Source: an uncultured Fodinibius sp.
Lineage (GTDB): Bacteria; Bacteroidota; Rhodothermia; Balneolales; Balneolaceae
Length of the DNA: 64,000 nucleotides
Assembly (NCBI GenBank): GCA_913056235.1
Contig: CAJXMW010000004.1
Span: forward strand, 62,001 to 126,000
Direction of reading: 5' to 3'
Part shown: positions 1 to 64,000 of the stretch, in pieces
Layout of the letters: every line of letters starts with the position of its first letter
How positions within the stretch are numbered: position 1 is the stretch's first letter
The notes under the pieces: generated by a model
Databases searched by the model: none
What the model was told of the DNA's origin: nothing
The model's input: only the letters and a program-made list of their open reading frames with translations
Translations under genes and position numbers: made by a program

Positions 1-10
1 CTTTACTTAT

Positions 11-36
11 TCTTAGTGTACTTAGTGCCTTAGTGG
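11..36. repeat. short TTAGTG-type intergenic repeat
   Basis: The heptamer CTTAGTG occurs three times at 12-18, 21-27 and 29-35, ending nine bases before the stop codon of the first gene. A diverged copy in inverted orientation lies at 1907-1930, on the other side of the first two genes. Short tandem TTAGTG/TTTGTG-like repeats are common between genes in several environmental phyla. No function is visible. Confidence 0.45.
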
Positions 37-44
37 TATACTAT

Positions 45-1301
45 TCAGAAGTTGATGCTTTTTAAGTGTACTACATAAGGTTTGACGACCGGCTCGGTAA
101 GGGCGATGATGTTTTTGGTATCGGCAGCCTTGGAAAACTCCACCGCCGTATCTTTTTCCTCCAGAATCCAGATGCCTTCGTTTTCGTAGCGATAGGCTTC
201 ACTGTAACTCTCATCAAAGGAGTAGAAGTAATCAGCGGCCTTTTCATCGTAGGGAAGTCCCATGTTCTTTAGCGCTTTTTGGGTCTTGGCCTGCACCTTG
301 TCTGCCAGCTTTTGAGAAGGTTTCTCTTCCAGAAATGTAGTACGGAACAGCGATCGAGACTGAAATCGCTTGCAGAGATTTGCTAAAATAGGATCATCGG
401 CGTGCTGCCAATATTTTATGCTCTGAAATACATCGTTGTCGTCGAGCTGCAGGTATCGTTGGAGTACCTCCGTAGGAATTCCCTTTTTTGCACTGGGCTG
501 ATTTTCCAGGAAAAACTGTAGGGCAGGAGAGGCGTGGTACAGGTCGTCGCCCGCTTTGATTAGCTCTCGCACGCGGCGGAAAATATGGCGTACCAGCTTG
601 TCGGCACTCAGCACCGTCTTGTGCAGATATACCTGCATGTACATCAGCCGGCGCGCTAGGATATAGTTTTCAATTGCGTAAATGCCTTTCTTTTCAATCA
701 CAATGTTGCCCTTGTGAACCCGCATCGTTTTAAGGATTCGTTCGATACCCACCGATCCCTCGTATACATTAGTAAAAGCACTGTCGCGTTTCAGGTAGTC
801 GAGCCGATCGATATCCAGCTGTGAGGAGATCAGCTGATTTAAAAACGGCTTCTTGGGATACTGATCAGTAAATATTTTGATCGCGATATCCAGTGCTCCG
901 TCCATCTCTTTGTTGAGATGTCGCATCACCGCCAGAGTCATCTTTTCATGGTGGAAATCCTCAATCAGGTTGAACTCCAGGGTGTGGGAGAGTGGTCCGT
1001 GTCCCACATCATGCAACAATACGGCGATGAGCGTGCCCTCATATTCAGCGGGACTGATCGTCGTATCTTTTTCGCGAAGGTTGTTTAGGGTTCGTTGTGC
1101 CAGTTCCATGGCGCCAAGGGCGTGCGAAAAACGAGAGTGCTCGGCGGCCGGGAATACGAGGTAGCCCAACCCCATCTGCTTGATTCGCCGAAGCCGCTGT
1201 ACGTATGGATGATCTACCAGGTCGAGGATCGTGCCTTTGGGCACCGTCAAAAAGCCGTGGATGGGATCGTTAAATATTTTGTACTGCGTGCTTTTGTCCA
1301 T
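45..1301 (-). CDS. HD domain phosphohydrolase (dNTPase/SAMHD1-like)
   Basis: This 418-residue cytosolic protein belongs to the HD superfamily of metal-dependent phosphohydrolases and resembles deoxynucleotide triphosphohydrolases and the YdgH/SAMHD1-like group. The N-terminus has the family opening FNDPIHG near residue 10. The metal-binding set is visible as H60 (RFSH), H97-D98 (LLHDVGHGPLSH) and an aspartate near residue 163-165 (QLDIDRLDYL). The likely reaction is hydrolysis of a dNTP or a related nucleotide, but the substrate cannot be read from sequence. It starts at an ATG. It lies upstream of nothing obviously related; the thioesterase to its right is on the same strand about 140 bp away, so the two might be cotranscribed. 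The family call is firm and the substrate is open. Confidence 0.85.
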   Translation of the reverse strand: MDKSTQYKIFNDPIHGFLTVPKGTILDLVDHPYVQRLRRIKQMGLGYLVFPAAEHSRFSHALGAMELAQRTLNNLREKDTTISPAEYEGTLIAVLLHDVGHGPLSHTLEFNLIEDFHHEKMTLAVMRHLNKEMDGALDIAIKIFTDQYPKKPFLNQLISSQLDIDRLDYLKRDSAFTNVYEGSVGIERILKTMRVHKGNIVIEKKGIYAIENYILARRLMYMQVYLHKTVLSADKLVRHIFRRVRELIKAGDDLYHASPALQFFLENQPSAKKGIPTEVLQRYLQLDDNDVFQSIKYWQHADDPILANLCKRFQSRSLFRTTFLEEKPSQKLADKVQAKTQKALKNMGLPYDEKAADYFYSFDESYSEAYRYENEGIWILEEKDTAVEFSKAADTKNIIALTEPVVKPYVVHLKSINF

Positions 1302-1442
1302 GTGATTACAGTCGGTTCAAAATGAGATACTTGGCAATAACCCGATTTGCAAGCTTCCGCGTCATGCTGAACTTGTTTCAGCACCTATAAAACAGAACTT
1401 AGATTCAGTCAAAGAACGTATCAAAGGTAACGAGTACAGTTC

Positions 1443-1889
1443 TCATTCGAAAAGCTGATCCGCCAAGATATATTTCTCTTGATTTGGAATATCGGGCAGT
1501 TTTGTAGGACGCTTTTTCTTTAGGTCAAACCAAACGCCATGCGCCTCGGCCACGGCCGCCAGCTTCTTATCATCAGCCGTATAGATCGCCTGGTAGCTGG
1601 TGATGCTGGTGTTACCCATTTTCTTGATGCCAGATCCAATCAGTAAATTGGCGGGATATTCGACGGGATGCACGAACGCAATCTCAATCTTGGCCAGTAC
1701 AAAGCTGTACCCATTTTTAAGCTGTCCGGCCAGTTTATTTACATCCTGTATGAAGGCGATACGCGCTTCCTCAAAATAGGTGTTGAAGATTGCGTTGTTG
1801 ACGTGATTAAGAGGATCAAGATCCCGAAAGCGAACAGGGATTTTCGTCCAATGGGGGAAAATGTCTTTTTGATAGTCAGGTTTTAGCAT
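1443..1889 (-). CDS. 4HBT-fold acyl-CoA thioesterase
   Basis: This 148-residue protein is of normal length for a hotdog-fold thioesterase of the YbgC/FadM kind. Near residue 20 it carries the family signature FRDLDPLNHVNN, in which the aspartate and HVNN segment shape the active site, followed by YFEEARIAF. It most likely hydrolyses acyl-CoA or acyl-ACP thioesters in the cytosol; chain-length preference cannot be seen. It starts at an ATG, and no strong ribosome binding site is visible. It is on the same strand as the HD phosphohydrolase downstream. Confidence 0.85.
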   Translation of the reverse strand: MLKPDYQKDIFPHWTKIPVRFRDLDPLNHVNNAIFNTYFEEARIAFIQDVNKLAGQLKNGYSFVLAKIEIAFVHPVEYPANLLIGSGIKKMGNTSITSYQAIYTADDKKLAAVAEAHGVWFDLKKKRPTKLPDIPNQEKYILADQLFE

Positions 1890-1906
1890 AGATTATTTTC
1901 TGTTTA

Positions 1907-1930
1907 CTACTCAGTCACTTAGTACACTGA
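1907..1930. repeat. diverged inverted copy of the TTAGTG repeat
   Basis: Read on the minus strand, this stretch matches the repeat at 11-36 along AGTGTACT-AGTG-CT-AGT-G with a few mismatches. It sits just upstream of the thioesterase start, so the two copies bracket the first two genes in inverted orientation. Confidence 0.35.
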
Positions 1931-2029
1931 TAAAAAAGTTGAAGTCCGGTAGATGATAACAAATATAAGTCTTCTTTGTGTCTTTAAGGTTATGAGGATT
2001 ACAATCGAAATTCTATTTAGCGGCTCAAT

Positions 2030-2049
2030 ATTGAATTCTTATATTCAAT
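2030..2049. promoter_or_regulatory. inverted repeat upstream of M42 peptidase gene
   Basis: A perfect ATTGAAT-N6-ATTCAAT inverted repeat lies 34 bp before the start codon of the M42 peptidase gene, in the position of a promoter or operator. It also overlaps a loose -7-like TATATTCA. It could bind a regulator, but AT-rich inverted repeats of this size also arise by chance. Confidence 0.3.
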
Positions 2050-2082
2050 GACTTGAAAAAATATTAAGCCTGAAAGAATTTT

Positions 2083-3162
2083 ATGTTTTTAGAAAAAGAA
2101 CAAGAGTTTTTGGAAGAATTATTGATAACGCCGAGTCCCACTGGCTTCGAATCTGCGGGACAAAAAGTATGGACCGGCTACGTGGATGAATTTGCCGACG
2201 AAGTACAGTCGGATGCCTATGGTTCGGCCAGTGGAAAGCTCAATACCAGCTTTGATGTGGCTACCGTAATGCTGGAGGCGCACTGCGATGAAATTGGCAT
2301 GATCGTGCAGCACATCACCGAAGATGGCTATATCTACGTTAATAAGCTGGGGGGTAGTGACTCAACCATTGCACGGGCCAAGCGGGTCAATATCCATACC
2401 AGTAACGGTATTGTGTCTGGGGTGACAGGCAACACGGCTATTCACCTGCAGGACAAGAAAAACGGGGGTGGTGAACAGCCCAAGTGGAAAGATATTTATG
2501 TAGATATTGGGGCGGCCAACAAAGAAGAAGCGCTGGAACTGGTACAAATCGGCGACCCGATTACCTATGCTGATGATTTTGATTATCTCTCCGATGAAAT
2601 TCTCTCCGGACGTGCGTTGGACAACCGCATTGGCGGGTTTATGATTGCGCAGGTGCTTAAAAATTTAAACGAACGTCGCGACGAGCTCAACGTAAATGTA
2701 GTAGCACTGAACTCCGTACAGGAAGAAGTTGGCGGTTACGGCGCGCGCATGATGAGCTATCGCATCGATCCCGACATGGCGTTGGTTACCGACGTTACCC
2801 ACGCCACCGATACGCCCGGAATCGATCACAAAGAGCACGGTTTGGTTAAGCTGGGCAATGGACCTGCGATGCAGCACGGCGGGGCCAATCATCCCAAAAT
2901 AGTGGAGTTTGTAGAACAGGTGGGTAAAGATCAGGAAATGAGCCTGCAGCACGAGGCCACCAGCGTGCGCACCGGCACCGACACCGACAGCATTTTCTAT
3001 CAGAAAACGGGCATCCCGAGCACACTCATCTCACTACCGTTGCGCTATATGCATTCGCCGGTCGAGACCGCCTCGATGAAAGATGTACAGGCGCTAATCG
3101 AGCTGATGACCGAATCGGTGCTGGCGATGGCGCCCGACCAAACCTTTCATGTGTTGAAATAA
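2083..3162 (+). CDS. M42 family metallo-aminopeptidase
   Basis: This 359-residue protein is a full-length M42 (glutamyl aminopeptidase/FrvX/TET-like) dinuclear zinc peptidase. The ordered family motifs are HCDEIGM near residue 67, ALDNRIGG near 178 (metal-bridging Asp), QEEVGGYGAR near 215 (catalytic Glu pair), TDVTHATDTPG near 237, and the C-terminal SVRTGTDTDSI and YMHSPVE segments. Members assemble into cytosolic oligomers that trim peptides; exact specificity is not visible. The ATG start follows an A/G-rich stretch (GAAAGAATTTT). The gene stands alone and converges on the TlpA-like gene to its right, with a large nested hairpin between them. Confidence 0.92.
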   Translation: MFLEKEQEFLEELLITPSPTGFESAGQKVWTGYVDEFADEVQSDAYGSASGKLNTSFDVATVMLEAHCDEIGMIVQHITEDGYIYVNKLGGSDSTIARAKRVNIHTSNGIVSGVTGNTAIHLQDKKNGGGEQPKWKDIYVDIGAANKEEALELVQIGDPITYADDFDYLSDEILSGRALDNRIGGFMIAQVLKNLNERRDELNVNVVALNSVQEEVGGYGARMMSYRIDPDMALVTDVTHATDTPGIDHKEHGLVKLGNGPAMQHGGANHPKIVEFVEQVGKDQEMSLQHEATSVRTGTDTDSIFYQKTGIPSTLISLPLRYMHSPVETASMKDVQALIELMTESVLAMAPDQTFHVLK

Positions 3163-3250
3163 TAACTGTGTGGGTCTGTCAACTATTTAATAATATTTGA
3201 ATACAAAGCTTCATCCGTGCTTTCATTTCAGCTCGGGCCAATCGCTTTCT

Positions 3251-3295
3251 TTAGCAATAGGGATGGGGGGAATATATTCCCTGACCTATTGCTAA
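3251..3295. terminator. nested hairpin between convergent genes
   Basis: Outer arms TTAGCAATAGG (3251-3261) and CCTATTGCTAA (3285-3295) pair perfectly over 11 bp. The loop contains the 14-bp palindrome GGGAATATATTCCC (3268-3281), which forms a second stem. There is no T-run on either side, so this is not a classic intrinsic terminator. Its place between convergent genes suggests a bidirectional transcription stop or an mRNA 3' end stabiliser. Confidence 0.5.
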
Positions 3296-3307
3296 GCAGT
3301 GGACCAG

Positions 3308-5245
3308 TTAAGAAGTCGAAGACTCATCGACATTATACTGACCCAACAACATGTCGATCTTTAGCTTCATTTTAGGTACCATTCCCGGCCCCCTAAACCC
3401 ATAGCTTTGAAACCGGATGTTGCCGTCTTGACCAATATATATTTTGTTCGGCAGCCGCTTCACATTGTAATCCTTTGTGATTTGAGCATCCTTTGCATAA
3501 TAGGCCGGAAAGGTGTAATCATTATTCTCGTACCATTTTTTGACGTCTTTCAGGTTATCACTTCTGCCCGTGTTTAATACAATAATCTTAATATCCGGAT
3601 TGTCTTTGTAGGATTCGTAAACCTTTTGCAGGTATGGAAATGAGTCGCGGCAGGGACCGCACCAAGTAGCCCAGAAATCGAGAATCAAAACTTTGTTCTT
3701 AAATTGGTCGGTATCAACGGGATTTCCGTTAAGGTCGGTAAGTTTCTTTAAAGGCGGTGCTTCATCACTGCGCATCTTTTTCTTGAACTTCTTAGCCATT
3801 TTCTTCCGCCACAGCTGGTCTAATTTTTCTGTTTTGCTCTCATATCCATCTACCGAACCATGGTGGGCGATATATGCTTTTTTAAGCTTTTGGCGTACTT
3901 TTTCTTTGTTAGGCGCTTTTAGAAGAATATCCCAATAGGCATCAAATGCTTGTTTGGGACGGTCGGTTTGCATGTAGAGGTCGCCAAGATATTTTTTGGC
4001 AGCATCGGTATCCGAGGCATTTTGTGATTTCACCAAATATTGCTCTGCTTTGTCAAATTGCGACTTCTTTAGATAAATATGTCCAAAGGTGGCATATACC
4101 TTACTTCGAAGCCTGTTCCGCTCTTTCTTAGCCTCAGTTTCCTCAATATATCCCGCTATATAACTGGCTTCGCCTGTTGCATACACGGGGTTGAGTATAG
4201 CATCGGGTATTTGATCAAGGGCCTGCTGCGCATACGACAGTGCTAAATCAAGTCGATCACCTTGCTCAGCAAATGCTTCTGCGATGGTATTCAACGTTTC
4301 CACTTTTCTCGGCCAGTCTATAGCCGACAGCTCTTCTGCTTGTTTCACCATATTGGCAACGTCACCTTCTTTTTTATAATAATTGAATAGCTTTTTATGG
4401 CTGTAGAATTGTTGGCGCAGCGACTCAGTTTGGCGAGTAATTTTTTCAAGCAAGTCTCGTTTTTCGGCAGAATGCTCCATTTTAATTGCTTTTCGATAAT
4501 CCTGTCTGATTGCAATGGAGCTTTTAGGGTTATTTTTGATAAAAGTTTGTCGCAACGAGTCAGCTTTTGCCTTATCACCAATCAGTCGATAGCCTGATAA
4601 GGCTCCTTGTACCACCTCGGCTGAATCGGGGTGTTGGTTATACTTTTGACTGATGAGGTTACGAGCCTTTTCCCCAATCTGTTTACTATTGGCAGTGTCG
4701 AGTTTCATCTTAGTGCTCAATAGTCGAACTTTCCCCTGAAAGGAATCAGGATATGCTTCCAGTAGTTCTTGATAGGTTTCTACTATCTTGTTAAGAATGG
4801 CGTGTTTGTCCTCGTAGCGATCACGAAGACTGAACACTTTATACAAATATGCCTCTCGCTTGATCTTCCCATCCTGATAAACAAGGATTTCATAGGAATG
4901 GTTGTCAGGCCCTTTATCGGTTTTCTTGCCACTTTTAAAATAGAAGCTGGAAAAAACTGCGTATTCTGGCACCTGGAACGAGGTGGACCAGCCCTCCGAG
5001 ATTTGTTTCATTGTCAACTGGTTGGGGAGTTGATGAAAGGACGATAAGTCTCCAAAGACTAATTTAAGGCTGTCAGGATGTTTTATTTTTGCAGCGGCTG
5101 CTTGGGGATTGTACGAAATGGTTACCTGATCGCCGGGCTCAGGCTTTTCCGGAGTAATAGTGACAGGCCGTTGCTGGGCCAGTGCGTTAGTAAAACCAAA
5201 AAGTATTCCCAGAGAAATGGCCCAAAACTTTGATGCAGTTTTCAT
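3308..5245 (-). CDS. secreted TPR and TlpA-like thioredoxin protein (CGPC)
   Basis: This 645-residue protein opens with a signal peptide ending in ALAQ at about residue 24, so it should act in the periplasm or at the outer membrane. A predicted beta-rich N-terminal domain (about 25-135) is followed by a helical region with TPR-like repeats (about 150-490). The C-terminal thioredoxin-fold domain (about 500-635) carries the redox motif WCGPC at C529-C532 and the cis-proline-like segment RLPNKIY. This resembles the TlpA/ResA thiol-disulfide reductases of Bacteroidota; the N-terminal and TPR parts probably bind a partner or substrate. A paralogue of almost equal length and the same plan lies directly upstream. 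The substrate is unknown. Confidence 0.82.
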   Translation of the reverse strand: MKTASKFWAISLGILFGFTNALAQQRPVTITPEKPEPGDQVTISYNPQAAAAKIKHPDSLKLVFGDLSSFHQLPNQLTMKQISEGWSTSFQVPEYAVFSSFYFKSGKKTDKGPDNHSYEILVYQDGKIKREAYLYKVFSLRDRYEDKHAILNKIVETYQELLEAYPDSFQGKVRLLSTKMKLDTANSKQIGEKARNLISQKYNQHPDSAEVVQGALSGYRLIGDKAKADSLRQTFIKNNPKSSIAIRQDYRKAIKMEHSAEKRDLLEKITRQTESLRQQFYSHKKLFNYYKKEGDVANMVKQAEELSAIDWPRKVETLNTIAEAFAEQGDRLDLALSYAQQALDQIPDAILNPVYATGEASYIAGYIEETEAKKERNRLRSKVYATFGHIYLKKSQFDKAEQYLVKSQNASDTDAAKKYLGDLYMQTDRPKQAFDAYWDILLKAPNKEKVRQKLKKAYIAHHGSVDGYESKTEKLDQLWRKKMAKKFKKKMRSDEAPPLKKLTDLNGNPVDTDQFKNKVLILDFWATWCGPCRDSFPYLQKVYESYKDNPDIKIIVLNTGRSDNLKDVKKWYENNDYTFPAYYAKDAQITKDYNVKRLPNKIYIGQDGNIRFQSYGFRGPGMVPKMKLKIDMLLGQYNVDESSTS

Positions 5246-5432
5246 ACTACTTGTTATTGATTTATAAATGTATTTGCATATAGCAATACAAAAACTAGCA
5301 AGAAGTGTTACATCATTGCTGGCGTTAAGTCTTGGGATGCATATACATGGTATGAGTCGGATAATAGTGTGATAGAGCGGAAAAGTTACAGCTGGAAAGT
5401 TCTATGGAAGGTTTGATAGAAATCTTTGTGTC

Positions 5433-7361
5433 CTACTGTTTCGTTCCCTCTTCGTTTAATAACATATCAATGCGCAGCTTTATCTTTTCAGCAATAGATT
5501 TGCGGGTCCCTACAAGGGTCTTAAACTGAATCATACCTTTTTGATCGATAACAATGATCATTGGAATGCCTTTACGTTCAAAGGCTTTCGTCGTGCTGGA
5601 TACACGGTCGTAATACCAGGGAAGGTCGAGTTCCTTATTTTTTATCCATTCCACAATTTCTTCTCTGGAATTAACGTTACCATTGGCAAGAGAAATGAAC
5701 TTAACCTCTGGATTATCTTTATAAGCTTGGTAGGCTTCTTGGATTTCTGGCATGATATCAATGCACTGCTCACACCTTGTATTCCAGAGATTGATGAATA
5801 GAACCTTGTTGTGAAATTTTTTCTTGTCGATTGGATCGCCCTGTAAATCCACTATGCTTGTTAGCGGAGGGGCCTCTTTGCTGATACGCTCGTTATTAAA
5901 CTTGATGCGCATTTCATTACGCCACGCCTCTTTGAGTTTGTTGAGCTGATCCTCAAATCCCTCTGTGGAGCCGTTGGAAATCGTGTAAGCCTGTTTGAAT
6001 TTTCCTTTCATTTTTTCTTGTCCAGGGTTTTGGCGCAGAATGTTCCAGTAGGTATTGTAAGCTTGCTCTGGGCGGTCGGTTTGTAGATAGAGTTCAGCAA
6101 GATGTTTTTGAGCTGATATGGAATTTGACGATTCTATAGCATTTTCGAGATATTTTTCTGCGAGTTTAAAATTCTGGCGTTTCATTTGAATAGCTCCAAA
6201 CGTGGCATAGATATCACCTTTGAGTTGCTCCCGTTCAGCTTTGTCTGTAGAGTCTTTAACAAAACTGGCTAGATAAGGTTTGGCTTCTCGGTCAGAAAGG
6301 GGGCCAAGAATGACCGTACCCACGACTTCATTGGGTACAGCCTGCAAGGCTTTCTCGGCATATAGCAAGGCTAGCTGTAGGCTGTCACCCTGTTCGGCAA
6401 AGCCTTTCGCAAAAGTATTGAGCTGGGTTGCTTTCCATGGCCATGGGGTTGATTCAGCCCGTTTTGCATATGCAGCCATTTTAGCGGCATTGTCTTCTTT
6501 TCGGTAGTATTCAAAGAGTTCGTTATAGGTGCCAGAGCGAGACATCGGGGAGTTGGTGTAACGAGCCACTTTCTTAAGTTTGCGCAATCTTTCTTTGGAA
6601 TGATCCATATTCTGTGCCCGATGGAGTATTCTTCTGATCGCTAATTGACTATATGGATGTTCATCGATAAAGGCGTCTTTAAGAGAATCAGCTTTTGTTT
6701 TTGCCCCAAGGATATTGTACCCCCTGATAACCTTTTTGACCAAGGCAGAAGAATCAGGATGTTGCTGAAGTTTGTTATTAAGAACTTGAAACCCTTTTTG
6801 ACGCAGTTTTAAGCTATCACCAGTATTTTTGTCTATTTTGGCCTCTAAAAGATTAACTCGACCTAGAAAATCTTCAGGATATAATTCAGTTTTCTTTTTA
6901 AGTAGCGCAACTTGTAATGAGTCTATAGTTTGTTCATTGTTATACCGTTCATCGATACTGAGCCTTTTTAAACGGAGTGCCTTTTTTATCGGGTGTCCAT
7001 CTTCATAGATGAGTATTTCATAAATATGACCTTGAGGTCCTTTATCGGTCTTACTATCACTTTTAAAATAGAAAGTGCTAAATGTCGCATTCTGGGAAAC
7101 TGGCCAGGAGACTGTCCAAGATTTCCCATCCTTTTCCATACTTAATTCGGGCGGCTGTTGGTGAAAGGAGGAATATTCCCCAAATACCAAAGACAAAGAG
7201 TTCGGATTCTTGATCTTTGCATCAGGGGCCTGTGGATGGTAAATAACGGTGATGGTGTCGCCGATAGTGGGTTTTGCCGGGCGAATAGTCACAGCATTTT
7301 GTTGCGCGACCACCGTAGAAAAACTGATAAGTAAGCTGACGAATAGGCTCCCAAATTTCAT
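5433..7361 (-). CDS. secreted TPR and TlpA-like thioredoxin protein, paralogue (CEQC)
   Basis: This 642-residue protein has the same plan as its downstream neighbour: signal peptide ending near VVAQ, beta-rich N-terminal domain with the shared PTIGDTITVIYHPQAPDAKI-like opening, TPR-like middle, and C-terminal thioredoxin fold. The redox centre differs: it reads TRCEQC (C530-C533) instead of TWCGPC, and the usual Trp before the first Cys is replaced by Arg. Both cysteines are kept, so redox activity is still possible, but the changed dipeptide should shift the redox potential. The two genes look like a tandem duplication that has diverged throughout. They lie 187 bp apart on the same strand and may be cotranscribed. 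Confidence 0.8.
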   Translation of the reverse strand: MKFGSLFVSLLISFSTVVAQQNAVTIRPAKPTIGDTITVIYHPQAPDAKIKNPNSLSLVFGEYSSFHQQPPELSMEKDGKSWTVSWPVSQNATFSTFYFKSDSKTDKGPQGHIYEILIYEDGHPIKKALRLKRLSIDERYNNEQTIDSLQVALLKKKTELYPEDFLGRVNLLEAKIDKNTGDSLKLRQKGFQVLNNKLQQHPDSSALVKKVIRGYNILGAKTKADSLKDAFIDEHPYSQLAIRRILHRAQNMDHSKERLRKLKKVARYTNSPMSRSGTYNELFEYYRKEDNAAKMAAYAKRAESTPWPWKATQLNTFAKGFAEQGDSLQLALLYAEKALQAVPNEVVGTVILGPLSDREAKPYLASFVKDSTDKAEREQLKGDIYATFGAIQMKRQNFKLAEKYLENAIESSNSISAQKHLAELYLQTDRPEQAYNTYWNILRQNPGQEKMKGKFKQAYTISNGSTEGFEDQLNKLKEAWRNEMRIKFNNERISKEAPPLTSIVDLQGDPIDKKKFHNKVLFINLWNTRCEQCIDIMPEIQEAYQAYKDNPEVKFISLANGNVNSREEIVEWIKNKELDLPWYYDRVSSTTKAFERKGIPMIIVIDQKGMIQFKTLVGTRKSIAEKIKLRIDMLLNEEGTKQ

Positions 7362-7442
7362 AGCCTGCGGGCATAGATAACACTATTGTGAATAGATCAA
7401 CACTACAAACTAACAGCTCGATAATCAAACTGACTAGGTGAG

Positions 7443-8396
7443 TTAGCCGACAGCCTTGTCAATACGGTTTTGAAGCGCCTGAACAATTGATTCTTTTCGT
7501 TGCTCGTCAGAAAACGATTCAACAAACACGGAAGTCATGCCAAGATGATCGGCTTGCCGAAAACGGTCATACAGCTCGCGGGCCATCCGAGAATAGTCCC
7601 CTTTGTAATGGATGATATTTTCACCGGTTGGATGAGCACTGCGGCTATGAAGTAAATACAATTCTTTTGAGGGATCAATCGATGCATCTTTGGGCAGCCA
7701 TTGCACCTTCGCTTCGGGTGAATAGTGTGAATATTTAGTGCCTGGACTTCGAGCTGCGGTGTCTTTGGAAGAAGGCGTAGCTAATTTTGTTTTCTGACCG
7801 GAAACTTTTTCAATTTCCTTGGCACTAACGGCACCAGGACGATATATACGGTAGGGGATTTCAGTGACATCCAGCACGGTTGATTCCAGCCCAATGTCCG
7901 TTGTACCTGCTTCTATGACTGGAAAATCATCGCCAAAATCTTCTTTCACATGCTTGGGTTTTGTGGGGCTTGGCTTGCCTGAAGAGTTTGCACTCGGCGC
8001 TACCAGCGGTCCTGCACGTGCAATAAGGTCCTGCGAAAGGGGATGCTTGGGCCAGCGTAATGCCACGGTGTCCAGGCCAGCTGTGATAATATCGAGCACT
8101 TCTGGTTTTTTACGAAAAATGAGGGTCAGCGGTCCCGGCCAGAAGGCCTCCATCAGTTTGCGGGCATCTTCAGAAATAGTATCAGCAAAGTCCTCGACCT
8201 CGTTAGTGTTCGAAATATGCACAATCAGCGGATTATCGGCCGGTCGACCTTTTGTTTCAAATACTTTTTTAACCGCATCGGGATTCCATGCATCCGCACC
8301 AAGTCCATAGACCGTTTCTGTGGGGAAGGCAACCACATTACCATTTTTGAGTAACTGAATATATTGATCAAGCAAAACTGACCTCTTTTTCTTCAT
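7443..8396 (-). CDS. L-threonylcarbamoyladenylate synthase (Sua5/YwlC)
   Basis: This 317-residue enzyme makes threonylcarbamoyl-AMP from Thr, bicarbonate and ATP for the t6A modification of tRNAs that read ANN codons. The N-terminal YrdC domain (about 10-200) shows the PTETVYGLG nucleotide-binding opening, KGRP and the SANSSGKPSPT segment. The C-terminal about 110 residues form the Sua5-type domain, which short YrdC-only proteins lack. The ATG start overlaps the 3' end of mfd by 29 bases in another frame; a TTG eight codons in is the only nearby alternative. Translational coupling to mfd is likely. Confidence 0.92.
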   Translation of the reverse strand: MKKKRSVLLDQYIQLLKNGNVVAFPTETVYGLGADAWNPDAVKKVFETKGRPADNPLIVHISNTNEVEDFADTISEDARKLMEAFWPGPLTLIFRKKPEVLDIITAGLDTVALRWPKHPLSQDLIARAGPLVAPSANSSGKPSPTKPKHVKEDFGDDFPVIEAGTTDIGLESTVLDVTEIPYRIYRPGAVSAKEIEKVSGQKTKLATPSSKDTAARSPGTKYSHYSPEAKVQWLPKDASIDPSKELYLLHSRSAHPTGENIIHYKGDYSRMARELYDRFRQADHLGMTSVFVESFSDEQRKESIVQALQNRIDKAVG

Positions 8397-11300
8397 GCGA
8401 AGGAGAAAGCTCTTTCAAAAATTCGGCGGCGGCCTGCAGATCAGGTATATCGCTGATCACAAAACGCACACGGTCGTCTTTCTGAATAACCTCAAATCGA
8501 CCTTCAGCTTTCTTCTGCAGTCTTTTTAATACCTTCTGGAAGCGATTGCCATAAAATTCTTCGCCCAGTTCAGAGTCATGCTTCGGGCACTCCAGCCACA
8601 TGCGATCCGAGCGGATGCGTGCTTTGGTAATAAACAACTGCGATGCATACAGCTTGATTACTGAAGCCGTGATCAGGTTCTGTGCCGCATCGGGGATGGG
8701 TCCAAAGCGGTCTTCGACTTCCTCTTTCCAGTCTTTGATTTCTTCGAGTTTTTCAGCTCCGGCCAGCTTTCGGTATAGGTTGAGACGTTCCACATTATCG
8801 GATACATAATCACTTTCCAGCAGGGCAGGGAGATCAAATTCGACCTGGGTTTCGGGCAGTTCAATCTCAACCTCCACGTCACTAAACACATCACTGAACT
8901 CTTGTTCTTTAAGTTCTTTCACAGCGTCGTTCAGTATTTTCTGGTACAGTTCAAAACCGAGATCATTGATGAAGCCGCTCTGCTCTGCACCCAGTATATC
9001 ACCGGCTCCACGGATGTCCAGATCTCGCATGGCGATATTGAAACCGGATCCCAGATCCGAAAATTCTTCAAGGGCCAGCAGGCGCTTGCGAGCATCATCA
9101 GTAAGTGATTTGATATCAGGCGTAATTAGATAACAGAACGCTTTGCGGTTGGAGCGTCCCACACGACCGCGCAACTGGTGCAGCTCGGCCAGTCCAAAGT
9201 GGTCGGCGCGGTTGATGATCATCGTGTTTGCGTTGGAGATATCAATGCCATTTTCAACGATATTCGTGGATACCAGCACGTCAAATTTGTGGTCGTAAAA
9301 ATCTTCAATGATATTCTCAAGCTTTTTCGAACTCATCTGTCCATGGGCAAATCGCACGCGCACATCGGGCAACAGCTGACGCACCATATTGGCCACAGCC
9401 TCAATATTTTTCACACGGTTATGTATGAAGAAGACCTGCCCGCCACGCGATACTTCCTGGCTGATAGCATCGCGAATGAGATCCTTGTCAAAGCTGTGAA
9501 TTTCAGTATCTACCGGCTGACGGTTGGGGGGCGGCGTATTGATGATGCTTAAATCACGGGCGCCCATCAGCGAAAATTGTAGCGTCCGCGGAATGGGCGT
9601 AGCCGTGAGGGTCAGTACATCGATGGTAGCTCGATATTCTTTGAGTCTTTCTTTGGTCTTCACGCCAAAGCGTTGTTCTTCATCTACAATCAGCAGTCCA
9701 AGATCGTCGAAATTAACGTCTTTTGAGGTCAGCCGGTGCGTTCCTACGATGATATCCAGTTTGCCCTCTTCAAGGTTCTTCAACGTTTCGCGTTGCTCTT
9801 TCCGGGTACGAAAACGCGAAATTACATCCACCTTCACCGGAAAATCTTCCATCCGCTTTGCAAAGGTTTTGTAGTGCTGATCAGCAAGAATGGTTGTGGG
9901 CACCAGTACCGCTACCTGTTTGTGATCCATCACTGCTTTGAACGCGGCGCGAACGGCTACTTCTGTTTTGCCAAAGCCAACGTCGCCGCAGATAAGCCGA
10001 TCCATGGGCGTATCAGACTGCATGTCGGATTTGACCGCCTCGATGGCATCGCGCTGGTCGGGCGTTTCTTCAAACTCAAAACGGGCTTCCATCTCGGTCT
10101 GCCATGAATTGTCGGGTGCAAACTCAAAAGCATCCTGCGACTTCCGCTTGGCATATAGCTTGATCAGGTCACGGGCAATATCCTTAACTTTTTCTTTAGT
10201 CTGTGCCTTTTTGCGTGCCCATTTGCCGGATCCCAGTTTGCTGATGCGCGGCTGCGTGCCTTCCTTGCCAGAATACTTCTGGATCTTATGTAGGCTGGTC
10301 ACGTTCACGTAAAGCAGCGAATTCTCTTGGTAGCGTAGTACCACCGATTCCTGTTCCACCCCGCGCACTTCGATCTTCTTGAATCCGGCAAATTTGCCAA
10401 TGCCATAGTCGACATGCACTACGTAGTCGCCGATATTGAGATCCCTAAGCTCCTTCATCGAGATGTTGCTAGTGTGCCGTTTCCGGCGGACTTTAGGGCG
10501 ATGGTAGCGATTGAAAATCTGGTGATCGGTATAAACGGCTAGTCCCTGCTCATTGAGGGTAAAACCCTGATGAATAGTTTCTACCGATAAGTGATAGCGG
10601 AAATCCTTCGAGGGTTCGCCCAGTAGTTCCTCAAAACGGTCACGTTGGCCCTCATTATCACAGAGGATATAGGTATCGTAACTCTGTTTGCTTAGCTTTT
10701 CAATGTTATCGCGCAGCAGTTTGATGCTGCCGTTAAAATCCTGCTGGGGACTCGCATCCAGCCGGTAGGTCCAGTCAGCTTCATTATCTTCTGAAAATCC
10801 GCCAAGATGCAGTCTTGCATGACCGGTAAACGAATGAGTAAAACTATCCGGGCTCACATAGAGCTCTTCCGGCGGCAAGGCTTCGTCCGAATTCTCAAGT
10901 TGTTCAAACTCTTCAGTTGCATGTTCAAAACGTTCATCGATATCAGCTTCGATGAGGGAACGGTTTAGCAATACAAATACGGTATCTTCATCGTAGTAGG
11001 ATAGAAGCCCTTGTTTTTCGCCTTTGCTGAGGCTGGAGGCATCGGGGACAAAGCGTGCGGCATTCAAGAAAGAGATTGAGCGCTGAGAATCGGGATCAAA
11101 CTCGCGAATGGAATCAACTTCATCACCGAAGAATTCGAGCCGAATCGGATATTCTCCGGAATAGGGAAATACGTCCAGGATACCACCGCGATGCGCAAAT
11201 TCTCCCGGCTGATTTACAAACTTGACAGGCTCGTATTCCTGATCTACCAGCTGTTCTTTAAGTGCGTCAATCTCAACAGTGTCGCCCGTTGAAATACTGA

Positions 11301-11718
11301 CCGAGGCATCTGTAAATACTTCTGGAGCTACAATCTTCTCGAAGATGGCGGCCGCGGAAGTCACCAGTACCGACTTAGGATTGGTCTTGATATTTTCGAG
11401 CACTTCTGAGCGCTGGACCACTAGTGAGCTATCGGTTATCTGCTGATCGTCGTACGGTTTGTGTCCCGTGGAAGGGAAGAAGCGGGCTTGTTCTACATTC
11501 AGCGCTTCCAGATCACCCTGCATGAACTGGGCTGATTCTGCATCCGCATGAATGACGACAACTTTGTCATATTTTTCAGCCAATTTTGCTACCAGCATCG
11601 AGGGCGTGGATCCTACAAAATGGTTTAGATAAATGGAGTTGTGGGCGTTGATTTGCTCGTTAAGATCACGCCAGGGGATCTGGGCCGAAAAAGTTTTTAA
11701 TACAGACTGTAGCGCCAT
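8368..11718 (-). CDS. mfd: transcription-repair coupling factor Mfd
   Basis: This 1116-residue protein is full length for Mfd, which removes RNA polymerase stalled at DNA lesions and recruits UvrA. Order of domains: UvrB-like N-terminal part (about 1-330, with HRGGILDVFP), CarD-like RNA polymerase interaction domain (about 420-490, GDYVVHVDYGIGKF), superfamily 2 helicase motor with Walker A GDVGFGKTEVA (about 580) and DEEQ box (about 680), motif VI LRGRVGRS (about 850), and a TRCF C-terminal domain. The start is an ATG about 45 bp downstream of a TATTTTTG box on the minus strand at 11763-11770. The sua5-like gene follows with an overlap. Confidence 0.97.
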   Translation of the reverse strand: MALQSVLKTFSAQIPWRDLNEQINAHNSIYLNHFVGSTPSMLVAKLAEKYDKVVVIHADAESAQFMQGDLEALNVEQARFFPSTGHKPYDDQQITDSSLVVQRSEVLENIKTNPKSVLVTSAAAIFEKIVAPEVFTDASVSISTGDTVEIDALKEQLVDQEYEPVKFVNQPGEFAHRGGILDVFPYSGEYPIRLEFFGDEVDSIREFDPDSQRSISFLNAARFVPDASSLSKGEKQGLLSYYDEDTVFVLLNRSLIEADIDERFEHATEEFEQLENSDEALPPEELYVSPDSFTHSFTGHARLHLGGFSEDNEADWTYRLDASPQQDFNGSIKLLRDNIEKLSKQSYDTYILCDNEGQRDRFEELLGEPSKDFRYHLSVETIHQGFTLNEQGLAVYTDHQIFNRYHRPKVRRKRHTSNISMKELRDLNIGDYVVHVDYGIGKFAGFKKIEVRGVEQESVVLRYQENSLLYVNVTSLHKIQKYSGKEGTQPRISKLGSGKWARKKAQTKEKVKDIARDLIKLYAKRKSQDAFEFAPDNSWQTEMEARFEFEETPDQRDAIEAVKSDMQSDTPMDRLICGDVGFGKTEVAVRAAFKAVMDHKQVAVLVPTTILADQHYKTFAKRMEDFPVKVDVISRFRTRKEQRETLKNLEEGKLDIIVGTHRLTSKDVNFDDLGLLIVDEEQRFGVKTKERLKEYRATIDVLTLTATPIPRTLQFSLMGARDLSIINTPPPNRQPVDTEIHSFDKDLIRDAISQEVSRGGQVFFIHNRVKNIEAVANMVRQLLPDVRVRFAHGQMSSKKLENIIEDFYDHKFDVLVSTNIVENGIDISNANTMIINRADHFGLAELHQLRGRVGRSNRKAFCYLITPDIKSLTDDARKRLLALEEFSDLGSGFNIAMRDLDIRGAGDILGAEQSGFINDLGFELYQKILNDAVKELKEQEFSDVFSDVEVEIELPETQVEFDLPALLESDYVSDNVERLNLYRKLAGAEKLEEIKDWKEEVEDRFGPIPDAAQNLITASVIKLYASQLFITKARIRSDRMWLECPKHDSELGEEFYGNRFQKVLKRLQKKAEGRFEVIQKDDRVRFVISDIPDLQAAAEFLKELSPSHEEKEVSFA

Positions 11719-11762
11719 GAAAACATTAAATTTGAAAGAAATTCTTGCTTAAAAGCAGTCAA

Positions 11763-11770
11763 CAAAAATA
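11763..11770 (-). promoter_or_regulatory. candidate -7 box for mfd
   Basis: TATTTTTG on the minus strand is an exact fit to the Bacteroidota TAnnTTTG -7 element, about 45 bp upstream of the mfd start codon. No TTG/TTTG element is seen at the expected 19-21 bp spacing, so support is partial. Confidence 0.3.
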
Positions 11771-11859
11771 ACAATAAAATAAGTTCTTCGGGAATGTGCT
11801 CTGGCAATGAAATTGAAAACCTTTCGAAGGGAACCTTAACGTTTACTTATGACAGAAGT

Positions 11860-11889
11860 AGTAGGAATTTATTGCAATAAATTCCTACT
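11860..11889. terminator. 30-bp perfect palindrome after VWA gene
   Basis: The two 15-base halves, beginning AGTAGGAATTTATT, are perfect reverse complements with no spacer. It sits directly at the 3' end of the minus-strand VWA gene and upstream of mfd. It can form a long AT-rich hairpin, which would end VWA transcripts, although there is no following T-run. A DNA-binding site is the alternative. Confidence 0.45.
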
Positions 11890-11894
11890 CATAA

Positions 11895-12887
11895 TTATTC
11901 AACCGCATTTCGGAAGACAAAGCGATCAGAAACCAAGCTTAAGACCAGCAGCAGGATACCGGGAAGCAGAAAACGAGGATAAAGATCCTGATAATCGGTA
12001 TAAATAACCTCTTCTATTTTGGTCTTTTCCAGCTTGTCGATCTGGGCATAAATCTCTTTGAGTCGTTCAGTATCGGTTGCACGGAAATACTCACCACCAG
12101 TCATATTGGCAATTTTGGTGAGCATCTCTTCGTCAATATCCACCTTCACATTCTGGTAGCGATTGCCAAAGATGGGATCTTTAACGGGATACGGTGCAGT
12201 GCCGCGCGTTCCTGCTCCAATGGTATAAATTTTAATGTCATAAGTGGCCGCTAAGTCAGCGGCAGTGACAGGATCAATTTCCCCGGAGTTATTTTGTCCA
12301 TCAGTAAGCAAAATGATGATCTTGCTTTTGGCCTCACTTTCTTTCAGCCGGTTGACCGCGGTGGCAATACCCATTCCAATAGCAGTTCCATCTTCGACGG
12401 TACCCATTTCAACGTCCTTGAGCAGTCGCTTGAGCAGCTCGTAATCAAGCGTGGGCGGTACCATAGTAAAGCTCTTACGCGCGAATAACACTAGCCCAAT
12501 ACGATCAGATACGCGCTTGTTGATAAAATTCTCGGCCACATCCTTGGCGGCCTCCAGGCGATTGGGCTTCAGATCCTCGGCCTTCATTGAGGTAGAAATG
12601 TCGAGGGTGAGCACGATATCGATACCTTCGGCATTGCGTTCCACGGTGGTATTTTTGTACTGGGGACGCGCAATAGCCAGCACTACCAAGGCAAAGGCCA
12701 AACTTTGCAGTATGGGGGCCACCCAAACACCGTATGAACGCCAGTTTCCCGGCAGGCCGGCAAGTCCTGACGTATCTGAGAAAATGAGGCTGGGATTTTT
12801 ACCCGTCCAGAATTTCCACACCTGGTACCCAATGATGGGAACAAGGAGTAAAAGCAACCAAAGCCATTGCGGATTAGCCCACGTCAT
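11895..12887 (-). CDS. BatA/BatB-like VWA domain membrane protein
   Basis: This 330-residue protein has a von Willebrand factor A domain held between membrane segments. The N-terminus (about 7-25 and 55-75) and the C-terminus (about 305-325) are hydrophobic. The MIDAS metal site is intact: DISTSM near residue 96, a central Thr, and LLTDGQNN near 195. In Bacteroidota and other phyla such proteins are encoded with MoxR ATPase, DUF58 and BatD proteins in the Bat (aerotolerance) cluster, where they are thought to help assemble or protect envelope complexes. The ATG overlaps the stop of the upstream BatD-like gene (ATGA), a sign of translational coupling. Only one VWA gene is present here. Confidence 0.85.
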   Translation of the reverse strand: MTWANPQWLWLLLLLVPIIGYQVWKFWTGKNPSLIFSDTSGLAGLPGNWRSYGVWVAPILQSLAFALVVLAIARPQYKNTTVERNAEGIDIVLTLDISTSMKAEDLKPNRLEAAKDVAENFINKRVSDRIGLVLFARKSFTMVPPTLDYELLKRLLKDVEMGTVEDGTAIGMGIATAVNRLKESEAKSKIIILLTDGQNNSGEIDPVTAADLAATYDIKIYTIGAGTRGTAPYPVKDPIFGNRYQNVKVDIDEEMLTKIANMTGGEYFRATDTERLKEIYAQIDKLEKTKIEEVIYTDYQDLYPRFLLPGILLLVLSLVSDRFVFRNAVE

Positions 12888-13900
12888 GCGTTTACCTCTT
12901 CGCTTTTTTGTTCTTGTTCCTCGTAAAATTGTTGCCGTTCTGCTTCCATCTGGGTTTGATGCTTGCGCCGCATGTGTTCGATGCGCGGCCCGTCAATTTC
13001 TCGGGCTCGTTCCAGAAAATTATATGCCTTTTTCAAAGCGCGATCGGCCTGGTCGGTGGTGGGTTCAAACTTGGCGAATTTGACCATGTCGGCCTCTTGA
13101 AGAACGGCCCGGGTATCCTGGATTAAGTTTTCATCAATATTGCCATTCTGTAACATGGTAAGGAGTTCGCGGCTGGTGGATTCAAGTGCCGGGAGATTAT
13201 ATAGTGATTCGTAATATTTTCTGATGGCATCACCCAAATCGATATAAAATTCTTTGAAATCTTCCCGGCTCGAAAGTTCGGCCTTTTCCAGTTCTTTGAT
13301 CGATTTTTGATATTCCTTCAACGGATTAACGAAGGGGGTAGGAGTAAAAGTGGCGGGTTCGGATTCTTCCTGCTCGTCTTTTTGTATATAATATTGATAC
13401 AAGTAATAAAGGGCCACGCCCAGCAACAGCAATCCTAACAGGTAAGGCCACCAAGTGCGCGCAAAATCAAAAATGGGTTTGAGTGGACGAAAGTTTTTTT
13501 CGTCCTTTGCCAGCACGCTGTGAAAAGCTACTGGAACTGGATTCGTATATAGAACGGTGGTATCTTGGTTTTGGATTAGGTAAACTGGGAGTTGGGGAAT
13601 AGTGGTGTCGGCCGAACCAAAGAACTGTAGCTGATAGGCTAAACTGTCTTTGAATGATGACACCTTGAACTGCTTGCGCGAACGAATTTCGAAGGTATTG
13701 CCAAAGTTGGTGGTGTCTGGAAAATTGATCTCATCATATTGCTGATCCCGATCCAGTGTGATGGCGAAATCAAAGGTGTCGCCCACCTTGAGGGAGTCCA
13801 CCGTGGAATATTCTTTTAGATTTTGTGCCGGCAACACCAATACGGCAGCAAACAGCAAAACCGACAATAAGAACAATAATTTCGTAGCTTTATTTACCAC
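12884..13900 (-). CDS. BatD/DUF4381-like membrane protein
   Basis: This 338-residue protein starts at a GTG and has a signal peptide or anchor (about 5-26, ending in LPAQ). A beta-rich periplasmic part (about 30-150) follows, then one transmembrane helix (about 168-190, rich in Leu and Tyr) and a cytosolic helical region. The C-terminus is strongly charged. The plan matches the BatD-like/DUF4381 partners of VWA proteins. The coupling to the VWA gene by a 4-base overlap supports a joint role. No catalytic motif is visible. The family assignment rests on architecture and neighbours more than on strict sequence motifs. Confidence 0.65.
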   Translation of the reverse strand: MVNKATKLLFLLSVLLFAAVLVLPAQNLKEYSTVDSLKVGDTFDFAITLDRDQQYDEINFPDTTNFGNTFEIRSRKQFKVSSFKDSLAYQLQFFGSADTTIPQLPVYLIQNQDTTVLYTNPVPVAFHSVLAKDEKNFRPLKPIFDFARTWWPYLLGLLLLGVALYYLYQYYIQKDEQEESEPATFTPTPFVNPLKEYQKSIKELEKAELSSREDFKEFYIDLGDAIRKYYESLYNLPALESTSRELLTMLQNGNIDENLIQDTRAVLQEADMVKFAKFEPTTDQADRALKKAYNFLERAREIDGPRIEHMRRKHQTQMEAERQQFYEEQEQKSEEVNA

Positions 13901-14063
13901 TGATCTAACTTGTGATTATAAATAGATGACAAAAGTTGCGGGCTGAATATACGTACTCATCCAAAATGCCGGCCTCAAAAATAGAAAAAATCAGACCATT
14001 CAGAAAAAGGATTGTCGAATGAACCAAGGGATTTTAATCTGTGCATTGAGGTTAGGAAAATCG

Positions 14064-14071
14064 TATGTTTG
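14064..14071 (+). promoter_or_regulatory. candidate -7 box for M23 lipoprotein gene
   Basis: TATGTTTG is an exact TAnnTTTG match 29 bp before the ATG at 14101, which would give a leader of about 20-25 bases. A clear -33 element at the right spacing is not seen. Confidence 0.35.
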
Positions 14072-14100
14072 TGTATGTTCATGTTAATCAACATTGAAGA

Positions 14101-15393
14101 ATGCGAAAGGTTGTTCTATTAGGAATCCTTGCTGGCTTTTTGGTATGGGGATGCCATCCTAAGAAAGAAATAAAGGTTGTTAAGCAAGACGTCACCCAGC
14201 AGCAAGATTCTACCGTCGAACATACGTATGATAAGTTCGGTATTGTCGTTGATAGTTTGCTTACGAGCGAACACAGTATCAAACGAAACGAGAGCCTGTA
14301 TCTTATATTGGATAAATACGGGTTTGACGCGCAGGAGATTTATTCGATCACTAGGCAAGCCCGTGACTTTGTTGATCTGGAATCACTGAAGCCGGGTCAA
14401 AAGTACTGGACCTATGCCCGTTCGGACAGCAGCAATAAAATTGCAAAAATGGTGTGGCAGCCTAATCCCCTTGAATATGTGGTGTTTAACTGGCAGCCTG
14501 ATTCTATGCAGATTTATAAGGCGGCCCGGCCATTGACAAGCAAAACGGTAGCGACTTCTGGCACGATTGACAATTCGCTGTACCAAACGATCAGCAGTCA
14601 AGATGCGAGTCCGTTGCTGGCGTATAAGCTGGCTGATATCTTTGCATGGCAAATTAATTTTTTTGGCTTGCGCAATGGCGATTCGTTCAATGTCCTGTAC
14701 AACAAGAAGTTTATTGACGGCGAATATTATGGGATAGGAGAAGTTTTGGCGGCTGAATTTACCCACCGCGGCCAAACCTATCGAGCCTATAATTTTCAGC
14801 ACCAGAAAACTGATGGTTATTTTGATGAAGAAGGCAATAGCGTACAAAAAGCGTTATTGAAGGCTCCCTTTAAATTTAGTCAGCGCATCAGCTCTGGATT
14901 CGACCGCGATAGGTTTCATCCTGTCCTGAAAGAACGCAGACCTCATTACGGAACCGATTACGCTGCGCCTCCCGGAACACCCGTTCTGGCGGTTGGTGAT
15001 GGCAGAGTTACTACTGCAGGTTATGGCCGTGGAGAGGGTAACCACGTTAAAATTAAACACAACACGGTCTATGAGACGGCCTACATGCATCTAAGTGATT
15101 TTGCCGATGGTATTCATCCCGGTGTTCGGGTTGAGCAGGGACAAGTGATTGGATATGTAGGAAGTACGGGGATTGCGACCGGTCCGCATTTGCACTATTC
15201 GCTCTACAAGAATGACCATCCTGTAAATTCGCGAGCGGTTGAGCTGCCTTCTGCAGAATCAGTACCGGACAGTCTGATGGCCGAATTTAATCAGGTGTGT
15301 GATTCCCTGGATCAGAGATTAAACAGCATCGAAAGGGATAGTGCAGAAGGACAGGATGAAAACCCTGCTATTACCGAGGTCAAAACCAAGTAA
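14101..15393 (+). CDS. M23 family metallopeptidase lipoprotein
   Basis: This 430-residue protein has a lipoprotein signal with lipobox LVWGC (Cys18), so it should be anchored in the envelope facing the periplasm. The middle part (about 60-265) resembles the OapA/LysM-like N-terminal region of MepM-type peptidases. The C-terminal LytM domain (about 270-385) shows the zinc set HYGTDYA (HxGxD) and GPHLHYSL (HxH), so it should be an active endopeptidase cutting peptidoglycan cross-links. A Ser/Glu-rich tail follows. It stops exactly one base before the convergent DUF58 gene stop codon; no terminator separates them. It lies between the two halves of the Bat-like cluster, on the opposite strand. 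Confidence 0.9.
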   Translation: MRKVVLLGILAGFLVWGCHPKKEIKVVKQDVTQQQDSTVEHTYDKFGIVVDSLLTSEHSIKRNESLYLILDKYGFDAQEIYSITRQARDFVDLESLKPGQKYWTYARSDSSNKIAKMVWQPNPLEYVVFNWQPDSMQIYKAARPLTSKTVATSGTIDNSLYQTISSQDASPLLAYKLADIFAWQINFFGLRNGDSFNVLYNKKFIDGEYYGIGEVLAAEFTHRGQTYRAYNFQHQKTDGYFDEEGNSVQKALLKAPFKFSQRISSGFDRDRFHPVLKERRPHYGTDYAAPPGTPVLAVGDGRVTTAGYGRGEGNHVKIKHNTVYETAYMHLSDFADGIHPGVRVEQGQVIGYVGSTGIATGPHLHYSLYKNDHPVNSRAVELPSAESVPDSLMAEFNQVCDSLDQRLNSIERDSAEGQDENPAITEVKTK

Positions 15394-16278
15394 TCAATAC
15401 CGGTGCATACGTCGCCTGAAAAAGGTCATGAGCGGCCGAATATACGACTGGTTGGTCTCAAGTTCGATGGTGTCAATCTTCATGCGCAAGAAGTGGTCGC
15501 GCAGCTTTTCCTTTGCCACTTCTCGTTTTTTCTGATATTCTTGCCGTACTTTCTTGCTGGACGTATCGACAAGCACTTCTTGGCCGGTTTCGGCATCTTT
15601 CAGGGGTACTAGTCCCAGATCAGGAAGCTCATCTTCGAGCCTGTCGTTGATGAAAATATTGACCAGATCGTGTTTACGATTGGTGATCTTCATCTGGCGA
15701 TCATAGTCTTCATCCTGGAAATCGCTGGCCAGGATCACAATGGCGCGACGATTGAGCAGTCGGTTCACATAGGATAGGGCTTCACTTAAATCGGTGCCGG
15801 TTCCCTGGGGTTCGGTAGTTAGCAGCTCGCGGATCAGCCGCAGCACGTGCAGCCGCCCTTTTTTCGGAGGGATTACCTTCTCAATTTCATCGGTAAAAAG
15901 TACGAGTCCCACTTTGTCGCCGTTTTTAATTGCGCTGAAAGCCAACACGGCGCAGATCTCAATCGAAAGCTCCATTTTACTCTGGTTCTTGCTGCCAAAA
16001 ATGCCGCTGGGCGAAATATCCACGCAGAGCATCAGCGTCTGTTCGCGCTCTTCTTCGAACTGCTTGATAAATGGGTCGCCGGTGCGGGCTGTCACATTCC
16101 AGTCGATCTGCCGGATATCGTCGCCATAGGTATATTCACGGACTTCCGAAAACTCCATGCCGCGTCCCTTAAATGCAGATTGATATTCACCGCCGAAGAG
16201 GCTGTTGACCATGCCCTTGGTGCGAATCTCAATCTTGCGAACCTTTTGAAGTATTTCTTTTGAGATCATAGCAATCAT
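15394..16278 (-). CDS. DUF58 domain protein (Bat cluster, VWA-like fold)
   Basis: This 294-residue protein (291 if the second ATG at 16269 is used, which gives the usual family opening ISKEILQKVRKIEI) belongs to DUF58. Diagnostic parts are the VREYTYGDDIRQIDWNVTAR-like signature near residue 47, the VDISPSGIFGS segment near 92 with a partial MIDAS-like DxS, and ILASDFQDEDY near 178. DUF58 proteins act with MoxR AAA+ ATPases and VWA proteins, probably in the cytosol near the membrane. No moxR gene lies next to it here: 529 bp without genes follow upstream. It abuts the convergent M23 gene with no spacer. Confidence 0.88.
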   Translation of the reverse strand: MIAMISKEILQKVRKIEIRTKGMVNSLFGGEYQSAFKGRGMEFSEVREYTYGDDIRQIDWNVTARTGDPFIKQFEEEREQTLMLCVDISPSGIFGSKNQSKMELSIEICAVLAFSAIKNGDKVGLVLFTDEIEKVIPPKKGRLHVLRLIRELLTTEPQGTGTDLSEALSYVNRLLNRRAIVILASDFQDEDYDRQMKITNRKHDLVNIFINDRLEDELPDLGLVPLKDAETGQEVLVDTSSKKVRQEYQKKREVAKEKLRDHFLRMKIDTIELETNQSYIRPLMTFFRRRMHRY

Positions 16279-16807
16279 TTTGGCTTTTGCATACCCGGAA
16301 GGATAGCGTAAATATCTTGCATTTAAAAGTGTCTACTCCTAAACCTGACAGCGTCTGATTTCTAGAACTGTCAACGTTAAAGGATGCTTCGAATAACAAC
16401 GCAGTAAGATCCTTCAGATGCTTACAAGTTGGAAGATTAAATATTTTATTTCCAAGTGGGTTGAGGAACTATTTTAAGTTCCTAATCCTAACTTGATAAA
16501 ACTCGTATAGTTGGCAGAAAATTGCTTGTGGCCGATCATACTGAAAGGTTGGGTTATTTAATTGATGGAGATATTGGAGGATAATCAGTAATAATCCATC
16601 AGTGGTCGTTTCCTCAGACCAATATTAGCACTCCAAGGTTTATTGGGTATCTGGGAGCCTTAACGCTGTAGGATACTATGGATGCTTAGAGGTTGGCAGC
16701 TCTCAATATGTTAATAGTATCGTAACACTTAGGTAACGGTTTGTTCAGATTAAATGCTTGTATTTAGAACAGATGACAACCCAGCCTAATCCAGCAGATC
16801 AGCACCA
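16279..16807. other. 529-bp intergenic region without a gene
   Basis: No reading frame of credible length or composition is present on either strand. It holds an AGGAACT-N6-AGTTCCT inverted repeat (16464-16483) and three loose copies of GATGCTT (near 16384, 16418 and 16680). It must carry the promoters of the divergent DUF58 and winged-helix genes, but I see no strong promoter match. It could also be the remnant of a lost gene such as moxR; no coding trace supports this. Confidence 0.5.
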
Positions 16808-17074
16808 ATGATTATCGGCAGCGAGTTTAGCAAGAAGTATCATCAGTTTCTAAAAGAGATCGGGGATCTATCTGACAACGACACCTCGCAACGTATCCCT
16901 GTTCAGGATATCAATACTAATCTCAGCCTGGATCGCACCGAAATAAAAAATGTGCTCGAATATTTGCAGGAGCTCGGCTATATCAGTATAGAAACTATTG
17001 GCGGCCCGCTTTTATACGGACACATCACCATTACCGAATCAGGTCTGCAGAAGTATCAGGAGTTAAGCGATTAA
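16808..17074 (+). CDS. small winged-helix-like protein
   Basis: This 88-residue protein is not confidently assigned. Helical segments followed by a LDRTEIKNVLEYLQELGYI recognition-helix-like stretch and a GPLLYGHITIT beta-wing fit a winged helix-turn-helix. It could bind DNA or mediate protein contacts. It begins with an ATG and lies about 100 bp upstream of the alanine dehydrogenase gene on the same strand, but an independent -7 box sits between them. Composition is like that of its neighbours. Confidence 0.6.
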   Translation: MIIGSEFSKKYHQFLKEIGDLSDNDTSQRIPVQDINTNLSLDRTEIKNVLEYLQELGYISIETIGGPLLYGHITITESGLQKYQELSD

Positions 17075-17124
17075 TGCAACTCTTTTTACGGCACTGCGAT
17101 TTAAATTTTTTCGTAAAAATTACC

Positions 17125-17132
17125 TACCTTTG
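17125..17132 (+). promoter_or_regulatory. candidate -7 box for alanine dehydrogenase
   Basis: TACCTTTG is an exact TAnnTTTG element 47 bp before the start codon of ald. The -33 region is T-rich (TTTTTTCG) but lacks a clean TTTG at 19-21 bp spacing. Confidence 0.4.
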
Positions 17133-17179
17133 GCACTGATTTGATCCCGTAGCATATTATTAACTAAATATTTGTATTC

Positions 17180-18292
17180 ATGATTATAGGAGTACCCAAA
17201 GAAATCAAAACGCATGAGAACCGCGTCGCTTTGCTACCTGGCGGAGTGATGAAATTTAAAAACAATGGCCACCAGGTGCTGATCGAAAAAGGAGCTGGTG
17301 TAGGCAGTGGTTTTCCGGATGAAAAATACGTAGATGCAGGAGCCGAGATCGTTGACGATGTTGATGAGCTTTGGAATCGCTCCGAAATGATTATGAAAGT
17401 AAAAGAACCGATCGAGGTGGAGTACGATCGGATGAAGGAAGACCAAATTATTTTTACTTATTTTCACTTCGCTGCCAGTCGCGAACTTACCGAAGCGGTG
17501 ATTGATAGCGGATCGGTGGCCATAGCCTATGAGACCGTTGAAAAAGCAGATGGCTCGCTACCGCTGCTCATCCCCATGAGTGAGGTTGCCGGACGCATGG
17601 CTTCGCAAGAAGGTGCCAAGTATCTTGAGAAAGCACAGGGTGGGCGCGGAATTTTACTCGGTGGTATTCCCGGTGTAAAGCCTGCTAACGTGCTTGTAAT
17701 CGGAGGCGGTGTCGTGGGCGTTAATGCCGCCAAAATTGCTGCCGGCATGGGTGCTAACACCACTATTATGGATATTAGCATGCCGCGACTACGTTACCTG
17801 GATGATGTAATGTCGAAAAACGTAGATACCATGTTTTCCTCCGAAGCCAATATTCGAAGCATGCTGCCCGATGTTGATATGGTGATTGGCGCAGTGCTTA
17901 AGCCCGGAGCCAAGGCACCACACCTGATTACTCGTGAGATGCTCAGTGGTATGCAAAAAGGGGCCGTACTGGTAGATGTTGCTATTGACCAGGGCGGATG
18001 TTTTGAGACGTCCAAGCCAACTACGCATGACCACCCTATTTATGAAGTCGATGATATTGTCCACTACTGCGTAACGAACATGCCGGGTGCTGTGCCTCAC
18101 ACTTCAACACTGGGGCTGACTAATGTTACCCTGCCATATGCGGTAGATATCGCCAACAAGGGTTGGAAGAAAGCGCTCGACGAAGATGAGGAGCTGAAAA
18201 AAGGACTCAATATTGTAGGCGGCGAAATTGTCTATCAGGATGTAGCCGATGCCTTTGAAATGGAACACACCAGCATCGAAAGTGTGCTTTAA
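17180..18292 (+). CDS. ald: alanine dehydrogenase
   Basis: This 370-residue enzyme interconverts L-alanine and pyruvate plus ammonia with NAD, in the cytosol, linking amino acid use to central carbon. It is full length. The N-terminal domain opens with MIIGVPKEIKTHENRVALLPGG, holding the pyruvate-binding Arg and Lys; the Rossmann motif GGGVVGVNAAKIA lies near residue 175 and the C-terminal PGAVPHTSTLGLTN signature near residue 300. The ATG lies 47 bp after an exact -7 box. A strong intrinsic terminator follows 22 bp after the stop, so it is probably monocistronic. Confidence 0.96.
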   Translation: MIIGVPKEIKTHENRVALLPGGVMKFKNNGHQVLIEKGAGVGSGFPDEKYVDAGAEIVDDVDELWNRSEMIMKVKEPIEVEYDRMKEDQIIFTYFHFAASRELTEAVIDSGSVAIAYETVEKADGSLPLLIPMSEVAGRMASQEGAKYLEKAQGGRGILLGGIPGVKPANVLVIGGGVVGVNAAKIAAGMGANTTIMDISMPRLRYLDDVMSKNVDTMFSSEANIRSMLPDVDMVIGAVLKPGAKAPHLITREMLSGMQKGAVLVDVAIDQGGCFETSKPTTHDHPIYEVDDIVHYCVTNMPGAVPHTSTLGLTNVTLPYAVDIANKGWKKALDEDEELKKGLNIVGGEIVYQDVADAFEMEHTSIESVL

Positions 18293-18314
18293 ACGGTAAT
18301 ATATCCAAATTAGA

Positions 18315-18348
18315 GCCGAACATTCTTTGCGGGATGTTCGGCTTTTTT
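18315..18348 (+). terminator. intrinsic terminator after ald
   Basis: Stem GCCGAACAT (18315-18323) pairs with ATGTTCGGC (18334-18342), loop of 10, followed by six T. It is well placed 22 bp after the ald stop codon. Confidence 0.9.
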
Positions 18349-18489
18349 AATTGCCCGAAATGTAGTAGAGAACTATTCTGTTAGCATAAAAGGTGTAGTT
18401 AAAATAAAATCTTAACCGATCAGTTGTAATTCCATGGGATGCTTGTCGATACCAATGTTGATAGATTAGTGTATAACTTGTGAATAAAC

Positions 18490-18524
18490 TTTTTTGTTTA
18501 CCATAAGACATCCCATTATATTTT
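18490..18524 (+). promoter_or_regulatory. promoter of parAB operon
   Basis: A TTTTTTG element (18490-18496) is followed after exactly 20 bases by TATATTTT (18517-18524). This is close to the Bacteroidota consensus TTTG-N19-21-TAnnTTTG, with only the last base of the -7 box off. The predicted transcript start lies about 33 bases before the parA ATG. Confidence 0.5.
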
Positions 18525-18563
18525 CGAATCATTACATCGATAATAGTTGTATAGATCGTTTAC

Positions 18564-19370
18564 ATGGGTAAGATAATTTCCATTGCTAATCAAAAAGGAG
18601 GGGTTGGTAAGACCACTACGGCTATCAATCTCGCCGCCAGTTTAGCTGCAATTGAACACACTACATTGGTCATCGACATTGATCCCCAGAGTAATACCAC
18701 CAGTGGGTTGGGGATCGAAGCCAAAACAGTATCACATTCGATATACGAAGTGATGGTAGGCGGCGTTGATGCCTCTGATGCGATCCGCGAGACCGAGCTG
18801 CCTTTTCTTGAGTTAATACCTTCTCATATTAACTTGGTGGGGGCCGAAATTGAGATGATCGATCGTGAGCAGCGTGAGCGGATCCTCGAAAAGGCGATTA
18901 CCGATCTCAAAGATCAATACGATTTTATCATTATTGATTGTCCGCCTTCGCTGGGGCTGCTTACCATTAACGCGCTGACTGCCTCGGATTCGGTCTTGAT
19001 TCCGGTTCAATGCGAATATTTTGCCCTCGAGGGGTTGGGACAGCTGCTTAATACCATCAAAATTGTGCGTCAACATCTAAATACCGATCTTGAAATTGAA
19101 GGCGTGCTCCTTACAATGTATGATACCCGTACGCGGCTTTCCGATCAGGTGGCCGATGAAGTTCGAAAATATTTCGACGACAGGGTTTTTGACTCCATTA
19201 TTAAACGAAATGTACGGCTGGCGGAAGCACCAAGCTTTGGGAAACCGGCTGTGCTTTACGATTCGACCAGTACCGGAGCAAAGAATTACCTGGCGCTTGG
19301 TCGTGAAATTATTAAACGGAATAAGAAGCTTTTCCAAAATAGTCCTGTGTTTGCAAGCAGCGAGGGGTGA
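18564..19370 (+). CDS. parA: chromosome partitioning ATPase ParA/Soj
   Basis: This 268-residue protein is a standard chromosomal ParA. It has the deviant Walker [10 protein letters not shown] (about residues 10-18), the [13 protein letters not shown] switch region near residue 39 and the [12 protein letters not shown] Walker B near residue 121. It forms ATP-dependent dimers on nucleoid DNA and moves ParB-parS complexes apart; the short N-terminus without a helix-turn-helix is the chromosomal type. parB follows after 7 bases, in one operon. The ATG is chosen because the P-loop starts almost at once. Confidence 0.96.
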
Positions 19371-19377
19371 CTGATTT

Positions 19378-20316
19378 ATGGCATCTAAAAAAGTACTAGG
19401 TCGCGGTTTAGGAGCATTCTTTCCCGAATATGATGACGAAGAAGGGCAATCCCCGAAGAAAGCCGAAGGGGAGGGAGAACAACAGGATTCCGACTCTCCC
19501 TATGTGGATCCCAAACAGCGCGTGAACATCGTGCTGCATGTACCAGTAGATAATATCCGGCCGAACCCGCATCAGCCGCGTAAAGAATTTGATGAAGAAC
19601 GGCTAGGCGAACTGGCTCATTCCATCAAGAAACATGGACTTATTCAGCCGATTACTGTTCGCTATATTGGTGAAAAACGTTTCGAGCTGATTAGCGGTGA
19701 GCGGCGCCTGCGGGCGTCAAAACTGGCTGGAATAGAAGAAATTCCGGCATACATCCGCGAAGTCAATGACGATGATATCATTTCTTTTGCGCTGATTGAG
19801 AATATTCAACGCGAAGATCTGAATCCCATTGAGGTGGCATTGGGCTACCAGCGATTGATTGAGGAAGCCGGTTATACCCAGGCCGAAGTGGCCGAACGGG
19901 TTGGAAAAAATCGCACGACCATTACCAATATGTTGCGGCTGTTAAATTTGCCCGCATTTATTCAGGCTGGGCTGCGTGACAAGAAAATATCGATGGGACA
20001 TGCCCGTGCACTAATCCCGGTAGAGGATGAGGACGATCAAAAAGAAATTTATAATAAAATTATTGATAATGGGTATTCAGTCCGGAAGACTGAAAAGCTG
20101 GTCCGTAACCTGGATAAGGAGGATGAAAAATCGGAAAAACAGGACCAGAAGGATGAGAATAGCGCGTTTTTAAAGGAAATATCTAATCGGCTGCGCCGTA
20201 CATTAAGTACGAAGGTCAATATTAAGTCCAAAAAGAATGGTGGCGAAATACGTATCGAATATTATTCGGATGAGGAACTGGATCGCCTTCTCGAGCTTTT
20301 CGATTCTATTTCTTAG
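19378..20316 (+). CDS. parB: chromosome partitioning protein ParB/Spo0J
   Basis: This 312-residue protein binds parS sites and is a CTPase clamp in known homologues. The N-terminus carries the ParA-stimulating basic stretch GRGLGAFFPE. An acidic linker (about 22-50) is followed by the CTP-binding ParB/Srx domain with NPHQPRKEFDEE (about 62) and the GERRLRASKLAG motif (about 107), then the helix-turn-helix TQAEVAERVGKNRTTITNML near 170, an acidic linker and a C-terminal dimer domain. I did not find a canonical parS (TGTTTCACGTGAAACA-like) in the window. The last 47 bases overlap the signal-peptide start of the next gene. Confidence 0.95.
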   Translation: MASKKVLGRGLGAFFPEYDDEEGQSPKKAEGEGEQQDSDSPYVDPKQRVNIVLHVPVDNIRPNPHQPRKEFDEERLGELAHSIKKHGLIQPITVRYIGEKRFELISGERRLRASKLAGIEEIPAYIREVNDDDIISFALIENIQREDLNPIEVALGYQRLIEEAGYTQAEVAERVGKNRTTITNMLRLLNLPAFIQAGLRDKKISMGHARALIPVEDEDDQKEIYNKIIDNGYSVRKTEKLVRNLDKEDEKSEKQDQKDENSAFLKEISNRLRRTLSTKVNIKSKKNGGEIRIEYYSDEELDRLLELFDSIS

Positions 20317-20965
20317 CCTTTTTGTTCTATTGTCATTATGCTTTTCTGAGGTTCATGCACAGTCACAAAACAAATCCTCTTACGCTGTTGCTGATGTTCG
20401 TTACGATCAGCCGCTGACGATCAATTGGCGGAAGCATTTTACGGGGCAGGATACGACCGAACGGGATCCAACCCCCAATTTGCCTGATCCCAAAAGTGTA
20501 ATGTACAAGTCGATGATTATCCCTGGATGGGGACAGATCATCAACAAACAATCTTGGAAAGTACCGATTGTCTACGCAATATTGGGAGGATTGGGCTATT
20601 ACAGCGTGTATTTGAATAAAAAGTATCATGATTACCGGGCAGCTTATTACAATCAAACTCCGAGACCGCCGGATAACGAACCACCAACGGATCAGCGTTT
20701 TGGATCTACACCTTCGTATATTCCAGAGTCAGCGAATTCGGACCAGCTGAAGTCCTTGCGCAATACCTATCATAACAGGCGGGATCTGGTGTATGTGGGT
20801 ATTGCTGTGGCCTATGGTCTGAACATTGTGGATGCGTACGTGTTTGCTCACATGCGGTCGTTTGATGTATCGGAAAATTTGAGCATGCGGACAAGCATCA
20901 AGCCGGGTATTACCGCTCAGGCTACCCCCGGTGTTACTTTATCAATTGATTTAATTAAGAAGTAG
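20270..20965 (+). CDS. DUF5683 domain membrane/envelope protein
   Basis: This 231-residue protein of unknown function matches DUF5683, a family found next to parAB in many Bacteroidota. From the ATG at 20270 it begins with a strong signal peptide or anchor ending near VHAQ; an in-frame ATG at 20237 exists but would put eleven polar residues ahead of it. The family core is PKSVMYKSMIIPGWGQIINK (about residue 80) followed by hydrophobic segments (about 102-118 and 173-190). It starts inside parB, so it is probably translated by coupling. The link of an envelope protein to the partition operon is conserved but unexplained. Confidence 0.8.
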   Translation: MRNWIAFSSFSILFLSLFVLLSLCFSEVHAQSQNKSSYAVADVRYDQPLTINWRKHFTGQDTTERDPTPNLPDPKSVMYKSMIIPGWGQIINKQSWKVPIVYAILGGLGYYSVYLNKKYHDYRAAYYNQTPRPPDNEPPTDQRFGSTPSYIPESANSDQLKSLRNTYHNRRDLVYVGIAVAYGLNIVDAYVFAHMRSFDVSENLSMRTSIKPGITAQATPGVTLSIDLIKK

Positions 20966-20970
20966 ATATT

Positions 20971-21681
20971 ATGAGTAAGAATAACCCAAAAAAACCATCC
21001 AGGTTAAAAGTACCCGATAATTTTTCGGATAGCCACGACAGTGATGCGTGGAGTATATTTAAAATTATGGGTGAATTTGTCGATGGGTACGAAAAACTTT
21101 TCAAAATTGGTCCCTGTGTGTCCATTTTTGGATCGGCCCGAACCAAAGAGGGCGAAAAATATTACGAAATGGCGCGTGAAACGGCCCAGAAGATTACCCA
21201 AAAAGGATTTGGCGTAATTACGGGTGGTGGTCCGGGTGCCATGGAAGCCGCCAACAAGGGTGCCAAGGAAGGGGGTGGCAAATCGGTAGGTTTGGGCATT
21301 ACCCTTCCCCACGAGCAGGGACTAAATCCCTATGTGGATAGCGACTATGTGATTAATTTTCACTATTTCTTTGCCCGCAAGGTGATGTTTGTAAAATATG
21401 CCCAGGGTTTTATCGTTTTTCCCGGTGGATTTGGTACCTTGGACGAGTTTTTTGAGGCCATGACCTTGATCCAAACCAGGAAGATTAATGCTTTTCCACT
21501 CGTATTAATAGGTAGTGAGTACTGGGGAGGACTAATTGACTGGATTAAAAACACAATGATTCGTGAAGGAACGATATCAGAGGAGGATGTCGATCTTTTT
21601 CATTTGACTGATGATACGGATGAAGCAGTGCAAATCGTTTGTGATTTCTATCAGAAACATACGTTGAGTCCCAACTTCTAG
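20971..21681 (+). CDS. LOG family protein (cytokinin riboside 5'-monophosphate phosphoribohydrolase-like)
   Basis: This 236-residue Rossmann-like protein belongs to the LOG/TIGR00730 family, whose members release the base from N6-modified AMP. The motif GGGPGAMEAANKGA lies near residue 85 and the diagnostic PGGFGTLDEFFE near residue 150, with the catalytic Arg and Glu kept. The physiological substrate in bacteria is usually unknown; nucleotide salvage or AMP cleavage is possible. It lies 5 bases after the DUF5683 gene, so it is the last gene of the parAB operon. Confidence 0.9.
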   Translation: MSKNNPKKPSRLKVPDNFSDSHDSDAWSIFKIMGEFVDGYEKLFKIGPCVSIFGSARTKEGEKYYEMARETAQKITQKGFGVITGGGPGAMEAANKGAKEGGGKSVGLGITLPHEQGLNPYVDSDYVINFHYFFARKVMFVKYAQGFIVFPGGFGTLDEFFEAMTLIQTRKINAFPLVLIGSEYWGGLIDWIKNTMIREGTISEEDVDLFHLTDDTDEAVQIVCDFYQKHTLSPNF

Positions 21682-21822
21682 TGATAATCCGTTTCGGCAA
21701 TATTCGAAACAAAAACATTGAAAGTTACTTTAAGAATAGTCCACTATTACAGCAATAGTTCATTGCTATACAATAAATGAACTTAGTTACAGTTTTGTTT
21801 TTAAATAAAATGATTAATTCAT

Positions 21823-21830
21823 TACATTTG
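21823..21830 (+). promoter_or_regulatory. candidate -7 box for TPR protein gene
   Basis: TACATTTG is an exact TAnnTTTG match 36 bp before the start codon at 21866. Upstream TTTTG (21793-21797) is 25 bp away, longer than the usual 19-21. Confidence 0.35.
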
Positions 21831-21865
21831 CTTCTTCGAAAACTCAACCATAAACCGAACGAATA

Positions 21866-22891
21866 ATGAAGTTGTTTAAAAAAAGCCTTTCAGCATTACT
21901 AGTTGCCCTTTTTGTGATTGGATTGGCGGGCGAAATGAATGCACAAGACCGACGATCTATAGTAAAAACCTATAACAAAGGTCTGGAACTTAAGAAGTCT
22001 GCGGATTACCAGCAGGCAATCAGTACTTTTAACCAGACCATGGAAAGTGCCAAAGAACTAGGTGAAGAAGGCCAGGATATTGTTAGTCGATGTGAGCAGC
22101 AACTGGCGGATACTTATTTTAAAATTGCTGTAAGCGACTACAAGACCATCCAAAATAAGCAGAGTGTTGAAAATTTTGATACCGCTATTGCCTCATTTGA
22201 GAAAGCTCTGGAAGTAGCAAATGAATACGGAAGTTCTCAAATTCAGGATCGGGCAGAACAAATTATTCCTCAGCTGTTCTACAACAAAGGGGTCTATGGA
22301 TTTAAAACGAAATCCTACGATATGGCTCTAAAAGCGTTGAACAAAGCTATAGAACGTAACCCCAATTACTCCAACGCTTACTATCAGATTGCACTTGTTA
22401 AGAAGAACAGGGAAGGCGTTGCACAAAGCGAAGTTATTTCTGCTTTCGAAAAAGCACTATCTATTGCCCAGAAAGAAAGTAACAGTTCGGTAATAAACGA
22501 ATCCAACAAGCAACTGGGTGGTATTTACCTAAGCAAGGGACATGACTTGGTTGAAAAACAGAGTAAGGTCGATGCAGGTATTAAAGCTTATAATAAAGCC
22601 TTGGAATACACGCCCGAAAAACCACAGCTGTATTTCCGATTAGCGGAGGCTCACAATAAGAAACAGAACTGGAGCCAAGCGGCCGAATATGCACAAAAAG
22701 GATTAGATCTGGAAACAGGCGGTAAAACTGATAAAGCCAAGTACTATTTTTCACTTGGCAATGCTTACAAAGGAATGGGGCAAAAAGAGGATGCCTGTTC
22801 CGCATTTAGCAATGCCGCTTACGGTTCTTTTAAGTCTCCTGCTGAGCACGAGATGGAATACCAGTTGAAATGCGAAAGTGCCACTAATTAG
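21866..22891 (+). CDS. secreted TPR-repeat protein
   Basis: This 341-residue protein has a signal peptide ending in MNAQD near residue 27, so it is exported. The mature part consists of TPR-like helical pairs, for example YNKGLELKKSADYQQAISTF (near 35), FKTKSYDMALKALNKAIERNPNYSNAY (near 150) and ALEYTPEKPQLYFRLAEA (near 250). Such proteins act as scaffolds in the periplasm or at the outer membrane; no enzyme motif is visible. It stands alone with its own -7 box and a perfect terminator. Confidence 0.85.
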   Translation: MKLFKKSLSALLVALFVIGLAGEMNAQDRRSIVKTYNKGLELKKSADYQQAISTFNQTMESAKELGEEGQDIVSRCEQQLADTYFKIAVSDYKTIQNKQSVENFDTAIASFEKALEVANEYGSSQIQDRAEQIIPQLFYNKGVYGFKTKSYDMALKALNKAIERNPNYSNAYYQIALVKKNREGVAQSEVISAFEKALSIAQKESNSSVINESNKQLGGIYLSKGHDLVEKQSKVDAGIKAYNKALEYTPEKPQLYFRLAEAHNKKQNWSQAAEYAQKGLDLETGGKTDKAKYYFSLGNAYKGMGQKEDACSAFSNAAYGSFKSPAEHEMEYQLKCESATN

Positions 22892-22913
22892 TAGTTAGAA
22901 ACAAACAATTTTT

Positions 22914-22941
22914 AAGGCCTCCAATATTGGAGGCCTTTTTT
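22914..22941 (+). terminator. intrinsic terminator after TPR gene
   Basis: AAGGCCTCCAAT and ATTGGAGGCCTT form a 24-base perfect palindrome directly followed by T residues (936-941), 22 bp after the stop codon. Confidence 0.9.
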
Positions 22942-23031
22942 ATTTTGCCGATCTATTCTTTTATGTGAGCTTAGCATTAGCTATTTTCAGCTTCTAAATT
23001 TCGTTGATAAACCAAATTTTACCGACTGATA

Positions 23032-25041
23032 ATGAGCTCAACTACTACTTCTCTCGATGAGCTGTGTGTGAATACCATCAGAACCTTATCAATGGATGCT
23101 GTAGAGGCTGCTGAATCTGGTCACCCGGGAATGCCTATGGGAATGGCCGATGCAGCATATGTACTGTGGACGAAATTTTTGAAGCACGACCCTGCACATC
23201 CCGAATGGTATAATCGCGACCGTTTTGTGCTATCTGCGGGACATGGTTCGATGCTGTTGTACTCACTGCTTCATCTAACTGGCTACGACCTGCCACTTGA
23301 AGAGATTAAAAACTTCCGCCAGCTCGACAGCCTCACACCTGGTCATCCTGAATATGGCTTGACGCCCGGCGTCGAGACAACGACCGGTCCCCTGGGGCAG
23401 GGCTTTGCCACAGGAGTAGGTATGGCGATGGCTGAGCGACATATGGCCGCAAAGTTTAACGATGATGGGTTGCCGATTACCGACCATTATACCTATGGCA
23501 TTGTGAGTGACGGCGACCTGATGGAAGGAATTTCTCAGGAAGCGGCTTCACTGGCTGGCCACCTTGAATTGGGTAAAATTATTTACCTTTACGATGATAA
23601 CGAGATCTCGATTGACGGCAGTACCGATCTGGCGTTTACTGAAGATGTGGAGGAGCGTTTTAAAGCACTCGGATGGCATACGATCAATGTTGACGGACAT
23701 GATCGCGATGCGGTGGAAGAGGCAATTGCCGCGGCTCAAGAGGTTACTGACCAACCATCCCTGTTACTGACAGAGACCCATATTGGTTTTGGCAGTCCCA
23801 ACCAGCAGGATACCAGTGATGCACACGGCTCACCACTTGGCGAAGAGGAAATTCGCAGAACCAAAGAGAATTTGGGATGGGATCCCGACAAAAAGTTTTT
23901 TATTCCTGATGAAGTGTTGAGCCATCTCCGGAGCGCCCTTGAAACAGGAGCGGAGCATTATTCTGAGTGGCAGCAGCTGTTTGAGGAGTTTGAAGATAAA
24001 CATAGCGATGAGGCGCAACGGTTCCATCAATCTGTGGAACGAGAGCTGCCCGACAACTGGGATGACGTATTGCCGAGCTTTGAGGCCGATGAGAAAGGAA
24101 TGGCCACGCGTGCATCTTCTGGAAAAGTAATCGATGCCCTGACAGACGCCATTCCACACATGATTGGCGGTTCGGCTGATCTTACGGGTAGTAATAAAAC
24201 CTGGATTGACGATGCGGGAATATTTTCCTCTTCGGATTATTCGGGACGAAATATCCACTTTGGAGTCCGTGAACATGCTATGGGAGCAGCACTGAACGGC
24301 ATGGCCTTACATACGGGAGTGATACCCTATGGAGGTACGTTTTTAATCTTTTCTGATTACTGCCGTCCGGCTATTCGGATTGCCGCGCTGTCGCATATCC
24401 CGTCAATATTTGTATTTACCCACGACAGTATTGGTTTGGGCGAAGATGGGCCCACGCATCAACCGATCGAACATTTGGCTTCGCTTCGTGCCATGCCCAA
24501 TGCACTGGTGCTGCGACCTGCCGATGCCAACGAGGTAGCGTGGTGTTGGAGAGCAGCGCTTGAGCATACCGGTGGTCCATCGATGCTGGTACTTACGAGA
24601 CAAAACGTACCCACCTTTGCCCGTAATGAGCAAAATGCTGTTGAGAATACACTGAAAGGAGCGTATATCCTTGCTGATTCTGAAAAAGACCAACCGGATG
24701 TTATCCTGATGGGAAGCGGTTCGGAAGTTCTGCGGGCTATGGATGCAAAGCAAAAGCTAGCTGACCAAGATATTGATGCTCGTGTTGTGAGTATGCCTTC
24801 TTGGGAGCTTTTCCGCCAGCAAGATGACGCCTACAAACAACAGGTGCTTCCAAAAGAAGTTACCGCGCGCGTTTCTATTGAAGCAGCATCACCCTTTGGA
24901 TGGCGTGAATGGGTAGGCACCGAAGGAACCGTCATGGGGATCGACCATTTTGGAGCATCGGCTCCATATGAAGAGATCTTCGAGAAATTTGGTCTTACGG
25001 CCGACGATATGGCTGAAGAAGCGGCTAAGCTAGTTGAATAA
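23032..25041 (+). CDS. tkt: transketolase
   Basis: This 669-residue thiamine diphosphate enzyme moves two-carbon units between sugar phosphates in the non-oxidative pentose phosphate pathway, in the cytosol. It is full length. The N-terminal domain has [12 protein letters not shown] (about 29) and the thiamine diphosphate/Mg motif [14 protein letters not shown] with the closing DDNEISIDG (about 155-190). The central domain has [14 protein letters not shown] (about 410) and [16 protein letters not shown] (about 465), followed by the C-terminal domain with [11 protein letters not shown]. It starts at an ATG. It converges on the SpoIIE-type phosphatase gene. Confidence 0.96.
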
Positions 25042-25045
25042 ATAG

Positions 25046-25063
25046 GGCGCAAGGCCTTGTGCC
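25046..25063. terminator. weak hairpin after transketolase
   Basis: GGCGCAA and TTGTGCC can pair over 7 bp with one G-U pair around a GGCC loop, 5 bp after the tkt stop and between convergent genes. There is no proper T-run, so termination here is uncertain. Confidence 0.35.
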
Positions 25064-25118
25064 TCATTCTATTTTGACTTAATGCTACAAGTGTGTTGTA
25101 CCCCGGACGAGTAAGCTT

Positions 25119-26264
25119 TTACTCATTGAGGTGTACACATGTAAAAGTGACATCATCCGCGGGTTTTTCGTTGCCGATAAAGTTTTCCAGCGACGATTGT
25201 ATCTTGCGGATAATAGATTTGGAATGTAGTGAGCCATATACGCTCAAAATAGCATCGAGCCGGTCAGAACCGTATTCTTCGCCAAATTCATTTCGAGCCT
25301 CGGTAAGGCCATCAGTATAGAAAAGTACGCTGTCGCCTGGCTTAAAGTGAAACTTCTTCTGTTGTAGCTGATGCTTGAGATTAGCAGATGAAGTCATACC
25401 CAGGGCGTAGCCATCCGATCGCAGATCGAAAGTGGCGTCACGTTCTTTACTGAACAAAATAGGTGCGTTATGCCCGGCGCGCGCAAACAGGAAGTTGTCT
25501 TCGCCTTTTGGGAAAAAAGCGACGCAGGCTGTGACAAAGGTTTTATCCTTAATATCGGATTTAACATAGTTGTTGAGCTCGAGGAACAATTCTTTAGGGG
25601 AAGGTTGACTCTTCTCAATAATCAGATGTACCAGTGCTTGCATGCGCACCATATACAGGGCGGCCGAGAGTCCCTTGCCGGATACATCCGCAATGACGAT
25701 GTAGGTACCGTCATCGGTTTCAATGATATCCACATAATCGCCGCCAACCTCTTTGGCCGTATTGGCAAAGGAGAACATCTCGAGTTGGTCGCGGGTGTGT
25801 TCGGTGTTGGGTAGTAGGCTGAGCTGGATTTCACGGGCAAGATCGATTTCACGTTTTACGTCCGACTTTTCGAGTAGCTCAACGAGCAACAACATGAGCA
25901 TAGAGCCAAAGGCAAAGGGGACCAGCAGATCATAAAAAATGACGAAGCCCGTAATTTGCAGAAATCCGAACAGATAGTAGGCCAAAAAAGAGACTACTGA
26001 TAATCCGAAAAGTAAACGCCGTGTAGGATTAAGTCGCTGGGTAAGGGCCGAGAAGAGCCGAAGAAACTTGACATGTCCGGGAAGTTCTTCATCGCGGGCT
26101 TGCTGGATATCTTCGCCAACAGCTTCGGAATAAAGTTGTTTTAAGCGATCGGTATCTTTATAAAATTCCTTGCCCATACGCTCGCGGGTCATCCCGGAGA
26201 CGTATTCTTTATAAAATGATTTCGTATTTTGAAAAGCTGATTGTGCTTCGTTCTTTAAGCCCAT
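25119..26264 (-). CDS. SpoIIE-type PP2C serine phosphatase with membrane segments
   Basis: This 381-residue protein combines a cytosolic N-terminus (about 1-85), two hydrophobic segments (about 87-130) and a C-terminal PP2C-like domain of the SpoIIE/RsbU kind (about 150-381). The domain shows AREIQLSLLP, NTAKEVGGDYVDII and VIADVSGKGLSAALYM with its metal-binding Asp residues, then LFYTDGLTEARN and PADDVTFTCVHL. It should dephosphorylate a phosphoserine partner, usually an anti-sigma antagonist. No PAS, GAF, HAMP or receiver domain is visible, and no such partner gene is nearby. The frame extends to a TTG at 26285, but the ATG at 26264 is the better start. It is divergent from polA. Confidence 0.85.
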   Translation of the reverse strand: MGLKNEAQSAFQNTKSFYKEYVSGMTRERMGKEFYKDTDRLKQLYSEAVGEDIQQARDEELPGHVKFLRLFSALTQRLNPTRRLLFGLSVVSFLAYYLFGFLQITGFVIFYDLLVPFAFGSMLMLLLVELLEKSDVKREIDLAREIQLSLLPNTEHTRDQLEMFSFANTAKEVGGDYVDIIETDDGTYIVIADVSGKGLSAALYMVRMQALVHLIIEKSQPSPKELFLELNNYVKSDIKDKTFVTACVAFFPKGEDNFLFARAGHNAPILFSKERDATFDLRSDGYALGMTSSANLKHQLQQKKFHFKPGDSVLFYTDGLTEARNEFGEEYGSDRLDAILSVYGSLHSKSIIRKIQSSLENFIGNEKPADDVTFTCVHLNE

Positions 26265-26389
26265 GCAATAAAATGGTGAATTCAACTTAGAGTACTTTAT
26301 TCGAAAACGGTCGTAAAAAGTTGTACTTTTTCACCGAATTCTTTTCCGACTGGTTGAGATAATTTTAAATATGAAGTATAAGATAAAGA

Positions 26390-29173
26390 ATGTCTAAAAG
26401 TCTGCTTTTTTTACTCGATGGTATGGCGCTGGCCTACCGTTCCCATTTTGCATTTATCAGTAGCAATTTAAAGAATTCCGAGGGGATCCCCACAGGACCG
26501 ATTCTTGGTTTTGCCAATACGCTGGAAAAGCTGTTGGAAGAGCACGAGCCAACTCATATTGCCGTGGCCTGGGATACGCACGAGCCTACCTTTCGCCATG
26601 AGATGGACGAAGACTACAAGGCCAACCGTCCCCCACAGCCAGAAGAGCTGAAGATTGGTATTCCGCTCATTAAGGAAATGATTGAGGGCTACGGTATTAA
26701 AAATATTGAACAGCACGGCTACGAGGCTGATGACATTATTGGCACTATCGCTGACCGCGCCAATGCCGAGGATGTAGATGTATTTTTAGTGACACCGGAC
26801 AAGGATTTCATGCAGCTTGTGCACGATCATATCACGATGTATAAGCCCGACAACCAGAACGGTGGATTTAATCTCATCGACCGTGAGGGGGTCAAGGATT
26901 ACTTTGGCGTCTATCCCGAAAAAGTGGTGGATGTGCTGGCAATTCTGGGCGATACATCCGACAATATCCCCGGTGTAAAGGGAATTGGCAAGAAGGGTGC
27001 GCCCAAGCTTATCAACAAATATGGGAACCTGGAGGCGGCCATAGAGGATGCGCCGAACATGAGTCATAAACGTCACCGTGAGGGCTTACAGGAGTATGCT
27101 GAGGAAGCCAGGCACGCCAAAGAGATGGTGACCATCAAGACCGATGTGCCAAATACTGCTCACTGGAAGGAGTTGGAATGGGAGGGCGCCCATGATGAAG
27201 AGCTTGGAAAGTTTTTTAAGCGGATGGAGTTCCGCACGCTGACCAAAGAATATTTGGGCGAAGAGATTTCTCGATCGTCTTCCAAATCATCCTCTTCTGA
27301 TGATGAAAACCAAGGTGATCTGTTTGCCAAGGATACCATGAAGAAGCCAGAGGATTCGGAGTTTGATACCTATGAAGAAGAGAAAACCAATTACCAGCTT
27401 ATTGATAATCTGGAGCAGCTCGAAGGGTTAGTCGAGCAGCTCGAAAAGTCTGATACGCTCTGTTTCGACACTGAGACCGACGGCGTGGATCCCATGAAAA
27501 ATGATCTGGTGGGAATCTCGCTTTCAACTACGGCCGGGGTGGCATACTACGTGCCGGTTCGTGTAGAGAACGGGTTACCGGTGGACGAGACACTGGAAAT
27601 TTTGCAGCCGCTTTTTGCTGATGAGAAGACGTTGAAAATAGCCCATAATTATAAATTTGATTACATGATTCTGAAGCGAGCCGGGCTGGAGATCCAGGGC
27701 GACGCTTTTGATACCATGATCGCAGGTTATCTTATTGATGCCGACCAAAAGCTAAAGATGGACGAGCTGGCGCGACAGTATCTCAATTACGATCCCATTG
27801 CGATTGAGAAGCTTATTGGCAATGGCCGCAAGCAAAAGAGTATGGATGAGATTGAGCCATCGAAGGTAACGGTCTATGCCTGTGAGGATGCCGATATTAC
27901 GCTGCGCCTCTACGAAGTACTCAGCGAGGCCCTAGAGCAGGATGAGCTGACTGAAATTGCCGAGACGCTCGAATTTCCACTTATGGAAGTGCTGGCCGAG
28001 ATGGAAATTAACGGGATTTTGGTGGACCGGGAGATACTGGAGGAAATTTCGGCTGGATTACGTGAAGACCTTATTGAATTGGAGAAATCCATTTATGAAC
28101 TTGCTGGCACGGAATTTAACATTAATTCGCCGCAACAGCTTGGCGAAGTGATGTTTGATAAGATGGGGCTTCCCCCGGGCAAAAAGACCAAGACAGGACA
28201 GTATTCTACGGCTGAATCAGTGCTCAAAAAGCTGGCAAAAGAATATGAGATGCCCGAGTTAATCTTGGATTACCGGGCACTGAGCAAGCTAAAATCCACC
28301 TACGTGGATGCACTGCCCAAACTGATCAATGAAGAGACCGGCCGCATTCACACTGATTTCAACCAGAGCATAGCAGCTACCGGACGGCTGACTTCATCAA
28401 ACCCAAACTTGCAAAATATCCCTATTCGTACCGAGCGTGGCCGTGAAATCCGAAAGGCATTTATTGCCGATGAGGGCTATCAGCTGCTTTCGGCCGACTA
28501 CTCGCAGGTAGAGCTTCGGGTGATTGCTTCTATTGCCGAGGACGAAAATATGATCGAAGCCTTCCGCAATGATGAAGATATTCACTCTCGCACGGCCAAA
28601 GAAATTTTTGAGCTGGATTCCATTGACGACGTAACTGGCGATCATCGCCGCAAGGCCAAGGAGGTCAACTTTGGGATTCCCTACGGCGTGAGTGCTTACG
28701 GGCTGGCGAACCGGCTCGGCATCAGCAACGACGAAGGCAAAGAGATGATTGATCAGTATTTTGAGCGGTTCCCGGGCATACTACGATATATTAACGAGAC
28801 CAAGCAATTTGCCAAAGAGCATGGCTATGTTAAGACGCTGATGGGGCGGCGGCGCTACATCCCGCAGATTAATGCCAGTAACTGGAATACGCGATCTTTT
28901 GCTGAGCGGACTGCCATAAACATGCCTATACAGGGTACGGCAGCCGACATCATCAAGCAGGCGATGATTGATATCCAGGAATATCTGGAAGCCAACGAAC
29001 TGGGCACATGCATGCTGTTACAAGTCCATGATGAGCTTATCTTTGAAGTGCCCGACAGTGAGGCCGATATAGTACCCTCAAAACTTAGGGAGCTAATGGA
29101 AACGGCTTACGAACTCAAGTGTCCGCTAAAAGTAGACATGGGACTGGCTAAGAATTGGCTCGAAGCGCATTAG
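26390..29173 (+). CDS. polA: DNA polymerase I
   Basis: This 927-residue enzyme fills gaps and removes RNA primers in replication and repair. Three domains are present: the 5'-3' exonuclease (about 1-290; DGMALAYRSHFA, YEADDIIGTIA, GDTSDNIPGVKGIGKKGA), a 3'-5' proofreading exonuclease with its metal ligands kept (LCFDTETDG near 363, HNYKFDYMIL near 422), and the polymerase domain (motif A DYSQVELR near 703, the O-helix KAKEVNFGIPYG with Phe near 763, motif C QVHDELIFE near 880). An acidic Ser-rich linker separates the first two. It converges on the next gene with only 4 bases between stop codons. Confidence 0.98.
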   Translation: MSKSLLFLLDGMALAYRSHFAFISSNLKNSEGIPTGPILGFANTLEKLLEEHEPTHIAVAWDTHEPTFRHEMDEDYKANRPPQPEELKIGIPLIKEMIEGYGIKNIEQHGYEADDIIGTIADRANAEDVDVFLVTPDKDFMQLVHDHITMYKPDNQNGGFNLIDREGVKDYFGVYPEKVVDVLAILGDTSDNIPGVKGIGKKGAPKLINKYGNLEAAIEDAPNMSHKRHREGLQEYAEEARHAKEMVTIKTDVPNTAHWKELEWEGAHDEELGKFFKRMEFRTLTKEYLGEEISRSSSKSSSSDDENQGDLFAKDTMKKPEDSEFDTYEEEKTNYQLIDNLEQLEGLVEQLEKSDTLCFDTETDGVDPMKNDLVGISLSTTAGVAYYVPVRVENGLPVDETLEILQPLFADEKTLKIAHNYKFDYMILKRAGLEIQGDAFDTMIAGYLIDADQKLKMDELARQYLNYDPIAIEKLIGNGRKQKSMDEIEPSKVTVYACEDADITLRLYEVLSEALEQDELTEIAETLEFPLMEVLAEMEINGILVDREILEEISAGLREDLIELEKSIYELAGTEFNINSPQQLGEVMFDKMGLPPGKKTKTGQYSTAESVLKKLAKEYEMPELILDYRALSKLKSTYVDALPKLINEETGRIHTDFNQSIAATGRLTSSNPNLQNIPIRTERGREIRKAFIADEGYQLLSADYSQVELRVIASIAEDENMIEAFRNDEDIHSRTAKEIFELDSIDDVTGDHRRKAKEVNFGIPYGVSAYGLANRLGISNDEGKEMIDQYFERFPGILRYINETKQFAKEHGYVKTLMGRRRYIPQINASNWNTRSFAERTAINMPIQGTAADIIKQAMIDIQEYLEANELGTCMLLQVHDELIFEVPDSEADIVPSKLRELMETAYELKCPLKVDMGLAKNWLEAH

Positions 29174-29177
29174 CAAG

Positions 29178-30047
29178 CTATTTGTCGTTATTGCTAAGAA
29201 GCTGATAGATAGCTGAAAAATCCTCTTCGCCCATACCTTGCTGCTTGGCCATGGCAAAAAGCTCTTTGATGACATTGCCGGCAGGAAGGGGGGCATTGCT
29301 TTCATAGCCGCTTTCAGAGGCAAGCTCAAGATCTTTCTGCATCCATTTGAGAGGGAATTCAGCTTCATAATCACTGTTGGCAATATTTTCTTTTTTGCCG
29401 GCAATAAAGGGTGCTACCACTGGTGAACCCACCAAAATGTCCAAGAGCATTTCTCGGGATAGACCAAGCGATTCGCCCAGATTTAGTCCTTCAGCAAAGG
29501 CTGCCATCGCTTCGCCCAGTAATAGATTAAAGACCATTTTCAAAGAAGTGCCCTTTCCCACTTCGCCGGCATGAATTACGTCTCGGCCCATTTGGTCAAA
29601 GTAGGGTTGGCATTGATCCAGATCTTTTTCACTGCCCCCAACTAAAAAGAGTAGATCGCCTGATTCAGCAGGTGCTTTTGATCCGGCCACGGGGGCGTCC
29701 ATAAATCTGACGTTGTGCTTGCTGGCTTGGTTGGCCATTTGTCGCGAAAATGAGGGATTCACGGTGCTGCAATCGACCCATAAGCTTTGGGCATTCATAA
29801 AAGGGAGAAAGCCCTTGTCTCCGGTGGCCGCTTCTTGAACCACTTCTGGTGTGGATAACATCGTAAACAGTATATCCGAATCTGCTGCCAGGGCCTCAGG
29901 CGAATCAGCAATGGTTGCTCCTTGTTCGGCCAAGGGTGTTGCTTTGGCCATAGTTCGATTATAAATCAGAAGATCGGCATCAGTCGACAGTAGATTTGCT
30001 GCCATTCGACTGCCCATGATGCCTAGTCCATAAAATCCAATAGTCAT
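29178..30047 (-). CDS. beta-hydroxyacid dehydrogenase (3-hydroxyisobutyrate dehydrogenase-like)
   Basis: This 289-residue NAD(P)-dependent oxidoreductase has the N-terminal Rossmann motif FYGLGIMGSRMAANL (about 5), the substrate-binding signature DAPVAGSKAPAESGDL (about 115) and the catalytic-lysine helix GKGTSLKMVFNLLLG (about 168). It belongs with 3-hydroxyisobutyrate, tartronate semialdehyde and GLYR-type succinic semialdehyde reductases; the substrate cannot be chosen from sequence. The frame also opens at a TTG at 30068, but the ATG at 30047 begins right before the dinucleotide-binding strand as in the family. It is transcribed toward polA. Confidence 0.88.
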   Translation of the reverse strand: MTIGFYGLGIMGSRMAANLLSTDADLLIYNRTMAKATPLAEQGATIADSPEALAADSDILFTMLSTPEVVQEAATGDKGFLPFMNAQSLWVDCSTVNPSFSRQMANQASKHNVRFMDAPVAGSKAPAESGDLLFLVGGSEKDLDQCQPYFDQMGRDVIHAGEVGKGTSLKMVFNLLLGEAMAAFAEGLNLGESLGLSREMLLDILVGSPVVAPFIAGKKENIANSDYEAEFPLKWMQKDLELASESGYESNAPLPAGNVIKELFAMAKQQGMGEEDFSAIYQLLSNNDK

Positions 30048-30110
30048 TGCTGTCAGTTTTTTAGTCAAATTAGGTTATATAAATAGTAAGTTGCCTAAAA
30101 TAATTCCTGC

Positions 30111-30497
30111 CTACTGTACGACAAAAGTTTTTGTTTTCAGGACTGTTCCATCTGGACCTTCGATCATCACCCGCCAGCGGCCGTTCCAGCTTTGTTGGAT
30201 GCGTTTTGAGCTCCAGGTTCGCCAGTCATCCGATTTAACTTCCAGGTTAATACGTGCTTTCTCCTGATCCTTGTAATACCAGACGTGGGCGATCTGTGTG
30301 GTATCGGTAGCCCCCGTAATTTGGGTAAAGCAGTAAACTGTTTTAGTATCAGCAGCAAAAGCGGTATCCACACTAACCGGCTCTCGATTTTCTACAGCGT
30401 TAGCAAATTGAAATTCGCTTATTTTCAGATCTTGGGCAGAAGCTATACTGGTGATGACTATTACTATTGGGAGAAAGAGGAGAATCCGTTTCATCAT
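30111..30497 (-). CDS. DUF2914 domain exported protein
   Basis: This 128-residue protein has a signal peptide ending in ASAQ near residue 22. The remainder matches DUF2914: NREPVSVDTAF, TVYCFTQITGA, HVWYYKDQEKARI and SWNGRWRVMIEGPDGTVL. The family is a small beta-rich extracytoplasmic domain of unknown role, often attached to larger membrane proteins; here it stands alone. It may begin at either of two adjacent ATG codons. It lies between the dehydrogenase and the TRIC-type channel on the same strand. Confidence 0.82.
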   Translation of the reverse strand: MMKRILLFLPIVIVITSIASAQDLKISEFQFANAVENREPVSVDTAFAADTKTVYCFTQITGATDTTQIAHVWYYKDQEKARINLEVKSDDWRTWSSKRIQQSWNGRWRVMIEGPDGTVLKTKTFVVQ

Positions 30498-30565
30498 AAC
30501 TACGTGGTTAGTTCATTGTATATCAGTAATATGACTAATTTAAAATAGAAAAGATACGTGGATTT

Positions 30566-31189
30566 CTAGTCATCAAGCTTGAAACGTGGCAGATGTAATT
30601 GCCACTGTATAGCTGCCAGCCGGAGTCCGACAACCACCAGCATTCCCAAGATGATATTGATGCTCGAATCCAGTTTTGTAAGCTGGAGCAGCAAATAAAC
30701 CGTAGCACCGGCCAGGGCTGCCGTAGCATAAATATCTTTGCGCATAATTAGGGGGATATCATTGCTCAGCACATCGCGAATAAGCCCGCCCACGGTACCG
30801 GTGATGGCTGCCATAATCACGATGATTACGCCGTTGGAAATTACATCCTGCGCGATTTGGGCACCGGCGATGGTGAAGACAGCCAGACCAAGGGCATCGG
30901 CCAGCAGCAGTGCTTTTTCAGGCGGTTCTTTATAGCGCGTATACCAGATGGTAACGAGCGCAGCTATAATGATGACGGTTAGGTAGGTGGGATCCGCAAT
31001 CCAAAAAATAGGGTGGCGGTCGAGCAGCAGGTCTCGGGTTGTACCGCCACCGATGGCCGTAACAACAGCAATGATGACTACTCCCAGCAGGTCAAGGCTT
31101 TTGCGTCCCGCAGCCAGTGCCCCCGAAATAGCGAACACGGCTACGCCAAACAGATCGAGTATGTACAGTAATTGGATTTCATCCCACAT
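30566..31189 (-). CDS. TRIC-type channel / UPF0126 (YicG-like) membrane protein
   Basis: This 207-residue inner membrane protein has about seven hydrophobic segments arranged as two repeats, each ending in a Gly-rich signature: GGGTTRDLLLDR near residue 47 and GTVGGLIRDVLSNDIP near residue 135. This is the prokaryotic TRIC/UPF0126 family; members have been described as trimeric cation channels, and YicG as a glycine transporter. Which activity applies here is not visible. It starts at an ATG and no lipid- or ion-related gene adjoins it. Confidence 0.88.
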   Translation of the reverse strand: MWDEIQLLYILDLFGVAVFAISGALAAGRKSLDLLGVVIIAVVTAIGGGTTRDLLLDRHPIFWIADPTYLTVIIIAALVTIWYTRYKEPPEKALLLADALGLAVFTIAGAQIAQDVISNGVIIVIMAAITGTVGGLIRDVLSNDIPLIMRKDIYATAALAGATVYLLLQLTKLDSSINIILGMLVVVGLRLAAIQWQLHLPRFKLDD

Positions 31190-31253
31190 ATAACAAAAAT
31201 TTTATTAGGCCAAAGATAGTAAGAATTGCGTAGCCTGTGAACTGATTATCTAA

Positions 31254-32285
31254 CTAGAGATGCACTTCGAGTCCGATATTCCAAACTGGGATATGGGCAG
31301 CAACGAGATCCGATGAAATTGTAAGGCTTCGCCAGTTGTAAGCAGCGCCGACCATTAGGCTGAATGTATTTTCGCCATTCTGGGAATAACTGATAGGGTC
31401 GGTGATCGTCTGCGTTTGTGTGCCGCCAATACCGTCAACAGGGATAGGGTAATCGCCGTTGATTTCTACCTGCATATTTGAGGATTCCAGTCCCAGGCCT
31501 CCATAGATATCAAATGCCTGGAGCGACTTTCGAGCCATTAATTTGACGACTGCCGTATTGAATTGCACGCGCAGTTTTTGGTTGCTGTAATTGCCCAGGT
31601 AGGTTGGGTCGGGCAGTGCATTAGGTTGCAGATCCAAATTGAAGTTTCGTTTTCCAACTAGATAGTTATAGCCAATCAGCACTGACAAGGCAACCGGCAG
31701 TTGCTGATTGGGCAGGTAACGGTTTATTTGGTGACTTGTTGTGATGCCGACTTGACTGGCTCGTCCGTAACCGGCAATCGGGATTTCAGGGACAAGTCGC
31801 GCTGTCAGTCGGGTATGGCGAAAGATATTGCCGCTAAATTGCAGTTGAGGCACCGGTATCCACCCATAGCCGCTACCTTTGGGCATGGTGACTTGAGCTA
31901 CTTCTACACCATTGTCGATAATGAGGATGTCGGGGGCTTCGGATGATCCGCTCAACGTGGGAGCTCGGTTATAGTCGGGATTGGCCGGCTGCACTTTGTT
32001 TAGTGAGAGGTTTGAAAGATCGAATGACTTCTGAGAAGGTGGGATGATGGCAAAACTGCCGCGTAGCTGGAAGCTGAACTGTAATCCCTTGGTCGTATCA
32101 ATTGGTCCTGTCCATCCAGCATTAACACTGGCGCCGAGGCCGCTGGCAAGGGGACGAAAATATTCTCGGGTCAGGGTAGCGGCATCTTCTTTACCGGCCC
32201 GAATTATATTCTGGATGCCAGTGAACTGCCCAAAACAAGGTAGGGTAAAAAGGAATAGAAAAGCTAGCAGAAAAGCTATGCGCAC
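31254..32285 (-). CDS. DUF6588-like exported protein, copy 1
   Basis: This 343-residue protein starts at GTG with a signal peptide (MRIAFLLAFLFLFTLPCFGQ). The N-terminal part shares FRPLASGLGASVNAGWT with its neighbour (FGSGFGASLNSGWTN). The rest is predicted beta-rich with alternating hydrophobic residues and an aromatic end (LEVHL), fitting an outer-membrane barrel or associated protein. I recognise it as DUF6588-like, of unknown function. It and the next gene are diverged tandem copies on the same strand, separated by a strong terminator. Confidence 0.68.
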   Translation of the reverse strand: MRIAFLLAFLFLFTLPCFGQFTGIQNIIRAGKEDAATLTREYFRPLASGLGASVNAGWTGPIDTTKGLQFSFQLRGSFAIIPPSQKSFDLSNLSLNKVQPANPDYNRAPTLSGSSEAPDILIIDNGVEVAQVTMPKGSGYGWIPVPQLQFSGNIFRHTRLTARLVPEIPIAGYGRASQVGITTSHQINRYLPNQQLPVALSVLIGYNYLVGKRNFNLDLQPNALPDPTYLGNYSNQKLRVQFNTAVVKLMARKSLQAFDIYGGLGLESSNMQVEINGDYPIPVDGIGGTQTQTITDPISYSQNGENTFSLMVGAAYNWRSLTISSDLVAAHIPVWNIGLEVHL

Positions 32286-32325
32286 TATGAGGTTATTTAA
32301 TGCAAAATTCTGCTAGCCCAACAAG

Positions 32326-32359
32326 AAATAAAAAAAGGGAGTTCGGATGAACTCCCTTT
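32326..32359 (-). terminator. intrinsic terminator after DUF6588-like copy 2
   Basis: On the minus strand AAAGGGAGTTC pairs with GAACTCCCTTT over 11 bp with a 4-base loop, followed by a long T-run. It lies 20 bp past the stop of the upstream gene and before copy 1, so the two copies are probably transcribed separately. Confidence 0.9.
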
Positions 32360-32378
32360 GTGATGATGGTTAAGTGAA

Positions 32379-33500
32379 TTATCTAAAACTGATTCCAAAA
32401 CCGGCGTTGAAGGTAGAATAATTTGCCAGCTTATAGGAAGCAGAAATATGGAATATCGTAAATCGAACTCTAAAACCAGCAAGTGCGTGAAGCCCATTTT
32501 CTCCTTCAAGCTCCAGGCCGATAGGTTCTTCAAGCGTCTTTACGATTAGCGGGTCTTCATTATTAGTGCCCCCCTGATAATCAGGATTTTGTCCTATTGT
32601 AGGGTAGGTACCCGGTGTACCAATGTTCATAGTAGAGACTTCATATCCTACGCCACCGTAGACAGCAATAACCGGCAATGATTTACCCACTAAGGCATTA
32701 ATAGTGTATGCTTCTGTGTCGATTTCGATCTTTTGTCCATCCCAGGTTTCCGGCTGGTTGGCATAGGGATTTTCGGTTTGATTGGGATTGGTAATAATAT
32801 CTTCGCCCGTCAACCGAAATCCGGAAGAAACGGTTTGCTTAGTGTATCCAGCCATAATGGAAATATTCACGGGAAGCAGGTTACCGCCCGGCAACCACTG
32901 GTTCAATCCGTGTTTTGCCCCGAAACCATATTGACTAAAGGTTCCATAATCGCTGATATCAACTTCCGGGACATATCGGAGCATGACTTCGGTATCTTTA
33001 AAAATGCCTACTGCTCCCTTTAACTCCGGTGCCGGCACATATCCAAAGTCGGTACCGGTGGGCATATCAAATTCGAAAAGTTTTTCGCGCTGCCCATTGA
33101 TCGTTTCATAAGCGGCCAGCGTAGTGGTAGAAACATCACTTTTGCCGTTGATAGTCTGCAGGTTAGAAGGGCCACTCTCAACTTCAAGTTGTTCGAGGTT
33201 CAAATCCGGTACGCTGAATGTTTTATCAGCTTTCGGTACTACTGCCAGACCGGTAGAAACTGTGATATCAAAACCGAGTGTTTTATGTGGTGACGCCGTG
33301 TTGGTCCAGCCGGAATTGAGACTGGCCCCAAATCCACTGCCAAATGGTTTTAAGTACGCTTCTACCAACTTTTCAGCGTCATCAGCGCTGGCCTGCAGAA
33401 TTCGTCCAACATCCCCGACCTGTGCATATGAGGTGCCGGGACCTACAGCAAGGAATCCCAGTATCATAAAAAACGTGAGCAAACGGTATCGTAAATTCAT
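32379..33500 (-). CDS. DUF6588-like exported protein, copy 2
   Basis: This 373-residue protein starts best at the ATG at 33500, which gives a signal peptide (MNLRYRLLTFFMILGFLAVG, cleavage after SYAQ). An upstream in-frame ATG at 33539 would add thirteen residues. Shared family parts are LQASADDAEKLVEAYLKPFG and GFGASLNSGWTN, then a predicted beta-rich body ending in FNAGFGISFR with a terminal aromatic-Arg, typical of outer-membrane barrels. It is a diverged paralogue of the downstream gene. Function unknown. Confidence 0.68.
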   Translation of the reverse strand: MNLRYRLLTFFMILGFLAVGPGTSYAQVGDVGRILQASADDAEKLVEAYLKPFGSGFGASLNSGWTNTASPHKTLGFDITVSTGLAVVPKADKTFSVPDLNLEQLEVESGPSNLQTINGKSDVSTTTLAAYETINGQREKLFEFDMPTGTDFGYVPAPELKGAVGIFKDTEVMLRYVPEVDISDYGTFSQYGFGAKHGLNQWLPGGNLLPVNISIMAGYTKQTVSSGFRLTGEDIITNPNQTENPYANQPETWDGQKIEIDTEAYTINALVGKSLPVIAVYGGVGYEVSTMNIGTPGTYPTIGQNPDYQGGTNNEDPLIVKTLEEPIGLELEGENGLHALAGFRVRFTIFHISASYKLANYSTFNAGFGISFR

Positions 33501-33583
33501 ATCGTAATATTTGATTATGATTTCCCATGAGCCATCCATCGTCCATAGAGTGTTGCAATACTACAGAATTTAACGGGAAGACT

Positions 33584-34519
33584 CTAATTTTTATCCTCTT
33601 GCAGGGATTCAAGTATTCTGAGGTAGGAATCGTAGCGATCGGGATCGATTTTGCCGTCTTCAAAGGCCTGCATCACGCCACAACCGGGTTCGTGGCTGTG
33701 CGTACAGTTGTTGAATTTACACTGCTTTCGCGGTTCAAGCATCTCGGGAAAAAACAGTGACAGTTCCCATGCTTCGATATTGACGAGCCCAAATTCGCGG
33801 ATGCCCGGCGTATCCATCAAAAAGCCCCCCTGTTGCAGTGGGAGCAATTTGGCAAAGGTTGTGGTATGCTTTCCCTTTTCATTATACGTGGAGATGTCAC
33901 CCACCTTGCGGTCGATGGCTGGATCGATGTGATTCAGCAGGCTGGTTTTGCCCACGCCCGAGGGACCCACAAAAACGGATGTCTGATCTTTTACACTCTC
34001 TTTTAGCTGTTGGAGTGATTCCTCCTCTTTAATGCTGGTCATTAGCACCGGGTAACCGATAGACTCATACAGATCTTTGATGAAATTAGCATAGTCCAGA
34101 TCATTTTCTGAGGCCAGATCCATTTTGTTGATAATGATGCTGGCCTGAATCTGGTACGCCTCGCAGGTGATCAGGAAACGGTCCAGAAAGCCTTGCTTAA
34201 TTTTTGGCTTTCGGATGGACTGAACCACGTAGGCGCGGTCGATATTAGCGGCCAGGATCTGGGCATCCTGCTCGTGATGGGTGGATTGGCGCAGCAGGTA
34301 GTTTTGGCGGTCCTCGATTTTCTCGATGCTGCCGCTGCCATCGTCATTGATCTCGAACTCCACATAATCGCCTACGGCAATGGGATTAGTGAGATCATGA
34401 TCCTTCAGTCGAAAGCGACCGGGCAGGCGACAGTTGATGGTTTCCATACCGCCATCTTCATCATACGACACTTCGTACCATCGTCCGGTTGATTCTACTA
34501 CACGTCCTTTTTGGGCCAA
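33584..34519 (-). CDS. rsgA: ribosome small subunit-dependent GTPase RsgA
   Basis: This 311-residue circularly permuted GTPase helps the last steps of 30S subunit assembly. Order: an OB-fold N-terminal domain (about 1-75), G4 motif IIINKMDLA (about 122), G1 P-loop VGPSGVGKTSLLNHI (about 188), G3 DTPGIREFG (about 240) and the C-terminal zinc knuckle CKFNNCTHSHEPGC (about 270). It starts at a TTG; the following AQKGRVVESTGRWYEV is where homologues begin. It lies upstream of the DUF6588-like genes and downstream of the lon terminator. Confidence 0.95.
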   Translation of the reverse strand: MAQKGRVVESTGRWYEVSYDEDGGMETINCRLPGRFRLKDHDLTNPIAVGDYVEFEINDDGSGSIEKIEDRQNYLLRQSTHHEQDAQILAANIDRAYVVQSIRKPKIKQGFLDRFLITCEAYQIQASIIINKMDLASENDLDYANFIKDLYESIGYPVLMTSIKEEESLQQLKESVKDQTSVFVGPSGVGKTSLLNHIDPAIDRKVGDISTYNEKGKHTTTFAKLLPLQQGGFLMDTPGIREFGLVNIEAWELSLFFPEMLEPRKQCKFNNCTHSHEPGCGVMQAFEDGKIDPDRYDSYLRILESLQEDKN

Positions 34520-34555
34520 ATTACTAATTCGTTTATTGATAATTAGATCAAGAAG

Positions 34556-34592
34556 AAAATAAAAAAGTCACCCCGATAAATCGAGGTGACTT
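34556..34592 (-). terminator. intrinsic terminator after lon
   Basis: On the minus strand AAGTCACCTCGA pairs with TCGGGGTGACTT (one G-U pair) around a 4-base loop and is followed by a T-run. It sits 31 bp past the lon stop codon and separates lon from rsgA. Confidence 0.9.
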
Positions 34593-34622
34593 AAGTAATT
34601 TACCGAATTCCAATTGATGAGA

Positions 34623-37157
34623 TCATTCCATCACAATCGTTTCTTCGGTAGAATCTTTAGCTTTGGCATCTTGGTCGTTTTTGTGCTTGTACGAATCGCT
34701 GACCTTGAATCGTTCGGAAGGATCGCGAACAGCTTCCTCTTCCAACACGATATCCAGCAGGGGATCCATGCGCTCCAGGTACTGTACTTTAAGGTCGCCG
34801 AGTACATCTTCTTCGATCTCGGCCACATCTTTCTCATTCTTCTGAGGGAGCAGCACTTTCTCAATGCCGGCTCGTTTGGCAGCAAGCACTTTCTCCTTGA
34901 TACCGCCAACCGGTAGCACAAGTCCACGCAGCGTAATTTCGCCGGTCATGGCCAGCGTGCCTTTCACTTTGCGCTGGGTAAAGATCGAGGCCACAGCCGA
35001 AAAGATCGAGACGCCGGCCGAAGGTCCATCCTTGGGTACGGCACCCTTAGGCACGTGAATATGCAGATCCCAGTACTTGAAGGCTTCTTCCGGGATATTC
35101 AATTCATCAGAGTGCGCCTTCAGGTACGACATTGCCAGCATGGCCGACTCTTTCATCACATCGCCCAGCTGACCGGTAATATGCAACTTGCCGGATCCCT
35201 TGGAGACGCTGGCCTCAATAAAGAGGATGTCGCCGCCGTAGGGCGTCCAGGCCAATCCTGTAGCTACACCAGGCACTTTGGTGCGTTCGGCTACTTCGTT
35301 GAAGTACTTGCGCTTGCCAAGAAATTCTTGCAGGTCATCTTCCTCGACTTTGTGCGGACCTTCTTCGCCTTTGGCGATCTTGGCAGCCACACCGCGACAG
35401 ACCGATCCGATTTCGCGTTCCAGGGACCGGACTCCGGATTCACGCGTATACTCCTCGATAATTTTCATGATGGTCTCGTCGGTAATTTCAATCTGCTCCT
35501 CATCTAGACCATTTTCTTTAATCTGCTTAGGCATCAGGTGCTCTTTGGCAATCTGCGTTTTCTCCTGCAGGGTATACCCGCTGATGTTGATGATCTCCAT
35601 CCGGTCGCGCAGTGGCGCGGGAATGGTATCCAGCGAGTTGGCCGTAGCGATAAAGAGCACTTTCGACAGATCGTACTCCAGCTCAAGGTAGTTATCGGCG
35701 AAGCTGTCGTTCTGCTCCGGATCTAGTACTTCGAGCAGGGCAGAGGTGGGGTCGCCGCGATAGTCGGAGCCCACCTTGTCAATTTCGTCAAGCATCATTA
35801 CAGGATTGCTGGTGCCGGCTTTCTTCATCGAACGAAGAATGCGGCCCGGCAGTGCACCAATGTAGGTGCGGCGATGCCCGCGAATTTCAGCTTCATCATG
35901 AATACCACCAAGGCTGAACCGCTCAAATTTACGGTTCAGCGCCCGAGCAATAGATTTGCCGAGCGAGGTTTTACCCACTCCGGGAGGGCCGTAGAAGCAT
36001 AGAATGGGCGCCTTCATATCGCTTTTCAGCTTCAAGACGGCCAGGTATTCAATAATACGTTTTTTAACTTTTTCCAGCCCGTAGTGATCCTCATCCAGTA
36101 CATTTTGGGCATTGTCCAGATCCAGGTTGTCGTCTGAGTATTTTTCCCAGGGTAGATCCAGAATCCATTCAATATAACTGTGGATGACGCCGTAATTGGG
36201 CGACGAATTCGGGGTACGCTCAAGTCGGGTCAGCTCTTTGTCGACTGTATCCTGAGCCTCTTCCGGAAGATTCTTTTCTTTGGCTCGTTGCCGCAGGTTT
36301 TCAATTTCCTGCTGTTCGCCATCTTCCCCCAGTGCTTCCTGGATGGCCTTCATCTGCTGTCGCAGGTAGAAATCGCGCTGCTGCTCGTCGATATCTGACT
36401 TAACCTTGGTGCGAATTTCTTCGCTGAGATTAAGTACCTGCAGTTCCTTGTTCAGAAACTCCATGACGCGCTCGAGTCGCTCCGAAAACTTGCGAATTTC
36501 GAGCACTTCCTGTTTATCCGAGGTAGAGACGTTCAGATTTGATGAGATGAAGTTCAGCAGAAAGTTCGGGCTGCTGATGTTGTTAATGGCCACCGATGCT
36601 TCCGAAGGAATGTTCGGTGACAGGTTCACAATTTTACTTGCCGTCTCTTTCACCGAACGGATAGAAGCGTCCAGCTCAACACCCTCGATATCCATTTCTT
36701 GGTGGAAGGATTCGACCTTCGCCTTGAAATAGGGATCTTTCTGCAGGTATTCTTCTACCTCAAATGTCGTTTTGCCCTGGATAACAATGCTTTTGCTACC
36801 ATCAGGCATTTTGATGAGTTTCAGAATCTGGGCAACGGTACCGACTTCATATAAATCTTGCGCATCGGGATCTTCGTCTTCCTCATCCTTTTGGCTGACA
36901 ACACCAATGGTTTTGTCAGACTCATACGCTTCTTTTACTAATTTTAGCGACCGATCACGTCCAACCGTGATAGGAACTACAACACCGGGAAACAGCACAG
37001 TGTTTTTAAGCGGAAGAATAGGCAGTTCATCAGGTACTTCAGACTGCGTCAATTCTTTTTCTTCTTCTTCCGACATTAGAGGTATTGCCTGTTCGAAGTC
37101 ATCGAACTGGTCTTCAATATCCTCAAAATCGGCCAAGTTGTTGAAGATGTTATCCAT
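34623..37157 (-). CDS. lon: ATP-dependent protease Lon
   Basis: This 844-residue cytosolic AAA+ protease degrades damaged and regulatory proteins. It has the N-terminal substrate domain opening with LPILPLKNTVLFPGVVVPITVGR (about 44), coiled-coil helices (about 220-330), the AAA+ module with Walker A YGPPGVGKTSLGKS (about 388) and HDEAEIRGHRRTYIGA, and the proteolytic domain with catalytic Ser in PKDGPSAGVS (about 712) and Lys in GGIKEKVLAA (about 753). A 40-residue acidic N-terminal extension and a charged C-terminal tail are longer than in E. coli Lon. The ATG start is clear. Confidence 0.97.
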   Translation of the reverse strand: MDNIFNNLADFEDIEDQFDDFEQAIPLMSEEEEKELTQSEVPDELPILPLKNTVLFPGVVVPITVGRDRSLKLVKEAYESDKTIGVVSQKDEEDEDPDAQDLYEVGTVAQILKLIKMPDGSKSIVIQGKTTFEVEEYLQKDPYFKAKVESFHQEMDIEGVELDASIRSVKETASKIVNLSPNIPSEASVAINNISSPNFLLNFISSNLNVSTSDKQEVLEIRKFSERLERVMEFLNKELQVLNLSEEIRTKVKSDIDEQQRDFYLRQQMKAIQEALGEDGEQQEIENLRQRAKEKNLPEEAQDTVDKELTRLERTPNSSPNYGVIHSYIEWILDLPWEKYSDDNLDLDNAQNVLDEDHYGLEKVKKRIIEYLAVLKLKSDMKAPILCFYGPPGVGKTSLGKSIARALNRKFERFSLGGIHDEAEIRGHRRTYIGALPGRILRSMKKAGTSNPVMMLDEIDKVGSDYRGDPTSALLEVLDPEQNDSFADNYLELEYDLSKVLFIATANSLDTIPAPLRDRMEIINISGYTLQEKTQIAKEHLMPKQIKENGLDEEQIEITDETIMKIIEEYTRESGVRSLEREIGSVCRGVAAKIAKGEEGPHKVEEDDLQEFLGKRKYFNEVAERTKVPGVATGLAWTPYGGDILFIEASVSKGSGKLHITGQLGDVMKESAMLAMSYLKAHSDELNIPEEAFKYWDLHIHVPKGAVPKDGPSAGVSIFSAVASIFTQRKVKGTLAMTGEITLRGLVLPVGGIKEKVLAAKRAGIEKVLLPQKNEKDVAEIEEDVLGDLKVQYLERMDPLLDIVLEEEAVRDPSERFKVSDSYKHKNDQDAKAKDSTEETIVME

Positions 37158-37320
37158 GAATTGAATTATTTAGTCAAAATTTTTTCTGTTGATTAACAAT
37201 AGATGCAAATAAAGAGCCAACCTTATACACTCTTCCAATTAGTCATACTTACTGGCAAAATAACAAAAAGCAGCTAAATAAAGTGTTTACATTGACAGGT
37301 TGGCAGGAAAGAAATATGAA

Positions 37321-38880
37321 TTATAAATGAAGCTCTATTCCGGCGAAGGCGCTACCCACGAATTCCGAAGTGAATGTTCGAGAACGAAGGATAACTTGCG
37401 TGCCAATATTAAAATCCCAATAACGCGTTTCGATACCAGTCCCCATCCCAATATGGGTGGGCAGGCCGGAGGCAATCCTTGTACCAAAACGAATGGGAAG
37501 GTATGCAAGAGGCCGGGCTTCAAGGCCTGCATGAACTGTTAGTTTGGTGTTCGTAAAGGCCGTGTTGCTGAGTCCCAATGTCAGATCTCCCATCAGTTTA
37601 AAGTGGGATAGGTCAAGCAATACACCTGCATTCAGTGATGTCGGTAATGGGGTAGAAAAATTTTCTGTATCCTTTGATTTGGGCTGCAAGATTGGGTTGG
37701 GAAGGGCAGAGGCTCCATCGAGGTAGCTCAGGTATTGCCCACCAGCCCCGATAAACATGGATCCCCTGGCTGCTTGGTTATCAATCTGTAGTGTATCTTC
37801 GGGAGACGAGAGTTCGAGGTTATTCTTAAAGTACCGTACCATCCCAATGTCGTTGATCGAAAAAGCGATGCGTAACGACTTGTTTTCTCTGGAAAACTGG
37901 TTGCGGTCGTCAACGAGCGATAAATCACTTCCCAGCGGTATGTAGTAGGTCAGCCCCAGATCAAATCCAAGGCCGTAGCCTGTTGGCTGGAGATCGATTC
38001 GTCTGTCCAGTCGTCGATTGATGGCTTCCTGGGGGTTGGAAGTTGTCTTATAATCGTTCGTTAATTCCGAATATTGACCAGTTGACTGATAGGAAAAGTC
38101 ATAGCTAAAGCGTTCGCTGTTTTCATCTCCCGAGCGGATATAGCGGCCGCCGTAAGTGGCATCAAAGCTGGGCCCACTCATGACGAATTTTGGGGCAATT
38201 CCGACATACAATTCATTGAGTCTACTGAAAAGTCCATTGATGAAGGTAAATTCCTGTCCATATCCGAAGGAAAGTTCGTAAAGCTGGTTTATCTGCTGGT
38301 TTAACGTAAAGTCGCGCACATTTCGGTCACCATCGGCCATAAAATCTCCGGAATACCAGCCGCGTCCCACTTCTATGCGGGATGCAAATCGTGCCCGGGC
38401 TGCTATGGAGTAAGCCTTGTTACCTCGCTGCCAGGTCACGCCTCCCAAGATGATATCAGCTCGTGTTTGATGCTGCGATACAAGATTGTTTCGGGGATAG
38501 TTTTTGTCAAGAATCACATTGCGCTGCCGTAGCGATATTTGAGCAGCACTCGGTTTGTAGGGATAAAAGCTGTCGGTAAAGTTGAAGAATTGGTCTCCGG
38601 CCACATCGCTGGAAAGTACCGGTTCATAAAGTATGCCTGTTTGACCGATCCCAAAATGTACAGTTCCCGGGCGGCTGGTCAAAATTAGGTTGGCAGGATT
38701 CCAGAACGTAGCTTCATAGCCCGAAAGGTAGGCCGTGCCTCCGCCTCCGAGCGCCGTATTTTCGGCCCCCAACACCGGTTGTCCATGAGTCGGATGGGGT
38801 AGAGCCATGGCTGATAGCAGGAGTACTGTCATCAATCCTGCCAGTCGCAGAGAATTAAGTGAATATTTGAGAATTTTCAT
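37321..38880 (-). CDS. outer-membrane beta-barrel protein (DUF5723/PorV-like)
   Basis: This 519-residue protein has a signal peptide ending near THGQ (residue 33), followed by the start of an OMPP1/PorV-like barrel: GAENTALGGGGTAYLSGYEATFWNPANL. Many predicted amphipathic strands follow, and the chain ends with GIELHL. Similar Bacteroidota proteins include DUF5723 barrels and type IX secretion PorV/PorQ-like proteins; I cannot tell which fits best. It starts at an ATG 23 bp after the stop of pcrA on the same strand and may share its transcript. Confidence 0.65.
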   Translation of the reverse strand: MKILKYSLNSLRLAGLMTVLLLSAMALPHPTHGQPVLGAENTALGGGGTAYLSGYEATFWNPANLILTSRPGTVHFGIGQTGILYEPVLSSDVAGDQFFNFTDSFYPYKPSAAQISLRQRNVILDKNYPRNNLVSQHQTRADIILGGVTWQRGNKAYSIAARARFASRIEVGRGWYSGDFMADGDRNVRDFTLNQQINQLYELSFGYGQEFTFINGLFSRLNELYVGIAPKFVMSGPSFDATYGGRYIRSGDENSERFSYDFSYQSTGQYSELTNDYKTTSNPQEAINRRLDRRIDLQPTGYGLGFDLGLTYYIPLGSDLSLVDDRNQFSRENKSLRIAFSINDIGMVRYFKNNLELSSPEDTLQIDNQAARGSMFIGAGGQYLSYLDGASALPNPILQPKSKDTENFSTPLPTSLNAGVLLDLSHFKLMGDLTLGLSNTAFTNTKLTVHAGLEARPLAYLPIRFGTRIASGLPTHIGMGTGIETRYWDFNIGTQVILRSRTFTSEFVGSAFAGIELHL

Positions 38881-38903
38881 GTGCTGAAACCTGTGGATGC
38901 CGA

Positions 38904-41174
38904 CTAGCCGACCACTTCCATTTTGGCCGCGCGCAGCATAAGTGTTTTGCGTCCACGTTCTTTAAAAAATACAACCACTTTGGTGTTTTCGCCTTGCCCG
39001 CTGCGACTGATGATTTTGCCGGGTCCAAACACATTATGGACCACTTTTGCGCCGGTCTGGAAGGGATCTTCTTCGGGATTGTCGTAATGAATTTGGGTGC
39101 CGCCCGATGAGCGATTATTCTTATTGTAGAGTGGTTTTTTCCAGTCGTATTCCACCTGTGTGCTTCCGTTTCCAGAGCTTGAGTCCGATCCGTTTTTATC
39201 TGAAAACCGGCTTTTGTCCTGATCGATGGAAGCACCCGTTTCGGTACGTACTACATCAGAGCTAACCTCATCGAGAAAACGGGAACGCATCTTACGCTGC
39301 TCTTCGCCATACTTGTACCGACTGCGGCAGTGACTGAAAAACAGCTCTTCCTCAGCCCGGGTAATAGCCACATAAAACAGGCGTCGTTCTTCTTCGATAT
39401 TTACTTCCTCGTTGTCGCGGCTACCAACAGGAAAGAGTTCTTCCTCTAATCCCACAATGAAGATCACTGGGAATTCGAGCCCCTTGGCTGCGTGGACCGT
39501 CATCATAGTCACGGCTGGCTTGTCTTCGTCGTATTTGTCTGTATCGGTGATTAGCGAAATCTCCTGCAGGAAAGAGCTGAGCGAGGGATCGCTGTTGTTT
39601 TTTTCAAAGTAGGAGATCGCATTTTCCAGTTCCAAGATGTTCTCGCGGCGCGACATCGACTTGGGTGAATTTTCTTCCACCAGCGATTTCATATAGCCCG
39701 ATTTGTCCAGCAGTTTCTTAGTAACATCGACCAGCGATTTGCCGTCTCTAAGATCCTTCTTCAAACCATTGATCATCGATACAAAATCTTTGACGCTGTT
39801 TTCGGCCGGCTTATATAGATCAGCTTGCTCAACATTTTCCAAGATATGCCATAGCGACTGTCCCGTTTGTCGGGTTTGTGCAAGCAGATCGTTGATCGAT
39901 TTATTTCCAATACCGCGTGAGGGTTCATTGATAATACGCAACAGGTTGGTATCGTCCTCTGGATTAATCAGCAGTGTCAGATAGGCCAGCACGTCCTTGA
40001 TCTCCTTGCGCTGATAAAACGAGAGTCCGCCCACCAGCTGATAGGTGATACCCTTGCGACGAAAGGTCTCCTCGAACACTCGGCTTTGGTAGTTTGTGCG
40101 GTAGAGGATGGCAAAATCGCCGTAATTGTAGCCCTTCCGCATCTTAAGATCCTTAATATAATTAGCCACGCGATTAGCCTCATCGCGCTCGTCGTAATTG
40201 TCGAGCACGGTGATGGTATCGCCCATGTTGTTGTCGGTCCAGAGCGTCTTTTCGAGCTGGCCACTGTTCTTTTTGATGATGGAATCGGCGGCCTTTAAAA
40301 TGGCTTTGGTCGAGCGATAGTTCTGTTCCAGCGGGATCTCGACGGCATCCTCGTAATCACTTTTGAAATCCAGGATATTACGGATGTCAGCCCCGCGAAA
40401 CGAGTAGATACTCTGTGCATCATCGCCCACAACGCACAGATTTTCGTATTTACTGGCCAGCATGTTGGTGACTTTGTACTGCGCGTGATTGGTATCCTGG
40501 TACTCGTCAATCAGAATATACTTAAAGCGATCCTGGTACTTTTCGAGTACATCCTCATGCTTGTTGAAAAGCTCAATAGGTTTGACCAGCAGATCGTCAA
40601 AGTCCATTGCGTTATTATGCTTCAGACGCTTCACGTAATACTGATAAATCTTGGCCGTGATATCGTCAAGTGTGCTGTGGACAAACTTTTCGTTGTAGTG
40701 GTCCGGATTGATCAGCTCGTTTTTGGCATCGCTTATCCGCCGCTGTAGAATCCGTGGTTTTATCTCCTTCGGATCATAGTTGTTTTCCTTAAGCAGCAGC
40801 TTTATCGCATTCTTGGAATCCTCGGTATCGTAGATCGAGTAATTCGAGGTAAAGCCAATTTTTTCGGCTTCAAAGCGCAGTATCTTCGAAAATACCGAGT
40901 GAAAGGTCCCCATCCATAGGCGACGAGCCTCGTCGCCTATCAGTTCTTGGATACGCTCTTTCATCTCCGTTGCGGCCTTATTGGTAAAGGTTAGCGCCAG
41001 GATATCACTCGGGTCAGCTTTCTGTTGGTGGATCAGGTAGGCAATGCGATAGGTAAGCACGCGCGTCTTTCCGCTGCCCGCCCCGGCCACAATGAGCAAG
41101 GGACCCTCAGTATGACGTACAGCACGCTTTTGCTGATCATTTAAATCGTGTATAAAATCCGGTTCTTTCGGCAT
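38904..41174 (-). CDS. pcrA: ATP-dependent DNA helicase PcrA/UvrD
   Basis: This 756-residue superfamily 1A helicase works in repair and in removing blocks to replication. Helicase motifs are complete: Q motif LNDQQKRAV, Walker A VAGAGSGKTRVLTYR (about 30), Walker B DEYQDTN (about 225), QNYRST (about 288), the VMTVHAAKGLEFP motif V (about 558) and RRLFYVAITRA motif VI. The C-terminus (about 690-756; VVHNVFGPGKII and VVVFFKERGRK) is the Tudor-like domain that in PcrA/UvrD contacts RNA polymerase. It starts at an ATG about 90 bp downstream of the valS stop and is probably cotranscribed with it. Confidence 0.95.
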   Translation of the reverse strand: MPKEPDFIHDLNDQQKRAVRHTEGPLLIVAGAGSGKTRVLTYRIAYLIHQQKADPSDILALTFTNKAATEMKERIQELIGDEARRLWMGTFHSVFSKILRFEAEKIGFTSNYSIYDTEDSKNAIKLLLKENNYDPKEIKPRILQRRISDAKNELINPDHYNEKFVHSTLDDITAKIYQYYVKRLKHNNAMDFDDLLVKPIELFNKHEDVLEKYQDRFKYILIDEYQDTNHAQYKVTNMLASKYENLCVVGDDAQSIYSFRGADIRNILDFKSDYEDAVEIPLEQNYRSTKAILKAADSIIKKNSGQLEKTLWTDNNMGDTITVLDNYDERDEANRVANYIKDLKMRKGYNYGDFAILYRTNYQSRVFEETFRRKGITYQLVGGLSFYQRKEIKDVLAYLTLLINPEDDTNLLRIINEPSRGIGNKSINDLLAQTRQTGQSLWHILENVEQADLYKPAENSVKDFVSMINGLKKDLRDGKSLVDVTKKLLDKSGYMKSLVEENSPKSMSRRENILELENAISYFEKNNSDPSLSSFLQEISLITDTDKYDEDKPAVTMMTVHAAKGLEFPVIFIVGLEEELFPVGSRDNEEVNIEEERRLFYVAITRAEEELFFSHCRSRYKYGEEQRKMRSRFLDEVSSDVVRTETGASIDQDKSRFSDKNGSDSSSGNGSTQVEYDWKKPLYNKNNRSSGGTQIHYDNPEEDPFQTGAKVVHNVFGPGKIISRSGQGENTKVVVFFKERGRKTLMLRAAKMEVVG

Positions 41175-41261
41175 AAATAGAAAATAATTTACTGCTTGAA
41201 CACGCGAAGGCTATCACGGAGTAAGCAGAGAAATTTATAAACTCTGTGGAATCTTCTGCGG

Positions 41262-43961
41262 TTAGTTCAATTCGTCCAAAATTCCGCGCAGTTTTTCGAG
41301 ATCTGTTTCAGTATCCTCTTTCTTGTCACGTTCGCGCTGGACAACATCCTCCGGTGCATTATTAACGAAGCCATCGTTGTTGAGCTTGCCCTTGATTTGC
41401 TGTAAAAAGCCCTCAAGTCGGTCGATTTCCTTCTGGATTCGTTCGCGTTCTTTGTCCAGGTCAATAAGTCCTTCCAGCGGTACAAAAAGTTCGGTGCCTT
41501 CCACAACGGCTGAGGCCGAGGTATCCGGCTTGGATAGATCGGCTTCAACTTCAAAGTTAGCTATAGACTGAAGCTTGTGGAATATCCACTCGTTTTCGTT
41601 TAGCGCCCGGGCCATATCTTCATCCTTGGCATTGATAAGCAGATCGATTTCATCGTTTGGATTCAAGTTAAACTCCGCGCGAATATTGCGCAGGGCAGAG
41701 ATCATCCGCTGAATGGCATCAAATAGCTCCAGATCATCCTCAGAAACTGACGACTGATCGAATTCTGGCCAGTCGGCTACGATAATGGCTTCGTCTGTGT
41801 CACGGTGGCGAATATGCTGCCAGATCTCCTCGGTGATAAATGGCATGAAGGGATGCAGCAGCTTCATTAACTGTTCAAAGAAATTGAGACCGCGGGCCAG
41901 ACGCTCTTTCGGGATGTTTTTCCCCGGTTCATCGGCCTTGATAAGCTCGATGTACCAGTCACAGAAATCGTCCCAGATCAGCGAGTAAATTTTGTGTAGT
42001 GCCTCATTGATACGGAAGTTTTCAAAATCGTTGTTGATCGCATCAATGGTAGAGTGCAGTTTTGCCAGCATCCACCGGTCTACGAGATTATCCTCGTTGA
42101 TATCTAGCTCATCAGCATAATCAACTCCTTCTTCTCGGTTCATAGAGAGGAAGCGGAAGGCGTTCCAGATCTTGTTAGCAAAATTACGTCCCTGCTCGCA
42201 GAGCTTCTCCTCAAACAGCAGGTCGTTGCCGGCGGGCGACGAAAACAGCATGCCCACGCGTACGCCATCGGTGCCATAGTCTTCCATCAGCTCGATTGGA
42301 TCGGGCGAATTACCTAGCGATTTCGACATCTTGCGCCGCTGACTATCACGGACAATGCCCGTGTAGTACACATTGCTAAACGGTTTTTCATCACAGAACT
42401 CATAGCCTGAAATGATCATCCGCGCTACCCAGAAAAACATGATTTCGGGTGCGGTCACCAGATCCTGAGTAGGGTAGTAGTACTCGAGGTCTTCATTAGG
42501 TTCGCCGGTTCGGATAAACTCCGGATCGAAGACCGTAATCGGCCAGAGCCAAGAGGAGAACCAGGTATCAAGCACGTCATCATCCTGGCGAATATCATCA
42601 GCACTCAGTGACTCATTACCGGTTTTTTCGCGCGCTTTTTCAATGGCTTCCTCTTCGGTTTTGGCGATTACGTAGTCATCTTTGCCATCCCCGAAGTACC
42701 AGGCGGGAATACGCTGCCCCCACCACAACTGACGCGAGATGCACCAGTCGCGAATGTTCTCCATCCAGTGGTTGTATTCGTTCTTAAACTTGGATGGATG
42801 AAACTGAATGTTATCATTCATCACATTTTCGTGGGCCGGCTTTGACAGCTGATCCATCTTGCAGAACCACTGCAGCGAAAGCCGCGGCTCGATTACTGCA
42901 TCGGTCCGTTCTGAAAAGCCCACCTGATTAGTCATTTCTTCAATTTCGACCATCTGACCGAGCTCCTCCAGTTTTTGGATGGCATGTTCACGAGCCTCAA
43001 AGCGGTCTTCGCCGACAAATAGTTCGGCTGCCTCGCTCAGCGTACCATCGGGATTGAGCATGTCAATAATTTCGAGATCGTGCTTTTGACCAATCTGATA
43101 GTCATTCTCGTCGTGAGCAGGCGTAATCTTCAGGCACCCCGTCCCGTATTCCATATCCACATATTCATCGGCTATAATCGGTACTTCGCGATCTACCATG
43201 GGGATGATGGCCGTTTTACCGATCAGGTCCTGGTAGCGTTCGTCGTCAGGATTTACGCATACTGCGGTGTCGGCCAGGATAGTTTCAGGACGCGTGGTCG
43301 CGATCGTGACCCACTTGTCTGAATCCTTAATTTTGTAGCGGACATGATAGAGCTTTGACTGCACCTCACGGTGAATGACCTCTTCATCAGAGAGAGCAGT
43401 TTGTGCCTCTGGATCCCAGTTGATCATCCGTTTGCCACGGTAGATAAAGCCTCGCTCGTAGAGCTCGATAAAACAATCAATGACGGCCTCGTACAGATCA
43501 TCCTCGAGGGTAAAGCGCGTACGTTCCCAGTCGCATGAAGCGCCCAGTTTGCGCAGTTGATCGAGGATGATGCCGCCGTGCTCGTCGGTCCATTCCCAGG
43601 CATGTTCTAAAAACTCATCGCGCGTCAGATCGGCCTTGGTAATACCTTCATCACGCAGTTTTTGGACAACTTTTGCCTCGGTGGCAATGGAGGCGTGATC
43701 TGTTCCTGGGACCCAGCAGGCGTTTTTACCCTGCATACGCGCGCGGCGGACCAGCACATCCTGGATGGTGTTGTTGAGCATGTGGCCCATATGCAGCACG
43801 CCGGTCACATTGGGCGGAGGGATGACGACAGTATAGGATTCGCGGTCGTCAGGTTCGGAGTGAAAAAAGCCGTTATCCTCCCAGAAGCTGTACCATTTGT
43901 CTTCGATGCTACCGGGATCAAAATGTTTAGAGATGTCCTGAAGGGCGGTCGATTTATCCAA
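41262..43961 (-). CDS. valS: valyl-tRNA synthetase
   Basis: This 899-residue class I synthetase charges tRNA-Val. The HIGH motif is HMGH in [14 protein letters not shown] (about residue 55), the editing domain lies at about 190-360, KMSKS appears as [14 protein letters not shown] (about 540), and the C-terminal coiled coil ([18 protein letters not shown]) is kept. The start is TTG at 43961; it is the only plausible start between the upstream in-frame stop and the conserved [24 protein letters not shown] box overlaps that codon, so a promoter there would conflict with this start. The gene lies downstream of the rsmB terminator. Confidence 0.96.
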
Positions 43962-44135
43962 AATTACGGGTAATTCGGTTTACAGATTTACATTGATTCC
44001 TTAAAGCGGGAAAGATACGAAAAACGAAAGAAGATGTAGAGTGGTTTTAGAGATCAGTTTGAAATGTAAGCGATTGATGGGCAGCTACAAATATATCCGT
44101 ATTCCAAGGTTGAAGTTGAGAGAGACATAAGAACA

Positions 44136-44166
44136 TAAAAAGGCACCGCAGCAGAGCTACGGTGCC
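44136..44166 (-). terminator. intrinsic terminator after rsmB
   Basis: On the minus strand GGCACCGTAGC pairs with GCTGCGGTGCC with one mismatch around a 3-base loop, followed by TTTTT. It lies 33 bp past the rsmB stop and isolates it from valS. Confidence 0.9.
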
Positions 44167-44198
44167 AGATTGTTTCTTTTTGGAGGATAATTTTTAGA

Positions 44199-45518
44199 TT
44201 AATCTACTCGTTTGAGTAGGGCCCCAAAGTGGCCGTCGCAGTTATGCTTGTGTGGGAAGGTCTGGTAGGCAAGTCCACCGTGAACCATGACTTCATCAGG
44301 CACATAACCTTCGACGCTCTGCATTTCAAAGTTTTCGTGTCGATCAAGGAAGCTCATGACCTGCTCCATATTCTCTTCCTCTTCGAGTGAGCAGGTGCTG
44401 TAAACCAGACGTCCGCCTTTCTCAACCATCTTAGCGGCAGAGTCTAAGAGCTTGGCCTGAAGCTCAACGGCATTTTTAAGCCCTTCTTTGTCGCGACGCC
44501 AGCGCAGGTCAGCTCGCTTGCTGAGAACACCGGTGCCGGTGCAGGGTGCATCGAGTAGAACACCATCGGCTTCGGGTAGCTCAAGCTCAGTGACATCAGC
44601 GCGCCGCACGCGAATATTTTCGGCGTGATAGGAGAGGGCGCTCTGGGCCAGATTATCGAGACGCTCGGAAGAAATATCAACGGCCAAAATGTCGCCTTCA
44701 CCATTCATGAGGTCCGACATCAAAACGCTTTTGGTGCCGGGTGCAGCGCAGAGATCATAGATGGATTCATCAGATTTGGGGTCCAACAAATAGGGTGCAA
44801 AACCGGCGGCAATATCCTGTACCTGGCAGAAACCTTTGTCGAGCCATCCTTTTGAGATGAAGGGCGCAACACTATCTACCTGAAAATAGCCCGGAAGCCA
44901 GTCACTTTCTTGAAAGTCAATGCCGTGCTTGGTCATCCGCAGCTTAAAATTCTCGGTTTTGGTGCGCAGGTTATTGGCCCGGATATAATAAGTTGGGCGT
45001 TTGTTGTTGGCCTGCATCAGCTGAAACGCTTCGCGCTCTCCAAAGCGATCAGTCCATCGTTTGACTAGCCATTCGGGATGCGAAAAGGTAGTCGCTACCA
45101 GCTTGGCTCTATCCTCAAAGTTAGGCTTGGGCAGATCGTCAATATCTCGCTGCAAGTTGCGCAGAATAGCATTGGTCAGATCGCCGGTGCGCGAGCCAAG
45201 TGAATATTTGGCAATTTCGACAGATTCGTTGATGGCAGCGTAATCAGGTGTGCTATCCATAAACACCATATCATAGACGCCCAGCCGAAGAATGTTCTTC
45301 AGCTTTGGCTTCATCTCGTCGATGCCGACATTGGAAAATTCATTAATCAAAAAATCGAGGTAAGAACGCCGCCTGAGAATATTTTGGACATACTCGCGTA
45401 CTTCAGCACGATCGCGACTCTCGAGTTTATCCGCGCGGGCATAGTCGAGAGTTCCATTTTCATCAAAGTCTATTAATATTTCTACGCTAACAGAGCGAGC
45501 TGATGTCTCAGTTTCCAA
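44199..45518 (-). CDS. rsmB: 16S rRNA (cytosine-967-C5)-methyltransferase RsmB-like
   Basis: This 439-residue protein has an N-terminal NusB-like RNA-binding domain (about 1-140; VEILIDFDENGTLDYA, RLGVYDMVFMDSTPDYAAINESVEIA) and a C-terminal SAM methyltransferase domain. The latter shows LCAAPGTKSVLMSDL (about 258, SAM site), the motif IV DAPCTGTGVLSKRADLRW (about 325) and motif VI YSTCSLEEEEN with the second catalytic Cys (about 380). The likely reaction is m5C formation in 16S rRNA. The start is TTG at 45518; the frame opens only a little further upstream and has no better codon. Confidence 0.9.
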   Translation of the reverse strand: METETSARSVSVEILIDFDENGTLDYARADKLESRDRAEVREYVQNILRRRSYLDFLINEFSNVGIDEMKPKLKNILRLGVYDMVFMDSTPDYAAINESVEIAKYSLGSRTGDLTNAILRNLQRDIDDLPKPNFEDRAKLVATTFSHPEWLVKRWTDRFGEREAFQLMQANNKRPTYYIRANNLRTKTENFKLRMTKHGIDFQESDWLPGYFQVDSVAPFISKGWLDKGFCQVQDIAAGFAPYLLDPKSDESIYDLCAAPGTKSVLMSDLMNGEGDILAVDISSERLDNLAQSALSYHAENIRVRRADVTELELPEADGVLLDAPCTGTGVLSKRADLRWRRDKEGLKNAVELQAKLLDSAAKMVEKGGRLVYSTCSLEEEENMEQVMSFLDRHENFEMQSVEGYVPDEVMVHGGLAYQTFPHKHNCDGHFGALLKRVD

Positions 45519-45717
45519 TGCAATAATTTTTTCGGTTAAACTTTTCGCTTATAAAAATGTAAATCGCGCCAAATAGGTTGCCATAGAGCTAAACACTGCT
45601 CCGGATCAAATATTGTTTTTCTGTATCAGAAAAAGGATTTAACAGGTTGCCAAAAATACGGGATTAGCATGGGAGTTGCTAATGGATAATCCCCAAAAAT
45701 TGAAATGGATGTGTGGG

Positions 45718-47040
45718 TTATCTATTTCGGGAATGGGCAAGATAGTAAACCGGCAAGCCCAGCGCTAATATGCCAATTCCCACCAGAGCCCCCCAACCTG
45801 TGAACATGACGCTTGAATAGAGCAAGTACAGGCAGACGAGCATAAAAAGGATGGGGGTAAAAGGGTACAGTGGAACTTGGAAGGCTTGACTGTTGAGTTC
45901 GGATCGATTTCGAAAAATAAGTAGCGAAGCTGTTGTCAGAAGGAAGAAGAACCAAAAGACCGGGGCTGTATAGTCGACCATTGTGGAAACAGCCTCCTGG
46001 GTAAAGGTGCCAAGAATTACAAGAGCGAAACTGATACCACCTTGAACAAGCAGTGCGTTAATAGGGGCATTGTAGGAGCGATTCCATTGTCCAATGTACT
46101 TGAGGAAGGAAAAATCGCGTCCCAGGGCGTAGTTGGTACGGGCACCGGTAATGATCGTAGCATTGGCCGTGGAAAGCGCAGAGATGATCACAATTATGGC
46201 CATTATAAATGATCCTTTAGTACCGAAAATAGCATTTGTAAGTCCAACGCCGATGGTATCGGAGGAGCGAAGCTGCTCGAGCCCCAGCACTTGCAAATAG
46301 GCCGTATTAATAAGCACATATAATAAAGTAATCACAGTGAGTCCCACCAGTAGCACTCGGGTCATATTTTTCCGAACGTCTTTGATCTCAGCGGACAGAT
46401 AAACTCCTTCATTCCATCCGCCATAGGTAAGCAGCACAAAAATCATGGCAGCCCCTGCTGAGCTCGTTCCCGTGCTTGGGGACGTTGCCGGCGAAGCTGC
46501 TTCCATGCCTGATAAAACACCTGCTAACCCACATAGTAACAGGATGCTGACGATAAGAGTCGTCATCATATTTTGGACATTCTTGGACGGTTGTGTGCCT
46601 AGAATATTAAGTCCTGTTAAGACAATGACGGTGAGTCCAGCATAGATGGACGAGCTGTGAGCCCCCAAATCATAAATAACGGAAGCATAATCCCCCAGGA
46701 TAAAGGCGGCAAGGGCAATGGACCCGGTTTGGATCACCGTCATGCGTCCCCACGAAAAAAGAAATCCCAGGGAGGAGCCAAAAGCTTCGGTAAGAAAATA
46801 GTATTCCCCCCCAGCATCGGGCTTGTTGGTCGCCAGTTCGGCGTAACAGAGTGCACCGATGATCGAGATGATGCCGCCGGCTACCCAAAAGGCAATATAG
46901 TGAAGTTCGGTTGCTGAATTTTGAGCTACCATCGAAGGCAGTCGGAAAATGCCAATACCTACGACAATACCTATAATTACAGCTATAGCACTTATGTTAG
47001 TAAATATCTTAAGCGGGGAGCCCGTCTCTGTTTGACTCAT
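45718..47040 (-). CDS. APC superfamily amino acid permease
   Basis: This 440-residue inner membrane transporter has about 12 hydrophobic segments. Segment 1 carries the unwound GVGIFRLPS motif (about 22), and the loop after segment 2 has LCYAELATNKPDAGGEYYFLTEAFG (about 62), both typical of LAT/APC amino acid exchangers. The conserved FVLLTYGGWNEGVYLSAEIKD lies near residue 208. The substrate is a neutral or cationic amino acid by family, not determinable here. It starts at an ATG 43 bp after the methyltransferase-like gene on the same strand; they may form a two-gene unit. Confidence 0.9.
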   Translation of the reverse strand: MSQTETGSPLKIFTNISAIAVIIGIVVGIGIFRLPSMVAQNSATELHYIAFWVAGGIISIIGALCYAELATNKPDAGGEYYFLTEAFGSSLGFLFSWGRMTVIQTGSIALAAFILGDYASVIYDLGAHSSSIYAGLTVIVLTGLNILGTQPSKNVQNMMTTLIVSILLLCGLAGVLSGMEAASPATSPSTGTSSAGAAMIFVLLTYGGWNEGVYLSAEIKDVRKNMTRVLLVGLTVITLLYVLINTAYLQVLGLEQLRSSDTIGVGLTNAIFGTKGSFIMAIIVIISALSTANATIITGARTNYALGRDFSFLKYIGQWNRSYNAPINALLVQGGISFALVILGTFTQEAVSTMVDYTAPVFWFFFLLTTASLLIFRNRSELNSQAFQVPLYPFTPILFMLVCLYLLYSSVMFTGWGALVGIGILALGLPVYYLAHSRNR

Positions 47041-47083
47041 AAAAATTCACAGAAGATTATTAGCCGAAAGCGATTCCCGGAGA

Positions 47084-47932
47084 TTATTGTGAGGCTGTCC
47101 ATTTCATAAAGTTCTTTTCATCTCCGTTGTGACTTTGCATCATGCCCGTTATTTGATTGCCTTCTACGCGTCCGCTTAAAATGTATGTCTGTGATCCGTT
47201 AGTGGCCCGCACCGTAAGACGACGTCCCTGGAGCTGTGCTTTTTTAATAGTATAATTGGTTCCAGTCCCGTCAGACAGGTCGACAGTGATCTCCTGAAAT
47301 TTTTGTTCCACATCCATGGAAAAGTTAGTACCGTTATGTGACCATTTCCACACGCCATCTACTTTAGCGGGAATCACCCAGTAATAGATTTCGTGACTGC
47401 CAGAACCGGTGTTGGTTTCAATAACTTCTTCTTTATCTGGTTTCCATTCTCCCATGTCAAAACTGTGAGAAACGACTTCTGTTCCAGGTTCTAATTTGCT
47501 CAGCAGTTCGGGGCGCAACTTTTTATTTACCGATGGCAGTAGATACATGGTTATTACGGAGGCTTTGCTAAAGTCGGTATTAAAGATGTTGGCCTTCATA
47601 AACATAATTTGGTCATCAACACCGGAGTTGAAGGCATTCTCTCGGGCTTCTGCAATACGTTTGGGATCGAGATCTATGCCGTGGCCGCTGGCTCCGCGCT
47701 TGGCTGCTGCAATAACGATGCGTCCGTCACCGGATCCCAGGTCAATCACATAATCGCTGGGTTGCACGTCAGCCATATCGAGCATCCGTTCTACAACCTT
47801 GTCGGGAGTGGGCACGTAGGGAACATCAAGATCTTGACCAACACTTTGGGAAGGAATAATTAAGAATCCGGCTAAAAGTAGCGCAAGAAAAGCTAAAAGT
47901 TGTTTTAATATTGACTGGAATAGTTTATTCAT
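47084..47932 (-). CDS. exported SAM methyltransferase-fold protein with C-terminal beta domain
   Basis: This 282-residue protein starts best at the ATG at 47932 (the frame also opens at a GTG at 47941). It begins with a strong signal peptide ending near SVGQ (about residue 30), followed by VPYVPTPDKVVERMLDMADV and the class I SAM-binding motif VIDLGSGDGRIVIAAAKRG with GIDLDPKRIAEARENA. The SAM motifs look intact. The last about 100 residues form a separate beta-rich part (NYTIKKAQLQGRRLTVRA, YILSGRVEGNQITGMMQSH). A methyltransferase fold outside the cytosol is odd because SAM is cytosolic; the signal may instead be a membrane anchor. Substrate unknown. Confidence 0.78.
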   Translation of the reverse strand: MNKLFQSILKQLLAFLALLLAGFLIIPSQSVGQDLDVPYVPTPDKVVERMLDMADVQPSDYVIDLGSGDGRIVIAAAKRGASGHGIDLDPKRIAEARENAFNSGVDDQIMFMKANIFNTDFSKASVITMYLLPSVNKKLRPELLSKLEPGTEVVSHSFDMGEWKPDKEEVIETNTGSGSHEIYYWVIPAKVDGVWKWSHNGTNFSMDVEQKFQEITVDLSDGTGTNYTIKKAQLQGRRLTVRATNGSQTYILSGRVEGNQITGMMQSHNGDEKNFMKWTASQ

Positions 47933-49772
<1,840 letters not shown>

Positions 49773-49781
49773 AGGTAACCG

Positions 49782-50201
49782 ATGAATAGTTTTAAAGCGC
49801 AAATTCTGACTCCGGAAGGTTCACTCTTTGATGATGAGGTGACCGGAGTACGTGTACCCGGAGAAATGGGTAGTTTCGAAGTAAAAACGCTTCACGCAAA
49901 TATTATTTCCTCACTCGAAGTGGGCGAAATTCTCGTCCGAAAAGCTACCGGCGATGAGCAGAGGTTTGCTGTCACCGGTGGTTTTGTGGAAGTGGTCGAC
50001 AACAAGCTAACCCTGCTTGCTGAAGCTGCGGAACCGGTTGAAGAGATTGATGTTGAGCGTGCCAAGGAAGCCAAGGACCGGGCGAAGACTCGTTTAGACG
50101 AGGAAGACCCGGACATTGACAAAGAACGTGCTCGCAAGGCGTTAGAGCGAGCGGAAAACCGACTCAGGCTTTCTATCGAGGTCACTTCAAAGATGCAGTA
50201 A
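49782..50201 (+). CDS. atpC: F1 ATP synthase subunit epsilon
   Basis: This 139-residue protein is the central-stalk subunit that couples rotation and can inhibit ATP hydrolysis. The N-terminal beta sandwich (ILTPEGSLFDDEVTGVRVPGEMGSFEV) is complete, with GGFVEVVDNKLTLLAEAAE closing it. The C-terminal helical hairpin (about 90-139) is rich in Arg, Glu and Ala and includes RARKALERAENRLRL. It starts 9 bp after atpD and ends before a strong terminator, so atpDC is a closed two-gene unit. Confidence 0.94.
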   Translation: MNSFKAQILTPEGSLFDDEVTGVRVPGEMGSFEVKTLHANIISSLEVGEILVRKATGDEQRFAVTGGFVEVVDNKLTLLAEAAEPVEEIDVERAKEAKDRAKTRLDEEDPDIDKERARKALERAENRLRLSIEVTSKMQ

Positions 50202-50228
50202 TTATCTTTTCTACTTGATAACTTCTTT

Positions 50229-50258
50229 AAGGCGACCTCAACAGGGGTCGCCTTTTTT
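50229..50258 (+). terminator. intrinsic terminator after atpC
   Basis: AAGGCGACC pairs with GGTCGCCTT (9 bp, extendable by two G-U/C-G pairs) and is followed by TTTTTT, 28 bp past the atpC stop. Confidence 0.9.
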
Positions 50259-50387
50259 ATTTGGGTTGACAAAACACCGCTAAGGTGAGCAGATTTCCGC
50301 AGATTATAGAATCTCATCTTGTGTCAATGTACTGCTTGGAACGAGTATAGTTCTGATATGAATATAACCTAGTGTAAAAGGTATACC

Positions 50388-50412
50388 CGTTCAGTCGCAG
50401 AGCAACTGAACG
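50388..50412 (-). terminator. hairpin downstream of PBP1A gene
   Basis: CGTTCAGT and ACTGAACG pair over 8 bp, extendable across one mismatch to a 3-base loop. It lies 30 bp past the stop of the minus-strand penicillin-binding protein gene. The following T-run on the minus strand is weak, so termination strength is uncertain. Confidence 0.45.
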
Positions 50413-50441
50413 AGCTAAGTAGAGTACTCATACTTATCAAA

Positions 50442-52805
50442 CTACCAGCTGATACGCCCGCTACCGGTCTCACTTTTGGCACTGTCAGGATCTTGTGGCA
50501 TCACAAAGCCAGGAGGCGATTCAAAGGCTTCGTAGCTCCACGGAGCTTTGGGATCAGCCGTGGCAAGGTTTATAAACTTACCTACAATTGGTAAAGCAGA
50601 GCGAGCGCCCTGCCCAATGTAGGTATCTTGTGGGAAACGAATCATCCTGTTTTTGCCGCCCACCCAGGCGCCCATCGTGATATGGGGCATCATTGCGATA
50701 AACCAGTTGTCGGCACTATTTTGGGTGGTACCCGTTTTACCGGCTACATCCTGGCGCACCCCATAGACATTTCTCAGTCGAACGCCGGTTCCGTAATAGT
50801 CTTCACCACCGCGAATTACACCACGCATCATGTCCACCATCATATAGGCAGTTTCGGGACTGATAACTTCCTGGGTATAATTTTCATGATATTCCTTGAT
50901 TACATTCCCTTCCTTATCCTCAATGCGTGTTACAGCAATAGGATCTATATGCACGCCTTCATTGGCAAAGGTCGTGTATGCACTTACCATCTCAAGGAGT
51001 GAAACTTCGGCTGTACCAAGTGCAATAGATGGGTACGGAGGGGTGTCTGACATATCGATCCCCATGTTCGAGGCCATTTGCTTAATTTTGCGCGCAGCAG
51101 GTTCGAGCTCTTCAAGTTTAGTGGTATTAGGAGCTCCTGAAAGTTCCGGCAGCAAACGTACGGTTACATTATTCAAGCTGCGAGCCAGAGCTTGGCGCAA
51201 AGGTACCATCTTGGGCCCGGATGGGATGTGTGGATCTTTGGGCTTCCAAGCGTTACCGGCGCGATCATAAAATACGCTCGGATATTTCGAAAATTTATGA
51301 TATGGTTTATAGCCATTGTCGATAGCTACGGAATAGACAAATGGTTTAAAGGTTGAACCGGCCTGACGCTGCGATTGATATACGTGATCAAACTGTACGT
51401 TGCCGTAGTCAGAACCACCTACCCATGCCAAAATATTTCCATTATTCGGATCGACACTCACAAAACCGGCTTCAAGTCGTGTTTCTGCTCGCTTAACAGA
51501 ATCAACAAATGCACTGTCGTTCATAAGTTTCTGAAAAACAACCGATTCTTGGTCGGTATCATATTTAGAAAAAGCGTTTTTATATCGATCTGTCTTGCGG
51601 ATAAATTCCCTGAGAAATCCAGGATGTTTTTTCCACAAACGGGCCATGTAGTTCCCTTTTTCAATAGCCTCTTTACATCTGGCAAGCGAATTTTCTGTAG
51701 CTCCGGGATTCCATCCCGTGGTCCATTCACATTCATAGATGGTTTGCAGAGAATCCAACTTGGTGCGTAATGCGCGCTCAGCATCTCGCTGTAAACGTGA
51801 ATCTATAGTTGTATGTATCGTCAACCCATCAGTGTACAGGTTGTAGCCATTTTCGTTGAGCCATTTGTCTACTTTTTGCCGAACATATTGCCCAAAATAC
51901 CGGTTTTCCTGGCCCGTTTTGGAAGGAGGTTGGTAGTTGAGTGCAATTGGTTCCTGCTGCAGCTTCTCATATACCGCATCACTAATAAATCCGCGTTTGT
52001 TAAGCAGGTATAGTACCGTATTGCGGCGATTTTTAGCATGATCAGGATTAATCCGTGGATTGTATAGATAAATGGCGTTTAGTGACCCCACCAAGGTCGC
52101 GGCTTGTGCAATGGTCAGATCTTCGGCTGGTTTGCCGTAATGCGTTTGGGCAGCTGACTCTATCCCATATGCGCTATTGGGAAACTCTACCGTATTAAGG
52201 TACATTTCGATGATCTCGCGCTTGGTATAATTCTGCTCAATATCTACGGCGGTAATCATCTCACGTAACTTGCGGATAATCGAAAAATCACGGCCAATTT
52301 TCTTATAGAGGTTTCTGGCCAGCTGTTGGGTGATGGTGGATCCACCCTGCACACGACCGTTGATCAAGTGCCAGGGCACGGCCAGCGTACGAATCATATC
52401 AATACCCCAGTGTGTATAAAAGCGATGATCCTCAGTTGCAATCAGTGCATCAACCACGTGGGGAGAAATTTCCTCAATGGGTACATAGGTGCGATTCTCG
52501 GTGTAATATCGATCCAGAACCACACCGTCGCGACTTACGAGTTCAGAGGCTACGGCCGTTTGGGGATTTTCCAGATCCTGCACAGAAGGGAGTCCCTGAA
52601 AAAGATAGATAGTAAAGCCGGTAAGGCCGATGATAAGGATACTCGCAGCAATACCGGCCCACTTAAACAATTTTTTCTTATTTTTTTGCCATTGCGAGGA
52701 CTCAGAATCTTTGCTGTTACCGTTCTTCTCGTTGGCTTTCTTTCGCCGATATTCCGGATCGTTGAAATAGCGATCCATATCGTGATCGAAATCTGAATTA
52801 CTCAT
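50442..52805 (-). CDS. class A penicillin-binding protein (PBP1A-like)
   Basis: This 787-residue bifunctional enzyme polymerises and cross-links peptidoglycan in the periplasm. After a charged cytosolic N-terminus (about 1-48) there is one anchor helix (about 49-70). The GT51 glycosyltransferase domain has the catalytic Glu in EDHRFYTHWGID (about 124) and GGSTITQQLARN. The transpeptidase domain has AGSTFKPF with the active Ser (about 487), SLNN (about 542) and KTGTTQNSADNWF (about 690). The LpxH-like gene directly upstream ends one base before it, so the two and the polyprenyl synthase form one envelope operon. Confidence 0.95.
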   Translation of the reverse strand: MSNSDFDHDMDRYFNDPEYRRKKANEKNGNSKDSESSQWQKNKKKLFKWAGIAASILIIGLTGFTIYLFQGLPSVQDLENPQTAVASELVSRDGVVLDRYYTENRTYVPIEEISPHVVDALIATEDHRFYTHWGIDMIRTLAVPWHLINGRVQGGSTITQQLARNLYKKIGRDFSIIRKLREMITAVDIEQNYTKREIIEMYLNTVEFPNSAYGIESAAQTHYGKPAEDLTIAQAATLVGSLNAIYLYNPRINPDHAKNRRNTVLYLLNKRGFISDAVYEKLQQEPIALNYQPPSKTGQENRYFGQYVRQKVDKWLNENGYNLYTDGLTIHTTIDSRLQRDAERALRTKLDSLQTIYECEWTTGWNPGATENSLARCKEAIEKGNYMARLWKKHPGFLREFIRKTDRYKNAFSKYDTDQESVVFQKLMNDSAFVDSVKRAETRLEAGFVSVDPNNGNILAWVGGSDYGNVQFDHVYQSQRQAGSTFKPFVYSVAIDNGYKPYHKFSKYPSVFYDRAGNAWKPKDPHIPSGPKMVPLRQALARSLNNVTVRLLPELSGAPNTTKLEELEPAARKIKQMASNMGIDMSDTPPYPSIALGTAEVSLLEMVSAYTTFANEGVHIDPIAVTRIEDKEGNVIKEYHENYTQEVISPETAYMMVDMMRGVIRGGEDYYGTGVRLRNVYGVRQDVAGKTGTTQNSADNWFIAMMPHITMGAWVGGKNRMIRFPQDTYIGQGARSALPIVGKFINLATADPKAPWSYEAFESPPGFVMPQDPDSAKSETGSGRISW

Positions 52806-53588
52806 TTAGGTTGTTGTCTCAAATTGAGTTAAGGACTGCATTTCAGGCTCCCAATTAACGAGAGAAATGCCGTCATTATTATAATATACCATCGTTCGAT
52901 GATGACAAAAGGTACCCAAATTTATATAGGTTCCGAAGGTAAATTGTTTCTGCCGTGGAATATGATCATGTCCGCAGAGAATGATGTCAATTTCAGTATC
53001 ATTCAGTTGCTCAGCAGCCCATTGGTTTAACTTATCTGCCTTTCTGGGCCCCTCGTCAAACTGCCGGGTTAATCGCGAAAAATATTTCATCAACTTAATA
53101 CCTGTTTTGGGCGAAAAGAGTGACCGGAACAATGCTATAAAATGCTTATTTCGCAAGATCTGATGCATAAAAGGACGCTTAAGGTCATAGCGGTTATCTG
53201 CCAGCCCGTCGCCGTGAAGCGTCATAATTGTATCACCATTCAGGGTAAAGGTGTGCTGCTCGTGTTCTACGTAAAATCCCCGGTTTGTAAGATGATCAAG
53301 CGTCCAGTTGTCGTGATTGCCGGTGATGTAGAGCGTGGGCCCAAGTTCATTGTTGTAGCTTTCAAATCGATCCAAAAGGTGCCGGGCAAGATCAGGTACA
53401 ACGCCGGGATATTCCATCCAGTAGTCGAACAGGTCGCCGAGAATGGCCAATTGAATTTGGTTGCGCTGACAGTAATTAATCAGCTGGATAAAATCGGATT
53501 CTATGCGCTCGTTTTCCTCCTCTGAAAAACCACCCAGATGTGCATCAGAAACAAATAAAACAGGAGATTGAAGGGCCGGCTTGTTCAT
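52806..53588 (-). CDS. UDP-2,3-diacylglucosamine diphosphatase-like metallophosphoesterase (LpxH-like)
   Basis: This 260-residue calcineurin-fold protein shows the dinuclear metal motifs VSDAHLGG (about 14), LGDLFDYWMEYP (about 53), TGNHDNW (about 94), HGDG (about 128) and CGHDHIPR (about 202). The spacing and the FDYW segment match LpxH, which cuts UDP-2,3-diacylglucosamine to lipid X in lipid A synthesis; LpxH-like proteins without that role also exist. The frame opens at a TTG at 53591, but the ATG at 53588 is better. It abuts the PBP1A gene and lies 6 bp after the polyprenyl synthase gene. Confidence 0.85.
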   Translation of the reverse strand: MNKPALQSPVLFVSDAHLGGFSEEENERIESDFIQLINYCQRNQIQLAILGDLFDYWMEYPGVVPDLARHLLDRFESYNNELGPTLYITGNHDNWTLDHLTNRGFYVEHEQHTFTLNGDTIMTLHGDGLADNRYDLKRPFMHQILRNKHFIALFRSLFSPKTGIKLMKYFSRLTRQFDEGPRKADKLNQWAAEQLNDTEIDIILCGHDHIPRQKQFTFGTYINLGTFCHHRTMVYYNNDGISLVNWEPEMQSLTQFETTT

Positions 53589-53594
53589 CAAGGC

Positions 53595-54614
53595 TTACTT
53601 TTTCCGCTCAATAATAAACTTGATGAGGTTTTCGAATGATTCCCGTTCCGGTGATTGGGGTAGTGTTGAAAGCTCATCAAGCGCACGGTTGGCGTAATCG
53701 TTCATGATGGATCGCGCGTAGTCCATGCCACCTTTTTCGTGCACAAACTGCACGATTCTTTCGATTTCATCTTTACTCTTCTTGCGCTTCCACATCAGGT
53801 GACGAATGCGAATGGTCTCCATTAAAGAGGCATTTTCCAGGGCTTTAATAAAGGGCAGTGTTACCTTGCGCTCCTGGATGTCGTTGCGTTTTGGCTTGCC
53901 GATATCGTCCACACCGTAATCAAACAGGTCATCGCGAATCTGGAACGCGATACCGGTATTCATCCCAATATCGTGCATTTTTTGATGGATTTCTTCATCA
54001 TCAGAAGTAGAGATAGCTCCGCACTCACAACAGGCAGCAATGAGGCTGGCTGTTTTTTCTGAGATGACCTTGAAATAATATTCCTCGTCCATATTAAACA
54101 GCCGGGCAGCCTTGAATTGACGCAATTCGCCCTCACTCATTTTCTTTACTGCATCCGACAGCACCTTTAACAACTTAAACTCTTCATAATCCAGCGCCGT
54201 GAGCAGTCCTTTTGAAAGAAGGAAATCACCAAGCAGTACCCCCGCTTTGTTTGTCCATACTTTGTTAATGCTCAAAAATCCCCGGCGGATTTCAGCCTCG
54301 TCAACCACATCATCGTGAATGAGGGTAGCGGTATGTAGCAGTTCAATCATTGTAGCGGCTACATAGCTGCGCTCGGTAACATCTCCAAACAGTTGGGCCG
54401 ACATAAACACCAGGGTGGGACGAATTTCCTTGCCTTTCTGCCGCAGCAGATACTGCACAATTTTGTCCAGTACAAACACATCGGTTCGCAGTGCCTGTTT
54501 GTAAAAAGTTCGGAACTCAGAGAGATTCTCAGATACAGGGTTGGTAATCTCTTTTAGAGTCTTCTTTCCATTCCGCTTAAAATTTGTCGCTTGTTCTAAT
54601 TGGGTGTCTATCAT
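53595..54614 (-). CDS. trans-polyprenyl diphosphate synthase
   Basis: This 339-residue enzyme extends an allylic diphosphate with isopentenyl diphosphate. The first aspartate-rich motif is LIHDDVVDEAEIRRG (about 98) and the second IRDDLFDYG (about 227), with GKEIRPTL and KVTLPFI also present. Small residues before the first motif suggest a long product such as octaprenyl (quinone side chain) diphosphate, but the chain length is inference. It starts at an ATG and heads the operon with the LpxH-like and PBP1A genes. It is divergent from pgi. Confidence 0.92.
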   Translation of the reverse strand: MIDTQLEQATNFKRNGKKTLKEITNPVSENLSEFRTFYKQALRTDVFVLDKIVQYLLRQKGKEIRPTLVFMSAQLFGDVTERSYVAATMIELLHTATLIHDDVVDEAEIRRGFLSINKVWTNKAGVLLGDFLLSKGLLTALDYEEFKLLKVLSDAVKKMSEGELRQFKAARLFNMDEEYYFKVISEKTASLIAACCECGAISTSDDEEIHQKMHDIGMNTGIAFQIRDDLFDYGVDDIGKPKRNDIQERKVTLPFIKALENASLMETIRIRHLMWKRKKSKDEIERIVQFVHEKGGMDYARSIMNDYANRALDELSTLPQSPERESFENLIKFIIERKK

Positions 54615-54827
54615 TTACCTGGTACGGGAGACTTTATGAGTGGTGATGACAAGCCTGCTTTGCAAGTTTTTCGGATCTCTAATATTGTAAGATAACCTAT
54701 ATTTAAATGACACCTAATATACTTGACTTCAATGAGCTTCTCCACATCCAATTTTATATTAAATGGGTGACCAAATAACTCCAGCGTTTTCCTGAAAATT
54801 AAAGTTTTATACTCGCATCATTTCTAA

Positions 54828-54835
54828 TACCTTTG
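54828..54835 (+). promoter_or_regulatory. candidate -7 box for pgi
   Basis: TACCTTTG, identical to the box before ald, lies 55 bp before the pgi start. The -33 position reads AAAGTTTT, which is only a partial fit. Confidence 0.35.
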
Positions 54836-54890
54836 TTCAGTGAAAATAGGGGTAAACTGAAAGATAATTGTAACTATTTTTTGATGACCA

Positions 54891-56180
54891 ATGATTGAAG
54901 TAGATGTTAGTCGTGCCAAACAGTTTTTAACGGATGCCGAGTTTGCCGATGCACATAGCCAAGCAAAGGAATCATTTTCTACCGTAATTAATAAGACTGG
55001 CAAAGGTGCGGAATGGTTGGGGTGGAGAGATATGCTTGAGGATCCCAATGACGCCAAACTTGAGCAACTTGACAGCCTAGCTTCCGACATCCGGGCTGAT
55101 GCGGATGTGTTTATCGTTTGCGGAATCGGTGGTTCATATTTGGGAGCCCGGGCAGTAATAGATGCACTCTCAGATTTTTTTGGCCATAATGGTCCGGAGA
55201 TATTGTATGCCGGGCACAACATGAGCGGTAAATACTTGGAAGAACTGCTGGAGTACCTCGACCAGTCCAACGAGGAAGGCGAACCCAAAAGCGTATACCT
55301 GAATGTGATTTCGAAGTCCGGGACCACCCTCGAAACGGCACTTTCTTTTCGGATGATCCGTAACTGGATGGAGCAAAAATATCCCGATGATGTTCACGAT
55401 CGTATTATCTGTACCACCAGTGCCGAGGGGGGAGCTTTAAATGAGCTGATCAAAGAAAATGGGTATCAGAAATTTGTTATTCCGGATGATGTAGGCGGAC
55501 GTTTTTCCGTGCTGACTCCGGTAGGCTTGTTGCCAATTGCTGTTGCAGGAATCGATATTCGCACATTATTTTATGAGGCGGTATCGAAGTACGAGGAGTT
55601 AGACCAGAATCCCGAAACTGTTATTGAATATGCGGCAGTGAAATACGCCTTGTTTGAGAAAGGTAAAACGGTGGATGTGTTAACTTCATTTGAACCTCAG
55701 TTACGGTCGCTCGGTGGTTGGTTACAGCAATTGCTTGGGGAAAGTGAAGGCAAAGAGGGCAAAGGTATGTTCCCGGCTGTTGCGACGTATTCTACCGACT
55801 TGCACAGCCTGGGCCAGTTTATGCAGCAGGGTCCCCGTAATTTGATGGAGACTTTTTTGATTATTGATTCCCCGCCTAATGGTGTTACCGTTGAAGAGAT
55901 GGATGGCGACCATGATGGACTTAATTACTTGTCGGGCCGTTCATTCCAGGATATTAATCACCGGGCATTTGAAGGTACCCTGAAGGCACATACCGAAGGC
56001 GGGGTACCCACGGTGGTGGTGACGTTAAATAAATTGAATGCCCAGCATATTGGGGAGTTTATCTACTTTTACGAGTTACTAACGGCTATTTATTGCTACT
56101 GTCTTGGCGTAATTCCATTCAACCAGCCGGGCGTAGAAAACTATAAAAGAGAAATGTATAAACTTTTGGGTAAGAAATAG
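54891..56180 (+). CDS. pgi: glucose-6-phosphate isomerase
   Basis: This 429-residue enzyme interconverts glucose 6-phosphate and fructose 6-phosphate, in the cytosol. It is of the shorter (about 430-450) bacterial type. Signatures: FIVCGIGGSYLGARAVIDAL (about 80), SKSGTTLETALSFR (about 143, phosphate binding), GGRFSVLTPVGLLPIAVAGI (about 203) and QPGVENYKREMYKLLG at the end with the catalytic Lys. It starts at an ATG and is followed after 3 bases by the deoxynucleoside kinase gene. Confidence 0.96.
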   Translation: MIEVDVSRAKQFLTDAEFADAHSQAKESFSTVINKTGKGAEWLGWRDMLEDPNDAKLEQLDSLASDIRADADVFIVCGIGGSYLGARAVIDALSDFFGHNGPEILYAGHNMSGKYLEELLEYLDQSNEEGEPKSVYLNVISKSGTTLETALSFRMIRNWMEQKYPDDVHDRIICTTSAEGGALNELIKENGYQKFVIPDDVGGRFSVLTPVGLLPIAVAGIDIRTLFYEAVSKYEELDQNPETVIEYAAVKYALFEKGKTVDVLTSFEPQLRSLGGWLQQLLGESEGKEGKGMFPAVATYSTDLHSLGQFMQQGPRNLMETFLIIDSPPNGVTVEEMDGDHDGLNYLSGRSFQDINHRAFEGTLKAHTEGGVPTVVVTLNKLNAQHIGEFIYFYELLTAIYCYCLGVIPFNQPGVENYKREMYKLLGKK

Positions 56181-56183
56181 ATC

Positions 56184-56852
56184 ATGACTGATAATATTGA
56201 AGATCAACTTTCTGCGGATGTTGGAGCAGATGACCTCAAGTTTATTGCGGTTGCTGGTAATATCGGTGCTGGTAAATCATCCCTGACAGGCCTGCTAGCT
56301 AAGCATTTTGGCTGGGAGGCGTTTTACGAATCGGTGGATGACAATCCATATCTCTCAGATTTCTACGATGATATGCGTCGGTGGAGTTTCAACTTACAGA
56401 TTTATTTTCTGTCCAGTCGCTTTCGGCATCAAAAACAGATGATCGAAAAGGAGGGACGTTTTGTGCAGGACCGAACTATTTATGAGGATGTGGAGATTTT
56501 TGCCAAAAACCTGCATAACATGGGTCTGATGAGCGACCGTGATTTTGCAAACTATGAGGCCCTCTTCGAAGAGATGACTAACTACCTGCAAGAGCCGAGT
56601 CTGTTAATATATATTCGCGCGCAGGTACCCACACTAGTCCAGCAGATTCAACAGCGAGGCCGCGATTATGAAAACACTATTCGCATCGAATATTTAGAAC
56701 GCTTGAACCGTTTGTATGAGGACTGGATCGAACGTTATCCCCACGAGAAGCTTATTATCGATACTGATGATCTCGATTTCGTTAATAATGACGAAGACCT
56801 TGGGCAGATTATTGAACTCGTTGAGCAGCGATTATTTGGCCTGTTTAATTGA
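56184..56852 (+). CDS. deoxynucleoside kinase
   Basis: This 222-residue kinase phosphorylates deoxynucleosides for salvage. The P-loop is VAGNIGAGKSSLTGLLAKHF (about 24), followed by FYESVDDNPYLSDFY, a substrate-binding glutamate segment, and the DRT-type motif VQDRTIYEDVEIFAK (about 94). The lid is RIEYLERLNRLYEDWI. It resembles bacterial deoxyadenosine/deoxyguanosine kinases; base preference is open. The 20-residue N-terminal extension is acidic. It follows pgi by 3 bp and is probably cotranscribed with it; the next operon has its own promoter. Confidence 0.9.
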   Translation: MTDNIEDQLSADVGADDLKFIAVAGNIGAGKSSLTGLLAKHFGWEAFYESVDDNPYLSDFYDDMRRWSFNLQIYFLSSRFRHQKQMIEKEGRFVQDRTIYEDVEIFAKNLHNMGLMSDRDFANYEALFEEMTNYLQEPSLLIYIRAQVPTLVQQIQQRGRDYENTIRIEYLERLNRLYEDWIERYPHEKLIIDTDDLDFVNNDEDLGQIIELVEQRLFGLFN

Positions 56853-56883
56853 TTGCAGGTAAATTCAAATATTCATATTTTTG
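56853..56883 (+). promoter_or_regulatory. promoter of the yceD-rpmF-plsX-fab operon
   Basis: TTG (56853-56855) is followed after exactly 20 bases by TATTTTTG (56876-56883), a full match to the Bacteroidota -33/-7 consensus. Transcription would begin about 56890, leaving a leader of about 10 bases before the ATG at 56899. The TTG inside the -7 box cannot then be the start codon of yceD. This is the best promoter match in the window. Confidence 0.6.
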
Positions 56884-56898
56884 GGAACTATTGCGGAT

Positions 56899-57414
56899 AT
56901 GTCAAAACTTGAATTTAACATAGTTGAGATACCTGAAGGAGAAAGCCGGCGAACCGTTGGCTTGACCGAGGAAGATCTGGATTTGTCGCCCCATACGTTT
57001 CGGGGCGGAGAAATAGAATTACTCTTTTACCGGACCTTGCACTTTATCCGGGTAAACTTTCATGTTGATTCGGACGTGGAGCTCACGTGCGATCGTTCAC
57101 TGGAACAGTATATCCAGCCGATTGAAACCGATTATGAAGTGGTATTCAAGGTTGATGTAAAGGAGGAAAAGGAAGATGAAAATGGGGCTGTGCGTCGTTT
57201 TAACTTTTCAACGAACTCCCTGGACATCGAAGACGAAGTCCGCGACACAATATTTTTGAATATTCCGATCAAGAAGCTGCATCCAAAGTTTCTTGACGAC
57301 GAAGGGAAACCAAAAGACTTTGAGACAAAATCATTTGGAGACATTCCCGACGATGAAGACACCGAGATCGCAGATCCCCGGTGGAAAAAATTAAAAGAAC
57401 TGAAGAATAAATAG
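56899..57414 (+). CDS. yceD: YceD/DUF177 family protein
   Basis: This 171-residue cytosolic protein belongs to DUF177 (YceD), almost always encoded before rpmF and linked to 23S rRNA and large-subunit metabolism. The body includes YRTLHFIRVNFHVDSDVELTCDRSL (the family's CxR-type segment) and EDEVRDTIFLNIPIKKLHP; the C-terminus is acidic and ends with DPRWKKLKELKNK, which is the usual YceD tail. The frame opens earlier at a TTG at 56881, but that codon lies in the promoter, so the ATG at 56899 is chosen. rpmF follows 21 bp later. Confidence 0.9.
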   Translation: MSKLEFNIVEIPEGESRRTVGLTEEDLDLSPHTFRGGEIELLFYRTLHFIRVNFHVDSDVELTCDRSLEQYIQPIETDYEVVFKVDVKEEKEDENGAVRRFNFSTNSLDIEDEVRDTIFLNIPIKKLHPKFLDDEGKPKDFETKSFGDIPDDEDTEIADPRWKKLKELKNK

Positions 57415-57435
57415 AACTAGTATTACTACAGACTA

Positions 57436-57615
57436 ATGGCACATCCAAAACGACAACATTCCAAATCCCGACAGGGTAAACGTCGCTCACATCACAAAAT
57501 TGGAGAGCCCACACTGGCCGAATGTAGCAATTGCGGGGCTTTTCACCGATATCATCATATATGCCAAGAGTGCGGTTACTACCGCGGCCGACAAATCATC
57601 GATGTGAACAAGTAA
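57436..57615 (+). CDS. rpmF: 50S ribosomal protein L32
   Basis: This 59-residue protein is read from ATG at 57436 to TAA at 57615. It starts MAHPKRQHSKSRQGKRRSHH, the L32 signature, and has a zinc ribbon with CSNC and CQEC, then YYRGRQIIDVNK. It is a component of the large ribosomal subunit near the peptidyl transferase region. The zinc-binding form is kept, so it is the Cys+ type. Its place between yceD and plsX is the conserved order in many bacteria, linking ribosome and fatty acid synthesis. Confidence 0.95.
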   Translation: MAHPKRQHSKSRQGKRRSHHKIGEPTLAECSNCGAFHRYHHICQECGYYRGRQIIDVNK

Positions 57616-57636
57616 TTTTATCCTAATCTCTTTTTC

Positions 57637-58620
57637 ATGATCATTGCTGTAGATGCCGCTGGGGGCGACCATTATCCTAAAAGTCCGGTCGAAGGTTCTA
57701 TTCAGGCTATTGAAGAAGCACCTGGTCTGACCGTGATTCTGGTTGGTCCTGAGGATGTTATTAATGATGAGCTCTCGGACCACGACTACGATCAGCAGCG
57801 GTTGTTGGTGCATGATGCTCCCGAAGTTATCGAGATGGATGAAGCGCCGGCGCAAGCCGTAAAGACCAAGCAGAATTCGTCGATCGTAAAAGGTGTTGGT
57901 ATGCACAAGGTTGGAAAGTGCGATGCCTTTGTCAGTGCTGGTAATACCGGGGCATTGCTCGCCGCTTCCACATTCTTGTTGGGTAAACTCGAAGGCGTGA
58001 GTCGACCAACAATTGCAGCCGTATATCCCACTATAAAAGGCCTGCGTTTGATGATGGATGTTGGAGCTAACCTGGAAGTACGTCCCGAAATGTACGTCCA
58101 ATTTGCTAAAATGGGCCGTATTTACGCCAGCGAAATTATGGATGTTAAGGATCCCCAAGTCGGTTTATTAAACGTAGGCGAAGAAGATGAAAAAGGGACT
58201 GATAATCTGAAAGAGGCTTTTAAAGAATTGCAAGATCTTCCGAATTTTGCAGGCAATATTGAGGGCCGAGATATTTTTCCGGCTAAGGCCGATATATTTT
58301 TGTGTGATGGGCTTGTCGGTAATATCGTGCTAAAACTTGGAGAATCCATTCCCGATGCCCTTGAAATATTTATCAAAAAAGGGATTAAAAAATTACAGCT
58401 CGGTTCGGAAGAAGCGGAGCTAGTAGGCAAAGTGTTAAAAGCATCGCTTGCTGAATTTGATCCCGAACGAGTGGGTGGTGTTCCTTTCCTAGGTGTCGAC
58501 GGAGTGAGTATGGTCGGACATGGCAGTAGCTCACCGTTGGCCGTCAAAAATATGATATTGAATGCTGCTAAATGTGTGGATCACAATATCAACGAAAAAA
58601 TTGTAGCATCTCTTAAATAA
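57637..58620 (+). CDS. plsX: phosphate acyltransferase PlsX
   Basis: This 327-residue enzyme turns acyl-ACP and phosphate into acyl-phosphate, the donor for PlsY in phospholipid synthesis. Signatures: IIAVDAAGGDHYPKSPVEGSI at the N-terminus, SAGNTGALLAAS (about 108), MMDVGANLEVRPEM (about 140), GNIEGRDIFPAKADIFLCDGLVGNIVLK (about 208) and VPFLGVDGVSMVGHGSSSP near the C-terminus. It is normal in length, starts at an ATG, and fabH follows after 12 bp. It works as a peripheral membrane protein in known species. Confidence 0.97.
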   Translation: MIIAVDAAGGDHYPKSPVEGSIQAIEEAPGLTVILVGPEDVINDELSDHDYDQQRLLVHDAPEVIEMDEAPAQAVKTKQNSSIVKGVGMHKVGKCDAFVSAGNTGALLAASTFLLGKLEGVSRPTIAAVYPTIKGLRLMMDVGANLEVRPEMYVQFAKMGRIYASEIMDVKDPQVGLLNVGEEDEKGTDNLKEAFKELQDLPNFAGNIEGRDIFPAKADIFLCDGLVGNIVLKLGESIPDALEIFIKKGIKKLQLGSEEAELVGKVLKASLAEFDPERVGGVPFLGVDGVSMVGHGSSSPLAVKNMILNAAKCVDHNINEKIVASLK

Positions 58621-58632
58621 ATAATCCCTTAC

Positions 58633-59628
58633 ATGGCGGAAACAAAACGAGCAGCGATAACAGCAGTTGGCCATTATCTGCCTGAGAATCGATTGACCAA
58701 CCACGATCTCGAGCAGATGGTGGAGACTGATGATGAATGGATCCGAACACGAACGGGTATTGAAGAGCGGCGGATTTTGAAAGATGAAGACAAGGCTACA
58801 GCCTTCATGGGAGCCGAAGCTGCTAAAGAGTTATTGGATCAACGCGGTGTCTCTGCAGATGAAATTGATGTTATTATTGTAGCTACAGTAACACCGGATT
58901 ATCTTTTTCCTGCTACGGCCTGCCTCGTTCAAAGCGAAATTGAAGCTGGCAATGCTTATTCTTTTGATGTCTCGGCAGCATGCTCTGGCTTTTTGTATGC
59001 ACTGACGACTGGTGCCAATTTTATTGAATCAGGTCGCGCCCAAAAAGTGATGGTAATTGGTTCCGACAAAATGAGCTCGATCGTCGATTATACCGATCGT
59101 TCGACTTGCATCCTATTTGGTGATGGTGCCGGAGCGGTGCTGCTGGAACCATCAGAGGATGAAACAGGCATTATAGATTATATACATCGTTCGGAAGGGG
59201 ACACGAATTTGTCTCTTTATCAGCCTGCCGGTGGCAGTTTGAATCCGGCTAACGAAGAAACCGTCAAAAATCGTTTGCACTATGCCAAGCAGGATGGACG
59301 CACAGTTTTTAAGAAAGCGACGGTAGGCATGGCTGATGTTTCGGAAGAGATCATGGATAAAAATGATCTTTCGGCTGATGATGTCGCTTGGCTGGTACCG
59401 CATCAGGCAAATTTGCGTATTATTGATGCGACGGCCAATCGCATGGGGCTTGATAAGGACAAAGTGATGGTTAATATCGACAAGTACGGTAATACCACCG
59501 CTGCCACTATTCCGCTATGCCTGTACGACTGGCAAAACAAATTAGAACATGGAGATAATTTGATCCTCGCTGCCTTTGGTGGTGGATATACATGGGGATC
59601 AATCTACGTTAAATGGGCACTAAATTAA
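58633..59628 (+). CDS. fabH: 3-oxoacyl-ACP synthase III FabH
   Basis: This 331-residue condensing enzyme starts fatty acid chains from acetyl-CoA (or a branched starter) and malonyl-ACP. The catalytic triad is visible: Cys in [13 protein letters not shown] (about 117), His in PHQANLRI (about 256) and Asn in [10 protein letters not shown] (about 286). The final [13 protein letters not shown] is typical. The stop codon overlaps the fabD start by one base (TAATG), so the two are translationally coupled. Confidence 0.97.
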
Positions 59629-60515
59629 TGAGTACAGCATATTTATTTCCCGGACAGGGATCACAATCGGTTGGAATGGGACAATCCCATTATGAGGACA
59701 ACGATGATTTTGCTTCATATGTAGATCGGGCCAATGAGGTGCTCGGTTTTGATCTGAAGCAGATCATGTTCGAAGGTCCTGAAGAGAAGTTGAAGCAGAC
59801 TGAGTATACACAGCCAGCGATATTTCTGCATTCCATAGCATTGTATAATACACTGGATGCAAATCCTGATGTGGTAGCTGGGCACAGCCTAGGCGAATTT
59901 TCAGCGCTTGTGGCTTGCGGGGCCGTACAGTTCGAGGATGCACTTAAAATTGTGCGACGACGCGGTGAACTGATGCAGCAGGCCGGAGAAGAGAATCCCG
60001 GTACCATGGCTGCGGTGATCGGCATGGACGATGAAGTCGTTGAACGTATTTGCAAGCAGGCTACAGACGTAGTCGGGAAGGAAGTAATTGCTGCTAACTA
60101 CAATTGTCCCGGTCAGCTTGTAATTTCCGGAGATGTGGATGCTGTCAAGAAAGCTGTGGAGTTATTGAAAGAGGAGGGATGCCGTTTGGCTAAAATGTTA
60201 CCGGTAAGCGGTGCTTTTCACTCTTCGCTTATGCAGTCGGCCTATGATGGATTGAAGGAGAGCTTGGAATCGCTTGATATTTCAGAGCCGGATTGCCCAA
60301 TTTACAGTAATTACACTGCAGAGCCAACTACCGATCCCGAAGAAATTCGAAGCAATGTATTAAACCAGCTGCTGAATCCTGTGCTATGGACCCAAACGTT
60401 GCAGAATATGGGTGCCAATGGTGTCGATACGTTTGTAGAAGTGGGGCCTGGCAATGTGCTTCAGGGACTAGTTAAGCGCACGCTGGACGGTGTAGAGATT
60501 GATGGGTATGAATAG
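59628..60515 (+). CDS. fabD: malonyl-CoA:ACP transacylase FabD
   Basis: This 295-residue enzyme moves malonyl groups to ACP. It begins YLFPGQGSQSVGMGQ, has the active-site Ser in VAGHSLGEFSALVA (about 88), the catalytic His in LPVSGAFHSSLMQ (about 198), and ends with the family pattern VEVGPGNVLQGLVKR. The frame opens earlier at an ATG at 59613, but the ATG at 59628, overlapping the fabH stop, is the family start. A long hairpin follows before fabG. Confidence 0.96.
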   Translation: MSTAYLFPGQGSQSVGMGQSHYEDNDDFASYVDRANEVLGFDLKQIMFEGPEEKLKQTEYTQPAIFLHSIALYNTLDANPDVVAGHSLGEFSALVACGAVQFEDALKIVRRRGELMQQAGEENPGTMAAVIGMDDEVVERICKQATDVVGKEVIAANYNCPGQLVISGDVDAVKKAVELLKEEGCRLAKMLPVSGAFHSSLMQSAYDGLKESLESLDISEPDCPIYSNYTAEPTTDPEEIRSNVLNQLLNPVLWTQTLQNMGANGVDTFVEVGPGNVLQGLVKRTLDGVEIDGYE

Positions 60516-60567
60516 TATTTAGCACTGTGTAATCTTGGACTACGATTTGGGATCTAGTAGATATTAG

Positions 60568-60601
60568 AAAGTGTAGTACACCTCCGAGTGTACTACACTT
60601 T
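60568..60601. other. 14-bp perfect hairpin between fabD and fabG
   Basis: AAAGTGTAGTACAC (60568-60581) and GTGTACTACACTTT (60588-60601) pair perfectly around a 6-base loop. No T-run follows directly (GGTAACTTTTT is next), so it is either a weak terminator or attenuator, an RNA-processing site, or an operator placed 31 bp before fabG. Confidence 0.6.
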
Positions 60602-60631
60602 GGTAACTTTTTAAAAATTAGTGAACGAATT

Positions 60632-61381
60632 ATGAGTTTAACATTAGAAGGAAAAACAGCATTAGTAACCGGCGGGAGCCGCGGAATTGGTCGATCTATT
60701 GCACTAGCGCTGGCTGATTATGGAGCAGATGTTGCCATTACTTTTCGGAGCTCTGTGGATGCAGCCAACGAGGTAAAAGATGAGATTAAAGCCAAGGGGC
60801 AAAAAGCCAAAGCTATCCAGGCCGATGCCGTGAAGTTTGACAGTGCCGAAGAGGTAATCAGCGAGCTCACCGATGATTGGGGCAAACTAGATATCCTCGT
60901 GAACAATGCTGGTATCACCAAAGACAACTTGATCCTGCGCATGAGTGAAGAGCAGTGGGATCAGGTGATTGACACAAATTTGAAAAGTATTTTTAATTAC
61001 AGCAAGGCTGTCGCCAAGCCAATGATGCGCAACCGTGGCGGCTCGATCATCAACATTAGTTCGGTGGTCGGTATCTCTGGTAATGCCGGGCAGAGCAATT
61101 ACGCGGCATCCAAATCCGGAATTATAGGATTTACCAAGTCATACGCCAAGGAGCTGGCTTCGCGCAATATCCGCGCTAATGTAGTGGCCCCTGGATATAT
61201 TACCACAGAGATGACTGATGAGCTTGACGAACAAGTGCTGGAATCGATTAAAGAAGAAACGCCTCTCAACCGGGCCGGTGATGCTGAGGAAGTTGCTAAC
61301 ACGGTCTTATTTTTAGCTTCTGATCTCAGTTCTTACATTACCGGGGAAACAATACGAGTTGATGGCGGTATGGCTATGTAA
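60632..61381 (+). CDS. fabG: 3-oxoacyl-ACP reductase FabG
   Basis: This 249-residue short-chain dehydrogenase reduces 3-oxoacyl-ACP with NADPH. The dinucleotide motif is VTGGSRGIGRSIALAL (about 11), NNAGITKDN (about 90) and the catalytic Ser-Tyr-Lys are seen in INISSVVGISGNAGQSNYAASKSG (about 139-158). VVAPGYITTEMTDEL and the C-terminal ITGETIRVDGGMAM are standard. It starts at an ATG about 115 bp after fabD; the gap holds the hairpin described above. Confidence 0.97.
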   Translation: MSLTLEGKTALVTGGSRGIGRSIALALADYGADVAITFRSSVDAANEVKDEIKAKGQKAKAIQADAVKFDSAEEVISELTDDWGKLDILVNNAGITKDNLILRMSEEQWDQVIDTNLKSIFNYSKAVAKPMMRNRGGSIINISSVVGISGNAGQSNYAASKSGIIGFTKSYAKELASRNIRANVVAPGYITTEMTDELDEQVLESIKEETPLNRAGDAEEVANTVLFLASDLSSYITGETIRVDGGMAM

Positions 61382-61438
61382 AAGCATTTTTAATGCACTA
61401 TATGTTAGTGCTAATACTTTATTTAGAAAGTGTATTTT

Positions 61439-61446
61439 TACGTTTT
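61439..61446 (+). promoter_or_regulatory. possible -7 box before acpP
   Basis: TACGTTTT differs from TAnnTTTG only in the last base and lies 86 bp before the acpP start, in an AT-rich 150-bp gap. No clean -33 element is seen. A separate acpP promoter would fit its usual high expression. Confidence 0.25.
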
Positions 61447-61531
61447 TAATATGTATTTTCAGCCCATGCTTTACGAAAGTGGGCACTCAACAAATTCTAA
61501 ATTAACTCGAACATAAGGTAAATAAACTGTT

Positions 61532-61771
61532 ATGTCACAAGACGTTGAATCAAAAGTAAAAGCAATTATCGTTGACAAATTAGGTGTTGATGAGTCAGAA
61601 GTCGTTCATGAAGCGAACTTCACCAACGACCTTGGAGCTGACTCTCTTGACACGGTAGAGCTCATTATGGAGTTCGAAAAAGAATTTGATATTAGCATTC
61701 CTGATGAAGATGCTGAAAACATCGCGACGGTAGGAAACGCTGTTGAATATCTTCAGGAGAAAGTAAGCTAA
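61532..61771 (+). CDS. acpP: acyl carrier protein
   Basis: This 79-residue acidic protein carries growing acyl chains on a phosphopantetheine arm attached to Ser38 in [14 protein letters not shown]. Length and the helix pattern ([32 protein letters not shown]) are typical. It starts at an ATG after an AAGG-containing stretch. fabF follows 25 bp later. Serving as the shared carrier, it is the hub for FabD, FabH, FabF, FabG and PlsX in the same cluster. Confidence 0.98.
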
Positions 61772-61796
61772 CACTACATACGCTAAATCCTTTAGC

Positions 61797-63041
61797 ATGT
61801 CTAATCGTAGAGTAGTCGTTACCGGAATTGGTGCCCTTACCCCTGTTGGTAAGACGGCACCAGATTTCTGGAACGGATTAATATCGGGAAAGAGTGGCGC
61901 TCAACCTATTGAGCATTTTGATACCGAAGATTTCCCAACCAAATTTGCGGCACAGATTGAGGAATATGATGAGCTGGACTACTTTGATCGCAAAGAGGCC
62001 AGACGCCTCGACAAAGTATGTCAGTACGCCTTGATTGCTGCCGACGAGGCCATCAATGATACGGGTCTCGATTTGGATGAGGTCAACAAGGATGACGTCG
62101 CTGTTATTGTAGGAACTGGAATTGGTGGGATGATCACCTTTTATGAACAGTCCATCTCATTCCATGAACACGGACCGCGTGGCGTTTCTCCATTCTTTAT
62201 CCCGAAGCTAATTCCGGATATGGTAGCGGGGCAAATTTCCATCAAATATGGTTTTAAAGGCCCTAATTTTTGCGCCGTATCTGCTTGTGCAACTGGATCT
62301 CACAATATTGGTCTAGCATACGATTCTATTAAACAGGGACAGTGCGATATGGCTGTTTCCGGTGGTTCTGAAGCCCCGGTCTCCCGTATTGGTGTAGCTG
62401 GCTTCAACTCTATGAAGGCGATGTCTACGCGCAATGACGACCCCAAGACAGCTTCGCGCCCGTTTGATAAGAACCGTGACGGCTTTGTTCTTGGTGAAGG
62501 ATCAGCGATTCTTTTTCTCGAAGAATATGAGCATGCTAAAGAACGCGGTGCACAAATCTATGGAGAAATCGTTGGATATGGTTTCTCTGCTGATGCACAT
62601 CATATCACCGCACCTGATCCCGATGGAGAGGGGGTTATTCTGGCGTTGAATCGCGCACTTGATTCGGCTGGAATTGAAACTACGGATGTGGATCATATCA
62701 ATATGCACGGAACTTCTACACCGCTTGGCGATATTGCTGAGACTAACTCCATCAAGAAGGTGTTTGGAGATCACGCATACGAGATTAATCATAACTCTAC
62801 GAAGTCGATGACCGGCCATGCCTTGGGTGCAGCGGGAGCGATGGAAGCCTTGGCTGCAATGCTTACCACTTATCACGGAATGATACCGCCGACCATCAAC
62901 TTTGAAACACCTGATCCCGACTGCGATCTGAATTACACCTTTAATGAGTCTGAAGTTCGGGACGTACAGTACGCTCTCAACAACGCTTTCGGTTTTGGTG
63001 GACACAACACGACACTTGTTTTTAAAAAATATGAAGAATAG
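61797..63041 (+). CDS. fabF: 3-oxoacyl-ACP synthase II FabF
   Basis: This 414-residue condensing enzyme elongates acyl-ACP. The catalytic Cys is in AVSACATGSHNIG (about 164), the first His in INMHGTSTPLGD (about 304), Lys and second His in NSTKSMTGHALGAAG (about 336 and 341), and NNAFGFGGHNTTLVF closes the chain. It starts at an ATG. RNase III begins 3 bases after its stop codon. Confidence 0.97.
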   Translation: MSNRRVVVTGIGALTPVGKTAPDFWNGLISGKSGAQPIEHFDTEDFPTKFAAQIEEYDELDYFDRKEARRLDKVCQYALIAADEAINDTGLDLDEVNKDDVAVIVGTGIGGMITFYEQSISFHEHGPRGVSPFFIPKLIPDMVAGQISIKYGFKGPNFCAVSACATGSHNIGLAYDSIKQGQCDMAVSGGSEAPVSRIGVAGFNSMKAMSTRNDDPKTASRPFDKNRDGFVLGEGSAILFLEEYEHAKERGAQIYGEIVGYGFSADAHHITAPDPDGEGVILALNRALDSAGIETTDVDHINMHGTSTPLGDIAETNSIKKVFGDHAYEINHNSTKSMTGHALGAAGAMEALAAMLTTYHGMIPPTINFETPDPDCDLNYTFNESEVRDVQYALNNAFGFGGHNTTLVFKKYEE

Positions 63042-63044
63042 TTG

Positions 63045-63788
63045 ATGTTCGATCGACTCAGGTCATACTTCAAATCAGATAAAGAACTTCCGCCTGAGCA
63101 GGAACAACGAATTGATGAGCTCAAAGAGATTATCGGTACCAGCATCGATAATCCGTTTATCTATGTTCGTGCATTGCGTCACCGGTCTACGCTGGCTGAT
63201 GATAATTTTAGTTCCACAGATTCTTACGAGCGGCTCGAATTTTTAGGGGATGCCGTTCTAGACCTCATGGTTACTGAAATTATCTTTGATCATTTTCCCG
63301 ACAAAAATGAGGGTTTTCTGACCAAGCTGCGCGCAAAATTGGTGAAGGGAGATACCTTGGCTATGTATGCGCGAAACCTGAATCTCAATGAGCTGATGCT
63401 GTTGGGAGAACGCGTCAAAGGACAGGGCATTGAGCAATCCAAAAGTGTACTTTCTGATGTATTTGAGGCACTGGTTGGGGCACTCTATTTGGATTTGGGA
63501 TACGAACCATGTTCAAGGTTCGTGCGCGATGTAATCGAGAAGCATGTTAATTTCGACAAGATTATCGACTCGCTGGATAATTATAAAAGTTTGCTACTCG
63601 AATATGCGCAAGCTAATCAGATGAAAATACCCACCTATAGCGTAATTTCAGAAGAGGGACCTGGTCACGACAAGACGTTTGGCGTAGAAGTTTATGTGGA
63701 TGAAAAACCCGTGGCCCAGGGATCGGGCAAAAGCAAGAAAGAAGCCGAGCAACAAGCGGCACGGAAGGCTTTTGAAAAGCTAAAATAA
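63045..63788 (+). CDS. rnc: ribonuclease III
   Basis: This 247-residue enzyme cuts double-stranded RNA in rRNA and mRNA processing. The catalytic signature ERLEFLGDAVLDLMVTE lies near residue 60, with the second acidic site SDVFEALVGALYLDLG near 133. The C-terminal double-stranded RNA-binding domain includes VISEEGPGHDKTFGVEVYV and GSGKSKKEAEQQAARKAFEKL. The frame opens with a TTG directly before the ATG at 63045; the ATG is chosen. It is the last gene of the yceD-rpmF-plsX-fab cluster. Confidence 0.97.
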   Translation: MFDRLRSYFKSDKELPPEQEQRIDELKEIIGTSIDNPFIYVRALRHRSTLADDNFSSTDSYERLEFLGDAVLDLMVTEIIFDHFPDKNEGFLTKLRAKLVKGDTLAMYARNLNLNELMLLGERVKGQGIEQSKSVLSDVFEALVGALYLDLGYEPCSRFVRDVIEKHVNFDKIIDSLDNYKSLLLEYAQANQMKIPTYSVISEEGPGHDKTFGVEVYVDEKPVAQGSGKSKKEAEQQAARKAFEKLK

Positions 63789-63869
63789 AAAAAAGCCCCT
63801 ACACTTCCTGTCGAGCCTATTTCCTTGTCTCAGTAGCGTTCTCCTTATACTTTTAAAACAGAAATAGAT

Positions 63870-64000
63870 TCATTTACTGGGTGATTTAGCTTCCAGCTCG
63901 ATTCTAATTTCTTCAGTACGAACCGTTTTTGGCAGTTTCCAATAGCCATTATGGGTTAGAATCAGCAGAATTTATCGGGCATTTCATCCACCAGATTAAT
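63870..64000 (-). pseudogene. 3' tail of a minus-strand gene with an apparent frameshift
   Basis: On the minus strand the window edge reads INLVDEMPDKFC then TGA (64000-63962). A second frame (63971-63870) reads on as ILLILTHNGYWKLPKT, then VRTEEIRIELEAKSPSK and a stop. Both halves look like one protein, so a one-base shift near 63962-63974 probably breaks the gene; a sequencing error or an overlapping short gene are alternatives. I do not recognise the family. Most of the gene lies beyond the window. Confidence 0.4.

Follow-up and report, generated by a model that had tools for sequence, protein, structure and literature searches.

How would a methyltransferase work beyond the cytoplasm? SAM chemistry is regarded as cytosolic and, to our knowledge, no pool of SAM is known outside the bacterial cytosol, which is where an exported methyltransferase needs it. 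The question is raised by a gene in the window (the whole stretch of 64,000 nucleotides analysed here, from an uncultured Fodinibius sp.) that encodes a methyltransferase domain behind a predicted export signal and lies beside the gene of an APC permease. The locus comprises the following features.

47084..47932, minus strand: gene of the predicted exported methyltransferase (P0001), 282 aa; NF041081 E 1.8e-37, PDB 5bxy E 1.5e-47
47837..47932, minus strand: predicted signal peptide, residues 1-32, from hydropathy and charge; likely cleavage after S-V-G, before Q
47366..47827, minus strand: SAM-dependent methyltransferase domain, residues 36-189; motif I DLGSGDGR at 64-71
47087..47359, minus strand: calycin/avidin-like barrel, eight strands, residues 192-282, from AlphaFold2 and structure searches
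45718..47040, minus strand: LAT-type APC permease, 440 aa, 43 bp downstream of the methyltransferase gene; PF13520, 6f2g

A predicted export signal precedes the methyltransferase domain

The methyltransferase gene begins with an ATG at 47932 and ends with a stop codon at 47084-47086. Residues 12-26 form a strong hydrophobic stretch with K3 and K10 ahead of it (10-residue hydropathy maximum, 3.1), and after codon 1 the frame contains no further ATG, GTG or TTG before codon 40, a codon already within the conserved VPYVPTP motif of the domain. Since there is no in-frame start before codon 40, the N-terminal signal is, on the evidence of the reading frame, translated together with the domain, which bears out the signal peptide or anchor proposed in a first-pass annotation of this DNA. 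At the likely cleavage place, the alignment has Gly or Ala followed by Gln in the closest three relatives (L003-L005) as well.

The family set comprised 69 loci from one genome-collection scan and the members from 6 of 148 genomes of the window’s phylum, giving 87 aligned sequences with the window included, whose N-termini were classed by a script using hydropathy, charge and cleavage patterns (lipobox, A-x-A and Tat-like). A hydrophobic N-terminus was found in 84 of the 87; the other three are L045 (no signal), L061 (cut by the contig end) and one L017 copy (assigned a short start). The 84 hydrophobic N-termini included 36 matches to a loose lipobox, of which at least two (in L012 and L017) look like chance, together with 23 matches to A-x-A, 3 to the Tat-like pattern and 22 to none, and positive charge was higher before than after the hydrophobic stretch in 71. 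The first-pass annotation had pointed to a start codon further downstream, without the hydrophobic segment, as the way in which the signal could prove spurious. The window gene stands on this point, but the relatives are weaker: only 28 of the 84 lack an alternative start codon in or beyond the stretch, which means that the absence of other starts settles the matter for the window gene but not for every relative.

Cyanobacterial members typically consist of a lipobox, a Pro/Thr/Gln-rich linker and then the domain. Cysteine is absent from the domain part in 63 of the 87 sequences. Close to where the methyltransferase domain ends, a single copy from each of L010, L011, L012, L014, L015 and L016 (6 of 27 full-length rows of the alignment) has a C-x3-C pair, which may possibly form a disulfide. 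There was no Rfam match in 45500-48400, and signals in a promoter and terminator scan were no commoner than chance.

The domain is of aKMT/FAM173 type and its SAM pocket is intact

Motif I (DLGxGDGR), the N-terminal VPYVPTP segment and the seven-strand SAM fold together identify an aKMT/FAM173-type methyltransferase. The domain matches generic methyltransferase profiles in Pfam, and its score against the archaeal protein-lysine methyltransferase profile NF041081 (E 1.8e-37) is 128.6 bits, below the cut-off of 200, so we treat the window protein as a homologue and do not class it as the archaeal enzyme. By sequence, the structures matched are 5bxy (E 1.5e-47), 5fa8 and 5jwj; a search with the AlphaFold2 model of the whole protein (mean pLDDT 93.2) returned 5bxy first, followed by the SAM and SAH complexes of aKMT (5fa8, 5fad). 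The Sulfolobus protein-lysine methyltransferase aKMT (5fa8, 5fad, 5jwj), solved with both SAM and SAH, shares fold and motifs with window residues 37-187 at 45-46% identity in the structural alignment; it differs in being a small protein (chains of 161-172 residues) without signal or barrel.

The closest solved relative is 5bxy, a Salinibacter ruber protein crystallised with SAH that has 51-52% identity to the window protein and differs from it in having no barrel. It corresponds letter for letter to residues 51-206 of L007, a family member whose open frame begins with a signal peptide and whose permease gene lies 204 bp away, although an in-frame ATG at codon 43, after the signal, makes a shorter product possible for L007; the crystal shows SAH binding, not the cellular location of the protein. 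The depositors’ label for 5bxy is ‘RNA methyltransferase’; nothing here supports RNA as substrate, and the label appears doubtful because the matching open frame carries a signal peptide.

D64, G68 and G70 are identical in all 87 aligned sequences and position 87 is always acidic (D in 48, E in 39), which agrees with the earlier description of DLGSGDGR as an intact motif. Because 5bxy, the domain of a signal-bearing relative, crystallised with SAH, the fold of this family is judged to bind a SAM-type cofactor, and the pocket is, as far as its residues tell, intact in the window protein. Of the possibilities raised in the first-pass annotation, loss of the SAM pocket is thus rejected, and binding of something other than SAM by the fold is not supported. 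On the acceptor side, N136, W163, F158 and the TMYLL..N motif are retained in the family, and the acceptor-facing residues T128, N136, L139, S155, F158 and W163 are kept in 83 to 87 of the 87 sequences.

Some members carry a C-terminal barrel

The first-pass annotation had also set apart a beta-rich C-terminal region. The domain is real, but its boundaries needed correction, with the methyltransferase occupying about residues 36-189 and the beta part about 192-282. Structure prediction and a Foldseek search, both of which had been proposed for this region, resolved it into a barrel: folded alone by AlphaFold2, residues 188-282 gave eight strands at a pLDDT of 96.0, the top Foldseek matches were fatty-acid-binding proteins (FABPs) and wilavidin/agroavidin (best E 2.0e-3), and a second structural aligner matched about 90 residues to streptavidin and avidins with Z 11.4-12.5, including a streptavidin variant with 91 residues aligned (Z 12.5, rmsd 1.9). 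The predicted model thus fits a calycin/avidin-like barrel. Sequence identity to streptavidin/avidin and fatty-acid-binding proteins is 8-16% in the listed rows; no Pfam family scored above its cut-off for the barrel in 27 members, and none of the 27 matched an avidin profile at E 0.1; the likeness to avidins seen here is one of fold. Many relatives end before the barrel, so that the full-length alignment has 27 rows, window included, and the barrel is absent from most cyanobacterial members that are also permease-linked.

A subfamily of APC permeases is linked to the methyltransferase

The neighbouring permease belongs to PF13520 (AA_permease_2; E 7.6e-42, 144.1 bits against a cut-off of 27), scores below the cut-off of the L-type amino acid transporter profile TIGR00911 (176.6 bits against 701.8) and matches the BasC structure 6f2g at E 2e-50; among LAT-type APC exchangers (BasC, b0,+AT, LAT1), its closest structures are BasC and LATs. 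A relative of this permease occurs in 37 of 78 loci (L001-L078), one of them (in L021) only 29% identical. When the open reading frames of 76 loci were clustered, the permease was the widest partner (37 loci), the methyltransferase itself and an antisense frame aside; the next groups reached at most 19 loci and were, as far as seen, not common to several phyla.

A survey of the neighbourhood in related genomes, likewise proposed in the first-pass annotation, gave the clearest result, with 29 of 29 close permease copies adjacent to a methyltransferase, on the same strand, in 28 genomes out of 840 from four phyla. Here a close permease is one at E <= 1.2e-116; at a wider cut-off of E <= 1e-60 the permease was found in 41 genomes, 28 of them linked, and the other 13 hold only distant permeases with no methyltransferase nearby. 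Three of the 28 (G000, G148 and G154) were seeds of the sampling in which the methyltransferase was known beforehand, and without them the count is 25 of 25. We caution that these counts are not independent events, as many genomes within a phylum are related.

By phylum, the pattern was as follows. Among 148 genomes of the window’s phylum, the methyltransferase was found in 6 and the permease (E <= 1e-60) in 7: five close permeases (E <= 1.3e-119) are all adjacent to a methyltransferase, and two others, 33-34% identical, occur without one. Adjacency was seen in G081, in G147, in G108, whose pair has no further window gene nearby, and in G122, whose gene order is reversed; G119 has a methyltransferase alone, with no permease, and the window’s genome has a second permease (35%) that is unlinked. 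In the phylum of G148, reached by way of a Nostoc locus, 15 of 146 genomes have the methyltransferase and 13 the permease, and all 14 permease copies adjoin a methyltransferase. For the phylum of the betaproteobacterium G154 (299 genomes), the corresponding numbers are 8 and 10, with four close permeases (E <= 1.2e-116) adjacent and six at 36-41% identity without a methyltransferase. The 247 genomes from the phylum of the acidobacterium G150 were searched by the permease alone, after the idea of linkage had been formed; it was found in 11, and each of the six close copies (E <= 2.2e-124) is followed immediately downstream by an exported methyltransferase, in three cases by a pair of them, while five permeases at 32-35% have none within about 1.5 kb. 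The module therefore recurs in at least four phyla and in both gene orders.

The pair is also found on plasmids. In 72,556 plasmid records the permease occurs in four and the methyltransferase in five, and all four permeases are adjacent to a methyltransferase: in Agrobacterium salinitolerans (17 bp overlap), in Chelatococcus sp. CO-6 and in two records of Leptolyngbya boryana (17 bp apart). In all of them one gene is annotated simply as an amino acid permease or transporter, the other as a methyltransferase or hypothetical protein. The fifth methyltransferase plasmid, from Gloeothece verrucosa, has no permease beside the gene; this copy (L196) has type I-D CRISPR genes on one side and a Calx-beta protein on the other.

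Export and permease linkage go together. Of 121 distinct methyltransferase copies, 61 are linked, 43 are exported and unlinked, 12 have too little flank and 5 lack a signal; all 61 linked copies have a hydrophobic N-terminus. The signal-less copies are L144, L147 and L045, which are complete, and L061 and L134, which are truncated, and no permease was found near the three complete ones (for L045, one of the flanks extends 1.4 kb). Pairwise distances of permease and methyltransferase in linked pairs are correlated (r 0.884; 0/999 permutations), to which shared genome ancestry contributes. A separate link to ATP synthase, suggested by atpD-atpC next door in the window and by the methylation of ATP synthase subunit c by FAM173B, was rejected because these neighbours are not conserved: no atpD relative was found in the 19-20 kb covered in each of G108, G119, G122 and G147, and in G081 other reading frames lie between.

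Unlinked members, sister permeases and gene arrays

No close permease lies within 2.5 kb in 43 of the 104 exported copies with enough flank, including those of Acidobacteriota, Bryobacterales and many delta- and betaproteobacterial loci, and in the three surveys that searched for both genes 7 of 29 methyltransferase-bearing genomes lack a close permease. Some members must therefore manage without the permease or use another supply, and these unlinked exported members are the main difficulty for the reading in which the permease supplies SAM.

R99, D117 and E/D211 are present in 56 of 57 linked permeases, L021 being the exception. We rejected these residues as a mark of SAM transport, since they are also present in all six sister permeases without a methyltransferase (from six Pseudomonadota genomes, at 36-41% identity). 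In a permease tree the sisters fall inside the linked group with weak support (0.275), with no clear separation. The sister permeases (L138-L143) adjoin a beta-lactamase-type lipoprotein, an AMP nucleosidase or a TonB receptor.

One contig has a variant arrangement: in L021 (3248-6116), a signal-bearing COMT-type methyltransferase, a family member with a lipobox and the distant APC permease, only 29% identical, stand in a row on one strand. This locus points to the cofactor, because SAM is what its two unrelated exported methyltransferases are known to share. In 249 genomes the COMT-type enzyme has distant relatives, the best at 35-38% identity, with 45 genomes reaching E <= 1e-12, and a pattern scan of the loci gave no other convincing exported methyltransferase, using a pattern that would miss that of L021 too. 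Tandem arrays of divergent exported methyltransferases were seen in L012, L014 and L015 (3 copies each), in L017 (6 copies) and in L104 (4 full copies and a fragment); those of L017 and L104 end with a permease.

Cofactor supply and alternative interpretations

The export signal, the intact SAM pocket and the permease linkage are supported by sequence or structure; from these we infer that the enzyme is active outside the cytosol and accepts lysine, that SAM and/or SAH is the cargo of the permease, and that the barrel has a role with the substrate. The reading we prefer, to which we give slightly less than an even chance, is an exported aKMT/FAM173-fold methyltransferase, probably protein-lysine-specific, that is fed SAM, perhaps in exchange for SAH, by its own permease. 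The methyltransferase would leave the cytoplasm by its signal and work beyond the cytoplasmic membrane, where its acceptors would most likely be lysines of proteins; the LAT-type APC permease would carry SAM from the cytosol to the exported enzyme and could plausibly swap it for SAH, which inhibits the methyl-transfer reaction, thereby clearing the product; and the barrel, which only some members have, would serve to bind or recognise the substrate. A lysine acceptor is suggested because the nearest solved relatives after 5bxy are those of aKMT and because N136, W163, F158 and TMYLL..N are kept. That the permease may carry SAM is suggested by its linkage and by the SAM carriers Sam3 and Gap4 of the APC superfamily, described in the available text of PMC5177730 as amino acid permeases that transport SAM in yeasts; these are fungal importers, and the linked bacterial permeases would be putative SAM carriers of the same superfamily. 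Exchange of SAM for SAH is described for SLC25A26 in mitochondria (PMC9239748, available text). The first-pass annotation had taken the permease as a pointer to the substrate: the linkage confirms that the permease matters, but cofactor supply would fit it better. We put forward more tentatively, as a possibility, the broader view that several phyla methylate outside the cytosol, with an APC permease exporting SAM (probably against SAH) to a methyltransferase, exported or lipid-anchored, whose targets are proteins of the surface or periplasm, and with the gene pair travelling together, plasmids included.

An alternative interpretation is that the enzyme works outside on a small amine or amino acid and that the permease takes up or delivers this acceptor or its product, not SAM. 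A permease of the LAT amino-acid type (BasC, LAT1), a barrel resembling ligand-binding calycins and the inseparability of the two genes in the surveys are all consistent with this, but we consider it unlikely because it leaves the SAM supply unexplained, because the second, unrelated exported methyltransferase with a permease in L021 points to the cofactor, and because the barrel is missing from most linked cyanobacterial members. It is less likely still that the exported protein is no longer an enzyme and serves as a tethered receptor, capturing SAM or SAH outside so that the permease can import it. Lipoprotein anchoring next to a permease does recall substrate-binding proteins, and the pocket binds SAH (5bxy); however, the acceptor side is conserved as strongly as the SAM side (83 to 87 of 87), and arrays of 3 to 6 divergent copies (L012, L014, L015, L017) are ill-suited to the capture of one ligand.

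Two further readings, both very improbable in our judgement and to the same degree, draw on the mitochondrial FAM173 enzymes. As described in the available text of PMC9006661 and PMC10238732, FAM173A/B are archaeal-KMT-like, as is the window protein, share with it a hydrophobic N-terminal stretch, which PMC9006661 gives as a putative transmembrane anchor, and methylate membrane proteins, namely the adenine nucleotide translocase (FAM173A, ANT-KMT) and ATP synthase subunit c (FAM173B, ATPSc-KMT); they differ in being mitochondrial, on the matrix side and uncleaved, and a barrel or linked permease is not described in that text. The permease might accordingly be the methylated target itself, as strict gene pairing and the methylation of a membrane transporter by a homologous mitochondrial enzyme (PMC9006661, PMC10238732, available text) would allow, but FAM173 targets face the compartment that holds SAM and the enzyme here appears to face the opposite way, and several methyltransferases per permease (L017, L104) would be odd for one target. 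Alternatively, the N-terminal stretch might be an anchor in reversed orientation, holding the enzyme at the cytosolic face of the membrane, as in FAM173 (PMC9006661, available text), and 22 of the 84 stretches do fit no cleavage pattern that was applied. Against this stand the 62 of the 84 with a lipobox, A-x-A or Tat-like pattern and the 71 with more positive charge ahead of the stretch than behind it, which make action on the inner face of the membrane, an option that the first-pass annotation had kept, unlikely.

Novelty and significance

No report of a module of exported methyltransferase and permease was found in the literature searched, a search that mostly left subscription papers outside; titles on a ‘secreted methyltransferase’ concern Plasmodiophora, plant-infecting protists, clubroot, host chromatin and M. 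tuberculosis. The exported aKMT/FAM173 homologue is a variant form, and its constant pairing with one permease subfamily is undescribed in the literature searched. Because of the linkage, a single permease, a single enzyme and laboratory hosts are enough to test the question. Were the protein a receptor and not an enzyme, the methyltransferase fold would have been put to a new use. If our preferred reading of SAM supply by the permease is true, some bacteria move SAM out of the cytosol and methylate proteins of the cell surface, a modification seldom sought there, and the module may be a bacterial counterpart to mitochondria, in which FAM173 enzymes share a compartment with a SAM/SAH carrier.
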